Assembly (NCBI GenBank): GCA_018820665.1
Contig: JAHJNW010000084.1
Coordinates: forward strand, 1 to 64,000
Direction of reading: 5' to 3'
Length of the DNA: 64,000 bases
DNA from: Alphaproteobacteria bacterium
GTDB taxonomy: Bacteria > Pseudomonadota > Alphaproteobacteria > Caulobacterales > Caulobacteraceae
The position numbers and the translations under genes are program-made. The notes under the pieces are model-generated. The model made no database searches. It was not told where the DNA came from and saw nothing but the letters and a program-made list of their open reading frames with translations. Below, piece by piece: positions 1-64,000 of the stretch (within the stretch, counting starts at the first letter, position 1; each line of letters begins with the position of its first letter).

Positions 1-2
1 GC

Positions 3-1187
3 GGCGCGGAGGCGGACGCCGCCCCGGCCCTGCCCGCGTGGGTCGCCGCGCCCGTGGCCGGCCAGCGCGCCACCATCGCCCGCTTCCCCGGCGCCAACGC
101 CCTGGTCATCTCCGCCTCGGGCGACACCCAGCGGATGCTGTCGGAGGTCATCCGCCAGCTGGACCAGCGCCGCCAGCAGGTGCTGATCGAGGCCATCGTT
201 GTCGAGCTGTCGGACACCGCGGTCAAGGAATTGGGCGTGCAGTGGCTGCTGGCCGGCGAGGACGGCGTGCCGATCGGCATGACCAACTATTCCGACAGCG
301 CCACGCCGCTTTTGCCGATCGCCGGCGGGCTGGCGTCCGGCCAGTTGGACGAGGACGACCCGCTGCGCGAACAGCTGCGGAATCTGGCGGTGAACTCGTT
401 GCTGGGGGCCAACGGCTTCGTCGGCGGGGGCGGCGGAAGCCTCGGCGACGGCCTGTTCGGCTTCATCATCAATGCGGCCAAGAGCGACGACGGGTCGAAC
501 CTGCTGCAGACGCCGTCGCTGATGACGCTGGACAATGAGGAGGCGACCATCCTCGTCGGCCAGGAAGTGCCGATCACGACCGGCGAGACCCTGCTGGACG
601 GCAACTCCAACCCGTTCCGCACGACCCAACGTCAGGACATCGGCGTCAAGCTGATCGTCCGGCCGCAGATCAACGCCGGCGGTTCGATCACCCTGTTCCT
701 GCGTCAGGAGGTATCGAGCATCAACGGCGTTCTTACCAACTCCGCCAGCGATCTGGTGCTGAACAAGCGCGAGCTGGAGACGACTCTGGTGGTCGACGAC
801 GGCGACATCGCCGTGGCCGGCGGCCTGCTGGACCAGAACGACCGGCTGTCGATCGACAAGGTGCCGGGGCTGGGCGACATCCCCTATGTCGGCGCCCTGT
901 TCCGCTCGACCAGCCGGCAGCGCGGGCGGACCAATCTGATGGTCTTCATCCGCCCGACCATCATCCGCAGCCCGGCCGACGCCCAGACCCTGGCCGCCGA
1001 CCGCTGGGGCTATATGCGCCAGCAGCAGCTGAACAACGACCCGACCGTCGAGCCGGGCCTCGACGAGATGCTGCGCGATTACATGCGGACCCAGGCGCCG
1101 GTGGCGCCGCCCTATGCGGTCACGGCGCCGGTCGGCGAGGTCACCTATGCGCCGCTGCCGCCGGCCCAGTCGACGCCGCAGGAGTGA
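3..1187 (+). CDS. gspD: Type II secretion system secretin GspD, C-terminal part (5' end outside window)
   Basis: Open frame runs in from the window edge. Secretin core motifs (VLIEAIVVELSD..., LLQTPSLMTLDNEEATILVGQEVPITTG, VPGLGDIPYVGALFRSTSRQRGRTNLMVFIRPTII). Followed directly by gspE. Confidence 0.96.
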   Translation, partial: GAEADAAPALPAWVAAPVAGQRATIARFPGANALVISASGDTQRMLSEVIRQLDQRRQQVLIEAIVVELSDTAVKELGVQWLLAGEDGVPIGMTNYSDSATPLLPIAGGLASGQLDEDDPLREQLRNLAVNSLLGANGFVGGGGGSLGDGLFGFIINAAKSDDGSNLLQTPSLMTLDNEEATILVGQEVPITTGETLLDGNSNPFRTTQRQDIGVKLIVRPQINAGGSITLFLRQEVSSINGVLTNSASDLVLNKRELETTLVVDDGDIAVAGGLLDQNDRLSIDKVPGLGDIPYVGALFRSTSRQRGRTNLMVFIRPTIIRSPADAQTLAADRWGYMRQQQLNNDPTVEPGLDEMLRDYMRTQAPVAPPYAVTAPVGEVTYAPLPPAQSTPQE

Positions 1188-1194
1188 CGGCGGC

Positions 1195-2694
1195 ATGATC
1201 ACCCTCGTCAATCCGACCCTGCCCTACGGCTTCGCCAAGCGGCACGGCGTGATCCTGCTGGACGCGGGAGAGATCGCCCTGGTCGGCCTGCGCGAGGGGG
1301 CCGATCCGTCAGCGCTGGTGGAGACGCGCCGGGCGCTGGGCCGGCCGCTGCGCATCGAGCGGCTCAGCCAGGCCGATTTCGACCGGCGGCTATCGCAGGT
1401 CTACGCCGGCGACCATCTGAACGCCGCCGACGGCGAGGACCTGGACATGCCGTCGGGGCTGGACAGTCTGATCGACGACATCCCCGCCGCCGCCGACCTG
1501 CTGGACACGGCCGACGACGCCCCGGTCATCCGGCTGATCAACGGCATCATCGCCGAGGCGGTGCGGGCCGGGGCCTCGGACATCCATCTGGAGCCGTTCG
1601 AGACGGCCCTGACGGTGCGGATGCGGGTCGACGGCGTGCTGCGCGAGGCCCTGTCGCTGAGCCCGCGGATCACCCCGCTGCTGGTGTCGCGGATCAAGGT
1701 CATGGCGCGGCTGGACATCGCCGAGAAGCGGGTGCCGCAGGACGGGCGCATCCCCCTGACCCTCGGCGGCAAGACCCTGGACGTGCGCGTCTCGACCCTG
1801 CCGTCGCGGGCCGGCGAGCGGGTGGTGCTGCGCATCCTCGACAAGGACCAGGCCGATCTGAAGCTGGATCAGCTGGGCATGACCGGGGAGACGCTGGACG
1901 CCTTCCGCGCGGCGCTGCGCGAGCCGAACGGGATTATTCTGGTCACCGGGCCGACGGGGTCGGGCAAGACCACCTCTCTGTACGCCGGCCTGTCGCTGCT
2001 GAACGATGCGACACGCAACATCCTGACCGTCGAGGATCCGGTCGAATACGCCATCGACGGCGTCGGCCAGACCCAGGTCAACACCAAGGTCGGCATGACC
2101 TTCGCCGCCGGCCTGCGCGCCATCCTGCGCCAGGACCCGGACGTGGTCATGGTCGGCGAGATCCGCGACGTCGAGACGGCCCAGATCGCGGTCCAGGCCT
2201 CGTTGACCGGGCATCTGGTGCTGTCGACGGTGCACACCAACGACGCGGCGGGGGCCATCACCCGGCTGCGGGACATGGGCATCGAACCCTTCCTGCTGGC
2301 CTCGACCCTGCGGCTGATCGTGGCCCAGCGGCTGGTCCGCCGGCTGTGCCCGGCCTGCCGCCAGTCCGAACCGGCGGACAAGGCGACGGCGCGTCTGATC
2401 GGCTGCAAGACGAGCCAGCCGGTGTGGCGGGCGCACGGCTGCGCCCACTGCCACCAGACCGGCTATGTCGGACGCGTCGGCCTGTACGAGGCCATCACGG
2501 TCGACGACCGGCTGCGCCGGCTGATCGCCGCCGAGGCTGACGAGGACGCCATCAATGCGGTGGCCTTCGAACGGACCGACACCCTCGCCAAACGGGCCCG
2601 GGCCTTCGTGCTGGGCGGGCTGACCTCGGTCGAGGAGGCGGTACGGGTCACGCGTCAGGACGCCGGGGCGTTGCGGGACGAGGCGGCGGCCTGA
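1195..2694 (+). CDS. gspE: Type II secretion ATPase GspE
   Basis: Walker A GPTGSGKTTSLY, DPDVVMVGEIRD, CxxC pair (CPACRQ/CAHCHQTGYVGRVGLYE). Probable start is ATG 1195; the 1114 start in the ORF track overlaps gspD. Confidence 0.96.
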   Translation: MITLVNPTLPYGFAKRHGVILLDAGEIALVGLREGADPSALVETRRALGRPLRIERLSQADFDRRLSQVYAGDHLNAADGEDLDMPSGLDSLIDDIPAAADLLDTADDAPVIRLINGIIAEAVRAGASDIHLEPFETALTVRMRVDGVLREALSLSPRITPLLVSRIKVMARLDIAEKRVPQDGRIPLTLGGKTLDVRVSTLPSRAGERVVLRILDKDQADLKLDQLGMTGETLDAFRAALREPNGIILVTGPTGSGKTTSLYAGLSLLNDATRNILTVEDPVEYAIDGVGQTQVNTKVGMTFAAGLRAILRQDPDVVMVGEIRDVETAQIAVQASLTGHLVLSTVHTNDAAGAITRLRDMGIEPFLLASTLRLIVAQRLVRRLCPACRQSEPADKATARLIGCKTSQPVWRAHGCAHCHQTGYVGRVGLYEAITVDDRLRRLIAAEADEDAINAVAFERTDTLAKRARAFVLGGLTSVEEAVRVTRQDAGALRDEAAA

Positions 2695-3911
2695 TGGCGG
2701 CGTTCGACTATGTGGCGGTGGACGCCGGCGGGCGCACAGTGACGGGCGCGCTGACCGCCGCCGACGAGGGCGCGGCGCGCGGCCTGCTGGAGCGGCGCAA
2801 GCTGATGCCGCTGGAGATCACCGCCGGGCGCGGCGCCATGCAGAAGGTCGACCGGGTCAAACAGGGAAAGGGCGGCAAGCTGAACGCCAAGACCCTGGCC
2901 CTGACCACGCGTCAGCTGTCGACCCTGGTGTCGGTCGCGCCGATCGAGGAGGCGCTGCGGACCATCGCCCTGCAGGCCGACCGGCCGGCCGTGCGGCGGG
3001 TGCTGGAGGGGGTCCATGGCGGGGTCATGGAGGGCCGGCGGCTGTCGGACGCCATGGCGCTGCAGGGGCAGGCGTTTCCGCCGCTGTACCGGGCCATGGT
3101 CTCGGCCGGCGAGACCTCAGGCGCGCTGGAGCCGATCCTGGAGCGGCTGGCCGACGGGCTGGAGCGCGACCAGACCGTCCGCGGCAAGGTGATCACGGCC
3201 CTGGTCTATCCGGCCGTCCTGGCGGTGGTGGCGCTGGGCGTCATCGGCGCGCTGATGACCTTCGTCGTGCCCAAGGTGGTCGACCAGTTCGACAGCATGA
3301 ACCAGACCCTGCCGCTGCTGACGCGGCTGGTGATCGGCGTCTCCGATCTGATGCGCGACTGGGGCTGGCTGGCCGGGCTGTTGCTGCTGCTGGCGGGGTT
3401 GGCCGGGGCGGTGGCGTTGCGGAACCCGGCGTTCCGGCTGCAGGCCGATACGGCGCTGCTGCGGCTGCCGCTGATCGGCCGGCTGACGCGCGACCTGCAC
3501 GGCGCCAAGATGGCGCGAACCCTGTCGACCATGATCGCGGCGGGCCTGCCGGTGCTGGAGGGGCTGACGATCACCGGCCGCACCGTCTCCAACCGCCGCC
3601 TGCGTCTGGCGACCGAGGCCATGGCCGACGCCGTGCGCGAGGGCGGCGGCCTGTCCGCCGCCATGCGCCGCGCCGACGTCTTCCCGCCGATCCTCGTCTA
3701 TATGACCGCCTCGGGCGAGAGCAGCGGCCGGCTGGAGCCGATGCTGGAGCGCGCCGCCGACTATCTGGAGCGCGAGTTCTCGACCTTCACGGCGGTGATG
3801 CTGAGCCTGCTCGAGCCGGCCATCATCGTCGTCATGGGCGGCGTCGTGGCGATGATCGTGCTGGCGATCCTGCTGCCGATTCTTCAGATCAACACCCTGG
3901 CCATGGGGTGA
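2694..3911 (+). CDS. gspF: Type II secretion inner-membrane protein GspF
   Basis: GspF/PilC-type repeats (PPLYRAMVSAGETSGALEPILERLADGLE / PPILVYMTASGESSGRLEPMLERAADYLE) and TM segments; start overlaps gspE stop. Confidence 0.95.
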   Translation: MAAFDYVAVDAGGRTVTGALTAADEGAARGLLERRKLMPLEITAGRGAMQKVDRVKQGKGGKLNAKTLALTTRQLSTLVSVAPIEEALRTIALQADRPAVRRVLEGVHGGVMEGRRLSDAMALQGQAFPPLYRAMVSAGETSGALEPILERLADGLERDQTVRGKVITALVYPAVLAVVALGVIGALMTFVVPKVVDQFDSMNQTLPLLTRLVIGVSDLMRDWGWLAGLLLLLAGLAGAVALRNPAFRLQADTALLRLPLIGRLTRDLHGAKMARTLSTMIAAGLPVLEGLTITGRTVSNRRLRLATEAMADAVREGGGLSAAMRRADVFPPILVYMTASGESSGRLEPMLERAADYLEREFSTFTAVMLSLLEPAIIVVMGGVVAMIVLAILLPILQINTLAMG

Positions 3912-4375
3912 GGAAAGTGAGCGTCATGACTGAACAAGAACAGAAAACCGCCAAGAGCCGTCGCAAGCGCAGCGGCTTTACACTGGTCGAGCTGATGGTG
4001 GTGATCGTCATCATCGGCCTGCTGGCGACGGTGGTGGCGATCAACGTCCTGCCCAGCCAGGACCGGGCCATGGTCGGCAAGGCCCAGGCCGACATCTCGG
4101 TGCTGGAGCAGGCGATCGAGACCTATCGCCTCGACAACCTGACCTTCCCCGACGACCTGCAGGCCCTGGTCACGCCGCCGGCCGGACTGGCCCGGCCCGA
4201 ACGCTATCGCGAAGGCGGCTATGTCCGTCGTCTGCCGGAAGACCCGTGGGGTAATCCCTACCAGTACCGCCGCCCGAGCGCGCACGGCGGCCAGTTCGAC
4301 GTCTTCTCCCTCGGAGCCGACGGTCGCGAAGGGGGCGAGGGCAATGACGCCGACCTCGGCAACTGGCAGGTTTAA
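3908..4375 (+). CDS. gspG: Major pseudopilin GspG (start GTG 3908 or ATG 3926)
   Basis: Prepilin signature SGFTLVELMVVIVIIGLLATVVAINVLPSQDRAMVGKAQADI and GspG C-terminus (DPWGNPYQYRRP...FDVFSLGADGREGGEGNDADLGNW). Confidence 0.95.
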   Translation: MRKVSVMTEQEQKTAKSRRKRSGFTLVELMVVIVIIGLLATVVAINVLPSQDRAMVGKAQADISVLEQAIETYRLDNLTFPDDLQALVTPPAGLARPERYREGGYVRRLPEDPWGNPYQYRRPSAHGGQFDVFSLGADGREGGEGNDADLGNWQV

Positions 4376-4901
4376 GGGCGCTATCGCTCGCGACACGGTC
4401 GCTCGCTGCTTGAGCGCCGACGACCGCGCTCAAGCAGCGCCGCGCCGCGCGTGGCGCGATAGCGCCAGAAAAGCGCGCGCGGGCTTCACGCTCGTCGAGC
4501 TGCTGATGACGGTGACGATCATCGGTCTGGCCGCCGGCGCCGTGGTGCTGGCCGTGCCGGATCCCCGGCCGTCGGTGGCGGCGGACGCCGAGCGCTTCGC
4601 CGCGCGCCTGTCGCGGGCGCGCGAGGAGGCGGTGCTGACCAACCGGCCGGTGGCGGTCGAGGCGACGACGGCGGGCTATGGCTTCTCCGTCTTCGACGGC
4701 GCGGACTGGTCGCCGCTGAGCGACGGGCCGTTCGGGCAGGAACGGTGGAGAGAGGGCGTGTCGGTGTCGCCGACGGAACCGGTCCGGGTGGTGTTCGATC
4801 CGACCGGCGTGGCCGAGCCGGCCACCCTGACGCTGAGCCGCGACGGGCGCGCCTCGCGCATCGAGATCGACGGGGCCGGCGAGGTGACGATCAATGGTTG
4901 A
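4344..4901 (+). CDS. gspH: Minor pseudopilin GspH with an unusually long, repeat-containing leader
   Basis: RAGFTLVELLMTVTIIGLAAGAVVLAVPDPRPSVAADAERFAARLSRAREEAVL. The plausible in-frame ATG at 4344 overlaps gspG and gives a 47-residue leader crossing the 4377-4466 palindrome. Confidence 0.85.
   Translation: MTPTSATGRFKGAIARDTVARCLSADDRAQAAPRRAWRDSARKARAGFTLVELLMTVTIIGLAAGAVVLAVPDPRPSVAADAERFAARLSRAREEAVLTNRPVAVEATTAGYGFSVFDGADWSPLSDGPFGQERWREGVSVSPTEPVRVVFDPTGVAEPATLTLSRDGRASRIEIDGAGEVTING
4377..4466. repeat. Palindromic repeat element, copy 1, inside the gspH leader
   Basis: Outer inverted repeat ggcgctatcgc (4377-4387) / gcgatagcgcc (4456-4466); inner inverted repeat cgctgcttgagcg (4404-4416) / cgctcaagcagcg (4427-4439); contains gctcgcgacacggtcgctcgct, shared with copy 2. 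Confidence 0.88.
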
Positions 4902-5256
4902 TCGTACCGCGAGAGAGGGCTTCACCCTGATCGAGCTGCTGGTCGCCGTGGCGGTGTTCAGCCTCGCCGCCATGGCCTTGCTGAATTTGTCGGGCGAGAA
5001 CACCCGGTCGGCGGCGCGGGTCGAGACGCGGACGCTGGGCGGGCTGGTGGCCGAGAACCTGGCGGTCGAGGCGATGATCGCCCCGCAGATCGCCGAGGGC
5101 CAGACCTCGGGCGTGGTTCCGCTGGCCGGCCGTCAGTGGACCTGGACCCGCGCCGTCGAGGGCGTCGACGCCGGCATGCTGCGCATCGACATCGCGGTCG
5201 CGACGGACGAGGGCCAGGCGGCGGATCGCGTGCTGTTCCGGGCGCGCGTGTCTTGA
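4894..5256 (+). CDS. gspI: Minor pseudopilin GspI
   Basis: REGFTLIELLVAVAVFSLAAMALLNLSGENTRSA...; 8-nt overlap with gspH. Confidence 0.9.
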   Translation: MVDRTAREGFTLIELLVAVAVFSLAAMALLNLSGENTRSAARVETRTLGGLVAENLAVEAMIAPQIAEGQTSGVVPLAGRQWTWTRAVEGVDAGMLRIDIAVATDEGQAADRVLFRARVS

Positions 5257-5945
5257 ACGTGGCCCCTCACGCTCGCGACGCGGTCGCTCGCTTCTTGAGG
5301 GGCGGGATGCTGCACGTCCGCGCTCATGCAGCGAGCGACCGCGTCGCGAGCGGTAGCGCACCACGACGCGACGGCTTCACCCTGGTCGAGGTGCTGGTCT
5401 CGCTGTTGATCTTCGCAATGATCGCGGCGGCGGGGGCGGCGGTGCTGAGCCTGTCGATCGACAACCGCTTCGCCATCAAGGCCGCCACCGACCGCACCGG
5501 CGACCTGCAGCGGATGCGCAGCCTGCTGAAGGCCGATCTGGGGCAGGCCAGCGGCCGGCGCTCGCGCGGCCCGACCGGCCGGCCGATGCCGCAGCCGATG
5601 AGCGGCCCGACGGCGCCGGGCGATCCGGTGCTGGTGCTGACGCGGGCGGGCTGGACCAATCCCGGCGAACAGCCGCGGCCGTCGCTGCAGCGGGTCGAAT
5701 ACCGGCTGGTCGAGGACCGGCTGGAGCGGCGCGTCGCCACCCATCTGGACGGGGCGCGGCCGGGGCCGCCGCAGGTGCTGTACCGCGGCGTGAGCGACGT
5801 GACCGTGGCCTTCGTCAGGGATGGACAGGAGACGCCGGCCTATATCGTCACGGCGGAGCGGCCGCTGCCCGACGCGGTGCGGATGCGGATGACGCTGGAC
5901 GGCTATGGGCCGGTCGAGCAACTGTTTCTCGTGGGCGGCGGCTGA
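5253..5945 (+). CDS. gspJ: Minor pseudopilin GspJ (start TTG 5253 or ATG 5307; leader contains a palindromic element)
   Basis: RDGFTLVEVLVSLLIFAMIAAAGAAVLSLSIDNR plus GspJ-like body. Stop overlaps gspK start. The start is ambiguous because the leader is repeat-derived. Confidence 0.85.
   Translation: MNVAPHARDAVARFLRGGMLHVRAHAASDRVASGSAPRRDGFTLVEVLVSLLIFAMIAAAGAAVLSLSIDNRFAIKAATDRTGDLQRMRSLLKADLGQASGRRSRGPTGRPMPQPMSGPTAPGDPVLVLTRAGWTNPGEQPRPSLQRVEYRLVEDRLERRVATHLDGARPGPPQVLYRGVSDVTVAFVRDGQETPAYIVTAERPLPDAVRMRMTLDGYGPVEQLFLVGGG
5271..5351. repeat. Palindromic repeat element, copy 2, inside the gspJ leader
   Basis: Perfect 21-bp inverted repeat gctcgcgacgcggtcgctcgc (5271-5291) / gcgagcgaccgcgtcgcgagc (5331-5351); arm is near-identical to copy 1. 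Confidence 0.92.
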
Positions 5946-6931
5946 TGCGGCGCGGCGCGAACAAACGCGAGGGCATGGCCCTGCTGACCGTGCTGCTGCT
6001 GGTGGCGGTGATGTCGGTGGTGGCGGTGGCCGTGCTGGACGACGTGCGCTTCTCGGTGCGCCGGGCGACCAACGCCGAGACCCAGGCCCAGGCCCAGTGG
6101 TACGCCTCGGGCGCCGAGGCCCTGGCCCGGCGGCAGGTGGCGGCGCTGCTGACGCTGGGCCCGGCGCGGACGCCGCTGGAGCCCGAATGGAACGGTCGGC
6201 GGCTGAGCTTTCCGATCGAGGCGGGGGCGATCAGCGCCGTGGTCACCGACGGCCAGGCCTGTTTCAACCTCAACAGCCTCGTCGAGGGCTTCGGCGAGGA
6301 CCTGTTGGCGCGGCCGCTGGGGACGGCGCAATTCCTCGCCCTCGGCCGGGCCGTCGGCGCGCCGGACAGCCGCATGCGGGCGGTGGCCGACGCCCTGACC
6401 GACTGGCTGGACGCCGACGGGACCGCGCGACCGCTGGGGGCCGAGGACGGGGCCTATGCGGGGCTGGCGACGCCGTACCGGACCGGCGGGGTGATGCTGG
6501 CCGAGGTCAGCGAGCTGCGCGCGATCAAGGGCGTCGACGCTGACCTGTATCGCCGGCTGCGGCCGTTCGTCTGCGCCCTGCCGACCAGCCAGCTGTCGCC
6601 GCTGAACGTCAACACCCTGACCCCCGAACAGGCGCCGCTGTTGATGATGCTGAGCGACAACGCCCTCGGTCCCGAGAGCGCCCGGGCCGTGATCGCCCGA
6701 CGGCCGCAGGGCGGGTGGTCGGACGCCGCCGCCTTCTGGGCCGAGCCCGCCATGGCGACGGCGACCGTCCCGGAAGAGGTTCGCAATCAGGTCACCGTCC
6801 TGACCCGCTACTTCAATCTCCGCGTCGAGGTGGACTATGGCGGCGGCCGCGCCGTCCGGACCGCCCTCCTCCACGCACAGCCCGGCGGCGCCGTCCGCAC
6901 CGTCATCCAGCGCTGGACCCCCGAAGAATGA
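5945..6931 (+). CDS. gspK: Type II secretion minor pseudopilin GspK
   Basis: N-terminal hydrophobic segment GMALLTVLLLVAVMSVVAVAVLDDVRFSVRRATN; SPLNVNTLTPEQAPLL helix-hairpin motif typical of GspK. Confidence 0.93.
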   Translation: MRRGANKREGMALLTVLLLVAVMSVVAVAVLDDVRFSVRRATNAETQAQAQWYASGAEALARRQVAALLTLGPARTPLEPEWNGRRLSFPIEAGAISAVVTDGQACFNLNSLVEGFGEDLLARPLGTAQFLALGRAVGAPDSRMRAVADALTDWLDADGTARPLGAEDGAYAGLATPYRTGGVMLAEVSELRAIKGVDADLYRRLRPFVCALPTSQLSPLNVNTLTPEQAPLLMMLSDNALGPESARAVIARRPQGGWSDAAAFWAEPAMATATVPEEVRNQVTVLTRYFNLRVEVDYGGGRAVRTALLHAQPGGAVRTVIQRWTPEE

Positions 6932-8034
6932 AACCGATCCGCCTGATCCTGATCCCCACCCTGCCCGGCCAGCCGGCGCCCTTTATGATCGTCGCCGCCG
7001 ACGGCGGGGTGCTGCAGCGCGGCGTGCTGGAGCTGGACCCGCCCGAGCGGCCGGAGGCGATGCGCACGGTGGCGGTCTGCCCGGGCGCCGACGTCAGCAT
7101 CCGCTGGCTGGAGCTGCCGGCCGGCGGGGCGGCCCAGCTGCGCGCGGCGGCGGCCTGGCGGTTGCGCGAGGATCTGGCGGTGACCCCCGACCGGGTGGCG
7201 ACCGTGGTCGGACCGCCGCCGGGCCCGGACCAGCCGCGGTTGGTGGCGGTGGTCAGCCATGGGCTGCTGCAGGCCTGGTCGGACTATCTGGAGGCGCTGG
7301 GGGTGCGCGCCGACGCCCTTGTCCCGGACATGCTGACCCTGCCCGAGCCGGAAGAGGCGGACGTCCTGCTGGCGGTGACCTTCGGCGAGGCGGTGGCGCT
7401 GCGCGGGCGTCAGTTCGCGGCCACGGTGCAGCCGGACCTCGTCGATCTGGTCGCGGCCGATCGCCGGGTGGCGGCGGTGCAGGATCCGGCGGCGGTCGAG
7501 CGGGCGCTGGCCACGGCGGCGCAATTCCCCGCGATCAATCTGTTCGACAACGGCGTGCGCGACGTGACGGTGCTGCGCGGCGGCTGGCGGCGGGCCATGG
7601 GCCTTGCCGCGGCGCTGGTCGTTTCGCCGCTGGTGCTGATCGCCGCGTCGGCGGTGCGCGACGACGGCGTGGCCCGCCGGCTGGACGCCGGGACCGTCGC
7701 CGCGATTGTCGCCGCGGAGCCCGATCTGGCGCGGCAGCCGGATCCGGTCGCCGCCCTGCGGGCGCGGGCCGCCGTGGCGCCGCCGCCGGGCGGGGTCACC
7801 GGCGCCGCCGCCGCCCTGTTCACCGCCGTGGAAGGCGTCGAGGGCGCCGAGCTCGACATGCTGTCGGCGGGAGCCGACGAAGGGGTCAGGGCGACGCTGA
7901 GCCACCCGACCTGGTCGGACATGAAGGCGATCGACCAGCGGATGGTCGCGGCCGGCATGACGGTTACCGAAACCGCCACCCTCGAGGACAACGGCCGGGT
8001 GGTCAGCGACATCAGCATCGGAGCCCGCCCATGA
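6928..8034 (+). CDS. gspL: Type II secretion protein GspL
   Basis: Position between gspK and gspM; MKPIRLILIPTLPGQPAPFMIVAADG..., actin-like N-domain and a single TM around residue 235. Start ATG 6928 overlaps the gspK stop. Confidence 0.88.
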   Translation: MKPIRLILIPTLPGQPAPFMIVAADGGVLQRGVLELDPPERPEAMRTVAVCPGADVSIRWLELPAGGAAQLRAAAAWRLREDLAVTPDRVATVVGPPPGPDQPRLVAVVSHGLLQAWSDYLEALGVRADALVPDMLTLPEPEEADVLLAVTFGEAVALRGRQFAATVQPDLVDLVAADRRVAAVQDPAAVERALATAAQFPAINLFDNGVRDVTVLRGGWRRAMGLAAALVVSPLVLIAASAVRDDGVARRLDAGTVAAIVAAEPDLARQPDPVAALRARAAVAPPPGGVTGAAAALFTAVEGVEGAELDMLSAGADEGVRATLSHPTWSDMKAIDQRMVAAGMTVTETATLEDNGRVVSDISIGARP

Positions 8035-8507
8035 ACCGGATCATCGCCCAGCTGCAGCAGGCGTGGGACGGACGCACGCGTCGCGAGCAGCAGATGCTGA
8101 TCGGCATGGCCGTGCTGGCCACCGCCGTGGTGTTGTGGCTGGGTGTGATCCGGCCGCTCAACGCCTGGCGCGACGAGGCCGGCCGCGACCGGGCCCGGGC
8201 CGAGGCGGATCGGGTCGAGGTGCAGAACGCCTTGGCCCGGCTGGCGCCGGCTGCCGGCCGCGGGGCGCGCGGCGCCGATGTTCAGGGTCTGGAGCCGGTG
8301 CTGCAGCAGACGGCGACGGCGGCGGGGCTGGAGCTCACCACCGGCATGGACGCGTCCGGCCGGCTGGGCTTCCGCATCGCCCGGGCGACAAGCGCCGAGG
8401 TGTTCGGCTGGCTGGCCGCGCTGGAGACGACCCATGGGCTCCAGCCCGCCAGCCTCGGGGTGATCGAGAACGCCGACGCCTCGCTGCAGGTGGAGGGGGC
8501 GTTCTGA
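8031..8507 (+). CDS. gspM: Type II secretion protein GspM
   Basis: MNRIIAQLQQAWDGRTRREQQMLIGMAVLATAVVLWLGVIRPLNAWRDEA, typical GspM N-terminus with TM; ATGA overlap with gspL. Confidence 0.88.
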   Translation: MNRIIAQLQQAWDGRTRREQQMLIGMAVLATAVVLWLGVIRPLNAWRDEAGRDRARAEADRVEVQNALARLAPAAGRGARGADVQGLEPVLQQTATAAGLELTTGMDASGRLGFRIARATSAEVFGWLAALETTHGLQPASLGVIENADASLQVEGAF

Positions 8508-8751
8508 GCCGCCCCTCTCCCGCCGGCCGACGACCGCGGGCGAGGGCGAGAACCGATGATCCCGGCCGCCCTTGCCGTCGGAGGCCCGGTCGGGTAAAGA
8601 CCCCGCCCTCGCTGGCGTCGCGTCCAGCGGGGGATTCCAGGGCTCGCCCCCTGTCGCATCCAACATTCTGCCGTTATCTCCCGCTACAGGCCGCCGTCCG
8701 CCGCTCTCCGCGCCGACCGTTCGCGCGCTGATCGTGCTATTGGACCAAGCC

Positions 8752-10956
8752 ATGCCCTTCCCCGCCAGTCATCCCGCGCTCGATCGCGCGCTCTCCGCCC
8801 GTGGTTACGCCGAGCCGACGCCGGTCCAGTCCGCCGTCCTCGAGGCCTCGCTCAACGAAGACGGCTCGGGCCGCGATCTGCTGGTCAGCGCCCAGACCGG
8901 CTCGGGCAAGACCGTCGCCTTCGGCCTGGCCCTGGCCCCGACCCTGCTGGGCGAGACCGAGAAATTCGCCGAGTTCGGCGCGCCGGTCGCCCTGGTCATC
9001 GCCCCGACCCGCGAATTGGCGCTGCAGGTCTCGAACGAGCTGCAGTGGCTGTACGCCCAGACCGGGGCGCGGATCGTCTCCTGCGTCGGCGGCATGGACC
9101 CCAAGGTCGAGCGCCAGGCGCTGAACCGCGGCTGCCATATCGTCGTCGGCACGCCCGGCCGTCTGCGCGACCACGTCGAGCGCGGCTCGCTGGACCTGTC
9201 GACGCTTCAGGCCGTGGTGCTGGATGAAGCGGACGAGATGCTGGACATGGGCTTCCAGGAAGACCTGACCTTCATCCTCGACGCCGCCCCCGCCGAGCGC
9301 CGCACCCTGCTGTTCTCGGCGACGCTGGCGCGCGACATCGTGCAGCTGGCCAAGACCTATCAGAAGAACGCCCTGCGCATCGACACGGTGGCGGGCAACG
9401 TCTCCCACGCCGACATCGAGTACAAGGCGATCCGCGTCGCCCCGAACGAGATCGAACTCGCCGTCGTCAATGTGCTTCGCTATTTCGAGGCCCCGGGCGC
9501 GCTGGTGTTCGCCAACACCCGCGAGCGGGTCAAGCATCTGACGGCTTCGCTGCGCGAGCGCGGCTTCTCGGTCGTCGGCCTGTCGGGCGAACTGACACAG
9601 AGCCAGCGGTCGGAAGCCTTGCAAGCCCTGCGCGACGGCCATGCGCGGGTCTGCGTCGCCACCGACGTGGCCGCGCGCGGTCTGGACCTGCCCGATCTGG
9701 GCCTGGTCATCCACGCCGAGATCCCGGTCAACAAGGCCGGCCTGCTGCACCGTTCGGGCCGCACCGGCCGGGCCGGCAAGAAGGGCGTCTCGGTCCTGCT
9801 GGTCAGCTATACGCGTCGCCGCAAGGTCGAGCTGATGCTGCAGTCGGCCTCGATCAACGCCGAATGGTCGGGCCCGCCCTCGGCCGAGATGATCGTCGCC
9901 AACGACCGCAAGCGGATGCTGGCCGATCCGGTGCTGACCGCCCCGGTCGAGGACGAGGACACCCTCGCCCTGGGCCGCCAGTTGCTGGAGACTAGCACGC
10001 CCGAACAGATCGCCGCCGCCCTGATCCGGCTGTACCAGCAGAAGCTGCCGGCGCCGGAAGACGTGTTCGACGACGAGCGGATGAAGCGCCAGCAGGCCAC
10101 CGGCAAGAACGACAAGGGCCAGCCGGACGTGCCCTATACGGACTTCGCCCGCGGCGGCGACATGGCCTGGTTCCGCATCAACATCGGCCGCGACAAGAAC
10201 GCCGATCCGAAATGGCTGATGCCGACCATCTGCCGACTGGGTCACGTGACCAAGCGCGACATCGGCGCGATCAAGATCTTCGAGCGCGAGACCAAGTTCG
10301 AGATCACCGAAGAGATGAAGGCGAAGTTCGAGGCGGCCATCGCCCAAGGCCTCGAGGACGGAGTCAAGATCGAGCCGGCCGTCAAGCCGGGTCCGTCGGA
10401 GAAGCCGGTCAGCCGCTGGGACAAGAAGCCCGGCGCGGGCGGCGACCGTCCGGAGAAGAAGCCGTGGAAGGCGCGCGAGGAAGGCGGCGACAAGCCGGCC
10501 TGGAAGCCGCGCGAGGACCGTCCGCAGGGCGAGAAGAAGCCGTGGGTCAAACGCGACGACGCCGCCCCCGCCGCCGAGGGCAAGAAGCCCTGGGTCAAGC
10601 GCGAGGACGGCGACAAGCCGGCGTGGAAGGCCCGCGAGGACAATCCGCAGGGTGAGAAGAAGCCGTGGGTGAAGCGCGACGACGCCGCTCCGGCGGCTGA
10701 GGGCAAGAAGCCGTGGGTCAAGCGTACGGCCGGCGATCCGACGCCCGAGGGCAAGAAGCCTTGGGTCAAGAAGCCGGCGGCCGAGGGCAAGACGCCGTGG
10801 GCGCCGCGCTCCGACGCCGAGGCCGCTCCGGCCCCGGCGGGCGACAAGCCGTGGAAGGGCAAGCCCAAGGGCGGCGACCGTCCGTGGGCGGCCAGGGACG
10901 CGCGCGGCAAGCCGGCGGAGCCCCGGGCGCCGTACAAGGGCAAGACCCCGCGCTGA
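8752..10956 (+). CDS. DEAD-box ATP-dependent RNA helicase (DeaD/CsdA-like) with basic repetitive C-terminal tail
   Basis: AQTGSGKTVAFGLAL, PTRELALQV, VLDEADEMLDMG, SATL, HRSGRTGRAGKKG; DbpA-like RNA-binding domain then KKPWVKR repeats. Start ATG 8752. Confidence 0.95.
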   Translation: MPFPASHPALDRALSARGYAEPTPVQSAVLEASLNEDGSGRDLLVSAQTGSGKTVAFGLALAPTLLGETEKFAEFGAPVALVIAPTRELALQVSNELQWLYAQTGARIVSCVGGMDPKVERQALNRGCHIVVGTPGRLRDHVERGSLDLSTLQAVVLDEADEMLDMGFQEDLTFILDAAPAERRTLLFSATLARDIVQLAKTYQKNALRIDTVAGNVSHADIEYKAIRVAPNEIELAVVNVLRYFEAPGALVFANTRERVKHLTASLRERGFSVVGLSGELTQSQRSEALQALRDGHARVCVATDVAARGLDLPDLGLVIHAEIPVNKAGLLHRSGRTGRAGKKGVSVLLVSYTRRRKVELMLQSASINAEWSGPPSAEMIVANDRKRMLADPVLTAPVEDEDTLALGRQLLETSTPEQIAAALIRLYQQKLPAPEDVFDDERMKRQQATGKNDKGQPDVPYTDFARGGDMAWFRINIGRDKNADPKWLMPTICRLGHVTKRDIGAIKIFERETKFEITEEMKAKFEAAIAQGLEDGVKIEPAVKPGPSEKPVSRWDKKPGAGGDRPEKKPWKAREEGGDKPAWKPREDRPQGEKKPWVKRDDAAPAAEGKKPWVKREDGDKPAWKAREDNPQGEKKPWVKRDDAAPAAEGKKPWVKRTAGDPTPEGKKPWVKKPAAEGKTPWAPRSDAEAAPAPAGDKPWKGKPKGGDRPWAARDARGKPAEPRAPYKGKTPR
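10483..10727 (+). repeat. Two-copy ~123-bp in-frame tandem repeat in the helicase tail
   Basis: ggcgacaagccggcctggaag...gagaagaagccgtgggtcaaacgcgacgacgccgccccc... recurs once with few changes, encoding GDKPAWKxREDxPQGEKKPWVKRDDAAPAAEGKKPWVKR twice. Confidence 0.85.
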
Positions 10957-10995
10957 GTCGCGATCGACCGCCCGGGCGAAGGATTGCCCTGCGCC

Positions 10996-11009
10996 TGTAA
11001 CCGTTTACG
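10996..11009. promoter_or_regulatory. Candidate LacI-family operator upstream of the ABC ATPase
   Basis: TGTAACCGTTTACG fits TGnAAnCGnTTnCA with one mismatch; 37 nt before ATG 11046. Confidence 0.5.
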
Positions 11010-11045
11010 GTGATCGCAAAGCAAGAAGCGACGGGCAGGAAATCT

Positions 11046-12128
<1,083 letters not shown>

Positions 12129-12170
12129 CGCCTGTGTTGCATCGCACAACGACGTGGCCCTAGATGGGGC

Positions 12171-13208
12171 ATGTCCGCCCCCGCCCTGCTGACCGTCGAT
12201 CTGCACGCCCTCGCCGCCAACTTCCGCACGTTGGAGACGGTCGGCCGCGCACCGGTGCATCCGGTGGTCAAGGCCGACGCCTACGGCCTCGGGGCCGAGG
12301 CCTGCGCCCGGCGGCTGGCCGCGGAGGGCGCCCGGACCTTTTTCGTCGCGCGCGTCAGCGAGGGCGAGCGCCTGCGCGCGGCCCTCGGCGGCGGCCCGGC
12401 CATCTATGTGCTGGACGGCTGCCTGACCGGACGGGCCGGGCGGCTGCGCGCGGCCGACCTGCGACCGGTGTTGAACACGGAGGCCCAGCTGGCGGAATGG
12501 CGGACGGCGGGCGGCGGGGCCTGCGGCGTCCAGATCGACACCGGCATGAACCGGCTCGGTTTCGGCGCGGCGACCGCCCCCGAACCGTTCGACGGACTGA
12601 GGCTGGTGATGAGCCATCTCGCCTGCGCCGACGATCCGGCCGAGCCGATGAACGCCCGCCAGCGGGACGCCTTCGCGGCGGCGGCGACGCGCTATCCCGG
12701 GGTGCTGCGGTCCTTCGCCAACTCCGGCGGCGTCTTCCTCGGCGAGTCCTATGCCTTCGACGCTACCCGGCCCGGCATCTGCCTTTACGGCGGCGGGCCT
12801 GAGGGGCGGCCGGACGAACGGATCCGGCCGGTGGCGACCCTGACAGCCGAGGTGCTGCAGCTGCGCGACGTGCCGGCCGGCGAGACGGTCGGCTATTCGC
12901 GGGGCTTCACGACCACGGAGACGACGCGGGTCGCGACGGTGGCGGCGGGCTACGCCGACGGGGTGCTGCGCAGCTACAGCCCGCGCGGCATGGTGGCTGT
13001 CGCCGGGACGCTACGGCCGATCGTCGGCCGGGTGTCGATGGATGTGTGCGCGGTCGATGTCACCGGACTGGATGTCGCCGTGGGCGACCAGGTCGAGCTG
13101 TTCGGCGGCCAGCGGATGATCGATGACGCGGCGACGGCGGCGGGCACCATCGCCTGGGAGCTGCTGACCTCAATCGGGTCGCGCGTGCCCCGGGCCTACG
13201 TCGGCTGA
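12171..13208 (+). CDS. alr: Alanine racemase
   Basis: VVKADAYGLGAE PLP-lysine motif; GYSRGFTT, GRVSMD motifs. Confidence 0.95.
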   Translation: MSAPALLTVDLHALAANFRTLETVGRAPVHPVVKADAYGLGAEACARRLAAEGARTFFVARVSEGERLRAALGGGPAIYVLDGCLTGRAGRLRAADLRPVLNTEAQLAEWRTAGGGACGVQIDTGMNRLGFGAATAPEPFDGLRLVMSHLACADDPAEPMNARQRDAFAAAATRYPGVLRSFANSGGVFLGESYAFDATRPGICLYGGGPEGRPDERIRPVATLTAEVLQLRDVPAGETVGYSRGFTTTETTRVATVAAGYADGVLRSYSPRGMVAVAGTLRPIVGRVSMDVCAVDVTGLDVAVGDQVELFGGQRMIDDAATAAGTIAWELLTSIGSRVPRAYVG

Positions 13209-13294
13209 GGCCGCCGGACCGCCTACGTCAAAATCGGACGTATGCCGACCAGAGCCCCCTGCCCCGCCGCGCCCGACTCCTGTAAGCCAACAGC

Positions 13295-14659
13295 ATGGCT
13301 CGAGACGGTGCAATCTATGTTTGTCAGTCCTGCGGGGCGGTCCACGGCAAGTGGTCGGGCCAGTGCGGGGCCTGCGGCCAGTGGAATTCGATCGTCGAGG
13401 AGAGCCGCTCGGCGCCTCCGGGAGCGATGAAGCCGGCGGCGAGCAGCCGCACCCGCGGGGTCCAGTTCGAGACGCTGCAGTCGGACACCCCCGAGCCGCC
13501 GCGCATCGTCACCGGGGTGACCGAGTTCGACCGGGTCTGCGGCGGCGGGGTGGTGCCGGGCTCGGCGATCCTGCTGAGCGGCGATCCGGGGGTCGGCAAG
13601 TCGACCCTGCTGCTGGACGTTGCCGGGCGAGCGGCGCTGTCGGGCCGGCGGGTGGCCTATATCTCGGGCGAAGAGGCGGTCGAGCAGATCCGGGCACGGG
13701 CGAAGCGGATGGGACTGGAGAAGGCCCCGGTGGAGCTGGCCTCGGCGACGGCGCTGCGCGAGATACTCGGGACGCTGAAGCGCGAGAAGTTCGACATCGT
13801 CATCGTCGATTCGATCCAGACCCTGTGGTCCGACGCGCATGAGGCCGGGCCGGGGTCGGTGACCCAGGTGCGGGCCTGCGCCGGGGAGATGGTGCGGCTG
13901 GCCAAGTCGCAGGGGGTGGCGGTGGTGCTGGTCGGCCATGTGACCAAGGACGGCCAGGTCGCCGGGCCGCGCGTGGTCGAGCATATGGTCGACGCGGTGC
14001 TGAGCTTCGAGGGCGAGCGCGGCTATCCGTTCCGTATCCTGCGCGCCGGCAAGAACCGCTTCGGGGCGACCGACGAGATCGGCGTGTTCGAAATGGGCGA
14101 CGCCGGCCTGCGCGAGGTCGCCAATCCCTCGGCCCTGTTCCTCGGCGAGGGCAAGGACCGGGCCCCGGGCGCGGCGGTGTTCGCGGGGATCGAGGGCTCG
14201 CGGCCGGTGCTGGTCGAGGTCCAGGCCCTGGTGTCGAAATCGGCCTATGGCACGCCGCGCCGGGCGGTGGTCGGCTGGGACACCGGGCGGCTGGCCATGG
14301 TGCTGGCGGTGCTGGAGGCGCGCTGCGGCTTCGGCTTCGGCGATCAGGACGTCTATCTGAACGTGGCCGGGGGGCTGCGCATCAATGAGCCGGCGGCCGA
14401 TCTGGCGGCGGCGGCGGCGCTGGTCAGTTCGGCGACCGACATGCCGCTGCCGCAGGGTTGCGTGGTGTTCGGCGAGATCAGCCTGTCCGGGGAGATCCGC
14501 GCCGTCGGGCGGGCCGAGGCGCGGCTGCGCGAGGCCCAGAAGCTGGGCTTCGACCGGGCCCTGTCGCCGGTGCTGACGGTCAAGGACAAAGGGGTCCAGG
14601 TGACGTCGGTGAACCGGTTGACGGAAGCGGTCGAACGAATCTCGCAAAACCGCTACTGA
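13295..14659 (+). CDS. radA: DNA repair protein RadA
   Basis: N-terminal CxxC zinc motif (YVCQSCGAVHGKWSGQCGACGQWN), Walker A GDPGVGKSTLL, KNRFG motif, Lon-like C-terminal domain. Confidence 0.96.
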   Translation: MARDGAIYVCQSCGAVHGKWSGQCGACGQWNSIVEESRSAPPGAMKPAASSRTRGVQFETLQSDTPEPPRIVTGVTEFDRVCGGGVVPGSAILLSGDPGVGKSTLLLDVAGRAALSGRRVAYISGEEAVEQIRARAKRMGLEKAPVELASATALREILGTLKREKFDIVIVDSIQTLWSDAHEAGPGSVTQVRACAGEMVRLAKSQGVAVVLVGHVTKDGQVAGPRVVEHMVDAVLSFEGERGYPFRILRAGKNRFGATDEIGVFEMGDAGLREVANPSALFLGEGKDRAPGAAVFAGIEGSRPVLVEVQALVSKSAYGTPRRAVVGWDTGRLAMVLAVLEARCGFGFGDQDVYLNVAGGLRINEPAADLAAAAALVSSATDMPLPQGCVVFGEISLSGEIRAVGRAEARLREAQKLGFDRALSPVLTVKDKGVQVTSVNRLTEAVERISQNRY

Positions 14660-14688
14660 AGATCGATCGCCCCTTTTTCCGAGCGCCC

Positions 14689-15282
14689 ATGACCGGCTTC
14701 GACGTCATCGCCATCCTGGTCATCCTGGCCTCGGCCGCCGCCGGCTGGGTGCGCGGCGGCACGCGCGAGATCATCACCCTGTTGAGCTTCGTGCTGGCGG
14801 CCTTTCTGGCGCTGGTGGCCCTGCCGGTGACGGCGCCGATCGGGCGCGGCCTGATCGATCCGGACTGGGCCGGCGCCATCCTCGCCGCCGTCGCCTCCTT
14901 CCTGCTGATCTATTTCGGAATCCGCATCTTCGGCTCGATGCTGTCGAAGCGGGCCCAGGCCCATCCGCAGCTGGGCGGCGTCGACCGGATCGTCGGCATT
15001 TTCGTCGGCGCCGGACGGGCGCTGGTGCTGCTGGGGGCCATCCATCTGGTCGTGGTCGCGGCCATGCCGGGCGAGAAGACGCCGCGCTGGCTGACCGAGG
15101 CGGCGCTGCGCCCGCTGACCGCCGGCGCCGCCCGGGCGATCCAGATCGTCCTGCCGGGCATCGGCCGCGGCGCCGACGCCCTGACGCCGGTCGTGACTTC
15201 ATCCGTGAGCAAAGGGTTTTCCCGCGAAGAAGCCTTGCCCCCGACGCAATCGGGGCCTACCTCCCCGCGCGTCGCCCCCTAG
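14689..15282 (+). CDS. cvpA: CvpA family membrane protein
   Basis: FDVIAILVILASAAAGWVRGGTREIITLLSFVLAAFLAL; directly upstream of purF as is common. Confidence 0.88.
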   Translation: MTGFDVIAILVILASAAAGWVRGGTREIITLLSFVLAAFLALVALPVTAPIGRGLIDPDWAGAILAAVASFLLIYFGIRIFGSMLSKRAQAHPQLGGVDRIVGIFVGAGRALVLLGAIHLVVVAAMPGEKTPRWLTEAALRPLTAGAARAIQIVLPGIGRGADALTPVVTSSVSKGFSREEALPPTQSGPTSPRVAP

Positions 15283-15287
15283 TACAC

Positions 15288-16817
15288 ATGCCGGTCATCG
15301 GAGCCCCGACGATGCCCCATTCCATCGCCGAACCCGTCGTTCACCGCGACCATTGGCGCGATCCCGACGATGATCAGCTGCGCCTCGAGTGCGGCGTCTG
15401 CGGCGTATGGGGCGCGGAGCCCGACGCCGCCTCGGCGGTCGTGGCTCTCGGCCTGCACGCCCTGCAGCATCGCGGCCAGGAGGCCTGCGGCATCGCCAGC
15501 GTGCACGAGGCGCGCTTCCATACCGAACGGCACATGGGTCTGGTCGGCGAGGCCTTCGGCGGGGCCGATCTGTCGGAGCGGATGCCCGGCTCGGCGGCCA
15601 TCGGCCACACGCGCTATTCGACCTCGGGCGGTTCGTTCCTGCGCAACATCCAGCCGATGTTCGCCGACCTGGACAGCGGCGGCATCGCCATCGCCCACAA
15701 CGGCAATCTGACCAATTTCCTGTTCCTGCGGAACCAGCTGGTCAGCGAGGGGGCGATCTTCCAGTCGACCTCGGACTCCGAGGTGATCCTCCATCTGATC
15801 GCCCGCAGCCGGAAGGCCAAGATCGTCGACCGCTTCATCGACGCCCTCGGCCGGATCGAGGGCGGTTACGCCCTCGTCTGCCAGACCCGCTCCAAGATGA
15901 TCGGCGCGCGCGACCCGCTGGGCATCCGCCCGCTGGTTCTTGGCCGGCTGGACGGCGCCTGGGTGCTGGCGTCCGAGACCTGCGCCCTCGACACCATCGG
16001 CGCGACCTTCGAGCGCGATGTCGAGCACGGCGAGGTCGTGGTCATCGACAAGGACGGGCTGCAGTCGCTGAAGCCCTTCCCGACCCGCGCCGCCCGGCCC
16101 TGTCTGTTCGAATATGTCTATTTCTCGCGGCCCGACAGCATCGTGAACGGCCAGTCGGTCTATGAGGTGCGCAAGCGGATGGGCCACCGGCTGGCGCGTG
16201 AGCATGCGGTCGAGGCGGATGTGATCGTCCCGGTGCCGGACTCCGGCGTGCCGGCGGCGCTGGGCTACGCCCAGGAGAGCGGCATTCCCTACGAAATGGG
16301 GATCATCCGCAGCCACTATCTGGGCCGCACCTTCATCCAGCCCAGCCAGGGCGCCCGACAGAAGGGCGTGCGCATGAAGCACAGCCCCAACCGCTCGGTG
16401 CTGGCGGGCAAGCGGGTGGTGCTGATCGACGATTCGATAGTGCGCGGCACGACCTCGGTCAAGCTGGTCCGGGCCGTGCGCGCCGCCGGAGCGACGGAGG
16501 TGCACCTGCGCTCGGCCTCGCCGCCGATCCTGTGGCCGGACTTCTACGGCATCGACATGCCCGAGCGGGACCAGCTGATCGCCGCCAATCACACTCTGGA
16601 AGAGATGCGGGCCCACCTCGAGGTCGATTCGCTGGGCTTCCTGTCGGTCGACGGGCTGTACGACGCCATGGAGGCCGGACCGCGCGACCCGCGCAATCCG
16701 CAGTTCACGGACCACTACTTCACCGGCGAATACCCGACCCGGCTGCTGGATCGCGAGATCGAGGAAGGCGGGCGCGAGGTCGCGGCGCGGCAACTTTCGC
16801 TGCTGGTGAGCGCTTAG
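15288..16817 (+). CDS. purF: Amidophosphoribosyltransferase
   Basis: CGVCGVWG N-terminal nucleophile Cys region, GHTRYSTSG, PRTase motif VVLIDDSIVRGTTS. True start may be ATG 15312. Confidence 0.96.
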   Translation: MPVIGAPTMPHSIAEPVVHRDHWRDPDDDQLRLECGVCGVWGAEPDAASAVVALGLHALQHRGQEACGIASVHEARFHTERHMGLVGEAFGGADLSERMPGSAAIGHTRYSTSGGSFLRNIQPMFADLDSGGIAIAHNGNLTNFLFLRNQLVSEGAIFQSTSDSEVILHLIARSRKAKIVDRFIDALGRIEGGYALVCQTRSKMIGARDPLGIRPLVLGRLDGAWVLASETCALDTIGATFERDVEHGEVVVIDKDGLQSLKPFPTRAARPCLFEYVYFSRPDSIVNGQSVYEVRKRMGHRLAREHAVEADVIVPVPDSGVPAALGYAQESGIPYEMGIIRSHYLGRTFIQPSQGARQKGVRMKHSPNRSVLAGKRVVLIDDSIVRGTTSVKLVRAVRAAGATEVHLRSASPPILWPDFYGIDMPERDQLIAANHTLEEMRAHLEVDSLGFLSVDGLYDAMEAGPRDPRNPQFTDHYFTGEYPTRLLDREIEEGGREVAARQLSLLVSA

Positions 16818-16875
16818 AGTCGGCAATACGGCAGCGGCTCCGCCGCCGCCCTCCTCTCGTGAAACGCAGGAACGC

Positions 16876-17220
16876 ATGATCCAGCTCGGCTACTTCACGA
16901 TCGACACCCACGACATCGACAAGGCGCGCGCCTTCTATGCCGCCCTGTTCGGCTGGACCTTCGACGAGGCCCAGTCGCATCCGACCTATGCCCATGTCGC
17001 GGGCGGCGCCCCCTCCTTCGGCTTCACCAAGGCCGAGCGGCCGAGGAATAACGAGCACCTGTATTTCCGCGTCGAGGACGTCGACGCCCTGTGCGAGCGG
17101 GTGGTCGAACTGGGCGGCAAGGCCGCCATTCCTTCGGACAGCGAATCCGGACGGACGGCCGTCGTGTCTGACGACCAGGGCGTCAGCTTCAGCCTGTGGC
17201 AACCCGCGCCGGGCCTCTGA
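16876..17220 (+). CDS. VOC (glyoxalase/bleomycin-resistance) family protein
   Basis: IQLGYFTIDTHDIDKARAFYAALFGWTF...LYFRVEDVDALCERVVELGGK. Confidence 0.88.
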   Translation: MIQLGYFTIDTHDIDKARAFYAALFGWTFDEAQSHPTYAHVAGGAPSFGFTKAERPRNNEHLYFRVEDVDALCERVVELGGKAAIPSDSESGRTAVVSDDQGVSFSLWQPAPGL

Positions 17221-17266
17221 AGCGGTTTCGCTTTCGGCCGGGGCGGCGGCGCGCTATCAGGCCGCC

Positions 17267-18019
17267 ATGTCCGACCTTCCCCTGAAAGACCGCATCGCCC
17301 TCGTCGTCGGGGCCTCGCGCGGCATCGGCTATGAGAGCGCCCTGGCGCTGGCCAAGGCCGGGGCGCATGTGATCGCCACGGCGCGGACACAGGGCGGGCT
17401 GGAAGAGCTGGACGACGCCATTTTCGCAGCGACCGGCCGGCATGCCACCCTGATCCCGTTCGATCTGGTCGACGGCGGCGCCATCGACCGGCTGGGCGGG
17501 GCGATTTTCGAGCGCTTCGGCCGGCTGGACATCTGGGTGCAGGCGGCGGCGACCATGGGGGCCGAGGGCCTGACGCCGGTCAGCCACGCCGACCCGCGCG
17601 GCTTCGCCAAGGTCGAAAAGACCAATTTCACCGCCGTCTATCGCCTGATCCGCTCGCTGGAGCCGCTGCTGAAGGCGTCCGACGCCGGGCGGGTGATCCA
17701 TGTCACGACCAGCGTCGCCAGCGTGCCCAAGGCCTTCTGGGGCGCCTACGCCGCGACCAAGGCCGGGGCCGAGGCGCTGATGAAATCCTGGGCCGACGAG
17801 ATCGAGTCCATGCCGATTCGCGTCTCGATCGTCGATCCCGGCCGGATGCGGACCCAGCTGCGGGCCCAGGCCTATCCGGGCGAAGATCCGGAGACGGTCG
17901 TGCATCCTTCGGCCATCGGACCGCTGGTGGTCGAGCTGGCGCGCGACGACCGTGAGCCGCCGCTGGAGGTCAAGTTCAGGGACTGGAGCGAAGGCCCCTC
18001 GGTCCAGGCGCTGGTCTGA
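17267..18019 (+). CDS. Short-chain dehydrogenase/reductase
   Basis: ALVVGASRGIGYESALALAKAGA (GxxxGIG), YAATKAGAEAL active-site motif. Confidence 0.9.
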   Translation: MSDLPLKDRIALVVGASRGIGYESALALAKAGAHVIATARTQGGLEELDDAIFAATGRHATLIPFDLVDGGAIDRLGGAIFERFGRLDIWVQAAATMGAEGLTPVSHADPRGFAKVEKTNFTAVYRLIRSLEPLLKASDAGRVIHVTTSVASVPKAFWGAYAATKAGAEALMKSWADEIESMPIRVSIVDPGRMRTQLRAQAYPGEDPETVVHPSAIGPLVVELARDDREPPLEVKFRDWSEGPSVQALV

Positions 18020-18027
18020 CCGTCCCG

Positions 18028-18825
18028 ATGGGCCGCCAGCTCCCGCACGGACAGTTTATGGGGGCCTTGAACCGGTCGATCAGCGCCGGAGGCTTCGAGG
18101 TCGATCTGCGGGTGGCGACCCTGCCGCCCGAGGCGGTTGCGGAACACTCCCACGACACTGCCCATTTCATCCTGCCGCTGGCCGACGGCTATCGCAGCCT
18201 CGCCCGCGATCCGCTGACGGACCGGTCGGTGTTCGCGGCGGGCAGCGCCATCTACAACCCGCCGGGCGTGGTGCACCGTGACTGTTTCGACGTGGCGGGC
18301 GGGTTGTTCCTGTCGGTGAGCGTACCCGCAGGTCTGCCGGGCGGGCTCGATCATCCGTCCCTGCTGCGCGGCCCGGCCGAAACGGCGATGCGTCGGCTCG
18401 TCGGCCTGAGCCTGTCGGCCGGCGACGGCGACGGCCTGCTGGCCGAGGATCTGGCCCTGACCCTGACGGCCGCGGTGGCCGATGCCGGGGAGCCCTCCCG
18501 CCACGCGCCCGACTGGCTTGCGCTCGCGGCCGAGATCGTCGCCGACCTGTCGATGACGCCGGGGCTGGAGATTCGCGACATCGCGGCCCGGGTCGCCGTC
18601 CATCCCGTGCATCTGGCGCGGGCGTGGCGGCGTCATTTCGGGCAGTCTCCAGGGACCGCCATCCGCTATCGCCGCGCCGATCAGGCCGCCGTGCATCTGG
18701 CGCGCGGCGAGGCCCTGGCCGACGTCGCCGCGGGCACGGGCTATGCGGACCAGAGCCACATGACGCGGGAGTATGTCCGCATCTTCGGCGTCACACCCGG
18801 CGCCTTTCGGGGCGCCGTGGTCTGA
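18028..18825 (+). CDS. AraC-family transcriptional regulator
   Basis: Cupin-like N-domain; C-terminal HTH (IAARVAVHPVHLARAWRRHFGQSPGTAIRYRR...GYADQSHMTREYVRIFGVTPGAFR). Confidence 0.9.
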   Translation: MGRQLPHGQFMGALNRSISAGGFEVDLRVATLPPEAVAEHSHDTAHFILPLADGYRSLARDPLTDRSVFAAGSAIYNPPGVVHRDCFDVAGGLFLSVSVPAGLPGGLDHPSLLRGPAETAMRRLVGLSLSAGDGDGLLAEDLALTLTAAVADAGEPSRHAPDWLALAAEIVADLSMTPGLEIRDIAARVAVHPVHLARAWRRHFGQSPGTAIRYRRADQAAVHLARGEALADVAAGTGYADQSHMTREYVRIFGVTPGAFRGAVV

Positions 18826-18899
18826 GCAGGTTCCACCTGTTCAAGACCGGGCGGGCGAAATCAGGATTCTGGAGCGACCGTTTGAAACGAGGTTTTCCC

Positions 18900-19994
18900 G
18901 TGCGCATCGCCACTCTCGCCCTGTCCACCCTTCTGCTCGTCGCCCAGCCCGCACAGTCCCGCCAGGCGGATGGCTGGCGGCAGGCCAGGCCGGAGGCCGA
19001 GAACGCCTCCGCCGAGGCGTTGACCGCCATGGACGCGGCGGTGCGGGCCGGGACGTTCCAGCAGATCACCAGCGTTCTGATCAGCCGGAATGGTCGCCTG
19101 ATCCACGAAGCCTATTTCGATGACGGCGGCGCGGACGCCCGGCGCAACACCCGGTCGGCGACCAAGACCGTCACGGCCATGCTGGCCGGGGCCGCCATCG
19201 CCCGGGGGCGGCTGGCGACCTCGACCCCGGTCGCGCCGCTGCTGGCCCAATGGGGACCGTTCGACAACCCCGACCCGCGCAAGGACGCCATCACGGTCGA
19301 GGATCTGATGACCATGAGCTCCCTGCTGGAATGCGACGACGACAATTCGTTCTCGCGCGGCAACGAGGAGCGGATGTATCTGATCGAGAACTGGGTCGGT
19401 TTCGCCTTCGATCTGCCGGTGCGCGGGTTTCCGGCATGGGCCCCTCGCCCCGAGGCGTCGCCGTACGGGCGCGCGTTCAGCTACTGCACCGCGGGCGTCA
19501 CCAGTCTGGGCGCCGCAGTCCAGTCGGCGACGGACCAACCGCTGCAGGACTTCGCGCGCGAGGTACTGTTCGCGCCGCTGGGGATCGAGGGCGAGGAATG
19601 GCAGTTCTCGCCGCTGGGTCTCGCTCAAGGCGGCGGCGGGCTGGGCCTGAAGAGCCGGGATCTGCTCAAGCTGGGGCAGATCTTGCTCGACGGCGGGCGG
19701 TGGAACGGCGCGCAGGTCCTGCCCGAAGCCTTCGTCACGGCGATGACCTCGCCGCACGCCAGCGTCGGCGATGGACGCGGCGACTATGGCTATCTCGTCT
19801 GGCTGCCGACCTACACGGTCGGCGGGCGGCCGCTGAAGGCGTTCGCCATGGCCGGAACCGGCGGAAACAAGGTCGTCGTGGTCCCGGAGCTGGAGGCCGT
19901 GGTGGTGGTCACGACCACCAACTACGGAGTGCGCAACCCCCACGGACTGGCGGACGCCCTGATCGCCGGGCACGCGCTGGCGGCGCTGGACTGA
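18900..19994 (+). CDS. Serine hydrolase, beta-lactamase/6-aminohexanoate-dimer hydrolase family, secreted
   Basis: RSATKTVTAML (SxxK), YCTAGVTSLG (YxN-like), AGTGGNKVVVVPELEAVVVVTTTNYG; signal peptide. GTG start at 18900 inferred. Confidence 0.85.
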   Translation: MRIATLALSTLLLVAQPAQSRQADGWRQARPEAENASAEALTAMDAAVRAGTFQQITSVLISRNGRLIHEAYFDDGGADARRNTRSATKTVTAMLAGAAIARGRLATSTPVAPLLAQWGPFDNPDPRKDAITVEDLMTMSSLLECDDDNSFSRGNEERMYLIENWVGFAFDLPVRGFPAWAPRPEASPYGRAFSYCTAGVTSLGAAVQSATDQPLQDFAREVLFAPLGIEGEEWQFSPLGLAQGGGGLGLKSRDLLKLGQILLDGGRWNGAQVLPEAFVTAMTSPHASVGDGRGDYGYLVWLPTYTVGGRPLKAFAMAGTGGNKVVVVPELEAVVVVTTTNYGVRNPHGLADALIAGHALAALD

Positions 19995-19995
19995 C

Positions 19996-21618
19996 CTACT
20001 TCTTCGGCACGTGTTTCTGGCCGGTGCGGACCCGGCCGGAGCGCGAGACCTGACGGGCCCCGCCGCGCGCGCCCTTCTGGACGGCGACGGACGAGCCGGC
20101 CTTCTTGTTGGCGCTGGACTTGAGGCCGGCGAGCGGCTTGGTCTTGCCCTTGCCGGCCTTCTTCTGCTCCAGCGCCTTGCCGGGCAGGTTGGACAGGCGG
20201 TCGGCCTTCTCTGCCTTCTTGAGCACGCGGCGCGGGGCGGTCTTGGCGTCGCCCTTGTAGCGTTCCGGGCCCGATTTTGAGCCGCCGGGCGCATAGGGGT
20301 TCTCGCTGCCGGCCTTGACGATCAGCCGGATCGGCGTGCCGGGCAGGTCGAAGGATTCGCGCAGATTGTTGACCAGATAGCGTTTGTACTGCTCGGGCAT
20401 GGCCTCGGCGCGGCTGGCCATCAGCAAGAAGGTCGGCGGCCGGGCCTTGGTCTGGGCCATGTATTTGGGCTTGATCCGCTTGCCGTCGACGGCGGGGGGC
20501 GGATGCCTCTGGGTGGCCAGGGCCAGCCAGGTGTTGAGGTCCTTGGTCTTGACCTTGACCGACCAGGTCGCGTGGGCCTGAAGCACGGCGGGCATCAGCC
20601 GTTCGACGCCGCGGCCGCTGTGCGACGACAACGCGACGAAGGGCGAGCCCTTGAGCTGGGGCAGTTTGTCCTCGGCCATCTGGGTCAGTTTGGCGAGCCG
20701 GGCCTGGGGCTCGGTCTCGAGGTCCCATTTGGCGGCGACATAGACCAGGGCCCGGCCCTCGCGCTCGACCAGATCGGCCAGTTGCAGGTCCTGGGTGTCG
20801 AAGGCGTCGTCCTTGTCCATCACCAGCACGACGACCTCGGCGAAGGTGATGGTGCGGATGGTGTCGGCGACCGACAGCTTCTCCAGCTTCTCCTGCACCC
20901 GGGCCTTGCGGCGCATGCCGGCGGTGTCGACCAGACGGATGTTCTGGCCCTCGTATTCCCAGTCGACCGAGATCGAATCGCGGGTGATGCCGGCCTCGGG
21001 ACCGGTCAGCATGCGGTCCTCGCCGATCAGCCGGTTGATCAGGGTCGACTTGCCGGCGTTCGGACGGCCGATGATGGCGATGCGGATCGGCTTGTCGGGC
21101 TCGTCGATCTCTTCGATGAAGATGTCGGCGCTGGCGGTGACGATGGCTTTATAGAGATCGGCCATGCCCTCGCCGTGCTCGGCCGAGATCGGCACGGGTT
21201 CGCCGAAGCCGAGGGCATAGGCCTCGCCGATGCCGCCGCCGCTCTCACGGCTTTCGGACTTGTTGGCCAGCAGGACGACGGGCTTGTGCTGGTGGCGCAG
21301 ACGGTCGGCGAAGATGCGGTCGAGGGCGGTGACGCCTTCCCGCGCATCCATCATGAACAGGATCAGGTCGGCGTCTTCCAGAGCCGCCTCGGTCTGTTCG
21401 CGCATGCGCGATTCGAGGCTTTCGTCGGTGACGTCCTCATAGCCGGCGGTGTCGATCAGCGTCAGATCCATGTCGCCGATATTGCCGTCGGCGTAGCGAC
21501 GGTCGCGGGTCACGCCCGGGCGATCATCGACCAGCGCGAGGCGCTTGCCGACAAGGCGGTTGAACAGTGTCGACTTGCCCACGTTCGGGCGGCCAACGAT
21601 GGCGACTTTGAGAGCCAT
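19996..21618 (-). CDS. der: Ribosome biogenesis GTPase Der (EngA)
   Basis: Two tandem G domains ([14 protein letters not shown] and [14 protein letters not shown]), KH-like C-domain, basic tail. Confidence 0.97.
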
Positions 21619-21651
21619 GTCGGCCTTCTAACGCAGATTGGGAGCCAGGGG

Positions 21652-23073
21652 TCAGCGAATGCTGATCAACTGTCCCTCGTCGGTGAGCACGTAAAGGGCG
21701 CCGTTGTAGGCGGCCGGGGCGAGGTAGACGGGCGCGCCGAGCTTGAGGGTCGCGGTCTGCTCGCCGGTCTTCGGGTCGAAGGCGACCAGTTCGCCGAAGG
21801 AATTGGTCAGCACCAGCCGGCCGGAGGCAAGCAACGGACCCGACCAGATCGGCCGCACGGTGCGATCCCACCAGCCGAAGACGCCGCCTTCCTGACGCGC
21901 GCGTCCCTCGTTCAGGTCGCGGGTCCAGTAGACCTGTCCGGACTCGCGGTTGACCACCGTCAGTTCGCCGCCCTTGGAGACGACATAGACGACGTCGCCC
22001 ACAGGCAGGGGCGCATTGACGCCGGAGATGGGCAGCTGCCATTTCGGCTGGCCGGTGCGGACGTCGATCGCCGACATGACCCCGGAATGGCCGACGGCAT
22101 AGACGACGCCGCGGCTGACGACGGGGCGGCCGGCGATGTCGCGGATCTCGGACAGGGCGCTGGTGCGGCTGGTGCGCGAAAGCACCTGCTGCCAGACCGC
22201 CTGGCCGGTGGCGGCGCGCAGGGCGACCAGTTCGCCGGACGAGAACGGCGCGATGACCGTTTCGCCGGTCACCGCCGGGCTGGAGGCTCGCATGATCCGG
22301 GCCGGTTCGGGAAGGCCGCGATAGGTCCAGAGCTGCTGGCCCGTGTTCACGTCGAGGGCGAACAGCTGATTCTCGACGTCGACGACATAGACGCGCGAGC
22401 CTGCGACCGTGGGCGCTCCGTGAACCGGGACGTCGACGGGGGTGGTCCAGATAATGGCGCCCGTCGCCTGGTCCACGGCGGTGATGGTGCGGTAGCCGGA
22501 TGAGATGAAGACCTTGCCGCCGCCGACCGCCACGCCGCCGCCGAAGCCGCCGCCGGTGGCCCCGCCGCCGAGGCCGAGGCTGAACATGCTGCGGCGGAAC
22601 TCGGCCTCGTCCGGTTTGACGCTGACCGTCCAGGCGACGGATCCGCTGCCGGAATCGACCGCCGTGACGGTGGCTTCGCCGTCCATGGCGAAGACGCGGC
22701 CGTTGTCGGCCACGACCGGCGACATGACCTGACGCCGGGCTGCGGAGCCGGCGCCGATGTCACGGCGCCAGGCGATGGCGAAATCAGCCGCGGCGGCGAC
22801 GTGCTCGACGGCATTCTCGGCATTGCCGCCCGGTTGGGTCCAGGCCGTCGCCGGTTGCGGGCCAGGCAGGAAGAATTCACGGCCGGACAGGGCGGCGGAG
22901 GGCGCCAGCTGCTGCTCGAACTCAAGGACGGAGACGCGATCGCCCGCGGTCGCTGTCGCCTGGGGTTCATCGCCCCCGCCGAGGCCGAACGGCAGGGCCC
23001 GACGGACCGTGCCGCAGGAAGCGACGGTGACGGCGAGGCCGAAAAGCAGGGCGACTTTAAGCACGCGGTTCAT
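21652..23073 (-). CDS. bamB: BamB-like PQQ beta-propeller outer-membrane assembly lipoprotein
   Basis: Lipobox-like VASCG; repeated propeller motifs (VYAVGHSGVMSAIDVRTGQPKWQLPISG); order with der and a YfgM-like TPR protein matches known der-bamB-yfgM neighbourhoods. Confidence 0.85.
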   Translation of the reverse strand: MNRVLKVALLFGLAVTVASCGTVRRALPFGLGGGDEPQATATAGDRVSVLEFEQQLAPSAALSGREFFLPGPQPATAWTQPGGNAENAVEHVAAAADFAIAWRRDIGAGSAARRQVMSPVVADNGRVFAMDGEATVTAVDSGSGSVAWTVSVKPDEAEFRRSMFSLGLGGGATGGGFGGGVAVGGGKVFISSGYRTITAVDQATGAIIWTTPVDVPVHGAPTVAGSRVYVVDVENQLFALDVNTGQQLWTYRGLPEPARIMRASSPAVTGETVIAPFSSGELVALRAATGQAVWQQVLSRTSRTSALSEIRDIAGRPVVSRGVVYAVGHSGVMSAIDVRTGQPKWQLPISGVNAPLPVGDVVYVVSKGGELTVVNRESGQVYWTRDLNEGRARQEGGVFGWWDRTVRPIWSGPLLASGRLVLTNSFGELVAFDPKTGEQTATLKLGAPVYLAPAAYNGALYVLTDEGQLISIR

Positions 23074-23096
23074 GGCGGACGTCCTGATGACGGGGT

Positions 23097-23861
23097 TCAC
23101 GGGCGGGCCGGCTGGGCCGGAGCGGCCGGGCCCGCCTGCGGTCGCGGCGTGGCGGCGCGGGCGGCGGACGCTTCCGCCGCGGCCATGGCGTCAACCGTGG
23201 CCTTGAGGTTCGGGGCCGTACCGGCGTCGATCGAGGCGATCGCCAGACCGGCGCGCTGGCTGATCTCGCGCGGCGTGTCGAGGCTGTTCTTGAGCACCAC
23301 GAAGGTCGAGCGGGCTTCGGCGGCCTGGCCGTTCTGCAACTGCGCCATGGCGAGCGCTTCACGGGCGAAGGCGCGCAGGGGCCGATCATCCTCCGTCAGC
23401 GGTTCGAGACGGGCCTGGACGTCCGCGAGGCTGGCGGTGTCCATCAGCAGCAGGGCGGCCTTCAGGGCCGCGCCGTCGCGCAGCAGGGGATCGCCGGCGG
23501 CCCCGGCGGCCTCGTCGAACAGCTCGACGGCGGCGGGAATGCGGTTCTGCTGCACGGCGATGCCGGCGCGATGCTGCAGGGCGAGCGCCTTGTAGGCGGC
23601 GTTGCCTTCGTCGGCGGCCTGTTTGAAGGCGGCGTCAGCGCCGGTCGGGTTGTCGGCCTCAAGCGATTCGAGGCCGCGTTGGTAGGCGATCGAGGCCTTG
23701 TCGGCCTTGCCCGTCTCCATCGTCTGCCAGCCCCACCAGGCCAGGGCGGCGATCAGGGCGACGAGAAGCACGCCGCCGACAACCGGCAGCCAGGTGCGGG
23801 CGAGCCGCTTGTATCGATCGGAGCGAAGCTCCTCCTCGACCTGATCGAAGACATCAACCAC
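23097..23861 (-). CDS. YfgM-like tetratricopeptide membrane protein
   Basis: MVDVFDQVEEELRSDRYKRLARTWLPVVGGVLLVALIAALAWWGWQ, TM followed by TPR-like helices. Confidence 0.82.
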   Translation of the reverse strand: MVDVFDQVEEELRSDRYKRLARTWLPVVGGVLLVALIAALAWWGWQTMETGKADKASIAYQRGLESLEADNPTGADAAFKQAADEGNAAYKALALQHRAGIAVQQNRIPAAVELFDEAAGAAGDPLLRDGAALKAALLLMDTASLADVQARLEPLTEDDRPLRAFAREALAMAQLQNGQAAEARSTFVVLKNSLDTPREISQRAGLAIASIDAGTAPNLKATVDAMAAAEASAARAATPRPQAGPAAPAQPARP

Positions 23862-23940
23862 GGATAAGTCGCCCCAAAAGTCGCAGAAAATCCAACCGGT
23901 CGGACCCTAGAGACTCGCATCCCCCGCCGCAACGCGGCCG

Positions 23941-24660
23941 TTAGGGGGAAACCGGCTTTTTCGAGAAGTAGGTCTCGACTTCGGCAGGAAAACGGCGGGC
24001 CCTGACATCATCGGCATAGGCGGCGACCGCGCGGCCGATCTCGCCACGCAGATCGGCGTAGCGGCGGACGGATTTCGGCGTCCATTCGAACAGGCCCAGC
24101 ATGTCGGACACCACCAGCACCTGGCCGTCGCAGGCGGCCGAAGCGCCGATGCCGATGGTCGGCTTGTCGATGGTTTCGGTGATCTCGCGCGCCAGACCTT
24201 CCGCCACACCCTCGATGACCACCGAGAAGGCGCCGGCGTCGGCGGTGTCGCAGGCGGACTGGAGGATACGGGCCCGTTCGCCGTCTTCCTTGCCCTTGGC
24301 CTTGACGCTTCCATCGATATTGATCGACTGCGGCAACAGGCCGACGTGGCCCATGACCGGGATGCCGCGCTTGACCAGATAGTCGATGGGCGCGGGGGCG
24401 GTCGGACCGCTTCCAGCGTCACGGCCTGGGCCCCTGTCTCCTTCAGGACGCGGACCCGGCAGTGCCGGGCAGACCATGGACCGCCATGCCGAGGCTGTCG
24501 CCGACAAGGAGCGCATCGCAATGCGGGTCAATGATCTCGCCGGGCGTCACAGCAGGTCAGCATGACGATCGGCTCGCCGCCGTTGCGCGCCCGAATGTCC
24601 GGGACGGTCAGGCGTTTGAGGGATTCCTGCTTCTGGCTGGACCTGGACGACCCCTGACTG
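23941..24660 (-). pseudogene. panB: 3-methyl-2-oxobutanoate hydroxymethyltransferase (panB) remnant: frameshifts plus internal deletion
   Basis: PanB pieces lie in different reading frames: [93 protein letters not shown]...[22 protein letters not shown]. The segment normally between HGLPGT and RVLKETG is missing. Confidence 0.85.
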
Positions 24661-24710
24661 GGGAGCCGTAGATAGAGGGCCGCCTGCCCGGCCTCACCCT
24701 CCGGAGGGCG

Positions 24711-25130
24711 TCAGACTTCCTGCGACAGCTTCATCACCCCGGCCGCAGCGAGGACGATGAGGGCCCCGGCCGCGATCCAGAACAACTGCATGCCGCCCAT
24801 GGAGCCCAGTTCGAGATTCGCGAGACCCACCTGCTCGAGGCCGGACTGAACCGCTCCCTGGACGTTCAGCGAGGCGGACTGGATCCCCTGCCCGAGGGCG
24901 TCGCCGGCGACCACGCCCTCGCGGGCGCCGAGATCAATGTCGATGGACATCGTTTCGCGCACCGCCACCGCGCCGCCGGCCAGTCCGGCCAGCGAGAGGG
25001 CGAGGAAACGCACCCGGGAGCCCTTCTGCAGCCGCTGCTCGACCTGGGCGGTGAACAGGGTTGCGTCGGGCATCGCGGGCGCCCGGGCGAACAGGCGCTC
25101 GACGAAGGGATCGAACTCGTCAGCCGACAT
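24711..25130 (-). CDS. Small membrane protein downstream of the sigma factor; putative anti-sigma factor
   Basis: MSADEFDPFVERLFARAPAMPDATLF...; two hydrophobic segments; start overlaps the sigma-factor 3' end. Function inferred from context only. Confidence 0.6.
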   Translation of the reverse strand: MSADEFDPFVERLFARAPAMPDATLFTAQVEQRLQKGSRVRFLALSLAGLAGGAVAVRETMSIDIDLGAREGVVAGDALGQGIQSASLNVQGAVQSGLEQVGLANLELGSMGGMQLFWIAAGALIVLAAAGVMKLSQEV

Positions 25131-25680
25131 GCTGCGTTCTCCCCAGGGGCTGCGCGGGTTCCGGCTGGAGCCGGGCGCGGAGTTTATCCAGACCACGTTT
25201 GACATGAGACTTCACCGTACCGAGTGGCAAATTCAGGGCGGAGGCGATCTCGGGATGCGCCATGCCCGCTCCGTGACAAAGAGAGACACAGAGCCGTTCG
25301 GGTTCGCTGAGGGTCCTGAGCGCTTCGTCGAGATCCATCAGGCCCGCCTGATCGGCGGCAGGCGCGACGTCTTCCTGTTCAACTTCAGCGATGTAGCGGG
25401 CTTCTTTCGCGACCCGTTTGATGTAGAGACGCGCCGCGATCCGCTTGACCCAGGCCGCGAAGGTCCCCTCGCCGCGGAACTCGCCGCACCGCTGGAAGGC
25501 CTGGATGAAGGCGTCCTGGGCGATGTCGTCGGCGAGCGAAGGCTGGGCCCCCATCCGCCGCAACAGGCCGCGCACCGCCGAGCTGTGGCGACGCACGAGC
25601 TCTCCAAATTCCCGCCGCCCGCCCGCCGCCGCGAGGGCGGCGAGCTCGACGTCGTGCCGGTCGATCAAGGCCTGGGTCAT
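25120..25680 (-). CDS. ECF-type RNA polymerase sigma factor
   Basis: Region 2 (FGELVRRHSSAVRGLLRRMGAQPSLADDIAQDAFIQAFQRCGEFRGEGTFAAWVKRIAARLYI), region 4 (LSEPERLCVSLCHGAGMAHPEIASALNLPLGTVKSHVKRGLDKLRARL). Start at 25680 chosen; the longer ORF-track start is spurious. Confidence 0.92.
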   Translation of the reverse strand: MTQALIDRHDVELAALAAAGGRREFGELVRRHSSAVRGLLRRMGAQPSLADDIAQDAFIQAFQRCGEFRGEGTFAAWVKRIAARLYIKRVAKEARYIAEVEQEDVAPAADQAGLMDLDEALRTLSEPERLCVSLCHGAGMAHPEIASALNLPLGTVKSHVKRGLDKLRARLQPEPAQPLGRTQHVG

Positions 25681-25706
25681 AATATGTCCCCCGTCTCGTC
25701 CCGGAC

Positions 25707-26105
25707 CTATTCCTTGTTCGGGTTGAAGAAGCTCAGGACGATGAAGGCCAGGCCGATGACGGTCGGAATGCAGGCGATGCCCAGCAGGCCGCTGTCGACG
25801 CCGTCGTTCCAGCTGTTCCCGCCAAGGTCGGTCACGATTCCGAAGGCGGCGATGCCGATGCCGACCGCCAGCCAGATCACGCCGCGGCGCAGATCGCGGG
25901 AACGGGACGGCAGTTTGCTTGCGACGTCCCGCGTCAGGGCGTCGATCAGATCCGGCGGCAGATCCTGGCCCTTGTCGATGGCGTGCCGGACCGTGGCCTG
26001 AACCTCGCGCTTTTCCCGGGACTTCAGCCAGGTGGGGCCGACGATGATGGCGGTGATGGTGCCAAAGACCGCGAAGATCGCGAAGATCGGAATGAAGTCT
26101 TCCAT
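25707..26105 (-). CDS. DUF6249-like membrane protein
   Basis: MEDFIPIFAIFAVFGTITAIIVGPTWLKSREKREVQATVRHAIDKGQDLPPDLIDAL...; three hydrophobic segments. Confidence 0.7.
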   Translation of the reverse strand: MEDFIPIFAIFAVFGTITAIIVGPTWLKSREKREVQATVRHAIDKGQDLPPDLIDALTRDVASKLPSRSRDLRRGVIWLAVGIGIAAFGIVTDLGGNSWNDGVDSGLLGIACIPTVIGLAFIVLSFFNPNKE

Positions 26106-26253
26106 TGGAGTCCTCAATGTTCGACCGGAGCCTGATGCCTCGGCCTTCTGACGACAAGAGGCGGCGGCGGGACCGTACAGATGCGCGCGGGCGGATGAAA
26201 CTTTCGTAAGGCGGGCGAGGCCGTCTACAGTCGCCCAAACACAGGAGTCCGCC

Positions 26254-27072
26254 ATGATCGACCGCCGGATGATTCTGGCCGGCCTCGCCGCCGCGCCCCT
26301 CGCGGTTCCGGCGGCCGGGTGCGCCACCGCGCCGGCCGGGAACCGGGCCGGGCTCAGCCTGGTCTGCTTCAACATCTGGCATAACCAGGGCGACTGGACC
26401 GCCCGGCAGCCTCTGCTGATCGAGGCCATCCGCGCGCAAGCGCCGGACGTGATCGCCCTGCAGGAAGTGCTGGAAGACGCCGCCGTCGGCCTGCCCAACC
26501 AGGCGCGCACGATCGCGGACGCGCTGGGCGGCTATGAGATGCATTTCGTCTCGACCGATCCGGAGGGCGCGCCGCGCCGCTATGGCAACGCCATCCTGAG
26601 CCGCCTGCCCGTGCTGGCGCACGACTCGAGGAAGCTGGAGCCTCTGGACGACTTCCGCACCGCCATCCGGGCGCGGATCTCCGTTGGCGGACGGGCCGTC
26701 GACATTGTGAACACCCATCTGGCGTGGCAGCCGGATCAGGCCGCGGTGCGAGCGGAGCAGATCGCCGATCTGATGGCGTGGCTGCCGCAGGACGGGACGC
26801 CGCTGATCGTCATGGGCGACTTCAACGCCGCGCAGGAGGACGCGGGGCTGACCGCCCTGACCGGAACCCGTTTCTTCAGCGCCCTGCCCCGCGGCGCGGC
26901 GGCGACGACGTTGAACCCGGCCAAGGGGCATGCGCCGCGGGTCATCGACCACATCTTCGCAGAGAGCGACCGGTTCGAACGGGTCGACGCCGCCCTGCTG
27001 GGCGCCTCGCCGGTTGACGGCGAGCATCCCTCCGACCATTTCGGTGTCGCCGCCAGACTCAGGCTGCGCTGA
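26254..27072 (+). CDS. Endonuclease/exonuclease/phosphatase family protein, secreted or lipoprotein
   Basis: LVCFNIWHN, DVIALQEV, NTHLAW, VMGDFNAA, RVIDHIF, HPSDHFGVAARL motifs. Confidence 0.92.
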   Translation: MIDRRMILAGLAAAPLAVPAAGCATAPAGNRAGLSLVCFNIWHNQGDWTARQPLLIEAIRAQAPDVIALQEVLEDAAVGLPNQARTIADALGGYEMHFVSTDPEGAPRRYGNAILSRLPVLAHDSRKLEPLDDFRTAIRARISVGGRAVDIVNTHLAWQPDQAAVRAEQIADLMAWLPQDGTPLIVMGDFNAAQEDAGLTALTGTRFFSALPRGAAATTLNPAKGHAPRVIDHIFAESDRFERVDAALLGASPVDGEHPSDHFGVAARLRLR

Positions 27073-27135
27073 CCCGCAACTGCCCCGCCGGCCTCGCGTT
27101 CACTACACGCCGCCCACACCCTCCGGAGAGTCCTC

Positions 27136-27375
27136 ATGGTCCAGATCACCTATCGCATCGTCGAGCATGACGGGGGCTGGGCCTATCGGCTGGGCGACAC
27201 CTACTCCGAGACCTACCCCGATCATGACTCGGCCCGGGCCGGCGCCGTCGCCGCCGCGCGCGAGCAAAAGGTGCCGGACGAAGACGCCCTAATCGAATAC
27301 GCCGACGCCTCGGGCCGCTGGATCACCGAACGCGCTGACGGACACGACCGCCCGGAAACCGAAGTCGAGGGCTGA
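27136..27375 (+). CDS. DUF2188-like small protein
   Basis: MVQITYRIVEHDGGWAYRLGDTYSETYPDHDSARAGAVAAAREQK. Confidence 0.65.
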   Translation: MVQITYRIVEHDGGWAYRLGDTYSETYPDHDSARAGAVAAAREQKVPDEDALIEYADASGRWITERADGHDRPETEVEG

Positions 27376-27463
27376 CGGCGCTCCGGCTTCCAAGCAACGC
27401 CTTGTGATCGATCGAGGGTAGGCGCGGGGCGGCGCGCCGTTTAGTCCTGCGTCATCTGCAAGA

Positions 27464-27477
27464 TGGAACCGGTTACA
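27464..27477. promoter_or_regulatory. Candidate LacI-family operator overlapping the GH3 start codon
   Basis: TGGAACCGGTTACA fits TGnAAnCGnTTnCA at every fixed position; its last base is the A of ATG 27477. Confidence 0.6.
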
Positions 27478-29759
27478 TGCGTCACCTGCCCCTCCCCGCC
27501 CCGACCCGCCGCGCGCTTCTGGCGGGAGGCGCCCTGACGGCGGGGCTGATGATGGCGCCGCGGATCGCGGCGGCGCAGGTCCAGGCCAATCTGGCGCGGG
27601 TCGACGCCCTGATCGCCCGTATGACAATCGAGGAGAAGGCCGGTCAGCTGACGCTGCAGAACGATCCGTTCCGCTGGCGCCCGGAGGGGGTCAACCCCGG
27701 CGACACCCTCGACGCCAGCCAGGAAGGGACCGCCGCCGAGATTCGCGCCGGCCGCATCGGCGCGCTGTTCAACGGCGTCGGTGCAGCGACGACCCGGCTG
27801 GTGCAGGAGATGGCGGTCAAGGACAGCCGGCTGGGCATTCCCCTGCTGTTCGCGGCCGACATCGTCCACGGCCTGAAGACCACCTTCCCCGTCCCGCTGG
27901 GCGAGGCGGCCAGTTGGGACGTCGATCTGGCCGAGCGCACCGCCCGGGCGGCGGCGGTCGAGGGCGGCGCGGCGGGCGTGCACCAGACCTACGCCCCGAT
28001 GGTCGACATCGGCCGCGACCAGCGCTGGGGCCGGGTCGTCGAGGGCTCGGGCGAGGACGTTCTGCTCGGCAATCTGTTCGCCGCGGCGCGGACGAAGGGC
28101 TTCCAGGGCGATGACCTCAAGGCCTGGTCGTCGCTGCTGGCCTGTCCCAAGCATTTCGTCGCCTATGGCGCGGCCCAGGCGGGGCTGGACTACAACTCGA
28201 CCGACATGAGCGAGCTGGAACTGCGCTCGGTCTATCTGCCGGCGTTCAAGGCCGCCTTCGACGCCGGCGCCCTGTCGACGATGAGCGGCTTCAACGACCT
28301 GAACGGCGTGCCGACCAGCGGCAACAAATGGCTGCTGACCGACATCTTGCGCGGCGAATGGGGTTTCACCGGCTTCGTCGTCTCGGACTACACCTCCGAA
28401 CAGGAGCTGGTCGCCCACGGCTATGCCGCCGACGACCGCGACGCGACGCGCCTCGCCCTGATGGCCGGCGTCGACATGTCGATGAAGAGCGGCCTCTACA
28501 TCAAACACATCCCCGGACTGGTGCAGGCCGGCGAGGTGCCGGTGGCGCGGGTCGACGAGGCGGTGCGGCGGGTGCTGATGACCAAGGCGGCGCTGGGCCT
28601 GTTCGAAAACCCCTATCGCGGCTCGGACGTGCGCACCGAACGTCGGGTCCACGGCAGCCGCGAGCATCTGGCCCTGGCGCGCGAGGCCGGGCGCAAGTCG
28701 ATCGTGATGCTGAAGAACGACGGCGGCCTGCTGCCGCTGGCGAAGACCGGCCAGCGCATCGCCCTGATCGGCCCCTTCGGGGCGGACCGGGCCGATCTGT
28801 TCGGGCCGTGGTCGATCTTCAAGGACGAGGACCTGGCCGTGTCGCTGGAGCAGGGGCTGCGCGCGGCGATGGGCGACGGCGCCTCGCTGAGCGTGGTCAA
28901 GGGATCGGACGTCGAGGCGCCGCTGGACGGCGGCATCGAGGCGGCGGTGATCGCCGCCTCCCAGGCCGATGTGGTGCTGCTGGCGATCGGCGAGAGCACC
29001 AATATGTCGGCTGAGGCCCAGTCGCGGGCCGACATCGGCATTCCCGAGCCGCAGCTGGCCCTGGCCGAGGCGGTCGCAGCGACCGGCAAGCCCGTGGTGG
29101 TGATCCTGCGCCACGGCCGGGCGATGGAGCTGTCCGGCGCGGTCAAGGACGCCCCGGCGATCCTGGCGACCTGGTTCCTCGGCTCCGAGACCGGCCATGC
29201 GGTGGCCGATATCCTGTTCGGCGACCATGCGCCGACCGGCCGACTGCCGGTCAGCTTCCCGCATCTTTCAGGCCAGTCGCCGTTCCACTACGCCCACAAG
29301 AGCACCGGACGCCCGGCGGCGTCGCGCAGCGAGGGCTTCAAGGCCCAGTTCCGCGAGACCTCGAACACCGCCCTGTACCCGTTCGGCCATGGGCTGACCT
29401 ATGCGCCGGTGGCCTACTCCGCGGTGCGGCTGTCGGCGCCGACCATGGCGTGGAACGGCGGGCTCACGGCGACGGTCACCCTGAGCAACAGCGGATCGCG
29501 CGAAGCGTCGGAAGTCGTTCAGCTTTATATCCGCGATCGGGCAGCCTCGATCACCCAGCCAGTGCGGCTGCTGAAGGGGTTCCGGCGCGTCACCGTGCCC
29601 GCGGGCGGATCGGTCGAGGTGTCGATCCCGCTGACCTTCGCCGACCTGCTGTTCCTCGGACCGGACCTGGAGCCGACCGTCGAGCCGGGGCTGTTCGACG
29701 TCTGGCTGGCCCCCGACGCCCAGGCCGGAGAGGCGGCGCAGTTCACGCTGAACCGCTGA
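27477..29759 (+). CDS. bglX: Glycoside hydrolase family 3 beta-glucosidase (BglX-like), secreted
   Basis: RVDALIARMTIEEKAGQL, KHFVAYGAAQAGLDYNS, GFVVSDY (GH3 nucleophile region), fibronectin III-like C-terminus. Confidence 0.94.
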   Translation: MRHLPLPAPTRRALLAGGALTAGLMMAPRIAAAQVQANLARVDALIARMTIEEKAGQLTLQNDPFRWRPEGVNPGDTLDASQEGTAAEIRAGRIGALFNGVGAATTRLVQEMAVKDSRLGIPLLFAADIVHGLKTTFPVPLGEAASWDVDLAERTARAAAVEGGAAGVHQTYAPMVDIGRDQRWGRVVEGSGEDVLLGNLFAAARTKGFQGDDLKAWSSLLACPKHFVAYGAAQAGLDYNSTDMSELELRSVYLPAFKAAFDAGALSTMSGFNDLNGVPTSGNKWLLTDILRGEWGFTGFVVSDYTSEQELVAHGYAADDRDATRLALMAGVDMSMKSGLYIKHIPGLVQAGEVPVARVDEAVRRVLMTKAALGLFENPYRGSDVRTERRVHGSREHLALAREAGRKSIVMLKNDGGLLPLAKTGQRIALIGPFGADRADLFGPWSIFKDEDLAVSLEQGLRAAMGDGASLSVVKGSDVEAPLDGGIEAAVIAASQADVVLLAIGESTNMSAEAQSRADIGIPEPQLALAEAVAATGKPVVVILRHGRAMELSGAVKDAPAILATWFLGSETGHAVADILFGDHAPTGRLPVSFPHLSGQSPFHYAHKSTGRPAASRSEGFKAQFRETSNTALYPFGHGLTYAPVAYSAVRLSAPTMAWNGGLTATVTLSNSGSREASEVVQLYIRDRAASITQPVRLLKGFRRVTVPAGGSVEVSIPLTFADLLFLGPDLEPTVEPGLFDVWLAPDAQAGEAAQFTLNR

Positions 29760-29769
29760 GGCCGGGCTT

Positions 29770-30117
29770 TCAGCCCAGCGCGGCGGCGTAGAGGTCGGGC
29801 TTGAAGCCGACCAGGGTGCGGTCGCCGAGGTCCAGCACCGGACGTTTGATCATCGACGGCTGGGCCAGCATCAGGGCGATCGCCCGGTCAGCCGTCAGAT
29901 CCGCCTTGTCCGCCTCGGGCAGGGCGCGGAATGTCGTGCCGGCGCGGTTCAGCACCGTCTCCCACCCGTGCTCGGCGACCCAGCCGCGCAGCCGGGCCTC
30001 GTCGACGCCGGCCTTCTTGTAGTCGTGGAAGAGGAAGGCCACGCCGTTCTGGTCGAGCCAGACGCGGGCCTTCTTGACGGTGTCACAGTTGGGGATGCCG
30101 TAGAGAGTCAGGGTCAT
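29770..30117 (-). CDS. ArsC/Spx-like reductase family protein (YffB type)
   Basis: LYGIPNCDTVKKARVWLDQNGVAFLFHDYKKAGVD...MIKRPVLD. Confidence 0.88.
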   Translation of the reverse strand: MTLTLYGIPNCDTVKKARVWLDQNGVAFLFHDYKKAGVDEARLRGWVAEHGWETVLNRAGTTFRALPEADKADLTADRAIALMLAQPSMIKRPVLDLGDRTLVGFKPDLYAAALG

Positions 30118-30368
30118 GGCGGGTGTTTGCCGAGAGGACCTGCGAACCGCAAGCCGCGATAGAGCGTCTCAGGACCGTTGAATGGTGAGTCGCAGCGGAC
30201 AATCCATGCCCTCAGCGGCCCATTTCGCCCCTTCAGCGCAAATTTGTTGCCGAGCCGGCTTGTGCGACGCAGCAAGGCATGGTTACCTCGTTGCTGAACT
30301 GGAGTGTCCACGTGGCCCACCGCGCCCGCATCGCTGACCGCACCATCGCCGTTTCGGCGATCGCGGCC

Positions 30369-30464
30369 ATGCGCGCGCCGCACGCCCTGAACGCCCTCAA
30401 CATCCTTATTCTCGCTGTATCGCTGCTCCTCCTTCCCGGAGCGGTGTGGATGCACGCAACCTGA
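30369..30464 (+). CDS. ilv-leu operon leader peptide (IlvL-like); start could be further upstream (30279)
   Basis: MRAPHALNALNILILAVSLLLLPGAVWMHAT: dense Leu/Ile/Val run, stop about 30 nt before a terminator hairpin, 100 nt upstream of ilvD. Confidence 0.75.
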   Translation: MRAPHALNALNILILAVSLLLLPGAVWMHAT

Positions 30465-30494
30465 ACCCAAGCCCCTTCAGGATCGCCCGCAGCC

Positions 30495-30523
30495 ACCCGC
30501 TCCCGAAAGGAAGCGGGTTTTTT
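30495..30523 (+). terminator. Rho-independent terminator/attenuator before ilvD
   Basis: acccgctcc-cgaaa-ggaagcgggttttttg: GC-rich stem (one bulge) plus T-tract between leader ORF and ilvD. Confidence 0.85.
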
Positions 30524-30564
30524 GTTGCGCGCGGTCCGGACCTTACCCGGAACCCACGCCCGCC

Positions 30565-32307
30565 ATGATGCAAGATTTCACCCCGAACGACCGGCCGCCG
30601 AACGCGCGCAGCCGCGCCGTCACGGCCGGCCCCAGCCGGGCCGCCGCGCGCAGCTATCTGCGCGCCGCGGGCATGCAGGACGCCGACTTCGAAAAGCCGA
30701 TGATCGCCGTGGTCAACACCTGGTCGTCGGTCACCCCGTGCAACATGCACCTGGACCGGCTGGCCAGGGACGTCCGCGCCGGCATCATCGCGGCCGGCGG
30801 CTATCCAGTCGATTTCAACACCATCGTCGTCACCGACGGCATCTCCATGGGCACGGCCGGCATGAAGGCCTCGCTGATCAGCCGCGAGGTCGTCGCCGAC
30901 TCGATCGAACTGGCCGTCGAGGGCCACCAGCTGGACGGCGTGATCTGCATCGTCGGCTGCGACAAGACCATCCCGGCGGCAGCCATGGCCCTGGCGCGGA
31001 TGGATATCCCGGGTCTGGTCTATTACGGCGGCACCATCCTGCCCGGCCGCATCGGCGCGCGCGAGGTTTCGGTCCAGGACATCTTCGAGGCCATCGGCGC
31101 CCACGCCGCCGGGGCGCTGGACGACGCCGGCCTGCAGGCGGTCGAGAGCGCGGTCTGCCCGGGGGCCGGCGCCTGCGGCGGCCAGTTCACCGCCAACACC
31201 ATGGCCATGGCCCTGACGGTCATGGGCCTGTCGCCGATGGGGGCCAATGACGTGCCCGCCGTCGATCCGGCCAAGGGCGCCGAGGGCGAACGCTGCGGCC
31301 GGCTGATCGTCGAGCGCGTCTTCGCCGGCGACACGGCGCGTAAATACATCACCCGGGCCAGCCTGAAAAACGCCGCCGCCGCCGTCTCGGCCTCGGGCGG
31401 ATCGACCAACGCCGTGATGCACCTGACCGCCATCGCGGCCGAGGCCGGCGTCGAGTTCGGCATCGAGGACTGCCATCAGGCCTGCGTCGACGCCCCGGTG
31501 ATCTGCGACCTGAAGCCGGGCGGCCGCTTCCTGGCCTCGCACCTGTTCGCCGCCGGCGGCACGCGGCTGGTGACCCAGCGGATGGCGGCGGCGGGCAAGA
31601 TCGTCAACGCCCCTACCGTCAGCGGCCGCAGCCTGTTCGCCGAGGCCGCCGAGGCCGAGGAGACCCCGGGCCAGCAGGTCGTCGCCGACTTCGCCACCCC
31701 GGTCATGGCGCGCGGCAGCTACGCCGTCATCTATGGCGACATCGCGCCGGACGGGGCGGTGATCAAGCTGACCGGCCACAAGGTCGACCGGTTCGAGGGC
31801 CCCGCCTGCGTCTTCGACTGCGAGGAAGACGCCTTCCACGCGGTCCAGGACGGCTCGGTCGGCGAGGGCGACGTCATCGTCATCCGCTACGAGGGGCCGA
31901 AAGGCGGGCCCGGCATGCGCGAGATGCTGCAGGTCACCGCCGCCCTGAAAGGTCGCGGCGTCGACAATGTCGCCCTGATCACCGACGGCCGCTTCTCGGG
32001 CGCCAGCTACGGCTTCGTCGCCGGCCATGTGTCGCCCGAGGCGGCGGCGGGCGGCCCCATTGCTCTCATTCGCGACGGCGACCGGATCGCCATCGACGTC
32101 GCCAACCGCCGGATCGACGTCGACGCCGATCTGGCGAAGCGCCGGGCGGAGTTCGCGCCCCAATGCCTCCGCCCGGCGCACGGAGTCTTCGCCAAATACC
32201 GCGCCTCGGTGGCCTCCGCCGCCCAGGGAGCCGTCACCATTCCCGATCCGCCGCCGGTTCAGCGACCCGCCGAAACCGCAGCCCATTCCGCCCGAGAGGA
32301 CGCCTGA
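30565..32307 (+). CDS. ilvD: Dihydroxy-acid dehydratase
   Basis: Cys motifs VGCDKTIPAAAMALARMDIPG and GAGACGGQFTANTMAMA; GRFSGASYGFVAGHVSPEAA. Confidence 0.96.
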   Translation: MMQDFTPNDRPPNARSRAVTAGPSRAAARSYLRAAGMQDADFEKPMIAVVNTWSSVTPCNMHLDRLARDVRAGIIAAGGYPVDFNTIVVTDGISMGTAGMKASLISREVVADSIELAVEGHQLDGVICIVGCDKTIPAAAMALARMDIPGLVYYGGTILPGRIGAREVSVQDIFEAIGAHAAGALDDAGLQAVESAVCPGAGACGGQFTANTMAMALTVMGLSPMGANDVPAVDPAKGAEGERCGRLIVERVFAGDTARKYITRASLKNAAAAVSASGGSTNAVMHLTAIAAEAGVEFGIEDCHQACVDAPVICDLKPGGRFLASHLFAAGGTRLVTQRMAAAGKIVNAPTVSGRSLFAEAAEAEETPGQQVVADFATPVMARGSYAVIYGDIAPDGAVIKLTGHKVDRFEGPACVFDCEEDAFHAVQDGSVGEGDVIVIRYEGPKGGPGMREMLQVTAALKGRGVDNVALITDGRFSGASYGFVAGHVSPEAAAGGPIALIRDGDRIAIDVANRRIDVDADLAKRRAEFAPQCLRPAHGVFAKYRASVASAAQGAVTIPDPPPVQRPAETAAHSAREDA

Positions 32308-32310
32308 ACC

Positions 32311-33324
32311 ATGGCCATCACCATCTACACCAATGACGATATCCGGCCCGGCGCCATCGCCGGCCAGCGCATCGCCATCATCGGCTACGGCTCGCAGGGC
32401 CGGGCCCACGCCCAGAACCTGAAGGACTCCGGTCACGACGTGGTCGCCGGCGTCCGTCACGGCGGCAAGGGCTGGCGCAACGCCACCGCCGACGGCGTCC
32501 CGACCGCCGAGCCGGCCGAGGCCGTCCGGGACGCGGACATCATCGCCATCCTGACCCCGGACATGGTCCAGGCCGAGGTCTATCGCGACATCATCGAGCC
32601 CAACGCCAAACAGGGCGCGGCCATCCTGTTCGCCCACGGCTTCTCGATCATCTACGGCCGGATCACGCCGCGCGCGGACATGGACGTCATCCTGGTCGCG
32701 CCCAAGGGGCCGGGCGATCTGGTCCGGCGCGAGTTCCTGCGCGGCCGCGGCGTCCCCTCCCTGTTCGCCATCGAGAAGGACGCCACCGGCAAGGCCCGCG
32801 ACCGCGCTATGGGCTACGCCCGGGGCAATGGCGGCGCGACCGGCGGTCTGCTGGAAACCACCTTCCGCGAGGAGACCGAGACCGATCTGTTCGGCGAACA
32901 GGCCGTCCTGTGCGGCGGAGCCAAGGAGTTGGTCATGTCCGGCTTCAACACCCTGGTCGAGGCCGGCTACCAGCCGGAGATCGCGTACTTCGAGTGCATG
33001 CACGAGCTGAAGCTGATCGTGGATCTGTTCTACGAAGGCGGCATCACCAAGATGAACGAATTCATCTCGGAGACGGCGAAATGGGGCTCGGTCAAGTCCG
33101 GCCCCCGCGTCATCACCGACGAGACCCGCGCCCGCATGAAGACCATCCTGGACGAGATTCAGTCGGGTCAGTTCGCCAGCGAATGGATCGCCGAGAACGA
33201 GGCCGGCAAGCCGCGCTACGACGCCTGGGTCAAGTCCGACGGCGAGCAACCCATCGAGATCACCGGGGCGAAGCTGCGCGAACGCATGGCCTGGCTGCAC
33301 GCCCCCAAATCGGAAGCCGCCTGA
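32311..33324 (+). CDS. ilvC: Ketol-acid reductoisomerase
   Basis: [46 protein letters not shown]. Confidence 0.97.
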
Positions 33325-33327
33325 GTC

Positions 33328-35034
33328 ATGACCGCCTCCGCCGTCCGTATCCCCGAACCCGCCGCCGCCCCCAGAAGCGGCGCCCGCCTGCTCGTCTCCA
33401 CCCTGGAGCGGCTGGGGGTGGAGGTCGTGTTCGGCTATCCGGGCGGCGCGATCATGCCGGTCTATGACGCCCTGGCCGGGTCGAAGCTGCGCCACATCCT
33501 GGTCCGGCACGAACAGGCCGCCGCCTTCGCCGCCGACGCCTGGGCCCGGCGCAGCGGCAAGGTCGGCGTCTGCCTGGCCACCTCCGGGCCGGGGGCCACC
33601 AATCTGATCACCGGCATCGCCAATGCGATGATGGATTCCATCCCCATCGTCTGCATCACCGGCAATGTCGCCCAGGGCGTCATGGGCACCGACGCCTTCC
33701 AGGAGATCGACATCCTGGGCGTCACCCTGCCGATCGTGAAACACTCCATCCTGGTGCGCGATCCGGCCGACATCCCGGCGGCGGTCGAGGAGGCGTTCCA
33801 TATCGCCGCCTCCGGCCGACCCGGTCCCGTGCTGATCGACCTGCCCAAGGATGTTCAGGTCGGTCAGACCAGCGAGGACTTTGGCTTCCCGTATCCGAAC
33901 GCGGTCACGCCCATCGACCACGACGCCATCGCCGCGGCGGCCCAGGCCATCCGCGAGGCGCGGCGGCCGCTGATTTATGTCGGTGGCGGCGTGAAGATCG
34001 GCCGGGCCACGGAACAGGTCCGCGCCTTCGCCGACGCCACCGGCATCCCGTCGGTCGCGACGCTGAACGCGCTGGGGACCATCCCCACGGACGCCCCCGG
34101 CTTCCAGGGCATGCTGGGCATGCACGGCACGCGAGCGGCCAATGAGGCGGTGCAGGAGACCGATCTGCTGATCGTCTTTGGGGCCCGGTTCGACGACCGC
34201 GCCACGGGCAAGCTGGCCGAGTTCGCCCCGCACGCCCGGGTCATCCATTTCGATATCGACGCCTCGGAGATCGGCAAGCTGCGCGAGACCTGGATCGCGG
34301 TGGCGGGCGAACTGGCGCCAGGCGTCGAGGCCCTGACCGCGCATCTGGCCGGCCAGACCCTGAGCATCGATCCGTGGATGATCCACTGCGCCAGCCGGGT
34401 CCAGCGCACCGCCTTCCGCTACGCCGACGCGCCGGGCGAAGGCGTCTTCGCCCCTGCCCTGCTGCGGGCGGTGTCGGAAGCGGCGGGCGACGATTTCGTC
34501 GCCGCCTGCGACGTCGGCCAGCACCAGATGTGGGCCGCCCAGCACTGCCGCTTCTCGAAGCCGGAGGCCCACATCACCTCGGGCGGACTGGGCGCCATGG
34601 GCTTCGGCCTGCCCGCCGGCATCGGGGCCAAGCTGGCCGATCCGGAGGCGACAGTCGTGGTCGTCGCCGGCGACGGCGGCTTCATGATGAACGTCCAGGA
34701 GCTGGCCACGCTGCGCCGCTACGGCGTCGCGGTGAAGATCCTGCTGCTGGACAACAGCTCGCTGGGCCTGGTCCGGCAGTGGCAGGAGCTGTTCTTCGCC
34801 GGCAACTATTCGGAGATCGACCTGTCCGACAATCCGGACTTCGTCCGGGTCGCCGAGGCCTTCGGCGTCGAGGCCTTCCGAATTAGCCGGCGCGAGGAGG
34901 TCGAGGCCGGGATCGCCCGCCTGCTGGCCGCCGACGGCCCCTGCCTCGCGCACGTGATCATCGATCCCCGGGAGAATGTGTGGCCGCTGGTCCCGCCCGG
35001 AAAGAGCAATGCCGAAATGATGGAAGGCGCCTGA
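33328..35034 (+). CDS. ilvB: Acetolactate synthase large subunit
   Basis: VEVVFGYPGGAIMPVYDAL, RHEQAAAFAADAWAR, ThDP motif GDGGFMMNVQELATLRRYGVAVKILLLDNSSLGLVRQWQ. Confidence 0.96.
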   Translation: MTASAVRIPEPAAAPRSGARLLVSTLERLGVEVVFGYPGGAIMPVYDALAGSKLRHILVRHEQAAAFAADAWARRSGKVGVCLATSGPGATNLITGIANAMMDSIPIVCITGNVAQGVMGTDAFQEIDILGVTLPIVKHSILVRDPADIPAAVEEAFHIAASGRPGPVLIDLPKDVQVGQTSEDFGFPYPNAVTPIDHDAIAAAAQAIREARRPLIYVGGGVKIGRATEQVRAFADATGIPSVATLNALGTIPTDAPGFQGMLGMHGTRAANEAVQETDLLIVFGARFDDRATGKLAEFAPHARVIHFDIDASEIGKLRETWIAVAGELAPGVEALTAHLAGQTLSIDPWMIHCASRVQRTAFRYADAPGEGVFAPALLRAVSEAAGDDFVAACDVGQHQMWAAQHCRFSKPEAHITSGGLGAMGFGLPAGIGAKLADPEATVVVVAGDGGFMMNVQELATLRRYGVAVKILLLDNSSLGLVRQWQELFFAGNYSEIDLSDNPDFVRVAEAFGVEAFRISRREEVEAGIARLLAADGPCLAHVIIDPRENVWPLVPPGKSNAEMMEGA

Positions 35035-35035
35035 C

Positions 35036-35302
35036 ATGACCGCTGACACCCTGCACCTGCATATCGACCGCGCCGACGGCTCGCTCCAGCGCCTGATCGG
35101 CCTGGTCGAGCGCCGCGGATTCCACATCGACGGCATGACGCTGAGCGACGAGGGCCACGGCCGCCGCGTCGAACTGGCCGTGCGCGGCCGCGACGACGGC
35201 CGCTGCCCCCACACCCTGGGCCGGCAGATCGACAAGCTGTTCGGCGTCACCCGCATCACGCCGACGTCGGCCGCCGCCTTCCAGCCCGAGGTAGCGGCAT
35301 GA
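35036..35302 (+). CDS. Acetolactate synthase small subunit, short IlvM-like form (88 aa)
   Basis: Single ACT-like domain LHLHIDRADGSLQRLIGLVERRGFHIDGMTLSD...; immediately after ilvB. Confidence 0.85.
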   Translation: MTADTLHLHIDRADGSLQRLIGLVERRGFHIDGMTLSDEGHGRRVELAVRGRDDGRCPHTLGRQIDKLFGVTRITPTSAAAFQPEVAA

Positions 35303-36525
35303 CCAAGGTTCAAACCGCCGTCGCCGCCGATCCGGACAAGGTCGTCGTCTTCGACACCACCCTGCGCGACGGGGAGCAGGCGCCCGGCTTCTCCATGGGG
35401 CCGGACGACAAGGTGCGCATGGCCCATGTGCTGGCCGCGCTGAAGGTGGATGTGGTCGAGGCCGGCTTCGCCGCCGCCTCGCCCGGCGACGAGGAAGGCG
35501 TCCGGCGCGTGGTCGGCGAGGTCGAAGGCCCGGTCTTCTGTTCGCTGGCGCGCTCGAACGAGGCCGACATCGACGCGGCGTATCGCGCCCTGCGCGGGAC
35601 GGAGGAGCGGCGCTGCCACATCTTCCTGGGCACCAGCCCGATCCACCGTTCGGCCAAGCTGAAGATGTCGAAGGCCGAGGTGCTGGCCGCCGCCGGGCGG
35701 GCCGTCGCCTATGCCCGCACCCGGTTCGAGGATGTCGAATTCAGCCCCGAGGACGCCATCCGCACCGAGCCGGAGTTCCTGGCCGAAGTATGCGAGGTCG
35801 CCGCCGCGGCGGGGGCCACGACCCTGAACATCCCCGACACCGTCGGCTATTCCACCCCGGGCGAGATCGGCGACATCTTCCGCAACCTGATCGCGACCGT
35901 CCGCGCCCGCTTCCCCCAGGTCGTCTTCTCGGCCCACTGCCACGACGACCTCGGCATGGCCGTCGCCAACTCGCTGGCGGCCGTCGAGGCCGGGGCGCGT
36001 CAGGTCGAGGGCGCGATCAACGGCATCGGCGAGCGGGCCGGCAACGCCTCGATCGAGGAGATGGTCATGGCCATCCGCACCCGCTCGGACCGTTATGGCC
36101 TGCACACCGGGGTGGACGCGACCCATCTGGTCCGCGCCAGCCGACTGCTGAGCGAGATCACTCACACCCCCGTGGTCCGCAACAAGGCCATCGTCGGCCT
36201 GAACGCCTTCGCCCACGAGGCCGGCATCCACCAGCACGGCATGATGGCCGATCCCTCGACCTATGAGATCATGCGGCCGCAGGACGTGGGCTTCGAGGGC
36301 ACCTGGTTCGTGCTGGGCAAGCATTCGGGACGCCACGCCGTTGCCAAGCGCGCCGAGACCCTCGGCCAACCCGTCAGCGGCGTGCACCTGGCCGCCGCCT
36401 TCGCCGGCTTCAAGGCCCGGGCCGACGAGATCGGCGAGATCAACGACCACGAACTGCTGGCCATCATCGAGGCCGCCCGACCCGTCACCCGTCAAGAGGA
36501 GCCCGCCTATGCGGCCGCTGGCTGA
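35299..36525 (+). CDS. leuA: 2-isopropylmalate synthase, short form (408 aa)
   Basis: VFDTTLRDGEQAPGFSM, HCHDDLGMAVANSLAAVEAGARQVEGAINGIGERAGN; ends shortly after the subdomain region with no long C-terminal regulatory domain. Confidence 0.92.
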   Translation: MTKVQTAVAADPDKVVVFDTTLRDGEQAPGFSMGPDDKVRMAHVLAALKVDVVEAGFAAASPGDEEGVRRVVGEVEGPVFCSLARSNEADIDAAYRALRGTEERRCHIFLGTSPIHRSAKLKMSKAEVLAAAGRAVAYARTRFEDVEFSPEDAIRTEPEFLAEVCEVAAAAGATTLNIPDTVGYSTPGEIGDIFRNLIATVRARFPQVVFSAHCHDDLGMAVANSLAAVEAGARQVEGAINGIGERAGNASIEEMVMAIRTRSDRYGLHTGVDATHLVRASRLLSEITHTPVVRNKAIVGLNAFAHEAGIHQHGMMADPSTYEIMRPQDVGFEGTWFVLGKHSGRHAVAKRAETLGQPVSGVHLAAAFAGFKARADEIGEINDHELLAIIEAARPVTRQEEPAYAAAG

Positions 36526-37474
36526 ACACATCTGGATCAATGGCGAGCTGACGCCGTGGGCGGACGCAAAGATCCATGTGATGAGCCACGCGCTCCACTA
36601 CGGCACCTCGGTGTTCGAGGGCATCCGCGTCTATGACACCCCGGACGGGCCGCGCGGCTTCCGCCTGACCGACCATGTGCGGCGGCTGTTCGACAGCGCC
36701 CGGATGTATCATTTCCAGCTGCCGTGGACCGAGGCCGAACTGGTCGAGGCCTGCAAGGCGACGGTGCGGGCGACCGGCCTGCGCAGCGCCTATGTCCGGC
36801 CCATCGCCTTCCTCGGCCAGTGCGGCATGGGGGTGACGCCCTCTCCCGACAATATGAACATCGACGTGGCCATCGCCGCCTTCCCGTGGGGCGCCTATCT
36901 GGGCGAGGAGGCGCTCGAGAAGGGCGTCGACGCCTGCGTCGCCAGCTGGTCTCGCATCGCCCCCAACACCGTGCCCTCGGGGGCCAAGGCGGGCGGCAAC
37001 TATCTGTCCTCCTATCTGATCGGGCGGGAGGCGCGGGTCGGCGGCTTCGGCGAAGGCATCGCCCTGGGCACCGACGGCCGGCTGTCGGAAGGCGCGGGCG
37101 AGAACCTGTTCCTGGTCAAGGACGGCGAGATCATCACCCCGCCGGCCGCGGCCTCCATCCTGATGGGCATCACCCGCGACAGCGTGCTGAAACTGGCGCG
37201 CGGCCTCGGCTACGAAACCCGCGAGCAGATCCTGCCGCGCGAGGCCCTGTATGTCGCCGACGAGATCTTCATGACCGGCACGGCGGCCGAGATCACCCCG
37301 GTGCGGTCGGTCGACGGGATCGCGACGCGCTGCGCCGGACCGGGGCCGGTGACCAGGGCGGTCAACGCCGCCTTCCGCGGTCTGTTCGACGGGAGCACGC
37401 CCGACCGGTTCGGCTGGCTGGAGCCCATCGCCGCCCCCGCCGCCGCGCCCAAGCGCGAGGTCGAGCATGCCTGA
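36509..37474 (+). CDS. ilvE: Branched-chain-amino-acid aminotransferase (class IV)
   Basis: [46 protein letters not shown]. Start ATG 36509. Confidence 0.95.
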
Positions 37475-38879
37475 GACCCTGTTCGACAAGGTCTGGAACC
37501 GGCACGTGGTCACGCCGGAGACGGTGGACACGCCGGGCGTCCTCTATGTCGACCTGCATCTGGTGCATGAGGTCACCAGCCCGCAGGCCTTCAGCGAGAT
37601 CGAGGCGCGCGACCTGCCCGTGCGCCGCCCCGACCGCACCTTCGCCACCCTCGACCATTCGACCCCGACGCTGCCCGCGGGCGCTGACGGCGAGCGGCCC
37701 TATGTGACGCCCGCGGCGCGGTCGCAGGTCGAGCGGCTGGAGGCCAACTGCGCGCGGCACGGCATCCGCCTGGCCGGATGGGACAGCGATGATCGCGGCG
37801 TGGTCCATGTCATGGGACCGGAGCTGGGCCTGACCCGTCCCGGCATGACCGTCGTCTGCGGCGACAGCCATACGGCGACCCACGGCGCCTTCGGGGCCCT
37901 GGCCTTCGGCATCGGCACCTCGGAGGTCGGTCACGTGCTGGCCACCCAGTGCCTGCTGCAGCGCAAGCCGAAAGCCATGCGGGTCACCGTGACCGGAAAG
38001 CTCCAGCCCGGCGTCTCGGGCAAGGATGTGGCCCTGGCCGTGATCGCCCGCCTCGGCTTCGGTGGCGGCACCGGCCATGTCATCGAATATGCCGGCGAGG
38101 CCATCCGCTCGCTGGACATGGAAGGGCGGATGACGGTCTGCAACATGTCGATCGAGGCCGGGGCCCGGGCCGGGATGATCGCCCCCGACGCCGTCACCGT
38201 CGCCTGGCTGCAGGGCCGTCGTTACGTTCCGTCGGGCGAGGCCTTCGGACGCGCGGCCGCCGACTGGCTGACGCTGAAGAGCGACCCGGGGGCGGTGTTC
38301 GATTCCGAGATCGAGATCGACGGGGGAGCGATCCGGCCGATGGCCACCTGGGGCACCACGCCGGACGCCGGCTCGCCGGTCGGCGCCCTCGTTCCGGCGC
38401 CGCGCGACGCCTCGGACGAGAAGGCCTTGGCCTATATGGGCTTCGCCGCCGGAGAGGCGACCACCGGCCATCCGGTCGATGTCGTCTTCGTCGGCAGTTG
38501 CACCAATGGCCGCCTGCCCGACCTGCGCGCCGCCGCCGAGGTGCTGCGCGGCCGCAAGGTCAGCCCGGGCGTCCGCATGCTGGTGGTGCCGGGGTCCGAG
38601 GCCGTGCGCCGCGACGCCGAGGCCGAGGGTCTGGACCGGGTCTTCATCGAGGCCGGGGCCGAATGGCGGCTGCCGGGGTGTTCGATGTGTATCGCCATGA
38701 ACGGCGATTTCGTCGCCCCGGGCCAGCTGGCCGTCTCGACCTCGAACCGCAATTTCGAGGGCCGGCAGGGCAAGGGCGCGCGCACCATCCTCGCCAGCCC
38801 CGCCACCGCCGCCGCCAGCGCCATCGCCGGGGTGCTGACCGACCCGCGCGTCTATTTGAAGGAGGCGGTCGATGCCTGA
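37467..38879 (+). CDS. leuC: 3-isopropylmalate dehydratase large subunit
   Basis: [70 protein letters not shown]. Confidence 0.97.
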
Positions 38880-39462
38880 GCCCTTGCAAGTCCTGACCTC
38901 GCAATGCGTGGTCCTCAGCCAGGCCAATATCGACACCGACCAGATCATTCCGGCGCGCTTCCTGACCACCACCACGCGCGAGGGGCTGGGCAAGGCCGCC
39001 TTCTACGATTGGCGCTATGAGACCGACGGCACGCCCAGGCCCGAGGCGGTGCTGAACCGGATCGATCCGGCCGAGCGGCGCATCCTGCTGGCGGGGCCGA
39101 ATTTCGCCTGCGGCTCGTCGCGCGAACACGCGCCCTGGGCCCTGGTCGACTACGGCTTCCGGGCGGTGATCTCGACCTCGATCGCCGACATCTTCACCTC
39201 CAACGCCCTCAAGACCGGCCTGCTGCCGATCGAGGTCGACCAAGCGACGTGGGACGACCTCGCCGCCTTCCCCGATCAGCCGGTCACCATCGATCTCGAG
39301 GCCGGAGAAATCCGCCGCGGCAACGCCGCGCCGACACCCTTCACGGTCGAGCGGTTCGCCCGCCGCTGCCTGCTGGACGGCGTCGACACCCTGGGCTGGC
39401 TGCAAGCCCGCCTGCCCGACATCGCGGCTTATGAAGCCGCTCACGAAATGGAAACCGCCTGA
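38872..39462 (+). CDS. leuD: 3-isopropylmalate dehydratase small subunit
   Basis: [30 protein letters not shown]. Confidence 0.97.
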
Positions 39463-40562
39463 TGCCCGCTCCCCGCACCTATGAGATCGTCGTCCTGCCC
39501 GGCGATGGCGTCGGCCCCGAGGTGACCCACGCGGCCCAGGCCGTGCTGACCGTGGTCGGCGATTTCTTCGGCCACAAATTTCGCTTCAGGGAGCATCTGA
39601 TCGGCGGGGCGGCGATCGATGCGACGGGCGACCCGCTGCCGCCGGAGACGGTCAGCGCCTGTCTGGCCGCGGACGCCGTGCTGCTGGGCGCGGTGGGCGG
39701 TCCCAAATGGGACGGCGGCGCGCGCCGGCCCGAGGAAGGCCTGCTGGGCCTGCGCAAGGCCATGGGCCTGTTCGCCAACCTGCGGCCGTTGCAGGTCTCG
39801 CCGGTGCTGGCCCACCGCTCGCCGCTGAAGCAGGAGATCGTCGAGGGCGTCGACCTGATCGTGTTCCGCGAGCTGACCGGCGGCATCTATTTCGGCGAGA
39901 AGACCCGCACCGCCGACCGCGCCACCGACCTGTGCGAGTACACCGTCCCCGAGATCGAACGCATCGCCCGCGCCGCCTTCAAGACCGCCCAATTGCGGCG
40001 CGGCAAGGTGACCTCGGTCGACAAGGCCAATGTGATGGAGACCAGCCGCCTGTGGCGCGAGGTGGTCACGCGCATCCACACCGAGGAATTCCCGCGCATC
40101 GAACTGGAACACGCCCTGGTCGACTCCATGGCCATGCACCTGATCCGGAAGCCGCGCGAATACGACGTCATCCTGACCGAGAACATGTTCGGCGACATCC
40201 TGTCGGACGAGATCTCGGTGCTGGGCGGCTCGATCGGCCTGCTGCCCTCGGCCTCTCTGGGCGCCGACGGCCCCGGCCTGTTCGAACCCATCCACGGCTC
40301 GGCTCCTGACATCGCAGGTCAGGACAAGGCCAATCCGGTCGGGACCATCCTGTCCGCCGCCCTGATGCTGCGACACAGCCTCGGACTGGAGGACGAGGCC
40401 GGTTCGGTCGAGGCGGCCGTGGCGGCTGTGCTGTCGGCCGGCGCCGTGACCCAGGACCTGGGCGGGACGCTGGGCACGCGCGCGGCGGCAAACGCCGTGA
40501 TCGACGGGCTGCGCGCCATCCACTGGGCCGCGGCCCACCGCATCCAGATGCACTGGGCGTAG
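39462..40562 (+). CDS. leuB: 3-isopropylmalate dehydrogenase
   Basis: [51 protein letters not shown]. Confidence 0.97.
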
Positions 40563-40802
40563 CGTGAGAGGTGAAACCGTGTCGTGTGGAGCGCACATCC
40601 GGCGGATCGGGCGTGTGGCCGTGCAAAATCGCCCCCGTCAGGGAATAAAATTGCAGCGTGACTTGACGCGCGCCGTTTCAGTCCGCAGCCTGTCGTCCGA
40701 CTTCAATGTGAGCCCGGTCCCTTGAACCGTTCCGCCGCCTTCTTCCCCGTCCGTCCGACCGCCTCGCGCGGCGGTGCGGGCGTGCGCGCCAGCGGCCTCG
40801 GT

Positions 40803-40853
40803 ATGACCACCTCGATCACCACCATCACCACGCTCATGGCGGGGACAGGTTAG
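40803..40853 (+). CDS. thr operon leader peptide (ThrL-like); in-frame upstream TTG 40723 is an alternative start
   Basis: MTTSITTITTLMAGTG stop: 7 Thr and 2 Ile in 16 residues, upstream of thrA, followed by terminator hairpin. Closely resembles E. coli ThrL in composition. Confidence 0.82.
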   Translation: MTTSITTITTLMAGTG

Positions 40854-40883
40854 CGCGCACCACACTCAGGATCGCTCCAACCC

Positions 40884-40914
40884 AACCCCGCCCGGACCCC
40901 CGGGCGGGGTTTTT
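40884..40914 (+). terminator. Rho-independent terminator/attenuator before thrA
   Basis: Perfect 12-bp stem aaccccgcccgg / ccgggcggggtt with 4-nt loop, followed by T-run. Confidence 0.92.
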
Positions 40915-40957
40915 CATTTCCGCCTTCCCCCAATCAGCCTCATTCGAAAGTCCTGCC

Positions 40958-42706
40958 ATGCCCAGCCTCGCCCTCCTTCGACAGAAACCGGCGCCCGCCG
41001 CCGCCCTCCCCCTGCCCGGCGCACCCGTGGTGGTGATGAAGTTCGGCAGTTCGGTGCTGGCCAGTCCGGCCGACGCGCCCGCCGTCGCCTCCGACATCTA
41101 TGCCGAGGTCCGGCGCGGCCGCCGCGTCGTCGCCGTGGTCTCGGCCTTCGCCGGCGAGACCGACCGGCTGCTGGCCGAGGCGCGGCTGCTCGGTCTTGCG
41201 CACGACAACCCCCTGCTGCCGGCCTATGTCGTGCAGGGCGAGGAGCGGTCGGCGGCCCTGACGGCCCTGGCCTGCGACCGGATCGGGCTGGACGCTGCGA
41301 CCCTGACGGTGCGCGAGCTCGGCATCCTCGCCGAGGGGCCGTGCGAGCACGCCCGCCCCGTCGCCCTCGATCGCGCCGCGCTGGAGCGGGCGCTGGAGCG
41401 GCATGAGGTCGTGGTGGTGCCCGGCTTCGGCGCTCTCGGGCCCGACGGCCGGGCGGTGCTGCTGGGCCGGGGCGGGTCGGACCTGACCGCCCTGTTCCTC
41501 GCCGCCGAGCTGGGCCTCGACCACGTCCAGCTGGTGAAGGACGTCGACGGCCTCTACGACCGCGACCCCAACGCCGATCCCGACGCCCGCCGCTACGATC
41601 AGGCCAGCTGGGCCGAGGCCAAGGGCTTGGGCGGCGGGCTGGTGCAGCCGGACGCCCTCGACCTGGCCGAGGCGCGGCGGCTGTGCGTCGAGGTTCGCAA
41701 CCACGCCGACGGCCACCGCACCGCGATCGGGGCCGAGGGCGCGCCGCCGCGCCGCGTGCCGCCGCGTCGCCGGCTGAAGGTCGCGGTGGCCGGTTGCGGC
41801 GTCGTCGGCGGCGGGGCCCTGTCGCGGCTGCTGGGCGACGCCCGCGTCGAGGTCGTCGGCGTGCTGGTGCGCGATCCGGCCAAGGCCCGTGACATCCCCG
41901 GCTTCCCGGCGGCCGCCTTGGCGCCGCTGTTGGTGGACAATGCCGCCGCCCTGCTGGACCGCGACCCGGACATCCTGCTGGAGGCCTTGTCGGAGGCGGA
42001 GGCCGGTCACGCCGTGATCCGCGCCGCGCTGGAGCGCGGCGTCGATGTGGCCAGCGCCAACAAACAGGCGGTCAGCCGCGACCCCGCCGGCCTGCTGGCC
42101 CTCGCCGAGGTTCATGAGGCGAAACTGCTGTGGTCGGCGTCGATCGGCGGCGGCGCGCCCATGGTCGAGACCCTGCGCGCGGCCCGCGCCGACGGCCCGG
42201 TCGCGGGCTTCGAGGCGGTGCTGAACGGCACGGTCAACTTCATGCTCGAACGGCTCGGCGACGGCGCCTCGTTCGACCAGGCCCTGGCCGAGGCCCGCGC
42301 TGCCGGTTTCGCCGAGGAGGATCCCTCCTCCGACCTCGAAGGCCTCGACGCCGCCGCCAAGGTGCGCTTGCTGGCGTTCGAAGCCTTCGGCCTGATGCCG
42401 GACGAGGGGGACATCCCGCGCGACGTGCTGTCGCCGGACGCCCTCCCGCCGGCCGGCGCGCGCCAGCTGTGTCGATGCCGGCTGGACAACGGCCGGGTCG
42501 TCGCCGAGGTTCGTCTGGTCGCCGGCGCGCTCGATCCGCTGTTCGCCGCGCTGAACGGGGAGCGCAACGCCTTGAAGGTCATAGGCCCGGATGGATCGGC
42601 GGTGCGGTGCCGGGGTCGCGGCGCCGGCCGCTGGGCCACGGCCGAGAGCCTGCTGGCCGACCTCGGCGAGCTCGCCGCCCGCCGCTTCGCGCTTCAGGAC
42701 GCCTGA
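40958..42706 (+). CDS. thrA: Bifunctional aspartokinase/homoserine dehydrogenase, short form (582 aa)
   Basis: AK motif VVMKFGSSVLAS, LLGRGGSDLTALFLAAELG; HSD Rossmann motif VAVAGCGVVGGGALSRLL, SANKQAVSRD, GGGAPMVETLRAA, NGTVNFML. The two domains are nearly contiguous. Confidence 0.93.
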   Translation: MPSLALLRQKPAPAAALPLPGAPVVVMKFGSSVLASPADAPAVASDIYAEVRRGRRVVAVVSAFAGETDRLLAEARLLGLAHDNPLLPAYVVQGEERSAALTALACDRIGLDAATLTVRELGILAEGPCEHARPVALDRAALERALERHEVVVVPGFGALGPDGRAVLLGRGGSDLTALFLAAELGLDHVQLVKDVDGLYDRDPNADPDARRYDQASWAEAKGLGGGLVQPDALDLAEARRLCVEVRNHADGHRTAIGAEGAPPRRVPPRRRLKVAVAGCGVVGGGALSRLLGDARVEVVGVLVRDPAKARDIPGFPAAALAPLLVDNAAALLDRDPDILLEALSEAEAGHAVIRAALERGVDVASANKQAVSRDPAGLLALAEVHEAKLLWSASIGGGAPMVETLRAARADGPVAGFEAVLNGTVNFMLERLGDGASFDQALAEARAAGFAEEDPSSDLEGLDAAAKVRLLAFEAFGLMPDEGDIPRDVLSPDALPPAGARQLCRCRLDNGRVVAEVRLVAGALDPLFAALNGERNALKVIGPDGSAVRCRGRGAGRWATAESLLADLGELAARRFALQDA

Positions 42707-42707
42707 G

Positions 42708-43655
42708 ATGGCGGTGTTCACCCCCGTGGAGGAGGCCGAGGCCGAACCCTTCATTAGTCGCTTCGGCCTCGGGTCGTTGCGCGCCCTGACGCCGATCGCC
42801 GAGGGTGTGGAGAACACCAACTACCGCCTCGATACGGATCAGGGACGGTTCGTCCTGACCCTGTTCGAGGGCCGGACCGACGAGGCCGCCCTGCCCTTCT
42901 GCCTCGGGCTGACGCGCCACGCGGCGGAACGCGGCCTGCCCTGCGCCAGCGCGCTGGTCGACGCCGGCGGCGAGGCGATCGGACGGCTGAACGGCCGGCC
43001 CGCCGCCATCCTCGACTGGCTGCCGGGCGTGGCGAAGACCGAGCCGTCGCTCGACGATCAGGCGGCCGCCGGCGCCCTGCTGGCCCGCCTGCATCTGGCG
43101 GCGGCCGACTATCCGGCGGAACGGGCCAATCCCGTGGGCGCCGCCGCCCGCCGGGCGCTGTTCGAGCGGTGCGACACGCGGGCCGCGGGCGCCGACCGAC
43201 GGATCCTCGAGCGGCTGGCGCCGTGGGTGGCGGCCCACGCGCCTGACCCCGCCGCCGGCCTGCCGCGCGGCCCCATCCACGCTGACTATTTTCCGGACAA
43301 CCTGCTGTTCGAGGGTGGCGCGCCCAGCGGCCTGATCGACTTCTATTTCGCCTGCGTCGACGCCCTCGCCTACGACCTCGCCATCGCCCTGTCGGCCTGG
43401 GGGTTCGACGCCACGGGAGCCCCGCTTCCCGCCGCGCTGCACGCCTTCCAGTCGGGCTATGAAGCGGTCCGGCCGCTCAGCGCGGCCGAGCGCGCCGCCC
43501 TGCCCGAACTGGGCGCGGTCGCCGCCGTGCGCTTCACCCTGACGCGTCTGCACGACCGGCTGTTCCACGACCCGGCAGCCCTGGTCACGCCCAAGGATCC
43601 CGCGCCGTTCCTGCGTCGGCTCGACTGGTGGACCGGGGCGCCGCTGGCCGCCTGA
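42708..43655 (+). CDS. thrB: Homoserine kinase (APH-fold ThrB type)
   Basis: MAVFTPVEEAEAEPFISRFGLGSLRALTPIAEGVENTNYRLDTDQGRFVLTLFE; GPIHADYFPDNLLFEGGAPSGLIDFYFACVD. Confidence 0.95.
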   Translation: MAVFTPVEEAEAEPFISRFGLGSLRALTPIAEGVENTNYRLDTDQGRFVLTLFEGRTDEAALPFCLGLTRHAAERGLPCASALVDAGGEAIGRLNGRPAAILDWLPGVAKTEPSLDDQAAAGALLARLHLAAADYPAERANPVGAAARRALFERCDTRAAGADRRILERLAPWVAAHAPDPAAGLPRGPIHADYFPDNLLFEGGAPSGLIDFYFACVDALAYDLAIALSAWGFDATGAPLPAALHAFQSGYEAVRPLSAAERAALPELGAVAAVRFTLTRLHDRLFHDPAALVTPKDPAPFLRRLDWWTGAPLAA

Positions 43656-45044
43656 TCAGCGCGCGCCGATCGCGGCCAGCACGGCTTCCAGCGTCGGCTC
43701 GACCGTCTCGAACCGCTCGGCGCGACCCTCCAGCCCCTCGAGCTGCGACGGCCGTTCCGGGGCGAAGCCGAGGGCCGCCTCGACGGCTTCCGGGAATTTG
43801 GCCGGATGGGCCGTGGACAGGGCCACCACCGGGCCGGCCGAACGGTCGAGCGCCCGCGCCGCGTGCAGGGCCACGGCCGTGTGCGGGCAGATCACCCGGC
43901 CGCATTCGGCCCAGGTGCGGGCGATCTCCTGCGCCGTCTCCGCCTCGCTGACCGAAACCGCCGACACCTCGCGCCGCAGCGCCGCCAGCAGGTCGTCCGG
44001 CAGGGTCACGCGCCCATTCCGGCTGAAATCCTCGAACAGGCCGCGTGTCAGATCGGCGTCGCGACCCGAGGCCTCGAACACGAGGCGCTCGAAATTGGAG
44101 GGCGCCTGCACGTCCATGCTGACGCTGGCGGTGGGGTGGGCCGGCGCCTGCTGATAGACTCCGCTCTCCAGCGCCCGCGCCAGGGCGTCATTGCGGTTCG
44201 TCGCCGCCACCAGCCCGGCCATCGGCACACCCATCCGACGCGCGCCCCAGCCGGCGAAGGCATCGCCGAAATTGCCGGTGGGCACGACATAGGTCGCCCT
44301 GCCCGCTTCTGAGCCGAGGGCGCGGGCGGCGCTGGCGTAGTAGGGAATCTGCCCGGCCAGACGGGCCCAGTTGATCGAGTTGACGGAGCTGAGCCGCCGC
44401 GCAGCGCGCAGTCCGGGATCTTTCAGCAGGGCTTTCACCAGCCGCTGGCAATCGTCGAAGTCGCCGCGGACGGCGAGGTTGAGGACATTGTCGGCCACGG
44501 TGGTGGTCATCTGCAGCCGCTGCACCGGCGACACCCGGCCCAGCGGATGCAGCACCACCAGATCGATCCGTTCGACGCCGCCGAAGGCGCGCACGGCGGC
44601 GGCGCCCGTATCCCCGCTGGTCGCCGTCACCAGCAGCAGCCGTTCGTCGCGCACGGACAGGGCGGCCTCGGCCAGCACCGCCACCATCTGCATGGCGTAG
44701 TCCTTGAAGGCCGCCGTGGGCCCGTGGAACAACTCGAGCACGAACAGGCCGGGGCTCAGTTCGACCAGCGGCGTCGCCTCAGGCCGCAGGAACTGCTCGG
44801 ACAGCCGCACCGTGGCCCGGTCCAGCGCGCCCGTCGGCAGGGCCTCGCCGATGAACGGCGCCAGCACCGCCGAGGCCAGGGCGGCGGCGCCCGGATCCGA
44901 CGGCATCTGCCGCAAACTCGGCCAGTCGCGGGGCACGTAGAGCCCGCCATCCGGCGCGACCCCGGCCAGCAGGGCGCCGGCGAAATCCACTTCCGGCGAG
45001 GTTCCGCGCGTGCTGATGTAGGCGGGCGAGAATGACACGGCCAT
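43656..45044 (-). CDS. thrC: Threonine synthase
   Basis: [48 protein letters not shown]-lysine motif; [10 protein letters not shown]. Confidence 0.96.
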
Positions 45045-45176
45045 TGGAGTTCCAGCGGCCGGGCATGGCCGACGCCATTTGACCGTTCCGGCGAGGGCGA
45101 TGCAACAGGGACTGGCGGCGTTCCGGCGCGCGCAGCAAGCCTTGGCAGCCATCGGGCGGACCGCCATGGTGACGCC

Positions 45177-46337
45177 ATGCACGCCGACGCCCTCGCCCAC
45201 ACGAACGATCTTCACGACGCCGGCCGCGCGCTGGCGAACGCGCGTCGCGTGGTCATCAAGATCGGCTCGTCCCTGCTGATCGACTCCGACCGGGGCGACG
45301 TGGACGGCGCCTGGCTCGAGGCCATGGCCGGAGAGGTCGCGCGGCTCCGGGGCGAGGGCAAGGCGGTGATCGTCGTCTCATCTGGCGCCGTGGCCCTTGG
45401 CCGTCGCCGCCTCGACCTGCCTCCCGGCGCTCAGCTGGACCGGAAACAGGCCGCCGCCGCCGTCGGCCAGTCGATGCTGATGCAGGCCTGGACCGCCGCC
45501 CTGGCCGGCCGCGGTCTGGTCGCCGCCCAGATCCTGTTGACGCGCGAGGACACCGAGCGCCGGCGGCGCTGGCTCAATGCCCGCGCCACGCTGGAGGCCC
45601 TGCTGGCGCTCGGCGTCGTACCGGTGGTCAATGAGAACGACACCGTGGCCACCGAGGAAATCCGCTACGGCGACAACGACCGGCTGGCGGCGCGCACCGC
45701 CCAGCTGGCGCGGGCCGATGTATTGGCGCTGCTATCCGACGTGGACGGGCTCTACACCGCCGATCCGCGCCGGGACACGACCGCCCTCCACATCCCGTTT
45801 CTCGCCGACCTGACACCGGCGGCGGTGGCGGCCGCCGAGGGTCCCAATCTCCAGAGCGGCGTCGGCACGGGCGGCATGGCCACCAAGTTAATGGCGGCGC
45901 GGATCGCCCGCTCGGCCGGCTGCTCGACCCTGATCCTGTCGGGCGTGAGCCATGCCCCGATTACGGCCCTTGCGCACGGGGCCAGGGCGACGCTGATCGC
46001 CGCGCCGGCCACGCCCATGACGGCCTACAAGCAGTGGATCGCCGGCAGTCTCGAGCCCGCCGGGGCTCTGGTGGTCGATGCCGGCGCAGCGACCGCCCTG
46101 GCGGGCGGCAACAGCCTGCTGGCCTCGGGTGTGATGGAGGTGCGGGGCGATTTCGATGCGGGCGACTGCGTGCGGGTGGTCGGTCCGTCGGGCCCGATCG
46201 GCGTCGGCCTGACCGCCTATGCCGCCGCCGACTGCCGCCGCATACAGGGACGCCACAGTCGCGAGTTTGAGAGCCTGCTGGGCTGGAAAGGCCCCGGCGT
46301 GGCCATCCACCGGGACGATCTGGTGCTGGGCGCTTAG
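45177..46337 (+). CDS. proB: Glutamate 5-kinase
   Basis: [57 protein letters not shown]-terminal PUA domain. Confidence 0.96.
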
Positions 46338-47515
46338 GCCCGAACCAGATGGTCGAGCGGCGGCGCCTCGGCGGCGCTGCCGGGGAAGACGCGGGCGTCC
46401 AGCGCCGCCCGGTCGACGCCGAGATGATCGCGCAACACGCCCTTGAACACCGAGCGGATGTCCAGCGTCGGGGCCAGGTCCCGGTCCTCGAACAGGCGGT
46501 TGGGCGCCAGGGTCGGCCAGTCGCCGATCGGCCCGCCGGCCTTCAACGCCCCGCCGGCCAGCAACAGGGAAGAGGCCGTGCCGTGGTCGGTGCCCTGGGT
46601 GCCGTTGGCGTGGGCGGTGCGGCCGAATTCGGTGGCGACAATGACGATCGTCCGCGCCCAGTCCTCTCCCAGCCCCTGCCGCACGCCGGCGATCAGCTGG
46701 TCCAGCCCGCCGAGGCGGACGACCAGCTGCGCATTCTGCCGCGCATGGGTGTCCCAGCCGTCGACCGACAGGGCGACCAGATCGGCGCCCGCTTCGCCTG
46801 TCATCAGTCGGGCCACCGCCGCGCCCAGGCCGGCGACGTCGTTGCGGCGCGGGGTCGAGCCGTCGCCGGTCATCATCGCCTGGGCTTCGGTCTCCAGCCC
46901 GCGCGCGAGACTGTTCCCGAGCATGGGATCCTCGACATAGAGGTCCTGCAGCAGGGAGGCGATGCGGTCCTCGCCCCTCACCACGCCGCCCGGCGCCCAG
47001 CTGGAGGTCGGGGCGGCGCCGCGCAGGATCAGTGGGGTCTGGGCGCCGATCGACAGACCCTTGCCGCCACTGGCGGCGAGGGCCCGATTCAGCCAACCGT
47101 CCGTCTGCTGACGAAGTCCGCCACCGCCGTTTTCGAGCACGTCCTGGGCGTCGAAATGCGACCGCACCCGCGCCGGGATGGCCACGGCCGGAGCGAACCG
47201 TAGCTGGCCGGCGCCGTACAGGCCATGCAACGCCGTCAACGCCGGATGCAGGCCAAAACCTTCGGCCAGGGCCAGTGCGCCGTTCGCCTCGCCCGACGCG
47301 GGGATCGCCAGGCCGCCGCGCAGGGCGACGTAATCGGGATCGCCGTACGGAACGGTCACCGACAGGCCGTCCATGGCCCCGCGGGCGATGACGACGACCA
47401 GCTTGTCGCGCGGCCCCCTCGCCTGCGCCGCGGCCTGCCCGGCGAAGGCGAGACTGATGCCGGACGCGGCGGCGCCGAGCAGGAAGCGGCGGCTCATCTG
47501 AACGAAACGGGTCAT
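46334..47515 (-). CDS. DUF1501 family (Tat-like signal) protein
   Basis: [73 protein letters not shown]. Confidence 0.9.
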
Positions 47516-49011
47516 CGGCGCTGGAACTCCGGCGACAGCAGAAACAGGGTCATGGCCTCGGACCGGCTCTCGGCCCGGGCGATCATCTGTCGGGCGCGGT
47601 CGCCCAGGCGGGGGCCGAGGGCCGCGGCGGCGACGGCGTCCGGGTCGCTCGCCGCGGACCGCTCGCCCACGGCCTTGGCCCAGTTCAGGCGTTTGACCAG
47701 GGCGTCCGGCCCGGCCCAGTCCTCGGCCGTATCGGGCCAGCCCTCGGGCGAGGGCGCGGCGAACATCGGCTGGCCCATCTGCAGCAGGGCCTGCCGCAGC
47801 GGTTCGATCCGTTCGGGGCTGGTCCCGAGGGCGCGGTGGGTTGAGATGACGAACTCATAGGGCGTCTTGACCTTGACGGCCCGCGGCTCCCAGGCATCCG
47901 GAGCCGCGATCAGCGCCCGCGCGACGACGGCGAGGTCGCCGCCGGATCCGGTCCAGGCCTGCCCAAGCCGGGCTACCAACGCCGGCGGCGGCTGGTCGGC
48001 GACGAAATGGGCGGCGATCCGGTGCGCCATGCGTCGCGCCGTCTGCGGACGGTTGGCGAGATCCCTCAAGATCGCCTCGCCCTGCTCCACGCCGCCAGCG
48101 CCGTGACGCCGGCCCATCACCGTGCGGTCGCCCGGCTCATGGAGGACGGACCGAAAGACGAAGCCGCTCCCGGCCGGCTCGCCGGTGCGGGCGGCGCGAC
48201 GAGCGCCTGCCTGACCGCGACCCTGCCGTTGACCCATGCCCTGATCGGGGGCGGCCGGAACGGACCAGCCGGTCAGCGCCCGCGCGAATTCGGTGACGTC
48301 CGCCTGGGTGTAGCCGCCGTCGGCGCCGACCGTGTGCAGTTCCAGCGCCTCGCGCGCCAGGTTCTCGTTCAGACCGGCTTCGCGACGGCGGCCGGCCTGA
48401 CTGTTCGGCCCGGTCGAGCGGACCTGGTCGAGGTACAGCAGCATGGCGGGATGCTGTTCGGCGGCGACGGCAAGATCCTCGAATCGACCGAACACATGCG
48501 GCCGGATCGCTTCCCGCTCATACTGGCCCATGAAGACGCCGGACTGGAATTTGGTCGCCGAGACGGTGAAGACATTGGCCCAGAACAGGGCCCATAGTTC
48601 GGCGAAACCAGACTCCGTCGTGGCCGCCAGCCGGGCCCGGGCAAGGAACGCCTGCGCCGTATCGAGGGTGAGGGCGCGGCGACTGTCGCGCCGGGCGTCG
48701 AACGCGGCCTGGGCGGCGGGATCGTTCAGGGGCGCGTCGCCGGCCGCACTGTCGCTCATCGCGGCGTCCGAACCGGTCGCCCGGCGCGCCTGCCGGACCT
48801 CGCCCGACTCGCGCTGATAGGCGAGCAACTGTTCCATCCGCCCGGCCGAGCTGGTGAACGTACCGGGCGGATTGGGCGCGCCCTGAGGCCGCACCTGCGC
48901 TTCCAGCCAGCCGCGCGGATCGGCCGCGATGTCGGCCAGTTCGCCAGGGCGGGCGCCGAGCCCGAACCGGGTCAGGGCGATCGCGGCGTCGAGGTCTCCG
49001 GCGTTTCGCAT
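47512..49011 (-). CDS. DUF1800 family protein
   Basis: AIALTRFGLGARPGEL; ENLAREALELHTVGADGGYTQADVTEFARALTGW; RMAHRIAAHFVADQPP; overlaps the DUF1501 gene. Confidence 0.92.
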   Translation of the reverse strand: MRNAGDLDAAIALTRFGLGARPGELADIAADPRGWLEAQVRPQGAPNPPGTFTSSAGRMEQLLAYQRESGEVRQARRATGSDAAMSDSAAGDAPLNDPAAQAAFDARRDSRRALTLDTAQAFLARARLAATTESGFAELWALFWANVFTVSATKFQSGVFMGQYEREAIRPHVFGRFEDLAVAAEQHPAMLLYLDQVRSTGPNSQAGRRREAGLNENLAREALELHTVGADGGYTQADVTEFARALTGWSVPAAPDQGMGQRQGRGQAGARRAARTGEPAGSGFVFRSVLHEPGDRTVMGRRHGAGGVEQGEAILRDLANRPQTARRMAHRIAAHFVADQPPPALVARLGQAWTGSGGDLAVVARALIAAPDAWEPRAVKVKTPYEFVISTHRALGTSPERIEPLRQALLQMGQPMFAAPSPEGWPDTAEDWAGPDALVKRLNWAKAVGERSAASDPDAVAAAALGPRLGDRARQMIARAESRSEAMTLFLLSPEFQRR

Positions 49012-49162
49012 CGCGGGCTCTCCGGTCGTTCCGGGTTCAACGCCGGCCGACGCGTGTTCCGTCGCGAGCCGTCACCGGGTGCGGGCGCCGGGAGTCCGAT
49101 GGCCCCGTTCGCGACCTCGGCAGGATCGCCGGCTGGACCGATGACCGGGCGCCGACCCGGAC

Positions 49163-50578
49163 CTACCGGCGCCGGGCGCCGTCGTCCGCGTGGATCAGGG
49201 CCGAGCCGGTCTCGCCCACGACCGCGTGGACGAAGCCGTCGGCGCCCGGCAGCAGGCCCTGATCGAACGGCCGCTGGTCGAAGACCTGATAGCGGATGGC
49301 CTGTCCCGGCGCGAGGTCGGTCTCGAAGGTCCAGAGGTCCGGATCATCGGCGTCCGGGGTCAGCCGGACCACCATCTCGTTGGAGCCGAGGAAATCGCCC
49401 CAGAGCCAGAGCGGCGCCGTCTCACCGGCGGCCCGGCGAACGCCGATGGTGACCGGCTGCGGCTCGACATAGGCGTGGCGGGTGTACTGCGCCGCCGCGG
49501 TCAGTTCATTGCCCCGCCGCCAGTCGAAGAAGGTCGCATTCTCCCAATTCGATCCCACGCCCCAGCGGGTCGAGCAGCGCGTCGAGACCCAGGCCGGTTC
49601 CCAATAGACCACGCCGACGCCGCCGTTCGACTTCACCGTCTGGGTGATGTCGACCATGTAGCGGTGCTGGCCCTCTTCGGTCGCGGGATACTCGGGCAGC
49701 AGGGTGTCGGGACCGAGCAGATTGGGCGAGGCGTCCTCGCCCTCATTGGTGAAGGGATAGGAGGTCTCGACGACGATCACCTCGACCGCATAGCGGTGCC
49801 GCAGGCGGTTGATCGTCGCGCCGAGCCCCTCCAGCCCCTGGGTCGACCATTTGCGATAATAACTGACGCCGATCAGGTCGAAGTCGGTGACCCCGTGCTC
49901 CGCGGCGGCCGCGAACCACGGCTCGACATTCTCGGGCTGGGCGATGTGGAGCATGACCAGCGGCTGGACCGAACTCGCCGCGCTGGCGTCACGGACGGCG
50001 CGGATGCCGGCGTTGAGCAGGGCGGCGTTGCGCGGCCAGTTGATGCCCGGACGGGTCTCCTTCCAGTCCAGTTCGCCCATCAGTTCGGGATTGGTCTCGT
50101 TGCCGACCTGGACCAGGTCCGGCATCAGCCCGTCGGCGTCGAGCGCGGCCAGTGTCTCCCGGGTATAGTCGTACAGCGCCTGAGACAGGGCCGGGACATC
50201 GTCACGGATCGGTCGCCAGGCCTTGGGCACGATCTGCTTGTCGCCGTCGGCCCAGTCGTCGGAATAGTGGAAGTCCAGCAGCACCTCCATGCCTTCCGCC
50301 TTGGCCCGGCGGATGGTCTCGCGCACGTCGTCGAGGTCGGAATAGTCGGTCCATTCCGCATCGTTCCAGATGCGCACCCGGACCAGATTGGTGCCGGCCT
50401 CGGCGAACAGCCGGTAGGGATCCATGACCTCGCCATTGACCCGATAGACGGCGCCGCAGTCTTCCATCTCGTTCACATACGAGAGGTCCGCGCCGAAATA
50501 GAAGACGGACTGGGCGGCGGCGGGACCGGCGGCCGCGACGGTGAGGGCGGCCAGGGCGGGCGTCAGGAAGCGGATCAT
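49163..50578 (-). CDS. GH53 arabinogalactan endo-beta-1,4-galactanase
   Basis: FYFGADLSYVNEMEDCGAVY, LVRVRIWND, DFHYSDDWADGDKQIVPKAW, LVQVGNETNPELMGE, VVETSYPFT. Confidence 0.93.
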   Translation of the reverse strand: MIRFLTPALAALTVAAAGPAAAQSVFYFGADLSYVNEMEDCGAVYRVNGEVMDPYRLFAEAGTNLVRVRIWNDAEWTDYSDLDDVRETIRRAKAEGMEVLLDFHYSDDWADGDKQIVPKAWRPIRDDVPALSQALYDYTRETLAALDADGLMPDLVQVGNETNPELMGELDWKETRPGINWPRNAALLNAGIRAVRDASAASSVQPLVMLHIAQPENVEPWFAAAAEHGVTDFDLIGVSYYRKWSTQGLEGLGATINRLRHRYAVEVIVVETSYPFTNEGEDASPNLLGPDTLLPEYPATEEGQHRYMVDITQTVKSNGGVGVVYWEPAWVSTRCSTRWGVGSNWENATFFDWRRGNELTAAAQYTRHAYVEPQPVTIGVRRAAGETAPLWLWGDFLGSNEMVVRLTPDADDPDLWTFETDLAPGQAIRYQVFDQRPFDQGLLPGADGFVHAVVGETGSALIHADDGARRR

Positions 50579-50632
50579 GGAACTCTACCGGGCAAGGGCC
50601 CGCGGGCGGCGCTGGTCCGCCCGCGGGACAGG

Positions 50633-53260
50633 TCAGTAACGCAGGGTGATGTCGAAGCTGAAGCGACGGCCGTAGTGGTCGTAGCGCGCCAGCCGGTCGG
50701 GACTGTTGTCGTAATGGACCCGCACCGGCTCGTCGGTGAGGTTGCCGGCCTGGAAGCGCAGGCCGACCTGGTCGGACACCTGGTAGGAGGCGCTGAAGTC
50801 GAGGATGCCCTCGCTCTCCAGGGTCCGCAGGGCCGAGCCGTCCCAGCCGTCGATGACGGTGAAGGGGCTGTGATATTTGTAGCCGAGGCGGCTCTCGAAC
50901 CGGCCCTTGCTGTACCACAGGTCGATCGTCGCGGTGCGCTCCGCCAGACCGGTTCCCTCCAGCGGGTCATTGGCCGGGTAGAACTCCTTCACGTCGGAAT
51001 TGACCAGGGCCAGGTTGGTGTAGATGCCGAAGTCCTGCAGGCCCGGAATGAAGCTGAACGGAGTCTGGAAGGTGAACTCGGCCCCCGAGATGCCGCCGCC
51101 GTCGCCATTGAACGGGCCGGTGACATTGTAGGTCACGCCGTCGATCTCGACCGGCCGGGTTGAGTAGCCGATGTGGCTGTCGACATCCTTGTAGTAGACG
51201 GCCGCGGCGAACAGGGCCTCGGGCGCGAAATACCACTCGTAGGACAGGTCGAACTGGGTGGCGCGGAACGGCTCGAGCAGCGGGTTGCCGGCGCTGCCGG
51301 TGGGCGGCGGGGCGGTGTTCCACAGGGTTCGGCCGGCGCGCAACTCGTCCAGCGGCGGCCGGGCGATGGTCCGGGCCGCGCCGAAGCGGAGTTGCCGGTC
51401 CTCGGCCAGTTCGAGCGTCAGGTTCAGGCTCGGCAGGACCTCGACATAGTCGTTGTCGATGCTGACCGGGGTCAGCGGACCGCCATTGACCGACTCATAG
51501 CCGTTGCTGGTCGTCTCGGTCGCAACGACCCGGACGCCGACGTTGCCGGTGACCGGCAGGCCGCCCCACTGGCTGACGAAGTCGGCCTTCACATAGGCTT
51601 CGGCGACCTGCTCCTCGACGTCCCAGCCCGAACCGAGCACCTCGGAATTGGCCGGCTCGACGAAGCCGCCATAGGCGGCCTGGGCGAGGGCGTCGAAATC
51701 GCCGTTCAGCAGCGGCGGAGCCTCAAAATCGTCGACTGTGAAGCTGCTCAGCAGATCGGCCGGCAGGGCGGCGATGATCGGCGCCTGGAACCACTGCGTC
51801 ATGCGGTAACCCTTGGAGCGATCCGAGACGCGGGCGCCGAAGGCGACCTCGGTCACCCCGGTGTCGCCGAGGTAGCGCCGGGCGTCGAACCGCCCCGCCA
51901 TCAGTTCGTCTTCCAGATGACCGCCGTCGGTCTGACCCGGCACCCAGGTCGGGAGGGCCTGAATGGTCGGATCGGCCGGGTCGGAACTGGTCGTCACCGA
52001 CGGGGCCACGCTGGCGCGCATGTCGAACGCCAGCCAGTCGGGATAGACCTCGGTGAACACCGCCTGCCAGGTGTTTTCGCGCTCGGCCTTCGAATAGGAC
52101 AGGTCGCCGTGCACGGTCCAGTCGCCCGCCGTCCAGCGACCGTTCAGGCCGGTGACGAACAGGGTCTTGTCCTCCTCATAACGGGCGACGACGTTGGTCA
52201 CCGAGACGAAGGGCAGGTTGGCCGCCACGACGGTGTTGTCGATGATGGTGTAGGACGCGCCGGGGTCGTTATAGGCCCAGGCCGAACCGCCGGCCCAGTT
52301 GCCCATGGCGCCGTTGCGGCCGTACCAGGCCTGGTTCTGGTCCTCGCCGATGTCGATCTGGGAATAGAGGACGTCGAAATTCAGCTCGAAGTCGGCGTTC
52401 GGACGCCACTGCAGGGCGCCGTTCAGGCCGGTGCGGTCCTCAGCCAGCCGTTTGACCTCGGTCTGGGCGCCCCAGGGCGTGGCGTCGAGATCGCCGTCGC
52501 CGTCGATGTCGCCGGGCTCTCCGCCGGTCTCCTCGTCATTGAAGCCCCAGCCCTGGAACGAGGCGAAGCCGTTGCGCTGTTCCTGGCGGCTGATCCCCAG
52601 ATTGACGCCGAGCGTATCCGACAGGCGGCGGGTGAAGCTGGCGGCGGCGCGATAGCCGAGCGGATCGTAGTCCGGCAGGTTTTCGCCGGACTCATAATAG
52701 ACAAGGCCGGCGCTGGCGGCGATCGCGGGCCCGGAATAGTCCAGCGGCTTGACCGTGCGGATGTTGATCGTCCCGGCCACGCCGCCGGCGATCAGGTCGG
52801 CCGACTGAGATTTATAGACCTCGACGCCCGAGACCACCTCGGACGGATAGATCTCCCAGCGCACATTGCGGTCCGGCTCGGACGAGGCCACCTCGCGGTC
52901 GTTGACCAGGCCCAGCACCAGACGCGGGCCAAGGCCGCGGATCGCCGCCTGGCTCTGGTTGCCGCGGTCGCGGGTGCCGTTGATGCCGGGCAGACGCACC
53001 AGTTCCTCGGCGATGGTCACATTCGGCAGCTGGCCGATGTCCTCGGACGAGATCGCCTCGATGACGAGGGCGGAACGCCGCTTGACCTCAATGGCGTCGC
53101 GCAGCGAGGCGCGGATGCCGGTGATGATCACCTCCTCGACCTCGGTCGCCTCGTCCTGGACGGGGGGCGGGTCCTGGGCCCAGGCCGCCGCCGGCAGCGC
53201 CAGCCCCGCGGCCAGAGCCATGGCCGATACGCCCGTCAGGGTCTTTCTCTGAATCGTCAT
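50633..53260 (-). CDS. TonB-dependent receptor of the galactan locus
   Basis: Signal peptide, plug (EEVIITGIRASLRDAIEVKRRSALVIEAISSEDIGQLPNVTIAEELVRLPG), C-terminal beta-barrel ending in aromatic SFDITLRY. Confidence 0.93.
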   Translation of the reverse strand: MTIQRKTLTGVSAMALAAGLALPAAAWAQDPPPVQDEATEVEEVIITGIRASLRDAIEVKRRSALVIEAISSEDIGQLPNVTIAEELVRLPGINGTRDRGNQSQAAIRGLGPRLVLGLVNDREVASSEPDRNVRWEIYPSEVVSGVEVYKSQSADLIAGGVAGTINIRTVKPLDYSGPAIAASAGLVYYESGENLPDYDPLGYRAAASFTRRLSDTLGVNLGISRQEQRNGFASFQGWGFNDEETGGEPGDIDGDGDLDATPWGAQTEVKRLAEDRTGLNGALQWRPNADFELNFDVLYSQIDIGEDQNQAWYGRNGAMGNWAGGSAWAYNDPGASYTIIDNTVVAANLPFVSVTNVVARYEEDKTLFVTGLNGRWTAGDWTVHGDLSYSKAERENTWQAVFTEVYPDWLAFDMRASVAPSVTTSSDPADPTIQALPTWVPGQTDGGHLEDELMAGRFDARRYLGDTGVTEVAFGARVSDRSKGYRMTQWFQAPIIAALPADLLSSFTVDDFEAPPLLNGDFDALAQAAYGGFVEPANSEVLGSGWDVEEQVAEAYVKADFVSQWGGLPVTGNVGVRVVATETTSNGYESVNGGPLTPVSIDNDYVEVLPSLNLTLELAEDRQLRFGAARTIARPPLDELRAGRTLWNTAPPPTGSAGNPLLEPFRATQFDLSYEWYFAPEALFAAAVYYKDVDSHIGYSTRPVEIDGVTYNVTGPFNGDGGGISGAEFTFQTPFSFIPGLQDFGIYTNLALVNSDVKEFYPANDPLEGTGLAERTATIDLWYSKGRFESRLGYKYHSPFTVIDGWDGSALRTLESEGILDFSASYQVSDQVGLRFQAGNLTDEPVRVHYDNSPDRLARYDHYGRRFSFDITLRY

Positions 53261-53301
53261 CCTCGTCTCCTCCCCTCATCCACGCAGTGTCGCGCGGTTT
53301 G

Positions 53302-55839
53302 TCATTGTCTTGTGGTCCGGAACCGTCCGCCGGACTCGAGCTCAAGCGTTGCGGGGCGCAGCCCCTCGGCCCGCGCCGCCAGGCGGATCGGACCGGGCCG
53401 GCGCTCGGTCTGCACGACGGCCTGGGCCAAGCCGTTGAACAGCTGGCGGGAGCTGGCGCGGTCCGGCTCATGGCTGACCGGATTGCCGTTGCCGACCCCG
53501 ATCACGCGAGCGGGCCCGTCGATCTCGAACACGACCCGGTCATCGGCGAGCGGCGCGGGCCGGCCGCGGGCGTCCAGCGCCCGGGCGGTGATCATGGCCA
53601 CGTCCTCGCCATCGGCCGACAGGCGGACCCGGTCGGCGGTCAGCTCGATCCGGGCGGCCGGACCGGCGGTCTCGCGCCGGACCCGGCTGACCAGCCGCCC
53701 GTCCTTCCAGCCGCGCGCTTCCAGGACGCCAGGCGCGAACGGCACGGACCACTCCAGATGGCGGTTGCGGACGACGTCCTTCGCGCCCTGCGAGCGGCCG
53801 TTCAGGAACAGCTCGACCCGGTCCAGATTGGAATGGACCCAGACGTCGATCGCCTCCCCTTCCCGCCCGGCCCAGTTCCAGTGCGGGAACAGGTGCAGCA
53901 GCGGCTCCGGCCGCCACCAGGCGCGGTAGTACCAATAATTGTCCTTGGGGAAGCCGCAGGAATCCATCGCCCCGAAATAGGAGGCGACGCTGGGCCAGCG
54001 GTTGAACGGCGTCGGCTCGCCGCGATAGTCGAAGCCGGTCCAGATGAAGCCGCCGGCGATGTAGGGCCGCTCGGCCGCGAGTGTCCACCACTCCTCGGCG
54101 GTCGAGGCCCACCACGGGTGTTCGCGATCATAGGCCGGCACGATGTGGCGCGCGTCGTCGCGGATGTATTCGCCGCGCGTCGAGACCGTGCTGCCGGTCT
54201 CGGAGCCGAGGATCGGCTGGTCCGGGAACCGGGCGTGATACGGCTCCATCTGCGGCGTGCGGTAGTTGAAGCCGAGGATGTCGACGACTGGGGATATGCC
54301 TTCGCCGAAGTCCTGGTCCTTGGCCGCCGTGACCGGGCGCGTCGGGTCGAGGCGGTTGACCAGTCGCTTCATGGTGCGGGCGATGGCGGCGCCCCGGGCC
54401 GTGCCCTGGATGGCCTGTTCCTCGTTGCCGATCGACCAGGCGATCACCGAGGGGCGGTTGCGGTCGCGCCGGACCAGTATGGCCAGTTCGTTCAGGGCGG
54501 CCGCGTCCGACGACATCCGCCGCGTCTCGTTGATCACCAGCATGCCCAGCCGGTCGCAGGCGTCCAGCAGCTCGGGCGTCGGCGGATTGTGCGAGGCGCG
54601 ATAGGCGTTGCAGCCCATCGCCTTCAGCTGTTCGATCCGCCAGACCTGCAGGCGGTCGGGCACGGCGGCGCCGACCCCGGCGTGGTCCTGATGGCAGCAG
54701 GCGCCGAGCAGCTTCAGCGGCTGGCCATTCAGCAGGAAACCGCGCCTGGCGTCGAACTGCGCCTTGCGCACGCCGAACAGGGTTTCGACCCGGTCGACAA
54801 CGCGACCATCGGCGACGATCTCGGTCAACAGAGTGTGCTGCTGCGGCGTCTCGACGGACCACAGCGGGGCGACGTCCCACGCCGCCGGCAGGGTCGCCTT
54901 GCCCGCGTCCCAGGCCCCAAGGGTCAGCGGCGCCCTCGCCTCCGTTACAACGGTCCCGTCGGGGGCCTTGATGGTGCAGACCACGTCGCAGACCCGCCGC
55001 TCGCCCGAGGCGTTGGCGACATCGACTATCAGCTCGGCTCGCGCGCCCGCGCCGCTGGGTCGGGCCCGGACGGTGACGCCCCACTGCGGCACGTGCAACG
55101 GATCGACCGTCGTCAGCCAGACGTGGCGATACAGGCCGGCCCCTTCATAGAACCAGCCCTCGCCGAGGCTCGCATCGACACGCACGGCCAGCTGATTGAT
55201 TTCGCCCGGGGTGGCGAAGTCGGTGATGTCGACCGAAAACGGCGTATAGCCGCCCTCGTGCTCGTGCACGATGAAGCCGTTCAGGAAGACCACGATGTCG
55301 CGAAACGCGCCGTCGAACTCCAGCGACAGCCGCCGCCCGGCCATCTCCGCCGGGATGGCGACCGGCAGGCGGTACCAGCCGACGCTGGTGTCCGGATATT
55401 CGCGCCCCAGACGCTTGAAGCCGTGCGCCGCGCGCGGATCATCCTCCCCTTCCGGCGGCGGCGCCGGGCTGGGCGTGAAAGGCAGGTCGATGGCCCAGTC
55501 GTGCGGAACCTGCACCCGGCTCCAAGCCGAATCGTCGAAGTCCGCCGCCACCGCCGTCGCCAGTTCAGTCCCCGCCTTGGCGTAGGTCCGCTGGTTGCGG
55601 CCGAAGCCGAAGTCCCGATCCGGATCGGACGCATGGCCGAGCGCGAATCGCCAGTCGAAGGCCAGTTTGCGCCGTTCGCGGGTGCGGGGCTCAGGGGCGG
55701 GCACGGACTGGGACACGGCCGGCGTCGCGCCGGCCAGCGCGGTCGCCCCCGCCGCAAGCAGCAGCGTGCGGCGATCAGCGGTCAGACGTCCCGATAGTGG
55801 CGTGCCCCTGGCGTCCATTCTGTCTCCCCGACGCGCCAT
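53302..55839 (-). CDS. GH2 beta-galactosidase (start 55839 or 55818)
   Basis: FDWRFALGHA, VQVPHDWAIDLPF, FLNGFIVHEHEGGYTPFSVDIT, YRASHNPPTPELLDACDRLGMLVINETRRM, IAWSIGNEEQ. Confidence 0.93.
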   Translation of the reverse strand: MARRGDRMDARGTPLSGRLTADRRTLLLAAGATALAGATPAVSQSVPAPEPRTRERRKLAFDWRFALGHASDPDRDFGFGRNQRTYAKAGTELATAVAADFDDSAWSRVQVPHDWAIDLPFTPSPAPPPEGEDDPRAAHGFKRLGREYPDTSVGWYRLPVAIPAEMAGRRLSLEFDGAFRDIVVFLNGFIVHEHEGGYTPFSVDITDFATPGEINQLAVRVDASLGEGWFYEGAGLYRHVWLTTVDPLHVPQWGVTVRARPSGAGARAELIVDVANASGERRVCDVVCTIKAPDGTVVTEARAPLTLGAWDAGKATLPAAWDVAPLWSVETPQQHTLLTEIVADGRVVDRVETLFGVRKAQFDARRGFLLNGQPLKLLGACCHQDHAGVGAAVPDRLQVWRIEQLKAMGCNAYRASHNPPTPELLDACDRLGMLVINETRRMSSDAAALNELAILVRRDRNRPSVIAWSIGNEEQAIQGTARGAAIARTMKRLVNRLDPTRPVTAAKDQDFGEGISPVVDILGFNYRTPQMEPYHARFPDQPILGSETGSTVSTRGEYIRDDARHIVPAYDREHPWWASTAEEWWTLAAERPYIAGGFIWTGFDYRGEPTPFNRWPSVASYFGAMDSCGFPKDNYWYYRAWWRPEPLLHLFPHWNWAGREGEAIDVWVHSNLDRVELFLNGRSQGAKDVVRNRHLEWSVPFAPGVLEARGWKDGRLVSRVRRETAGPAARIELTADRVRLSADGEDVAMITARALDARGRPAPLADDRVVFEIDGPARVIGVGNGNPVSHEPDRASSRQLFNGLAQAVVQTERRPGPIRLAARAEGLRPATLELESGGRFRTTRQ

Positions 55840-55892
55840 GTGCCCGGCGCTGTCCGGGGCAAAGAAACCTTGGCCATCCGGAATGTCAACGA

Positions 55893-55905
55893 ATTGTCTG
55901 ACAAT
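55893..55905. promoter_or_regulatory. Candidate GntR/FadR-family operator in the divergent promoter
   Basis: ATTGTCTGACAAT, perfect palindrome around a central base, between GH2 (-) and the FCD regulator (+). Confidence 0.65.
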
Positions 55906-55976
55906 ATATGAAAATCATTTCACCCATGGCGCGAGGGCGACAGTGTGAGGACTCGCCGGGCTGGCCGCGCAGGGCT

Positions 55977-56756
55977 ATGGAAAACCGCATGACGAGCTCA
56001 AGGCACAGCGGGACCCGGACCCACGGCATCGTCCAGGATCTGGGCGCAGCGATCGTCACCGGGACCTATGCCGACCGGCCCTTTCCCGTCGAGTTCGAGC
56101 TGGCGCAACGCTATCAGGCCAGCCGTTCAGCGGTCCGCGAGGCGGTGAAGATGCTGACCGCCAAGGGCCTGCTGCGGGCCCGCCCGCGTCAGGGCACCTG
56201 GATCCAGGCCGAGGAGTTCTGGAACCTGCAGGACCCGGATGTGCTGCGCTGGATGCTGCAGCGGCGCTTCTCCCTGCCGCTGCTGATCGAGTTCACCGAG
56301 GTCCGGCTGGGGATCGAGCCGGCCGCGGCCGGCCTCGCCGCCCTCTCCGCCACCCCTGCGCAGAGCGCCCGCATCGCCGAGGCGATCGGACGGATGGACG
56401 CCGCCGGCCGGGGCGAGGACGACTCGCTGGAGTCCGACATCGCCTTCCACTCGGCGGTGCTGAAGGCGACCGGAAATCGCTTCTATGCCCAGCAGTGCGA
56501 GCTGATCGAGACGGCCCTGCGCTTCAGCATTCGCCAGACCAACTCCTACAAGGGCGTCAGCCTGGCCAGCATCGAGGATCACCGGCGCGTCGCCGACGCC
56601 ATCCTGGCGGGCGACGCGGCCGGCGCCGAAGCGGCGATGCGCTATCTGGTGCAGGAGGCGCTGGCGCTGATGCAGGCGGCCCTCGCCCGGACTGGCGAGC
56701 CCGAGCCGTCGGAAACCGTGCTGCCCTTCCCGTCGGCCCACAGACCGACGGGATAG
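55977..56756 (+). CDS. FadR/GntR family transcriptional regulator (FCD domain)
   Basis: wHTH: LPFPVEFELAQRYQASRSAVREAVKMLTAKGLLRARPRQGTWI-type sequence; FCD C-domain (FTEVRLGIEPAAAGLAA...FHSAVLKATGNRFYAQ...EDHRRVADAILAGDAAGAEAAM). Confidence 0.93.
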   Translation: MENRMTSSRHSGTRTHGIVQDLGAAIVTGTYADRPFPVEFELAQRYQASRSAVREAVKMLTAKGLLRARPRQGTWIQAEEFWNLQDPDVLRWMLQRRFSLPLLIEFTEVRLGIEPAAAGLAALSATPAQSARIAEAIGRMDAAGRGEDDSLESDIAFHSAVLKATGNRFYAQQCELIETALRFSIRQTNSYKGVSLASIEDHRRVADAILAGDAAGAEAAMRYLVQEALALMQAALARTGEPEPSETVLPFPSAHRPTG

Positions 56757-56789
56757 GCGGGCTCGACTGCCGAGTCAGCCGCAGTGCGC

Positions 56790-59522
56790 TCAGCGCAGCC
56801 GCGCGCCCTCGGCGTCCCATACCTCGACCTCGCCCAGACCGGCCGCGCGGACCCCCGCCTCGATCTTCGACAGGTCGCCGACGATCACCCAGGTCATCGC
56901 CGCCGGATTCAGGATCCCGGCCGCCTGGGTCACAGTCTCGGGCGTCACCGCCGCATAGCGGTCCGGCAGAGTCGTGATCCACTCGTAGGGCCGCTGGAAG
57001 CGGGTCACGTGACGCAGATAGCCGACCATCGCATTGTTGGTCTCGAACCGGTCCGGGAGGGTCAGCACCTCGCCGCGCCGGTAAAGGTCCAGCTCCGCCT
57101 GCGTCGCCGCGCGCGTCCCGCCGATCTCGTTCAGCTCGCGGGCGATCTCGGCCAGGGCCTCGGCGGTGCGGTCGGTCTGCACGCTGGTCGAGACGGCGAA
57201 CACCTGCGGCCCGAGGGCCTCGCTGACATAGCTGTTGGCGCCGTAGGTCCAGCCCCTCTGTTCGCGAAGATTCATGTTGAGTCGGGCGGTGAAGCCGCCG
57301 CCCAACACGCCGTTCATCATCTCCAGATCGAAATTGCGCGGATCAAGGCCGGTCGGCGCGACCTGCCCGACGCGGATCACCGACTGGATGGCGCCGGGCT
57401 TGTCGACCAGGACGATGCGCGGCGCGGTCTGGCCGGCGACCGCCGCGATGGTCTTCTCGCCCCGCGGCAGGGCCGGCGCGCGCCAGTCGCCGAAGCCCTT
57501 CTCGAGCGCCGCCATCAGCTCGTCGAAACTCGCATCACCCGCCGCGAAGATCACGGCGTTGTCCGGCCGGATGAAGCTGTGGTGGAAGGCCTGGACATCG
57601 TCCCGGGTGAAGGAGGCGATGGTCTGCGCCCGACCCGCCAGCGGCGCGCCATAGGCGTGGTCGGGGCCGTAGACCAGATGGCTGAACACCCGGCCGGCGA
57701 TGCCGTCGGGATCGACCAGCGCCTGCTGCAGGCCCGACAGGGCCATAGTCCGTTCACGCTCGAGATCACTCTCGTTGAAGCTCGGCTCGCGGACATAGTC
57801 GGCCCACAGCGCCACTGTCTCGTCCAGCGAACGGGTCAGGGCCGAGACCGCGAAATTGGTCGTGTCCGAGTCGCTGTAGGCGTACATCCGCGCGCCCAGC
57901 ATCTCCTGCGCCAGGGTGAACTGCTGGCCCGTCATGTCGCCCGTGCCGTCGTCCATCAGGCCGACGGCGAAGCCCTGCAGGCCGGGCTTCAGCGCCTGAT
58001 CGGCGCCGCCGCCGGCGTCAAAGCCCATGACGATCTCGACCGTCGGCGTGCCCTCGCGCTGCGAATGGATCACCCGGATTCCGTTCGACAGCCGTCCCTC
58101 ACGGACCGGCGGCAGGGTCAGGGCCGGCATCGGCCCCATCGCCGGCAAGCCGCTGCGGTCGGCCAGATCCTCGCCCGCTGCGAAGGTCGCCTGCGGCACG
58201 ACCGCCAGCCGGTAGTTCGGCCGGCTCAACCATTCCTGGGAGGCGGCTTTCACCTCACCAGCCTCGAGGGCGTCGAACCGCGCCAGATCGCGTTCGAACT
58301 CGCCGGGATTGTTGTCGAACATCATCCCGCCCGACAGCATCATGGCGCGCACATACAGCGACTCCAGCGAGCGGACGTTGTCGCCATAGGCGCCGATCTT
58401 GATCCGCTCCAGCTCTTCCGCCGTCGGGCCCTCGGCGAGGAATTCCGACACCACGGCCTGCAGCGCCGCCTCGGCGTCGGCCCGGTCGACCCCGGCCTTC
58501 AGCCGCATGTCGATGGTGAAGATGCCGGCGATGGCCGAGCTCTCGTAGTTGGCTGAGACGCTCGTGGCGAGCTGGCGGTCGAACACGAGGGCCTGATGCA
58601 GGCGGGACAGGCGGCCCCGTCCCAGCACCGACGACGCCATGCGAAGGGCCTGGCTCTCGTCGGAGCCGCTGCCGGGAACCGGCCAGCTCCAGGCGATCGC
58701 CGTCTCGGGCACAGTCTCGGCCACGACCTCGGTTTTCACCCGGTCCAGCAACGGCGTCCATTCGGTCATCCGCCCGACCGGCGGCCCCGGCGGCACGCTG
58801 GCGAAATAGCGGGTCATCAGCTCGCGGGCCTGTTCGACGGTCACATCGCCGGCCAGCGTCACCACGGCGTTGGACGCACCGTAGTAGCGCCGGAACCAGT
58901 CCTTCACATCCTCCAGCGAGGCGGCGTCGAGGTCTTCCATCGAGCCGATGATCGAATGGCGATAGGGGTGGTTGGCCGGGAACAGCGCCTCGGCCCGCAG
59001 TTCCGGCATGGTCGCATAGGGACGGTTCTCGTAGGTCCGTTTCTCGTTCTGGACGACGCCGCGCTGCTCATCCAGCTTGGCCTGGGTGACCGCGCCGAGC
59101 AGATAGCCCATGCGATCCGACTCCAGCCACAGCACCCGCTCCAGCCCCCCGGTCGGCACCACGGCGTAGTAGTACGTCTGGTCCAGCGAGGTGGCGCCGT
59201 TGACGGCGGAGGCGCCGATCTCCTGCAGCGGCGGCATGTATTCGTCGTCGCGATGCTCCGAGCCGTTGAACATCAGATGCTCGAACAGATGGGCGAAGCC
59301 GGACTTGCCGGCCGGCTCATTCATCGAACCCACATGGTACCAGACCGCGACCGCCACCTTGGGCGTCGAATGATCCTCGTGGACCACGACGCGAAGACCA
59401 TTGGGCAGGGTGAACTGCTCATAGGGGATCAGGGCCGGTTCCTGCGGCGCGGACTGCGCGAAGCCCGCCCCGGGCGTCAGGACCATCGCGGCCGACGCGA
59501 GCACCAGAATCATCTTCTTCAT
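56790..59522 (-). CDS. Secreted M16 family zinc metallopeptidase, two M16 halves
   Basis: Signal peptide MKKMILVLASAAMVLTPGAGFAQ; HxxEH motif in KSGFAHLFEHLMFNGSEH; repeated M16 C-domains. Confidence 0.95.
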   Translation of the reverse strand: MKKMILVLASAAMVLTPGAGFAQSAPQEPALIPYEQFTLPNGLRVVVHEDHSTPKVAVAVWYHVGSMNEPAGKSGFAHLFEHLMFNGSEHRDDEYMPPLQEIGASAVNGATSLDQTYYYAVVPTGGLERVLWLESDRMGYLLGAVTQAKLDEQRGVVQNEKRTYENRPYATMPELRAEALFPANHPYRHSIIGSMEDLDAASLEDVKDWFRRYYGASNAVVTLAGDVTVEQARELMTRYFASVPPGPPVGRMTEWTPLLDRVKTEVVAETVPETAIAWSWPVPGSGSDESQALRMASSVLGRGRLSRLHQALVFDRQLATSVSANYESSAIAGIFTIDMRLKAGVDRADAEAALQAVVSEFLAEGPTAEELERIKIGAYGDNVRSLESLYVRAMMLSGGMMFDNNPGEFERDLARFDALEAGEVKAASQEWLSRPNYRLAVVPQATFAAGEDLADRSGLPAMGPMPALTLPPVREGRLSNGIRVIHSQREGTPTVEIVMGFDAGGGADQALKPGLQGFAVGLMDDGTGDMTGQQFTLAQEMLGARMYAYSDSDTTNFAVSALTRSLDETVALWADYVREPSFNESDLERERTMALSGLQQALVDPDGIAGRVFSHLVYGPDHAYGAPLAGRAQTIASFTRDDVQAFHHSFIRPDNAVIFAAGDASFDELMAALEKGFGDWRAPALPRGEKTIAAVAGQTAPRIVLVDKPGAIQSVIRVGQVAPTGLDPRNFDLEMMNGVLGGGFTARLNMNLREQRGWTYGANSYVSEALGPQVFAVSTSVQTDRTAEALAEIARELNEIGGTRAATQAELDLYRRGEVLTLPDRFETNNAMVGYLRHVTRFQRPYEWITTLPDRYAAVTPETVTQAAGILNPAAMTWVIVGDLSKIEAGVRAAGLGEVEVWDAEGARLR

Positions 59523-59595
59523 CGTGTGTCCTGACGTGTGGAAAGCGGCCGGCGCGTCATCGACGCGCCGGCCGTGGGCAGGGCGGGGAGCGCGA

Positions 59596-62500
59596 TCAGA
59601 ACGTGGCCGAGAGGCCGATCTTGAAACTGCGGCCGCCGAGGTAGGTCGCACGGGTGTAGTATTTGGGCGTGCCGCCCTCCCCACCGAAGGTCTGCTCGAG
59701 GTCCGGATCCCCGGTGCCGTTGAGCAGGTCGTTGGCCTCAACATAGATGCGGAAGCTGCCGGACTGCGGGCGCAAATAGTATTCCGCGCGGAAATCGAGC
59801 GTCTCTACACCTTCGCTGTAGACGCTCAGACCGCGCGGCTGGAACAGGCTCAGCGCCCTCGACTGATAGCCGTAGGCCAGCGTCGCATCGATATCGTACT
59901 TGTTGTAGGTCAGCGCCGCCGTGCCCGAATGGGCCGGCTGCTGAACGAACGGCAAGTCATTGAAGGTGTAGACGTTGTCCGGAATCGGGTCATAGGCCCA
60001 GTTGTACTGGTCGGTGCGTGAGCTCTCGGTATAGGTGTGATTCAGGAACACCCCGAGGCCGCTCCAGATCCCGGGCAGGAAGTCGAAGCGCCGCTCCATC
60101 TGGGCCTCGATGCCCCAGATCGTCGCCACTTCGTCGCTGTTCACCGGACTGCCGCCGGTGATGAAGACCGAACCGGGGTTGGCAGGGTCGAAATAGGGCG
60201 CGCCGTTGAAATAGGGGTGATCCGGCAAGGTCACCGCCGACAGCACCGCCGGGCCATTGGTGATGTTGTTCTGCAGCAGATTGTCGATCCGCTTGTAGAA
60301 GCCGCTCAGCTTGATGATGCCGATCCCCGAATAGTACTCGACGCTCAGGTCGAAATTGTCGGTGGTCGCCGGCTTCAGATCGGGATTGCCGCTGTTGATC
60401 TGCAGGATCGGCTTGACGCCTTCCGGACCCGGAATCGGGAAGTTGATGAAGGCAATCCGCGTCTCGCTGGAGAGCTGACCGATGGCGGGGCGAGCGACCG
60501 AGAGGAAATAACCGCCGCGGAAGATCAGATCGTCATTGACGCGATAGTTGAACAGCACCCGCGGCAGGATGTCTTCCGCCGTGGCTTCCTGGGTAACCAG
60601 CCGCGTGAACTCGTTCTGGAAGATGAAGTCCACGCCGATGCCGCCGCCATTCTCGGGCAGGATCGGGCCGGTATAGACGGGGAAGTTCAGATTGGTGGCT
60701 TCCAGCTTGGTGTTGTTGTAGCGCACCCCGCCGATCACCTCGAGTTTGCCGATGTCGATCCGGGCCTGGAGATAGGCGGCGAAATTGGTTTCCTCGGTGG
60801 TCTCATTGCCCTGGTCAGGGTGCGGCGTGATCGGGGTCAACGTCAGCCCTGATCCGCCGGCGACATAGCTGCCCAGATTCTCGACGAAGTCCCGGATGGT
60901 CGCCTCGCTGAGCGTGGAGAAGCCGGGCGCGGTCAGGCCGATGCGCGTCAGGTCGGACGGTTCGAAGGCAAAGCCCAGCGCCGACACCGGAATATTGCCG
61001 CCGAGCTGGCTACGGGTGAGATTGCTGCGGAACTCAGCCCGTTCGTACAGCGCGCCGACCTCGACATAGTTCAGCAAACCGCCGCCCGAGGTCCAGCGCG
61101 CGCTGCCGCTGGCCGTATAGCGGTCGTTGCTGCCCTCTGACTCGTCGATCTGTCCGCTGGCGTTGTCGATGGTGAAGGCGGACGGATCGTTGACCACAGC
61201 CCAGCCCTGGCTGCTGAGCAGCGGCAGGGGAATGCCGCTGCCGCTGCGCGGACCAAAGCCGGTGATGATGACGCCGGTGTCCGGATCGACGGCCTCGGGC
61301 AGGAACAGCGCCGCGGTCGCATCCGTATCGGGCATCCGCAGCTGGGTGCTGAAGCTGGCCGGATGCCGCTCCGTGCCGTGGGCGTAACCAGCCAGATATT
61401 TGAACTCGAACTGGCCGAGGGTGGTCTTGCCGTTCACGCTGTAGGTGTCGGTGATCTGCCGCACGTCGCGGTCATAGGAATACGCTTGCGAGCGCGAGAT
61501 GGCGGCGTTGCCCGGCGTCAGATCAAGCGCCAGCTGGGCGTTGGTCCCGCCCGGCGGCACAACATATTCTGCGGCGGTCGAGAAGGTGTCCGACAGGGAG
61601 AAGAAGTCGGACCGCGCCTCGGCGTGCTGGAAGTCGAACTTCAGGTTCGTATGGCTGGCAATCTGCCACTCGGCGGAGAGCGTCGCGGCGAGGGTCTCGG
61701 CTTCATTGTGGAAGAAGCTGGTGACGAGGCCGCCCGGATAGGCCTGATCCTCGCCGTCGATGAAGGGGAAGTTGAACAACGGATCCAGGGCTTCCAGCGT
61801 CGTGACCGGATCGCCGTTCGAGTCCAGCGGCAGGTAGCGGCCGAAATTGAGACGTCCACCGTTGCTGCCCGAGTCATAGGCGATCGAGCGGGTCGAGTGC
61901 TTGCGATACTGGACCGAGGCGCTGAGGCCGAAATTGCCGCCGAATGTCCTGGCGACAGTAGCCGACGCCAGATAGTCGTTGCCGAAATCGTCCGGGACCT
62001 GACCGCCCTCGACCAGCACGTTGATATAGCGTTCGGGCCGATCGAGCGGCGACATCGTCTCGATCTCTATCAGCCCGCCCGTGCCCGCGCTGTCCTGGCT
62101 GGGCAGCAGCGATTTGTTGATCGTGATCCGGCTGACGGAGTCGGCGAGCAGGTTCGACAGATCGGCCGAACGACCGAGACCATTGCCGACCGGCAGGTTC
62201 AAACCGTTCAGCTTGACCGCGTTCATGTCGGGCTCGAGCCCACGCACGATCACATTGGTTCCGTCACCAGTCACTGAGTTTCGCTGGAAGGACACGCCCG
62301 GCGCCCGGCGCAGCGCCTCGGAGAAGGTCGTGCCGGTGAAGTTGCCGAGATCGTCGGCCGAGATCACGTCGGCGCTGTTTTCGGCGGTCCGCTGCAGGTT
62401 GAGCGCATTCGCCCGCGCGCTGCGCGAGCCGTAAACGAGGACGTCATCGACCGTCCCGACCGAAGTTCCTCCGAGGATGAACACCTGGGCCCGCGCCGAG

Positions 62501-63039
62501 CCGGGCGAGATGGTCACCGTCTCGACGAGGGTGTCGTAGCCCAAAAACGAGACTTCGACGGTGTAGGACCCGGCCGGCAGCGACGGAAACCGAAAGCTGC
62601 CGAAATCGTCGACGCTGGTGGTCTGACCCGTCTCGACGATGCGCACCAGCGCGCCATCCAGACCGCGGTTGCCATCGGCGAGAGAGACCTGGCCGATCAG
62701 GGAACCCGGACCCTGCCGGACCTGCTGCCCGGTCGCGGCGCCGTTGACCACGAACGAACCGCCGTCGGTGATGCTGAGCCTCAGCCCGGAGCCGCGCAGA
62801 ACCGTCTCATAGGCGGTGCGCGCCGAAAAACTTCCGCGCAGCGGCGGCGCCGCCCTGCCCCGCAATTCCTCGCCGGAGAACACCACATTGGTATCGGTCT
62901 GCGCAGCGATGGCGCGCAGCGAGGTCTCGAGCGGCTGGGCCGGCAGATCAAAAGCATAGAGCGCCTGGGCCTGGGCCTGGGTCGCCAGAACGAGCGTGCT
63001 GGCGCTGACGGCCAACATGGCCAGTGTGCGTGAATACAT
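59596..63039 (-). CDS. TonB-dependent receptor with N-terminal STN (secretin/TonB short N-terminal) domain and carboxypeptidase-regulatory-like domain
   Basis: STN-like region AFDLPAQPLETSLRAIAAQTDTNVVFSGEELRGRAAPPLRGSFSARTAYETVLRGSGL; CarboxypepD_reg-like segment; plug ENSADVISADDLGNFTGTTFSEALRRAPGVSFQR; C-terminal GGRSFKIGLSATF. Confidence 0.94.
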   Translation of the reverse strand: MYSRTLAMLAVSASTLVLATQAQAQALYAFDLPAQPLETSLRAIAAQTDTNVVFSGEELRGRAAPPLRGSFSARTAYETVLRGSGLRLSITDGGSFVVNGAATGQQVRQGPGSLIGQVSLADGNRGLDGALVRIVETGQTTSVDDFGSFRFPSLPAGSYTVEVSFLGYDTLVETVTISPGSARAQVFILGGTSVGTVDDVLVYGSRSARANALNLQRTAENSADVISADDLGNFTGTTFSEALRRAPGVSFQRNSVTGDGTNVIVRGLEPDMNAVKLNGLNLPVGNGLGRSADLSNLLADSVSRITINKSLLPSQDSAGTGGLIEIETMSPLDRPERYINVLVEGGQVPDDFGNDYLASATVARTFGGNFGLSASVQYRKHSTRSIAYDSGSNGGRLNFGRYLPLDSNGDPVTTLEALDPLFNFPFIDGEDQAYPGGLVTSFFHNEAETLAATLSAEWQIASHTNLKFDFQHAEARSDFFSLSDTFSTAAEYVVPPGGTNAQLALDLTPGNAAISRSQAYSYDRDVRQITDTYSVNGKTTLGQFEFKYLAGYAHGTERHPASFSTQLRMPDTDATAALFLPEAVDPDTGVIITGFGPRSGSGIPLPLLSSQGWAVVNDPSAFTIDNASGQIDESEGSNDRYTASGSARWTSGGGLLNYVEVGALYERAEFRSNLTRSQLGGNIPVSALGFAFEPSDLTRIGLTAPGFSTLSEATIRDFVENLGSYVAGGSGLTLTPITPHPDQGNETTEETNFAAYLQARIDIGKLEVIGGVRYNNTKLEATNLNFPVYTGPILPENGGGIGVDFIFQNEFTRLVTQEATAEDILPRVLFNYRVNDDLIFRGGYFLSVARPAIGQLSSETRIAFINFPIPGPEGVKPILQINSGNPDLKPATTDNFDLSVEYYSGIGIIKLSGFYKRIDNLLQNNITNGPAVLSAVTLPDHPYFNGAPYFDPANPGSVFITGGSPVNSDEVATIWGIEAQMERRFDFLPGIWSGLGVFLNHTYTESSRTDQYNWAYDPIPDNVYTFNDLPFVQQPAHSGTAALTYNKYDIDATLAYGYQSRALSLFQPRGLSVYSEGVETLDFRAEYYLRPQSGSFRIYVEANDLLNGTGDPDLEQTFGGEGGTPKYYTRATYLGGRSFKIGLSATF

Positions 63040-63140
63040 GAATCCCCCCATGGGAGCCCCATCCCTTCGGACCCCACAAGAGTAGACGCAGCGCGGCCGC
63101 AAAACCGACACGATCGGGACACAAAAAAATCACCGCCCCG

Positions 63141-64000
63141 TCAGCGCTTGATGTGCAGGGCGTCATCCTCCTTCTCGATGCGCAGCCCGTGCAGGGTCGC
63201 GGCCGCTTCGGCGAAGTCCGGCGCATTGGTCGCGAAGACGCCGGAGACCGGCAGGGCCGCGACCCGGGGATCGTCGACGACGATCACCGGACCGCCATAG
63301 CGGTTCAACTCGGTCACGGCCTCGCCCAGCGGCGTTTCGCTAAAAACGGTCTGACCGCGCCGCCACGCGGTCGCGGCCTCGATGGACCCGGGCTCGATAC
63401 GGCGCGGGCCGTCCAGCGGCTCGGTCAGCTTCTCGCCGGGCCGGAGCACCAAAGGCGCCTCAACCGCGCCGCCCGTTCGCGGGCGGTCGTGCGAGACGGC
63501 GACCTTCCCCTTGATCAGGGTGACGACCACGTCGTCGCGGGTCCGGCGAACCGTGAAGACGGTGCCTAGCGCCACAACGCGCGTGTCCCCGGCGACCACG
63601 ACGAAAGGCCTGTCAGCGTCATGCGCGACCTCGAACATCGCCTCGCCCCGATCCAGTTCGATCTGGCGGCGCTCCGCATTGAACCGGACGTCCACCTGGG
63701 TGTCGGTGTTCAGCGCAATGCGGCTGCCGTCGGCGAGCGTCGCCACCTTCTGTTCGCCAGCCGCCGTCGCATAGGCCCCGGCGTCCGCCAGCGACCACCA
63801 GAGCGCGCCGAAACTGACGACCACAGCCAGACAGGCCGCCATGGCCGCCGGGTACAGCATCCGCCGTCGGGCGACGGGCGGGGGCGGATACAGCTCCTCC
63901 TGTCCGTATCGCGCCGCACGCGGCAGGATCGCCCAGGTTTCATTGGCCCGCTCGAACGCCTCGGCATGGGCGGGATCGGCCGCCAGCCACGCATCCAGAG
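63141..64000 (-). CDS. FecR-family transmembrane anti-sigma regulator (5' end beyond window)
   Basis: WLAADPAHAEAFERANETW upstream; ATAAGEQKVATLADGSRIALNTDTQVDVRFNAERRQIELDRGEAMFEVAHDADRPFVVVAGDTRVVALGTVFTVR. Confidence 0.94.
   Translation of the reverse strand, partial: LDAWLAADPAHAEAFERANETWAILPRAARYGQEELYPPPPVARRRMLYPAAMAACLAVVVSFGALWWSLADAGAYATAAGEQKVATLADGSRIALNTDTQVDVRFNAERRQIELDRGEAMFEVAHDADRPFVVVAGDTRVVALGTVFTVRRTRDDVVVTLIKGKVAVSHDRPRTGGAVEAPLVLRPGEKLTEPLDGPRRIEPGSIEAATAWRRGQTVFSETPLGEAVTELNRYGGPVIVVDDPRVAALPVSGVFATNAPDFAEAAATLHGLRIEKEDDALHIKR

Follow-up and report, generated by a model that had tools for sequence, protein, structure and literature searches.

REP-like palindromes in the prepilin leaders of type II secretion pseudopilins of Brevundimonas

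The two long palindromes in the type II secretion (T2SS) operon studied here are copies of a REP family dispersed throughout the genus Brevundimonas, and they lie in the segments of gspH and gspJ which encode the prepilin leaders. Probably these REPs would be translated with the leaders and tolerated because prepilin peptidase discards the leader; translation, cleavage and disposal are inferred from sequence. Comparison with related operons showed insertion, frame lock, confinement to leaders, recurrence and near-neutral sequence. It is inferred that such long leaders are produced, cleaved and disposed of at no cost, which would explain the survival of the REPs; the mechanism of insertion is likewise inferred.

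The T2SS operon and its palindromic elements

The window, i.e. the whole stretch of 64,000 nucleotides that was analysed, belongs to a Brevundimonas-type genome (2.96 Mb, 88% complete) whose nearest named relatives are Brevundimonas. The gene order of its T2SS operon is gspE-gspF-gspG-gspH-gspI-gspJ-gspK, and the following features were identified:

3926..4375, + strand: gspG, major pseudopilin; Pfam T2SSG and N_methyl; leader MTEQEQKTAKSRRKRSG, without a REP in this species
4344..4901, + strand: gspH; start ATG within the gspG 3' end, in another frame; Pfam GspH and N_methyl
4344..4484, + strand: GspH prepilin leader, 47 aa, predicted cleavage after Gly
4377-4466, + strand: REP doublet 1, in the gspH leader, starting 2 nt past the gspG stop; units REP+ ~4377-4418 and REP- ~4425-4466
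4894..5256, + strand: gspI; leader MVDRTAREG, without insertion
5259..5945, + strand: gspJ; probable GTG start at 5259; Pfam T2SSJ and N_methyl
5259..5375, + strand: GspJ prepilin leader, 39 aa, which holds the second REP doublet
5261-5359, + strand: REP doublet 2, in the gspJ leader; units REP+ ~5262-5303 and REP- ~5319-5360
5945..6931, + strand: gspK; leader without a REP

N_methyl matches place the class III prepilin signal, in which the leader ends in G and is followed by FTLVE and a hydrophobic helix, in GspG, GspH, GspI and GspJ. The GspH leader measures 47 aa in the window vs 14-18 aa in insertion-free relatives. Direct reading of the sequence reproduced the span 4377-4466 which an earlier note had given for the first palindrome, together with the leader peptides and GFTLVE motifs quoted there. 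The same note had placed the second palindrome at 5271-5351; this is its perfect core, but the element is larger and in full extends over 5261-5359. Doublet 1 folds with -71 kcal/mol (z -6.3) and doublet 2 with a z of -7.9. The REP core motif was matched 3 times in the window vs 0.16 expected from shuffles. A covariance model applied to the 64 kb recovered exactly four units, at 4375-4420 (+), 4423-4468 (-), 5260-5305 (+) and 5317-5362 (-), and no other unit anywhere in the window. The claim that there are only two copies is true of the 64 kb, but not of the genome, which carries approximately 30 REP units.

The REP family

The REP unit is a hairpin of 41-46 nt with the consensus GGCGCTANCGCTCG-4 nt-NCG-4 nt'-CTCGCTGCTTGAGCGCC, and each palindrome of the window is an inverted pair of such units. 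By the covariance model there are 30 units in the window genome and 24-94 in each of six relatives, and the core is present in 126/131 genus genomes. Almost every unit outside the T2SS operon is intergenic, and many abut stop codons, as judged from ORF and codon-usage context at sampled loci. Both elements of the window are inverted doublets (+ then -); single units and direct tandems are commoner in the genus. Written as GGCGCTANCGCTCG...TTGAGCGCC, the consensus has no terminal GTAG/CGTC, NTAG being subterminal. Searches of Rfam returned just chance hairpin matches far under the gathering scores, and no non-pilin model of NCBIfam matched the leader residues.

No RAYT (Y1 transposase) was found in the window genome at its 88% completeness, and Y1 transposases of the RAYT type occur in just 4 of the 131 genus genomes, on which grounds a RAYT was rejected as the mobiliser. 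The elements are therefore classed as REP-like repeats or REP doublets, and not as a RAYT-driven REPIN system. Of the mobile REP/RPE-like element postulated in the earlier note, the REP part stands; kinship to the Rickettsia palindromic elements (RPEs) has not been shown, and no RAYT explains the mobility.

In an alignment of 48 copies the stems covary, 84 cells having changed on both sides vs 24 in shuffles. This was not taken as proof of selection in situ, since stem types differ genome-wide and the insertion of different subtypes would explain the covariation. A stem type specific to leaders (CCGC/GCGG, with SRRAAS instead of SDRVAS) was also discarded as a candidate, because the CCGC/GCGG type dominates the intergenic copies as well (genomes G029 and G037).

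REPs at the 3' ends of genes (~1501-1546 in both L171 and L176) seem to provide the upstream gene with its final codons and its TAG stop. In-frame REPs of one and the same register (AQAASDRVASDSA) were observed inside SelO and at the N-terminus of ThiC (L217 ~1018-1063 and L222 ~1002-1047, both G037), and several more, again in that register, in a capsule polysaccharide protein (L110 1487-1532 and 1880-1982, G119). Pseudopilin leaders are the main coding site of REPs and not the sole one, the SelO, ThiC and capsule protein copies being RPE-like insertions in relatives.

Distribution among pseudopilin leaders

GspG was searched in 131 genus genomes and 69 T2SS operons were compared. A REP was present in at least one pseudopilin leader of 43 of these 69 Brevundimonas operons; the species concerned numbered 25/69 for gspG, 31/68 for gspH, 4 for gspI and 10 for gspJ. 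The gspK leader was free of REPs in all 32 operons measured (the window and 31 relatives). The copies were distributed over the G, H, I and J leaders as 33, 51, 4 and 13, plus one match labelled 'mature_F'; the latter is a partial-anchor artefact, which spans -50 to -5 relative to the cleavage Gly of gspG and so lies in the gspG leader. All 102 copies in the 69 operons fall in gspG/H/I/J leaders, with no REP in the mature parts of the pseudopilins, and in the 20 complete 13-kb operons the same is true of 52/52 REPs. By our own arithmetic, the leaders of seven genomes hold ~28 of 340 units (8%), in segments which without insertions total ~0.2 kb per genome. Parsimony required at least 19, 17, 4 and 5 changes in presence or absence for the G, H, I and J leaders, respectively (at least 45 in total), on a quick tree which has several weak forks and does not separate gains from losses. 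In 20 operons from other genera of the Caulobacteraceae the leaders are short and free of REPs; in these operons the objection anticipated in the earlier note, that orthologues elsewhere might carry the leader sequence as conserved protein, does not hold.

The second T2SS paralogue of the genus did not serve as a replicate; its leaders contained no REP, only one weak match and one other palindrome being seen (L141). The latter (..RRKPGPS..WVPAFAGMSG..) is in frame in a minor pseudopilin leader before GYSLMEA. In genome G104 (C1:1305060 and 1980112) the gspG region with leader REPs occurs twice with identical match scores. In L054 and L056 the cleavage-site codons of gspG/gspH/gspJ make a palindrome (CGACAAGGGTTCACCCTTGTCG). 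In L054 the leader of gspG is nearly identical to that of gspH, REP and cleavage-site DNA included, which suggests that recombination between leaders may have taken place.

Against plain tolerance stand the gspK leader, equally cleaved yet REP-free in 32 operons, the small number of REPs in gspI, and the REP-free leaders of the second paralogue. Occupancy of the leaders is far above that of ordinary intergenic DNA, and it exceeds what tolerance alone would give unless there is a local insertion preference or recombination between leaders. Preference for sites adjacent to stop codons is one candidate cause, and copying between leaders, as in L054, is another. Selection for hairpins that set pseudopilin ratios cannot be excluded as a third, since 96.8% of stem cells are paired in leader REPs (98.2% elsewhere) and such pairing is not required by tolerance alone.

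If the hairpins were kept to regulate the operon, a block to 3' exonucleases or a stalling of ribosomes would set the ratio of major to minor pseudopilins, and leader translation would be a by-product. This is a possibility which we consider doubtful without dismissing it. Enrichment at the gspF/G (25/69) and gspG/H (31/68) junctions is strong, and the stems stay paired. The effects of REPs in E. coli reportedly depend on proximity to a stop codon, and most gspH REPs begin no more than 11 nt past the gspG stop (20 of 31 cases at 2-11 nt). Published effects on mRNA stability and translation in E. coli (Higgins 1988 and Liang 2015, as cited in PMC8266576) also favour regulation. The REPs of gspG leaders, however, lie 21-195 nt past the gspF stop, often beside the cleavage site; the presence of REPs differs among close relatives, unrelated repeat families occupy the same sites, and other genera manage without leader REPs. 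Leaders might also be preferred sites because the hairpins have a dual role, as disposable peptide and as tuners of pseudopilin stoichiometry at the mRNA level, i.e. a fast-evolving expression dial gained and lost among species; this too seems unlikely, if conceivable. The preferred reading remains that of a translated and discarded peptide.

Evolution of the leaders

In a clade of nine species pN/pS was 0.84 for the gspH leader and 0.76 for the gspJ leader, compared with 0.03 and 0.13 for the mature parts of GspG and GspH, respectively. Few codons enter the estimate, the repeats are counted in it, and recombination could have raised it. The net charge of long gspH leaders is 0 to +12, mostly strongly basic, in keeping with the positive-inside rule, which calls for a neutral-to-basic leader charge (PMC10191384). 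Repeats other than the REP have also entered leaders: one dispersed repeat unlike the REP (..KPGP..VPAFAGM.., with ~70 matching pieces in G103) is in frame in a gspI leader, and another, unrelated one (58 pieces in G035) is in frame in both the gspG and the gspH leader. The presence of several repeat families at the same leader sites argues for a permissive site rather than for a function of one sequence.

It is very unlikely that the REP-derived leader has been adopted for a function in the protein, whether as a basic topology signal, in SRP targeting or in contact with a chaperone. The basic charge of the long leaders would suit such a role, as would the requirement that prepilin leaders be hydrophilic and cytoplasmic (PMC4471445, PMC10191384); but pN/pS is near 0.8, whole units are often lost among close relatives, and short leaders suffice elsewhere.

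Start codons and reading frame

In the insertion-free operons L021, L024, L027 and L028 no start codon lies between the gspG stop and GFTLVE, and gspH must therefore begin at an ATG within the gspG 3' end, the homologue of which in the window is ATG 4344. A gspH start of this kind, within the gspG 3' end and in the other frame, was observed in most species of the genus and in many species of other Caulobacteraceae genera (L225-L244). Counted from the gspG stop, GFTLVE lies at a distance of 1 mod 3 in 64/68 species. Of the gspG/gspH junctions bearing insertions (>40 nt), 35/39 are frame-locked to the ATG inside gspG, and the other 4 have their own ATG past the stop. In gspJ, alignment with L021 pairs GTG 5259 with the ATG of MAPDSRGAPARTG^F, and the REP element thereby splits a leader built as MAP...AP.

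A single register, open throughout, is used by all 102 leader units (22 forward and 80 reverse); for both arms of the window palindromes this had already been noticed. Directly repeated units in leaders are spaced by 48 or 54 nt, multiples of three in 21/21 cases vs 5/19 elsewhere. The related antisense peptides pointed out earlier are real, and they are a necessary consequence of the codon boundaries, which coincide in the sense and antisense REP. The forward unit has stops in its other frames when written TAAC, and the register used does not have many equally open alternatives. The weight of the shared register as an independent sign of design is reduced by the stops which many copies have in other registers. 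Reverse frame 1, though open, is not used in leaders.

A start downstream of the palindrome, which the earlier note regarded as a possible refutation, is not available to the window gspH before GFTLVE, and throughout the genus 59/71 REP-bearing leaders have no ATG, GTG or TTG after the last REP. That translation of gspH and gspJ begins past the palindromes or at their inner edge, leaving the REPs untranslated and ordinarily intergenic, is hardly credible: many N-terminal intragenic REPs of other bacteria have been deemed extragenic for such a reason (PMC3733652) and the window offers an in-frame gspJ ATG at 5307 within the loop and a gspH TTG at 4410 within the palindrome, but most leaders lack a late start, the single open register is kept in 102/102 units, 3n spacing is found in leaders only and the gspH distance is locked to the ATG inside gspG. 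The comparative evidence would thus place the N-terminal REPs of pseudopilin leaders among translated sequences, actual translation being inferred in the absence of proteomic or Ribo-seq data. An open register, 3n spacing and near-neutrality form the pattern that would be expected of a peptide which is translated and then discarded. The suggestion that the insert is tolerated as it is discarded fits the one register, the near-neutral leaders and the lack of REPs in mature parts.

Proposed explanation

Prepilin peptidase cuts the leader off at the cytoplasmic side. REP doublets have entered the parts of gspH and gspJ that encode the leaders, and would be translated as part of the preprotein. 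The leader, cytoplasmic and hydrophilic, would be removed by prepilin peptidase at G^F, so that nearly any in-frame, stop-free, net-basic insert may be tolerated. The pseudopilin genes overlap or are almost contiguous, so that insertions at their junctions must be translated; the survivors would be just those of length 3n in the single open register, which would make the leaders a refuge that selfish repeats have reached again and again.

Bacterial operons with tightly packed genes are usually regarded as having little space for selfish repeats, and a cleaved leader opens such space inside the genes of a packed operon. Many independent insertions in one genus constitute a natural experiment on the tolerance of proteins for foreign sequence, and leader REPs provide a test bed for the permitted length and the arbitrariness of prepilin leaders. 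Intragenic REPs at the N-terminus have often been set aside as untranslated, yet they can be genuine coding insertions. The question is also raised of how a REP family spread with RAYT nearly absent from the genus.

Comparison with known systems

Like the REPs and REPINs of Pseudomonas, E. coli and Stenotrophomonas, the Brevundimonas REPs are short dispersed palindromes, mostly intergenic and often beside stop codons, occurring singly or in inverted pairs, each pair folding as one long hairpin. They differ in having no RAYT in the window genome (Y1 transposase in 4/131 genus genomes) and in repeatedly colonising one translated site class, the pseudopilin leaders.

The leaders themselves resemble class III signal peptides in being hydrophilic and ending in Gly before FTLVE, where prepilin peptidase cuts (cleavage is inferred here). 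They are unlike them in length: the window leaders are of 39 and 47 aa and the longest in a relative is of 86 aa, vs published lengths of 6-26 aa (PMC4471445). Long leaders also occur in S. sanguinis (PMC10191384).

With RPEs the Brevundimonas units share the property of being palindromes in frame inside alphaproteobacterial protein genes and tolerated by the host protein, a trait seen in T2SS leaders, SelO, ThiC and the capsule protein. RPEs are ~150 bp long and occur in many unrelated genes (PMC10969869), whereas the Brevundimonas units are of 41-46 nt (doublets ~90-100 nt) and mostly intergenic, with in-frame copies concentrated in cleaved leaders; RPE DNA sequences were outside the comparison.

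The intragenic GTAG/CGTC REPs (Di Nocera 2013, PMC3733652) also lie inside ORFs, several of them N-terminal and some in repair genes. The published super-families carry terminal tags which are not evident in the Brevundimonas REP, and the main text of that paper contains no Caulobacter, Brevundimonas or prepilin leaders. A search of the open-access literature returned no report of REPs within prepilin leaders. The N-terminal cases of Di Nocera 2013 were often thought untranslated, whereas the frame lock in Brevundimonas indicates translation. RPEs and intragenic REPs being already known, the recurrent colonisation of prepilin leaders appears to be new, as would be the support which comparison of operons gives to translation of these N-terminal REPs.

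Follow-up and report, generated by a model that had tools for sequence, protein, structure and literature searches.

A putative threonine attenuator upstream of a compact thrA gene in Brevundimonas

The thrL leader of E. coli is the textbook threonine attenuator. In enterobacteria, thrL (Rfam RF00506, Thr_leader) has a Thr/Ile-rich leader peptide, a terminator and an exclusive antiterminator, and it lies directly before the gene of a fused aspartate kinase-homoserine dehydrogenase and thrB. The locus described here resembles it in all of these points. Ribosome-mediated attenuation is known in Alphaproteobacteria from the ilvB leader (PMC1273637) and trpL (PMC10117765). These ilv and trp attenuators share class and mechanism with the present locus but carry branched-chain or Trp codons and precede other operons. 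In Sinorhizobium, the small ORF SEP5 has six Thr and three Lys codons and is part of the 5'-UTR of a gene designated aspartate dehydrogenase; it is translated, has been proposed to encode a leader peptide and was reported to be conserved only in Sinorhizobium (PMC10117765). SEP5 is likewise a Thr-rich alphaproteobacterial leader before an aspartate-pathway gene, but it has Lys codons in addition to Thr codons and precedes another gene. A survey of 255 genomes, including Caulobacterales, counted 45 Thr leaders and suggested that Thr attenuators may stem from gammaproteobacteria, with very few transfers (PMC3766115). None of the papers found in our literature search describes a thr attenuator from Alphaproteobacteria, and a survey of 2004 (FEMS Microbiol Lett 234:357) may mention one. 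The mechanism is known; the lineage, the RNA sequence and the target, a ThrA without ACT domains, appear to be new.

We analyzed a stretch of 64,000 nucleotides, called here the window, from contig JAHJNW010000084.1 of an alphaproteobacterium of the family Caulobacteraceae. Among named genomes, those of Brevundimonas match it best. In the window, ilvD, ilvC, ilvB, leuA, ilvE, leuC, leuD, leuB, thrA and thrB follow each other on one strand, and thrC is convergent. The genes were named from their translations, and leuB and thrB were confirmed by NCBIfam. Judging from sequence comparison and from predicted folds, the region upstream of thrA is very probably a ribosome-mediated transcription attenuator that controls thrA-thrB and senses charged threonyl-tRNA. 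Isoleucine possibly adds to the threonine signal. For comparison we used 53 thr-type Brevundimonas loci, that is, the window and 52 others, all with upstream sequence; L078 and L088 are fragments without usable upstream sequence and were not counted. The Thr/Ile-rich leader, the terminator and a common promoter were found in all 53 loci. All features described below are on the forward strand.

The core leader ORF, MTTSITTITTLMAGTG, occupies positions 40803..40853, with the ATG at 40803 and the stop codon TAG at 40851-40853. Seven of its 16 residues are Thr and two are Ile. The putative control codons ACC ACC TCG ATC ACC ACC ATC ACC ACG are located at 40806..40832. A Thr/Ile-rich core was found in 53/53 loci, which bears out the strongly Thr-biased leader before thrA described in an earlier note on this DNA. 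Typical leader peptides of the relatives are MTTTTTTTTLMAGTG, MITTTGTTTMPLRAGTG, MIIGTTGTTTITMPSRAGRV and MTLATLISTTTGMTITGPSRAGTG. Codon counts over the 53 loci gave 31% Thr and 6.9% Ile in the last 24 leader codons, compared to 1.5% and 1.7% in ThrA. Small ORFs with at least six Thr and Ile per 10 residues occur in 0.7% of random 340-nt stretches of the window, and those with at least seven in 0.2%.

The translated unit is probably longer than this core. In 52 of the 53 loci, an in-frame ATG, GTG or TTG is located 25-38 nt downstream of the -10 element of the promoter; GTG is the most frequent of these codons, and the window has TTG 40722. The probable full leader ORF of the window, MNRSAAFFPVRPTASRGGAGVRASGLGMTTSITTITTLMAGTG (40722..40853), begins with this TTG and encodes 43 aa, and the long ORF encodes 37-48 aa across the loci. 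Because the start codon and the open frame are preserved, translation probably begins at TTG 40722 rather than at ATG 40803. They are preserved although the peptide is not visibly selected: in the extension, no bias at the third codon position was found and purifying selection was not detected. A clear Shine-Dalgarno sequence was not seen upstream of either TTG 40722 or ATG 40803. An extension to about 43 aa had been proposed before; its length holds and the position of the start is conserved, but the TTG begins at 40722 and not at 40723.

A dedicated promoter lies upstream of the leader at 40663..40691, recognized by its conserved elements: the -35 element TTGACG (40663-40668), a 17-nt spacer and the -10 element CAGCCT (40686-40691). 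TTGAC and CANNNT at a spacing of 17-18 nt are present 5' of the leader in 53/53 Brevundimonas thrA loci. A strict sigma-70 consensus scan missed this promoter.

The intrinsic terminator (40884..40914), found by a terminator scan and by covariation, has the form AACCCCGCCCGG-ACCC-CCGGGCGGGGTT. Its stem of 12 pairs, ten of them G-C, spans 40884-40911 around a 4-nt loop, and the U-run TTTTT (40910-40914) follows; the perfect 12-bp terminator stem noted earlier before thrA is thereby confirmed. Its 3' end is about 45 nt upstream of the thrA ATG at 40958. A scan of 16 kb returned five terminator-like sites, of which 40884-40911 is by far the strongest; shuffled sequences gave 4.4 sites on average. 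The RNA of the leader region folds better than 200 of 200 shuffles. In 53/53 loci the U-run ends 60-68 nt after the leader stop, and the covariation of the terminator in 37 aligned loci was above that of 500/500 shuffles.

Since leuB ends on the same strand 160 nt upstream of the long leader ORF, and the 16-kb scan revealed no other terminator between leuB and 40884, this hairpin could merely end the ilv-leu transcript, with the Thr-rich ORF arising by chance. The earlier note had named this, together with a leader not conserved in relatives, as what would speak against an attenuator. It turned out that no more than 8 loci of the 53, the window and seven others, carry leuB upstream, and the leader, promoter and terminator are present in all 53. 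In the closest relative, L037, whose ThrA is 90% identical, leuB is absent within 2.5 kb and the leader MTTTTTTTTLMAGTG is still there. A Thr/Ile-rich ORF of this kind is expected at a rate of only about 0.2-0.7% per stretch, as given above. We therefore consider this explanation highly improbable. As the sole explanation, a leuB terminator is refuted, since the leader tracks thrA and not leuB. In the window's clade the hairpin may additionally close the ilv-leu transcript, given that the scan showed no second terminator after leuB and before 40884.

Attenuation also requires a structure that competes with the terminator. The predicted 5' strand of the antiterminator (region 2, 40838..40851) consists of GGCGGGG (40838-40844) and GGTT (40848-40851). 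It is located inside the last leader codons and the stop codon, just 3' of the Thr run, and GGCGGGG duplicates the sequence of the terminator 3' arm. The shared strand (region 3, 40879..40895), which was derived from pairing prediction and folding, includes AACC (40879-40882) and the terminator 5' arm AACCCCGCCCGG (40884-40895). GGTT is predicted to pair with AACC, and GGCGGGG with CCCCGCC (40886-40892). A perfect antiterminator helix of 7-11 bp at the same codon position was found in 52/53 Brevundimonas loci. When the terminator 3' arm was omitted from the folds, which represents the state before its transcription, the antiterminator was the minimum-energy fold in 58/60 loci. These 60 loci include several from the Sphingomonas group and from Robiginitomaculum, where the arms have a different sequence but can pair all the same, as GAGCGGG does with CCCGCTC in L099. 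In the window, the fold with the ribosome stalled upstream is the antiterminator, at -28.2 kcal/mol. With the ribosome at the stop codon, the competing structure is absent (-3.8) and the full terminator folds at -29.0 kcal/mol. The parts of the putative attenuator and their conservation are observed, and the two exclusive pairings are predicted ones.

The covariation of the antiterminator, scored on a fixed structure in the Brevundimonas alignment, was slightly above that of shuffles, 43/500 of which reached it. This low value can be explained by the shared strand and by arms that are nearly invariant. When codon order was randomized, 36/53 loci fell below 0.05; when synonymous codons were exchanged, only 7/53 did, as recoding often retains the pairing. 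This indicates that GC-rich codons alone account for part of the antiterminator pairing. The RNAalifold consensus of 36 loci recovered the terminator and not the antiterminator, because the two compete.

Alternative structures would be present whatever the trigger is, so a threonine-sensing riboswitch or a protein bound to the leader could in principle choose between them instead of a stalled ribosome. We regard this as extremely improbable. The Thr codons form a run in one frame that stops shortly before region 2, and this run persists although the surrounding RNA varies. A ligand pocket would be expected to be conserved, but the sequence inside the antiterminator loop is not, and all Rfam families scored below their cutoffs. 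Three features of the ribosome-mediated attenuator class are found together here: codons for the pathway product in the leader, an intrinsic terminator and, in the predicted folds, an exclusive antiterminator that a ribosome can mask.

The proposed mechanism is as follows. Transcription would initiate at the promoter 40663-40691, and a ribosome would translate the leader. When threonine is sufficient, the ribosome would reach the stop codon at 40851-40853 and mask GGCGGGG (40838-40844). The segment 40884-40895 could then pair with 40900-40911, and RNA polymerase would halt before thrA. Under a shortage of threonyl-tRNA, it would instead stall at the Thr codons, leaving GGCGGGG and GGTT free to pair with CCCCGCC and AACC. 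Formation of this antiterminator would block the terminator, and thrA-thrB would be transcribed. In the window's clade, the terminator would also act on ilv-leu read-through. We infer ribosome stalling, threonine as the signal and regulated termination in vivo from comparison and folding.

Since leaders can in general be controlled through Rho, it is conceivable that this leader acts mainly via translation or via Rho-dependent termination and that the hairpin is secondary. A strong intrinsic terminator with a U-run at a fixed spacing in all loci does not fit this idea, and neither does the thrA start, which lies about 45 nt beyond the hairpin at a distance that varies among relatives. Such a mode of action is in our opinion highly unlikely, and attenuation by the leader ribosome is the preferred reading.

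The presumed target, thrA (40958..42706), encodes a compact aspartate kinase-homoserine dehydrogenase fusion of 582 aa. Using Pfam, we found only the AA_kinase, NAD_binding_3 and Homoserine_dh domains in it. Pfam detected no ACT domain in ThrA, whereas it did detect such domains in the LysC encoded by this genome. Compared to NCBIfam PRK09436 (bifunctional AK-HSD I, the E. coli-type ThrA), the protein scored 152 bits at a cutoff of 726 and so does not belong to this equivalog. A ThrA without ACT domains may be insensitive to feedback by threonine. The next gene, thrB (42708..43655), encodes a homoserine kinase (NCBIfam PRK05231, 305.6 bits, cutoff 271). It directly follows thrA, and the two genes are presumably co-transcribed; in nearly all Brevundimonas loci, too, thrB comes after thrA. 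As a further control, the same genome has a second homoserine dehydrogenase gene directly 3' of a metB/metZ-type gene, without a leader. We also observed that a second homoserine dehydrogenase beside a metB/metZ-type gene (L111, G000:C53:10800-13400) begins with what is left of a decayed aspartate kinase.

The earlier note had seen a close parallel to enterobacterial thrL. This is true of the mechanism but not of the RNA or of the domain make-up of ThrA. The RNA matched RF00506 over the full model (1-118) with 15.3 bits (cutoff 55, E 2.5), and so falls outside this family, whose position before thrA it shares. At the gathering threshold, no Rfam family matched in the window. A weak full-length match to the Rfam Rhizobiales-2 RNA was seen at 40821-40910 (+), with 23.8 bits and below the cutoff of 40. 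In contrast to enterobacterial thrL, the Brevundimonas leader probably has 37-48 aa and a GTG or TTG start, and its antiterminator strand is within the last leader codons. The Brevundimonas system also differs in that ThrA has no ACT domain and thrC is convergent and outside the operon. We suggest only tentatively, and hold it somewhat doubtful, that in these alphaproteobacteria the attenuator replaces enzyme feedback inhibition in a fusion that had lost its ACT domains, with threonine acting on transcription instead, and that it originated independently of the enterobacterial one. With an attenuator before an ACT-less ThrA, a possible trade between feedback on the enzyme and control of transcription becomes testable.

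We also assessed the distribution of the leader. Among 61 relatives, a covariance model gave matches of at least 71 bits in 23 genomes, exactly those that carry the Brevundimonas-type fused thrA in full length. These matches adjoin the fused thrA on its 5' side, and the remaining genomes scored at most 41 bits. Some of these sequences had served to train the model, and the agreement therefore shows consistency but is not an independent test. At E 1e-60, only one of 289 sampled alphaproteobacterial genomes, the window's own, had the fused ThrA, and a covariance-model search of the 289 genomes found no further thr leader. A Thr-rich leader of its own precedes the fused gene in Sphingomonas, in Robiginitomaculum and in G047, a genome from the same order; most of these leaders have arms that are altered yet still complementary. 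Leaders are present in Brevundimonas, the Sphingomonas group, Robiginitomaculum and L079; no leader was found before the fused gene in the Hellea, Algimonas and Parvularcula relatives. In one further Brevundimonas locus, L076, which branches first within the clade of this genus, the fused gene is located after the end of a metB-type gene and lacks the leader. A tree of 57 ThrA proteins requires four changes of leader presence, and the mean for shuffled presence is 16.2. A thr attenuator unrelated in sequence to the enterobacterial one throughout Brevundimonas, with counterparts in Sphingomonas and Robiginitomaculum, would mean that such attenuators have several origins or are much older and unmodelled.

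A second leader of the window precedes ilvD (30280-30570). Its core MRAPHALNALNILILAVSLLLLPGAVWMHAT ends near 30464, is rich in Leu, Ile and Val and is accompanied by a terminator. Similar Leu/Ile/Val-rich leaders with AWMHAT-like ends, mostly with a terminator, are found before ilvD in most relatives, and the ilv leader is kept in most Brevundimonas genomes that possess ilvD. The earlier note had taken the ilv and thr attenuators for a locally clustered regulon. The ilv leader is genuine, but among 21 compared genomes a distance of about 10 kb from ilvD to thrA was seen in only two, that of the window and its close relative G030. The closeness of ilv and thr is the arrangement of one clade and not a conserved attenuation cluster, so that the idea of a clustered regulon is not supported.

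The other covariance-model matches in the 289 genomes resemble ordinary terminators, except one before asd. In another alphaproteobacterial family, asd, the gene of aspartate-semialdehyde dehydrogenase, is preceded by short Lys/Thr-rich ORFs, for example MTIKRKTTTTKPTGAGIVRA and MKTLKRTTTKTKPCGAGNARA (L165-L193). This leader was first seen as L151 (G199:C9:933021-933127), and a terminator follows it in most of the loci closest to G199. It is likely a dual Lys/Thr attenuator and recalls SEP5 of Sinorhizobium (PMC10117765).
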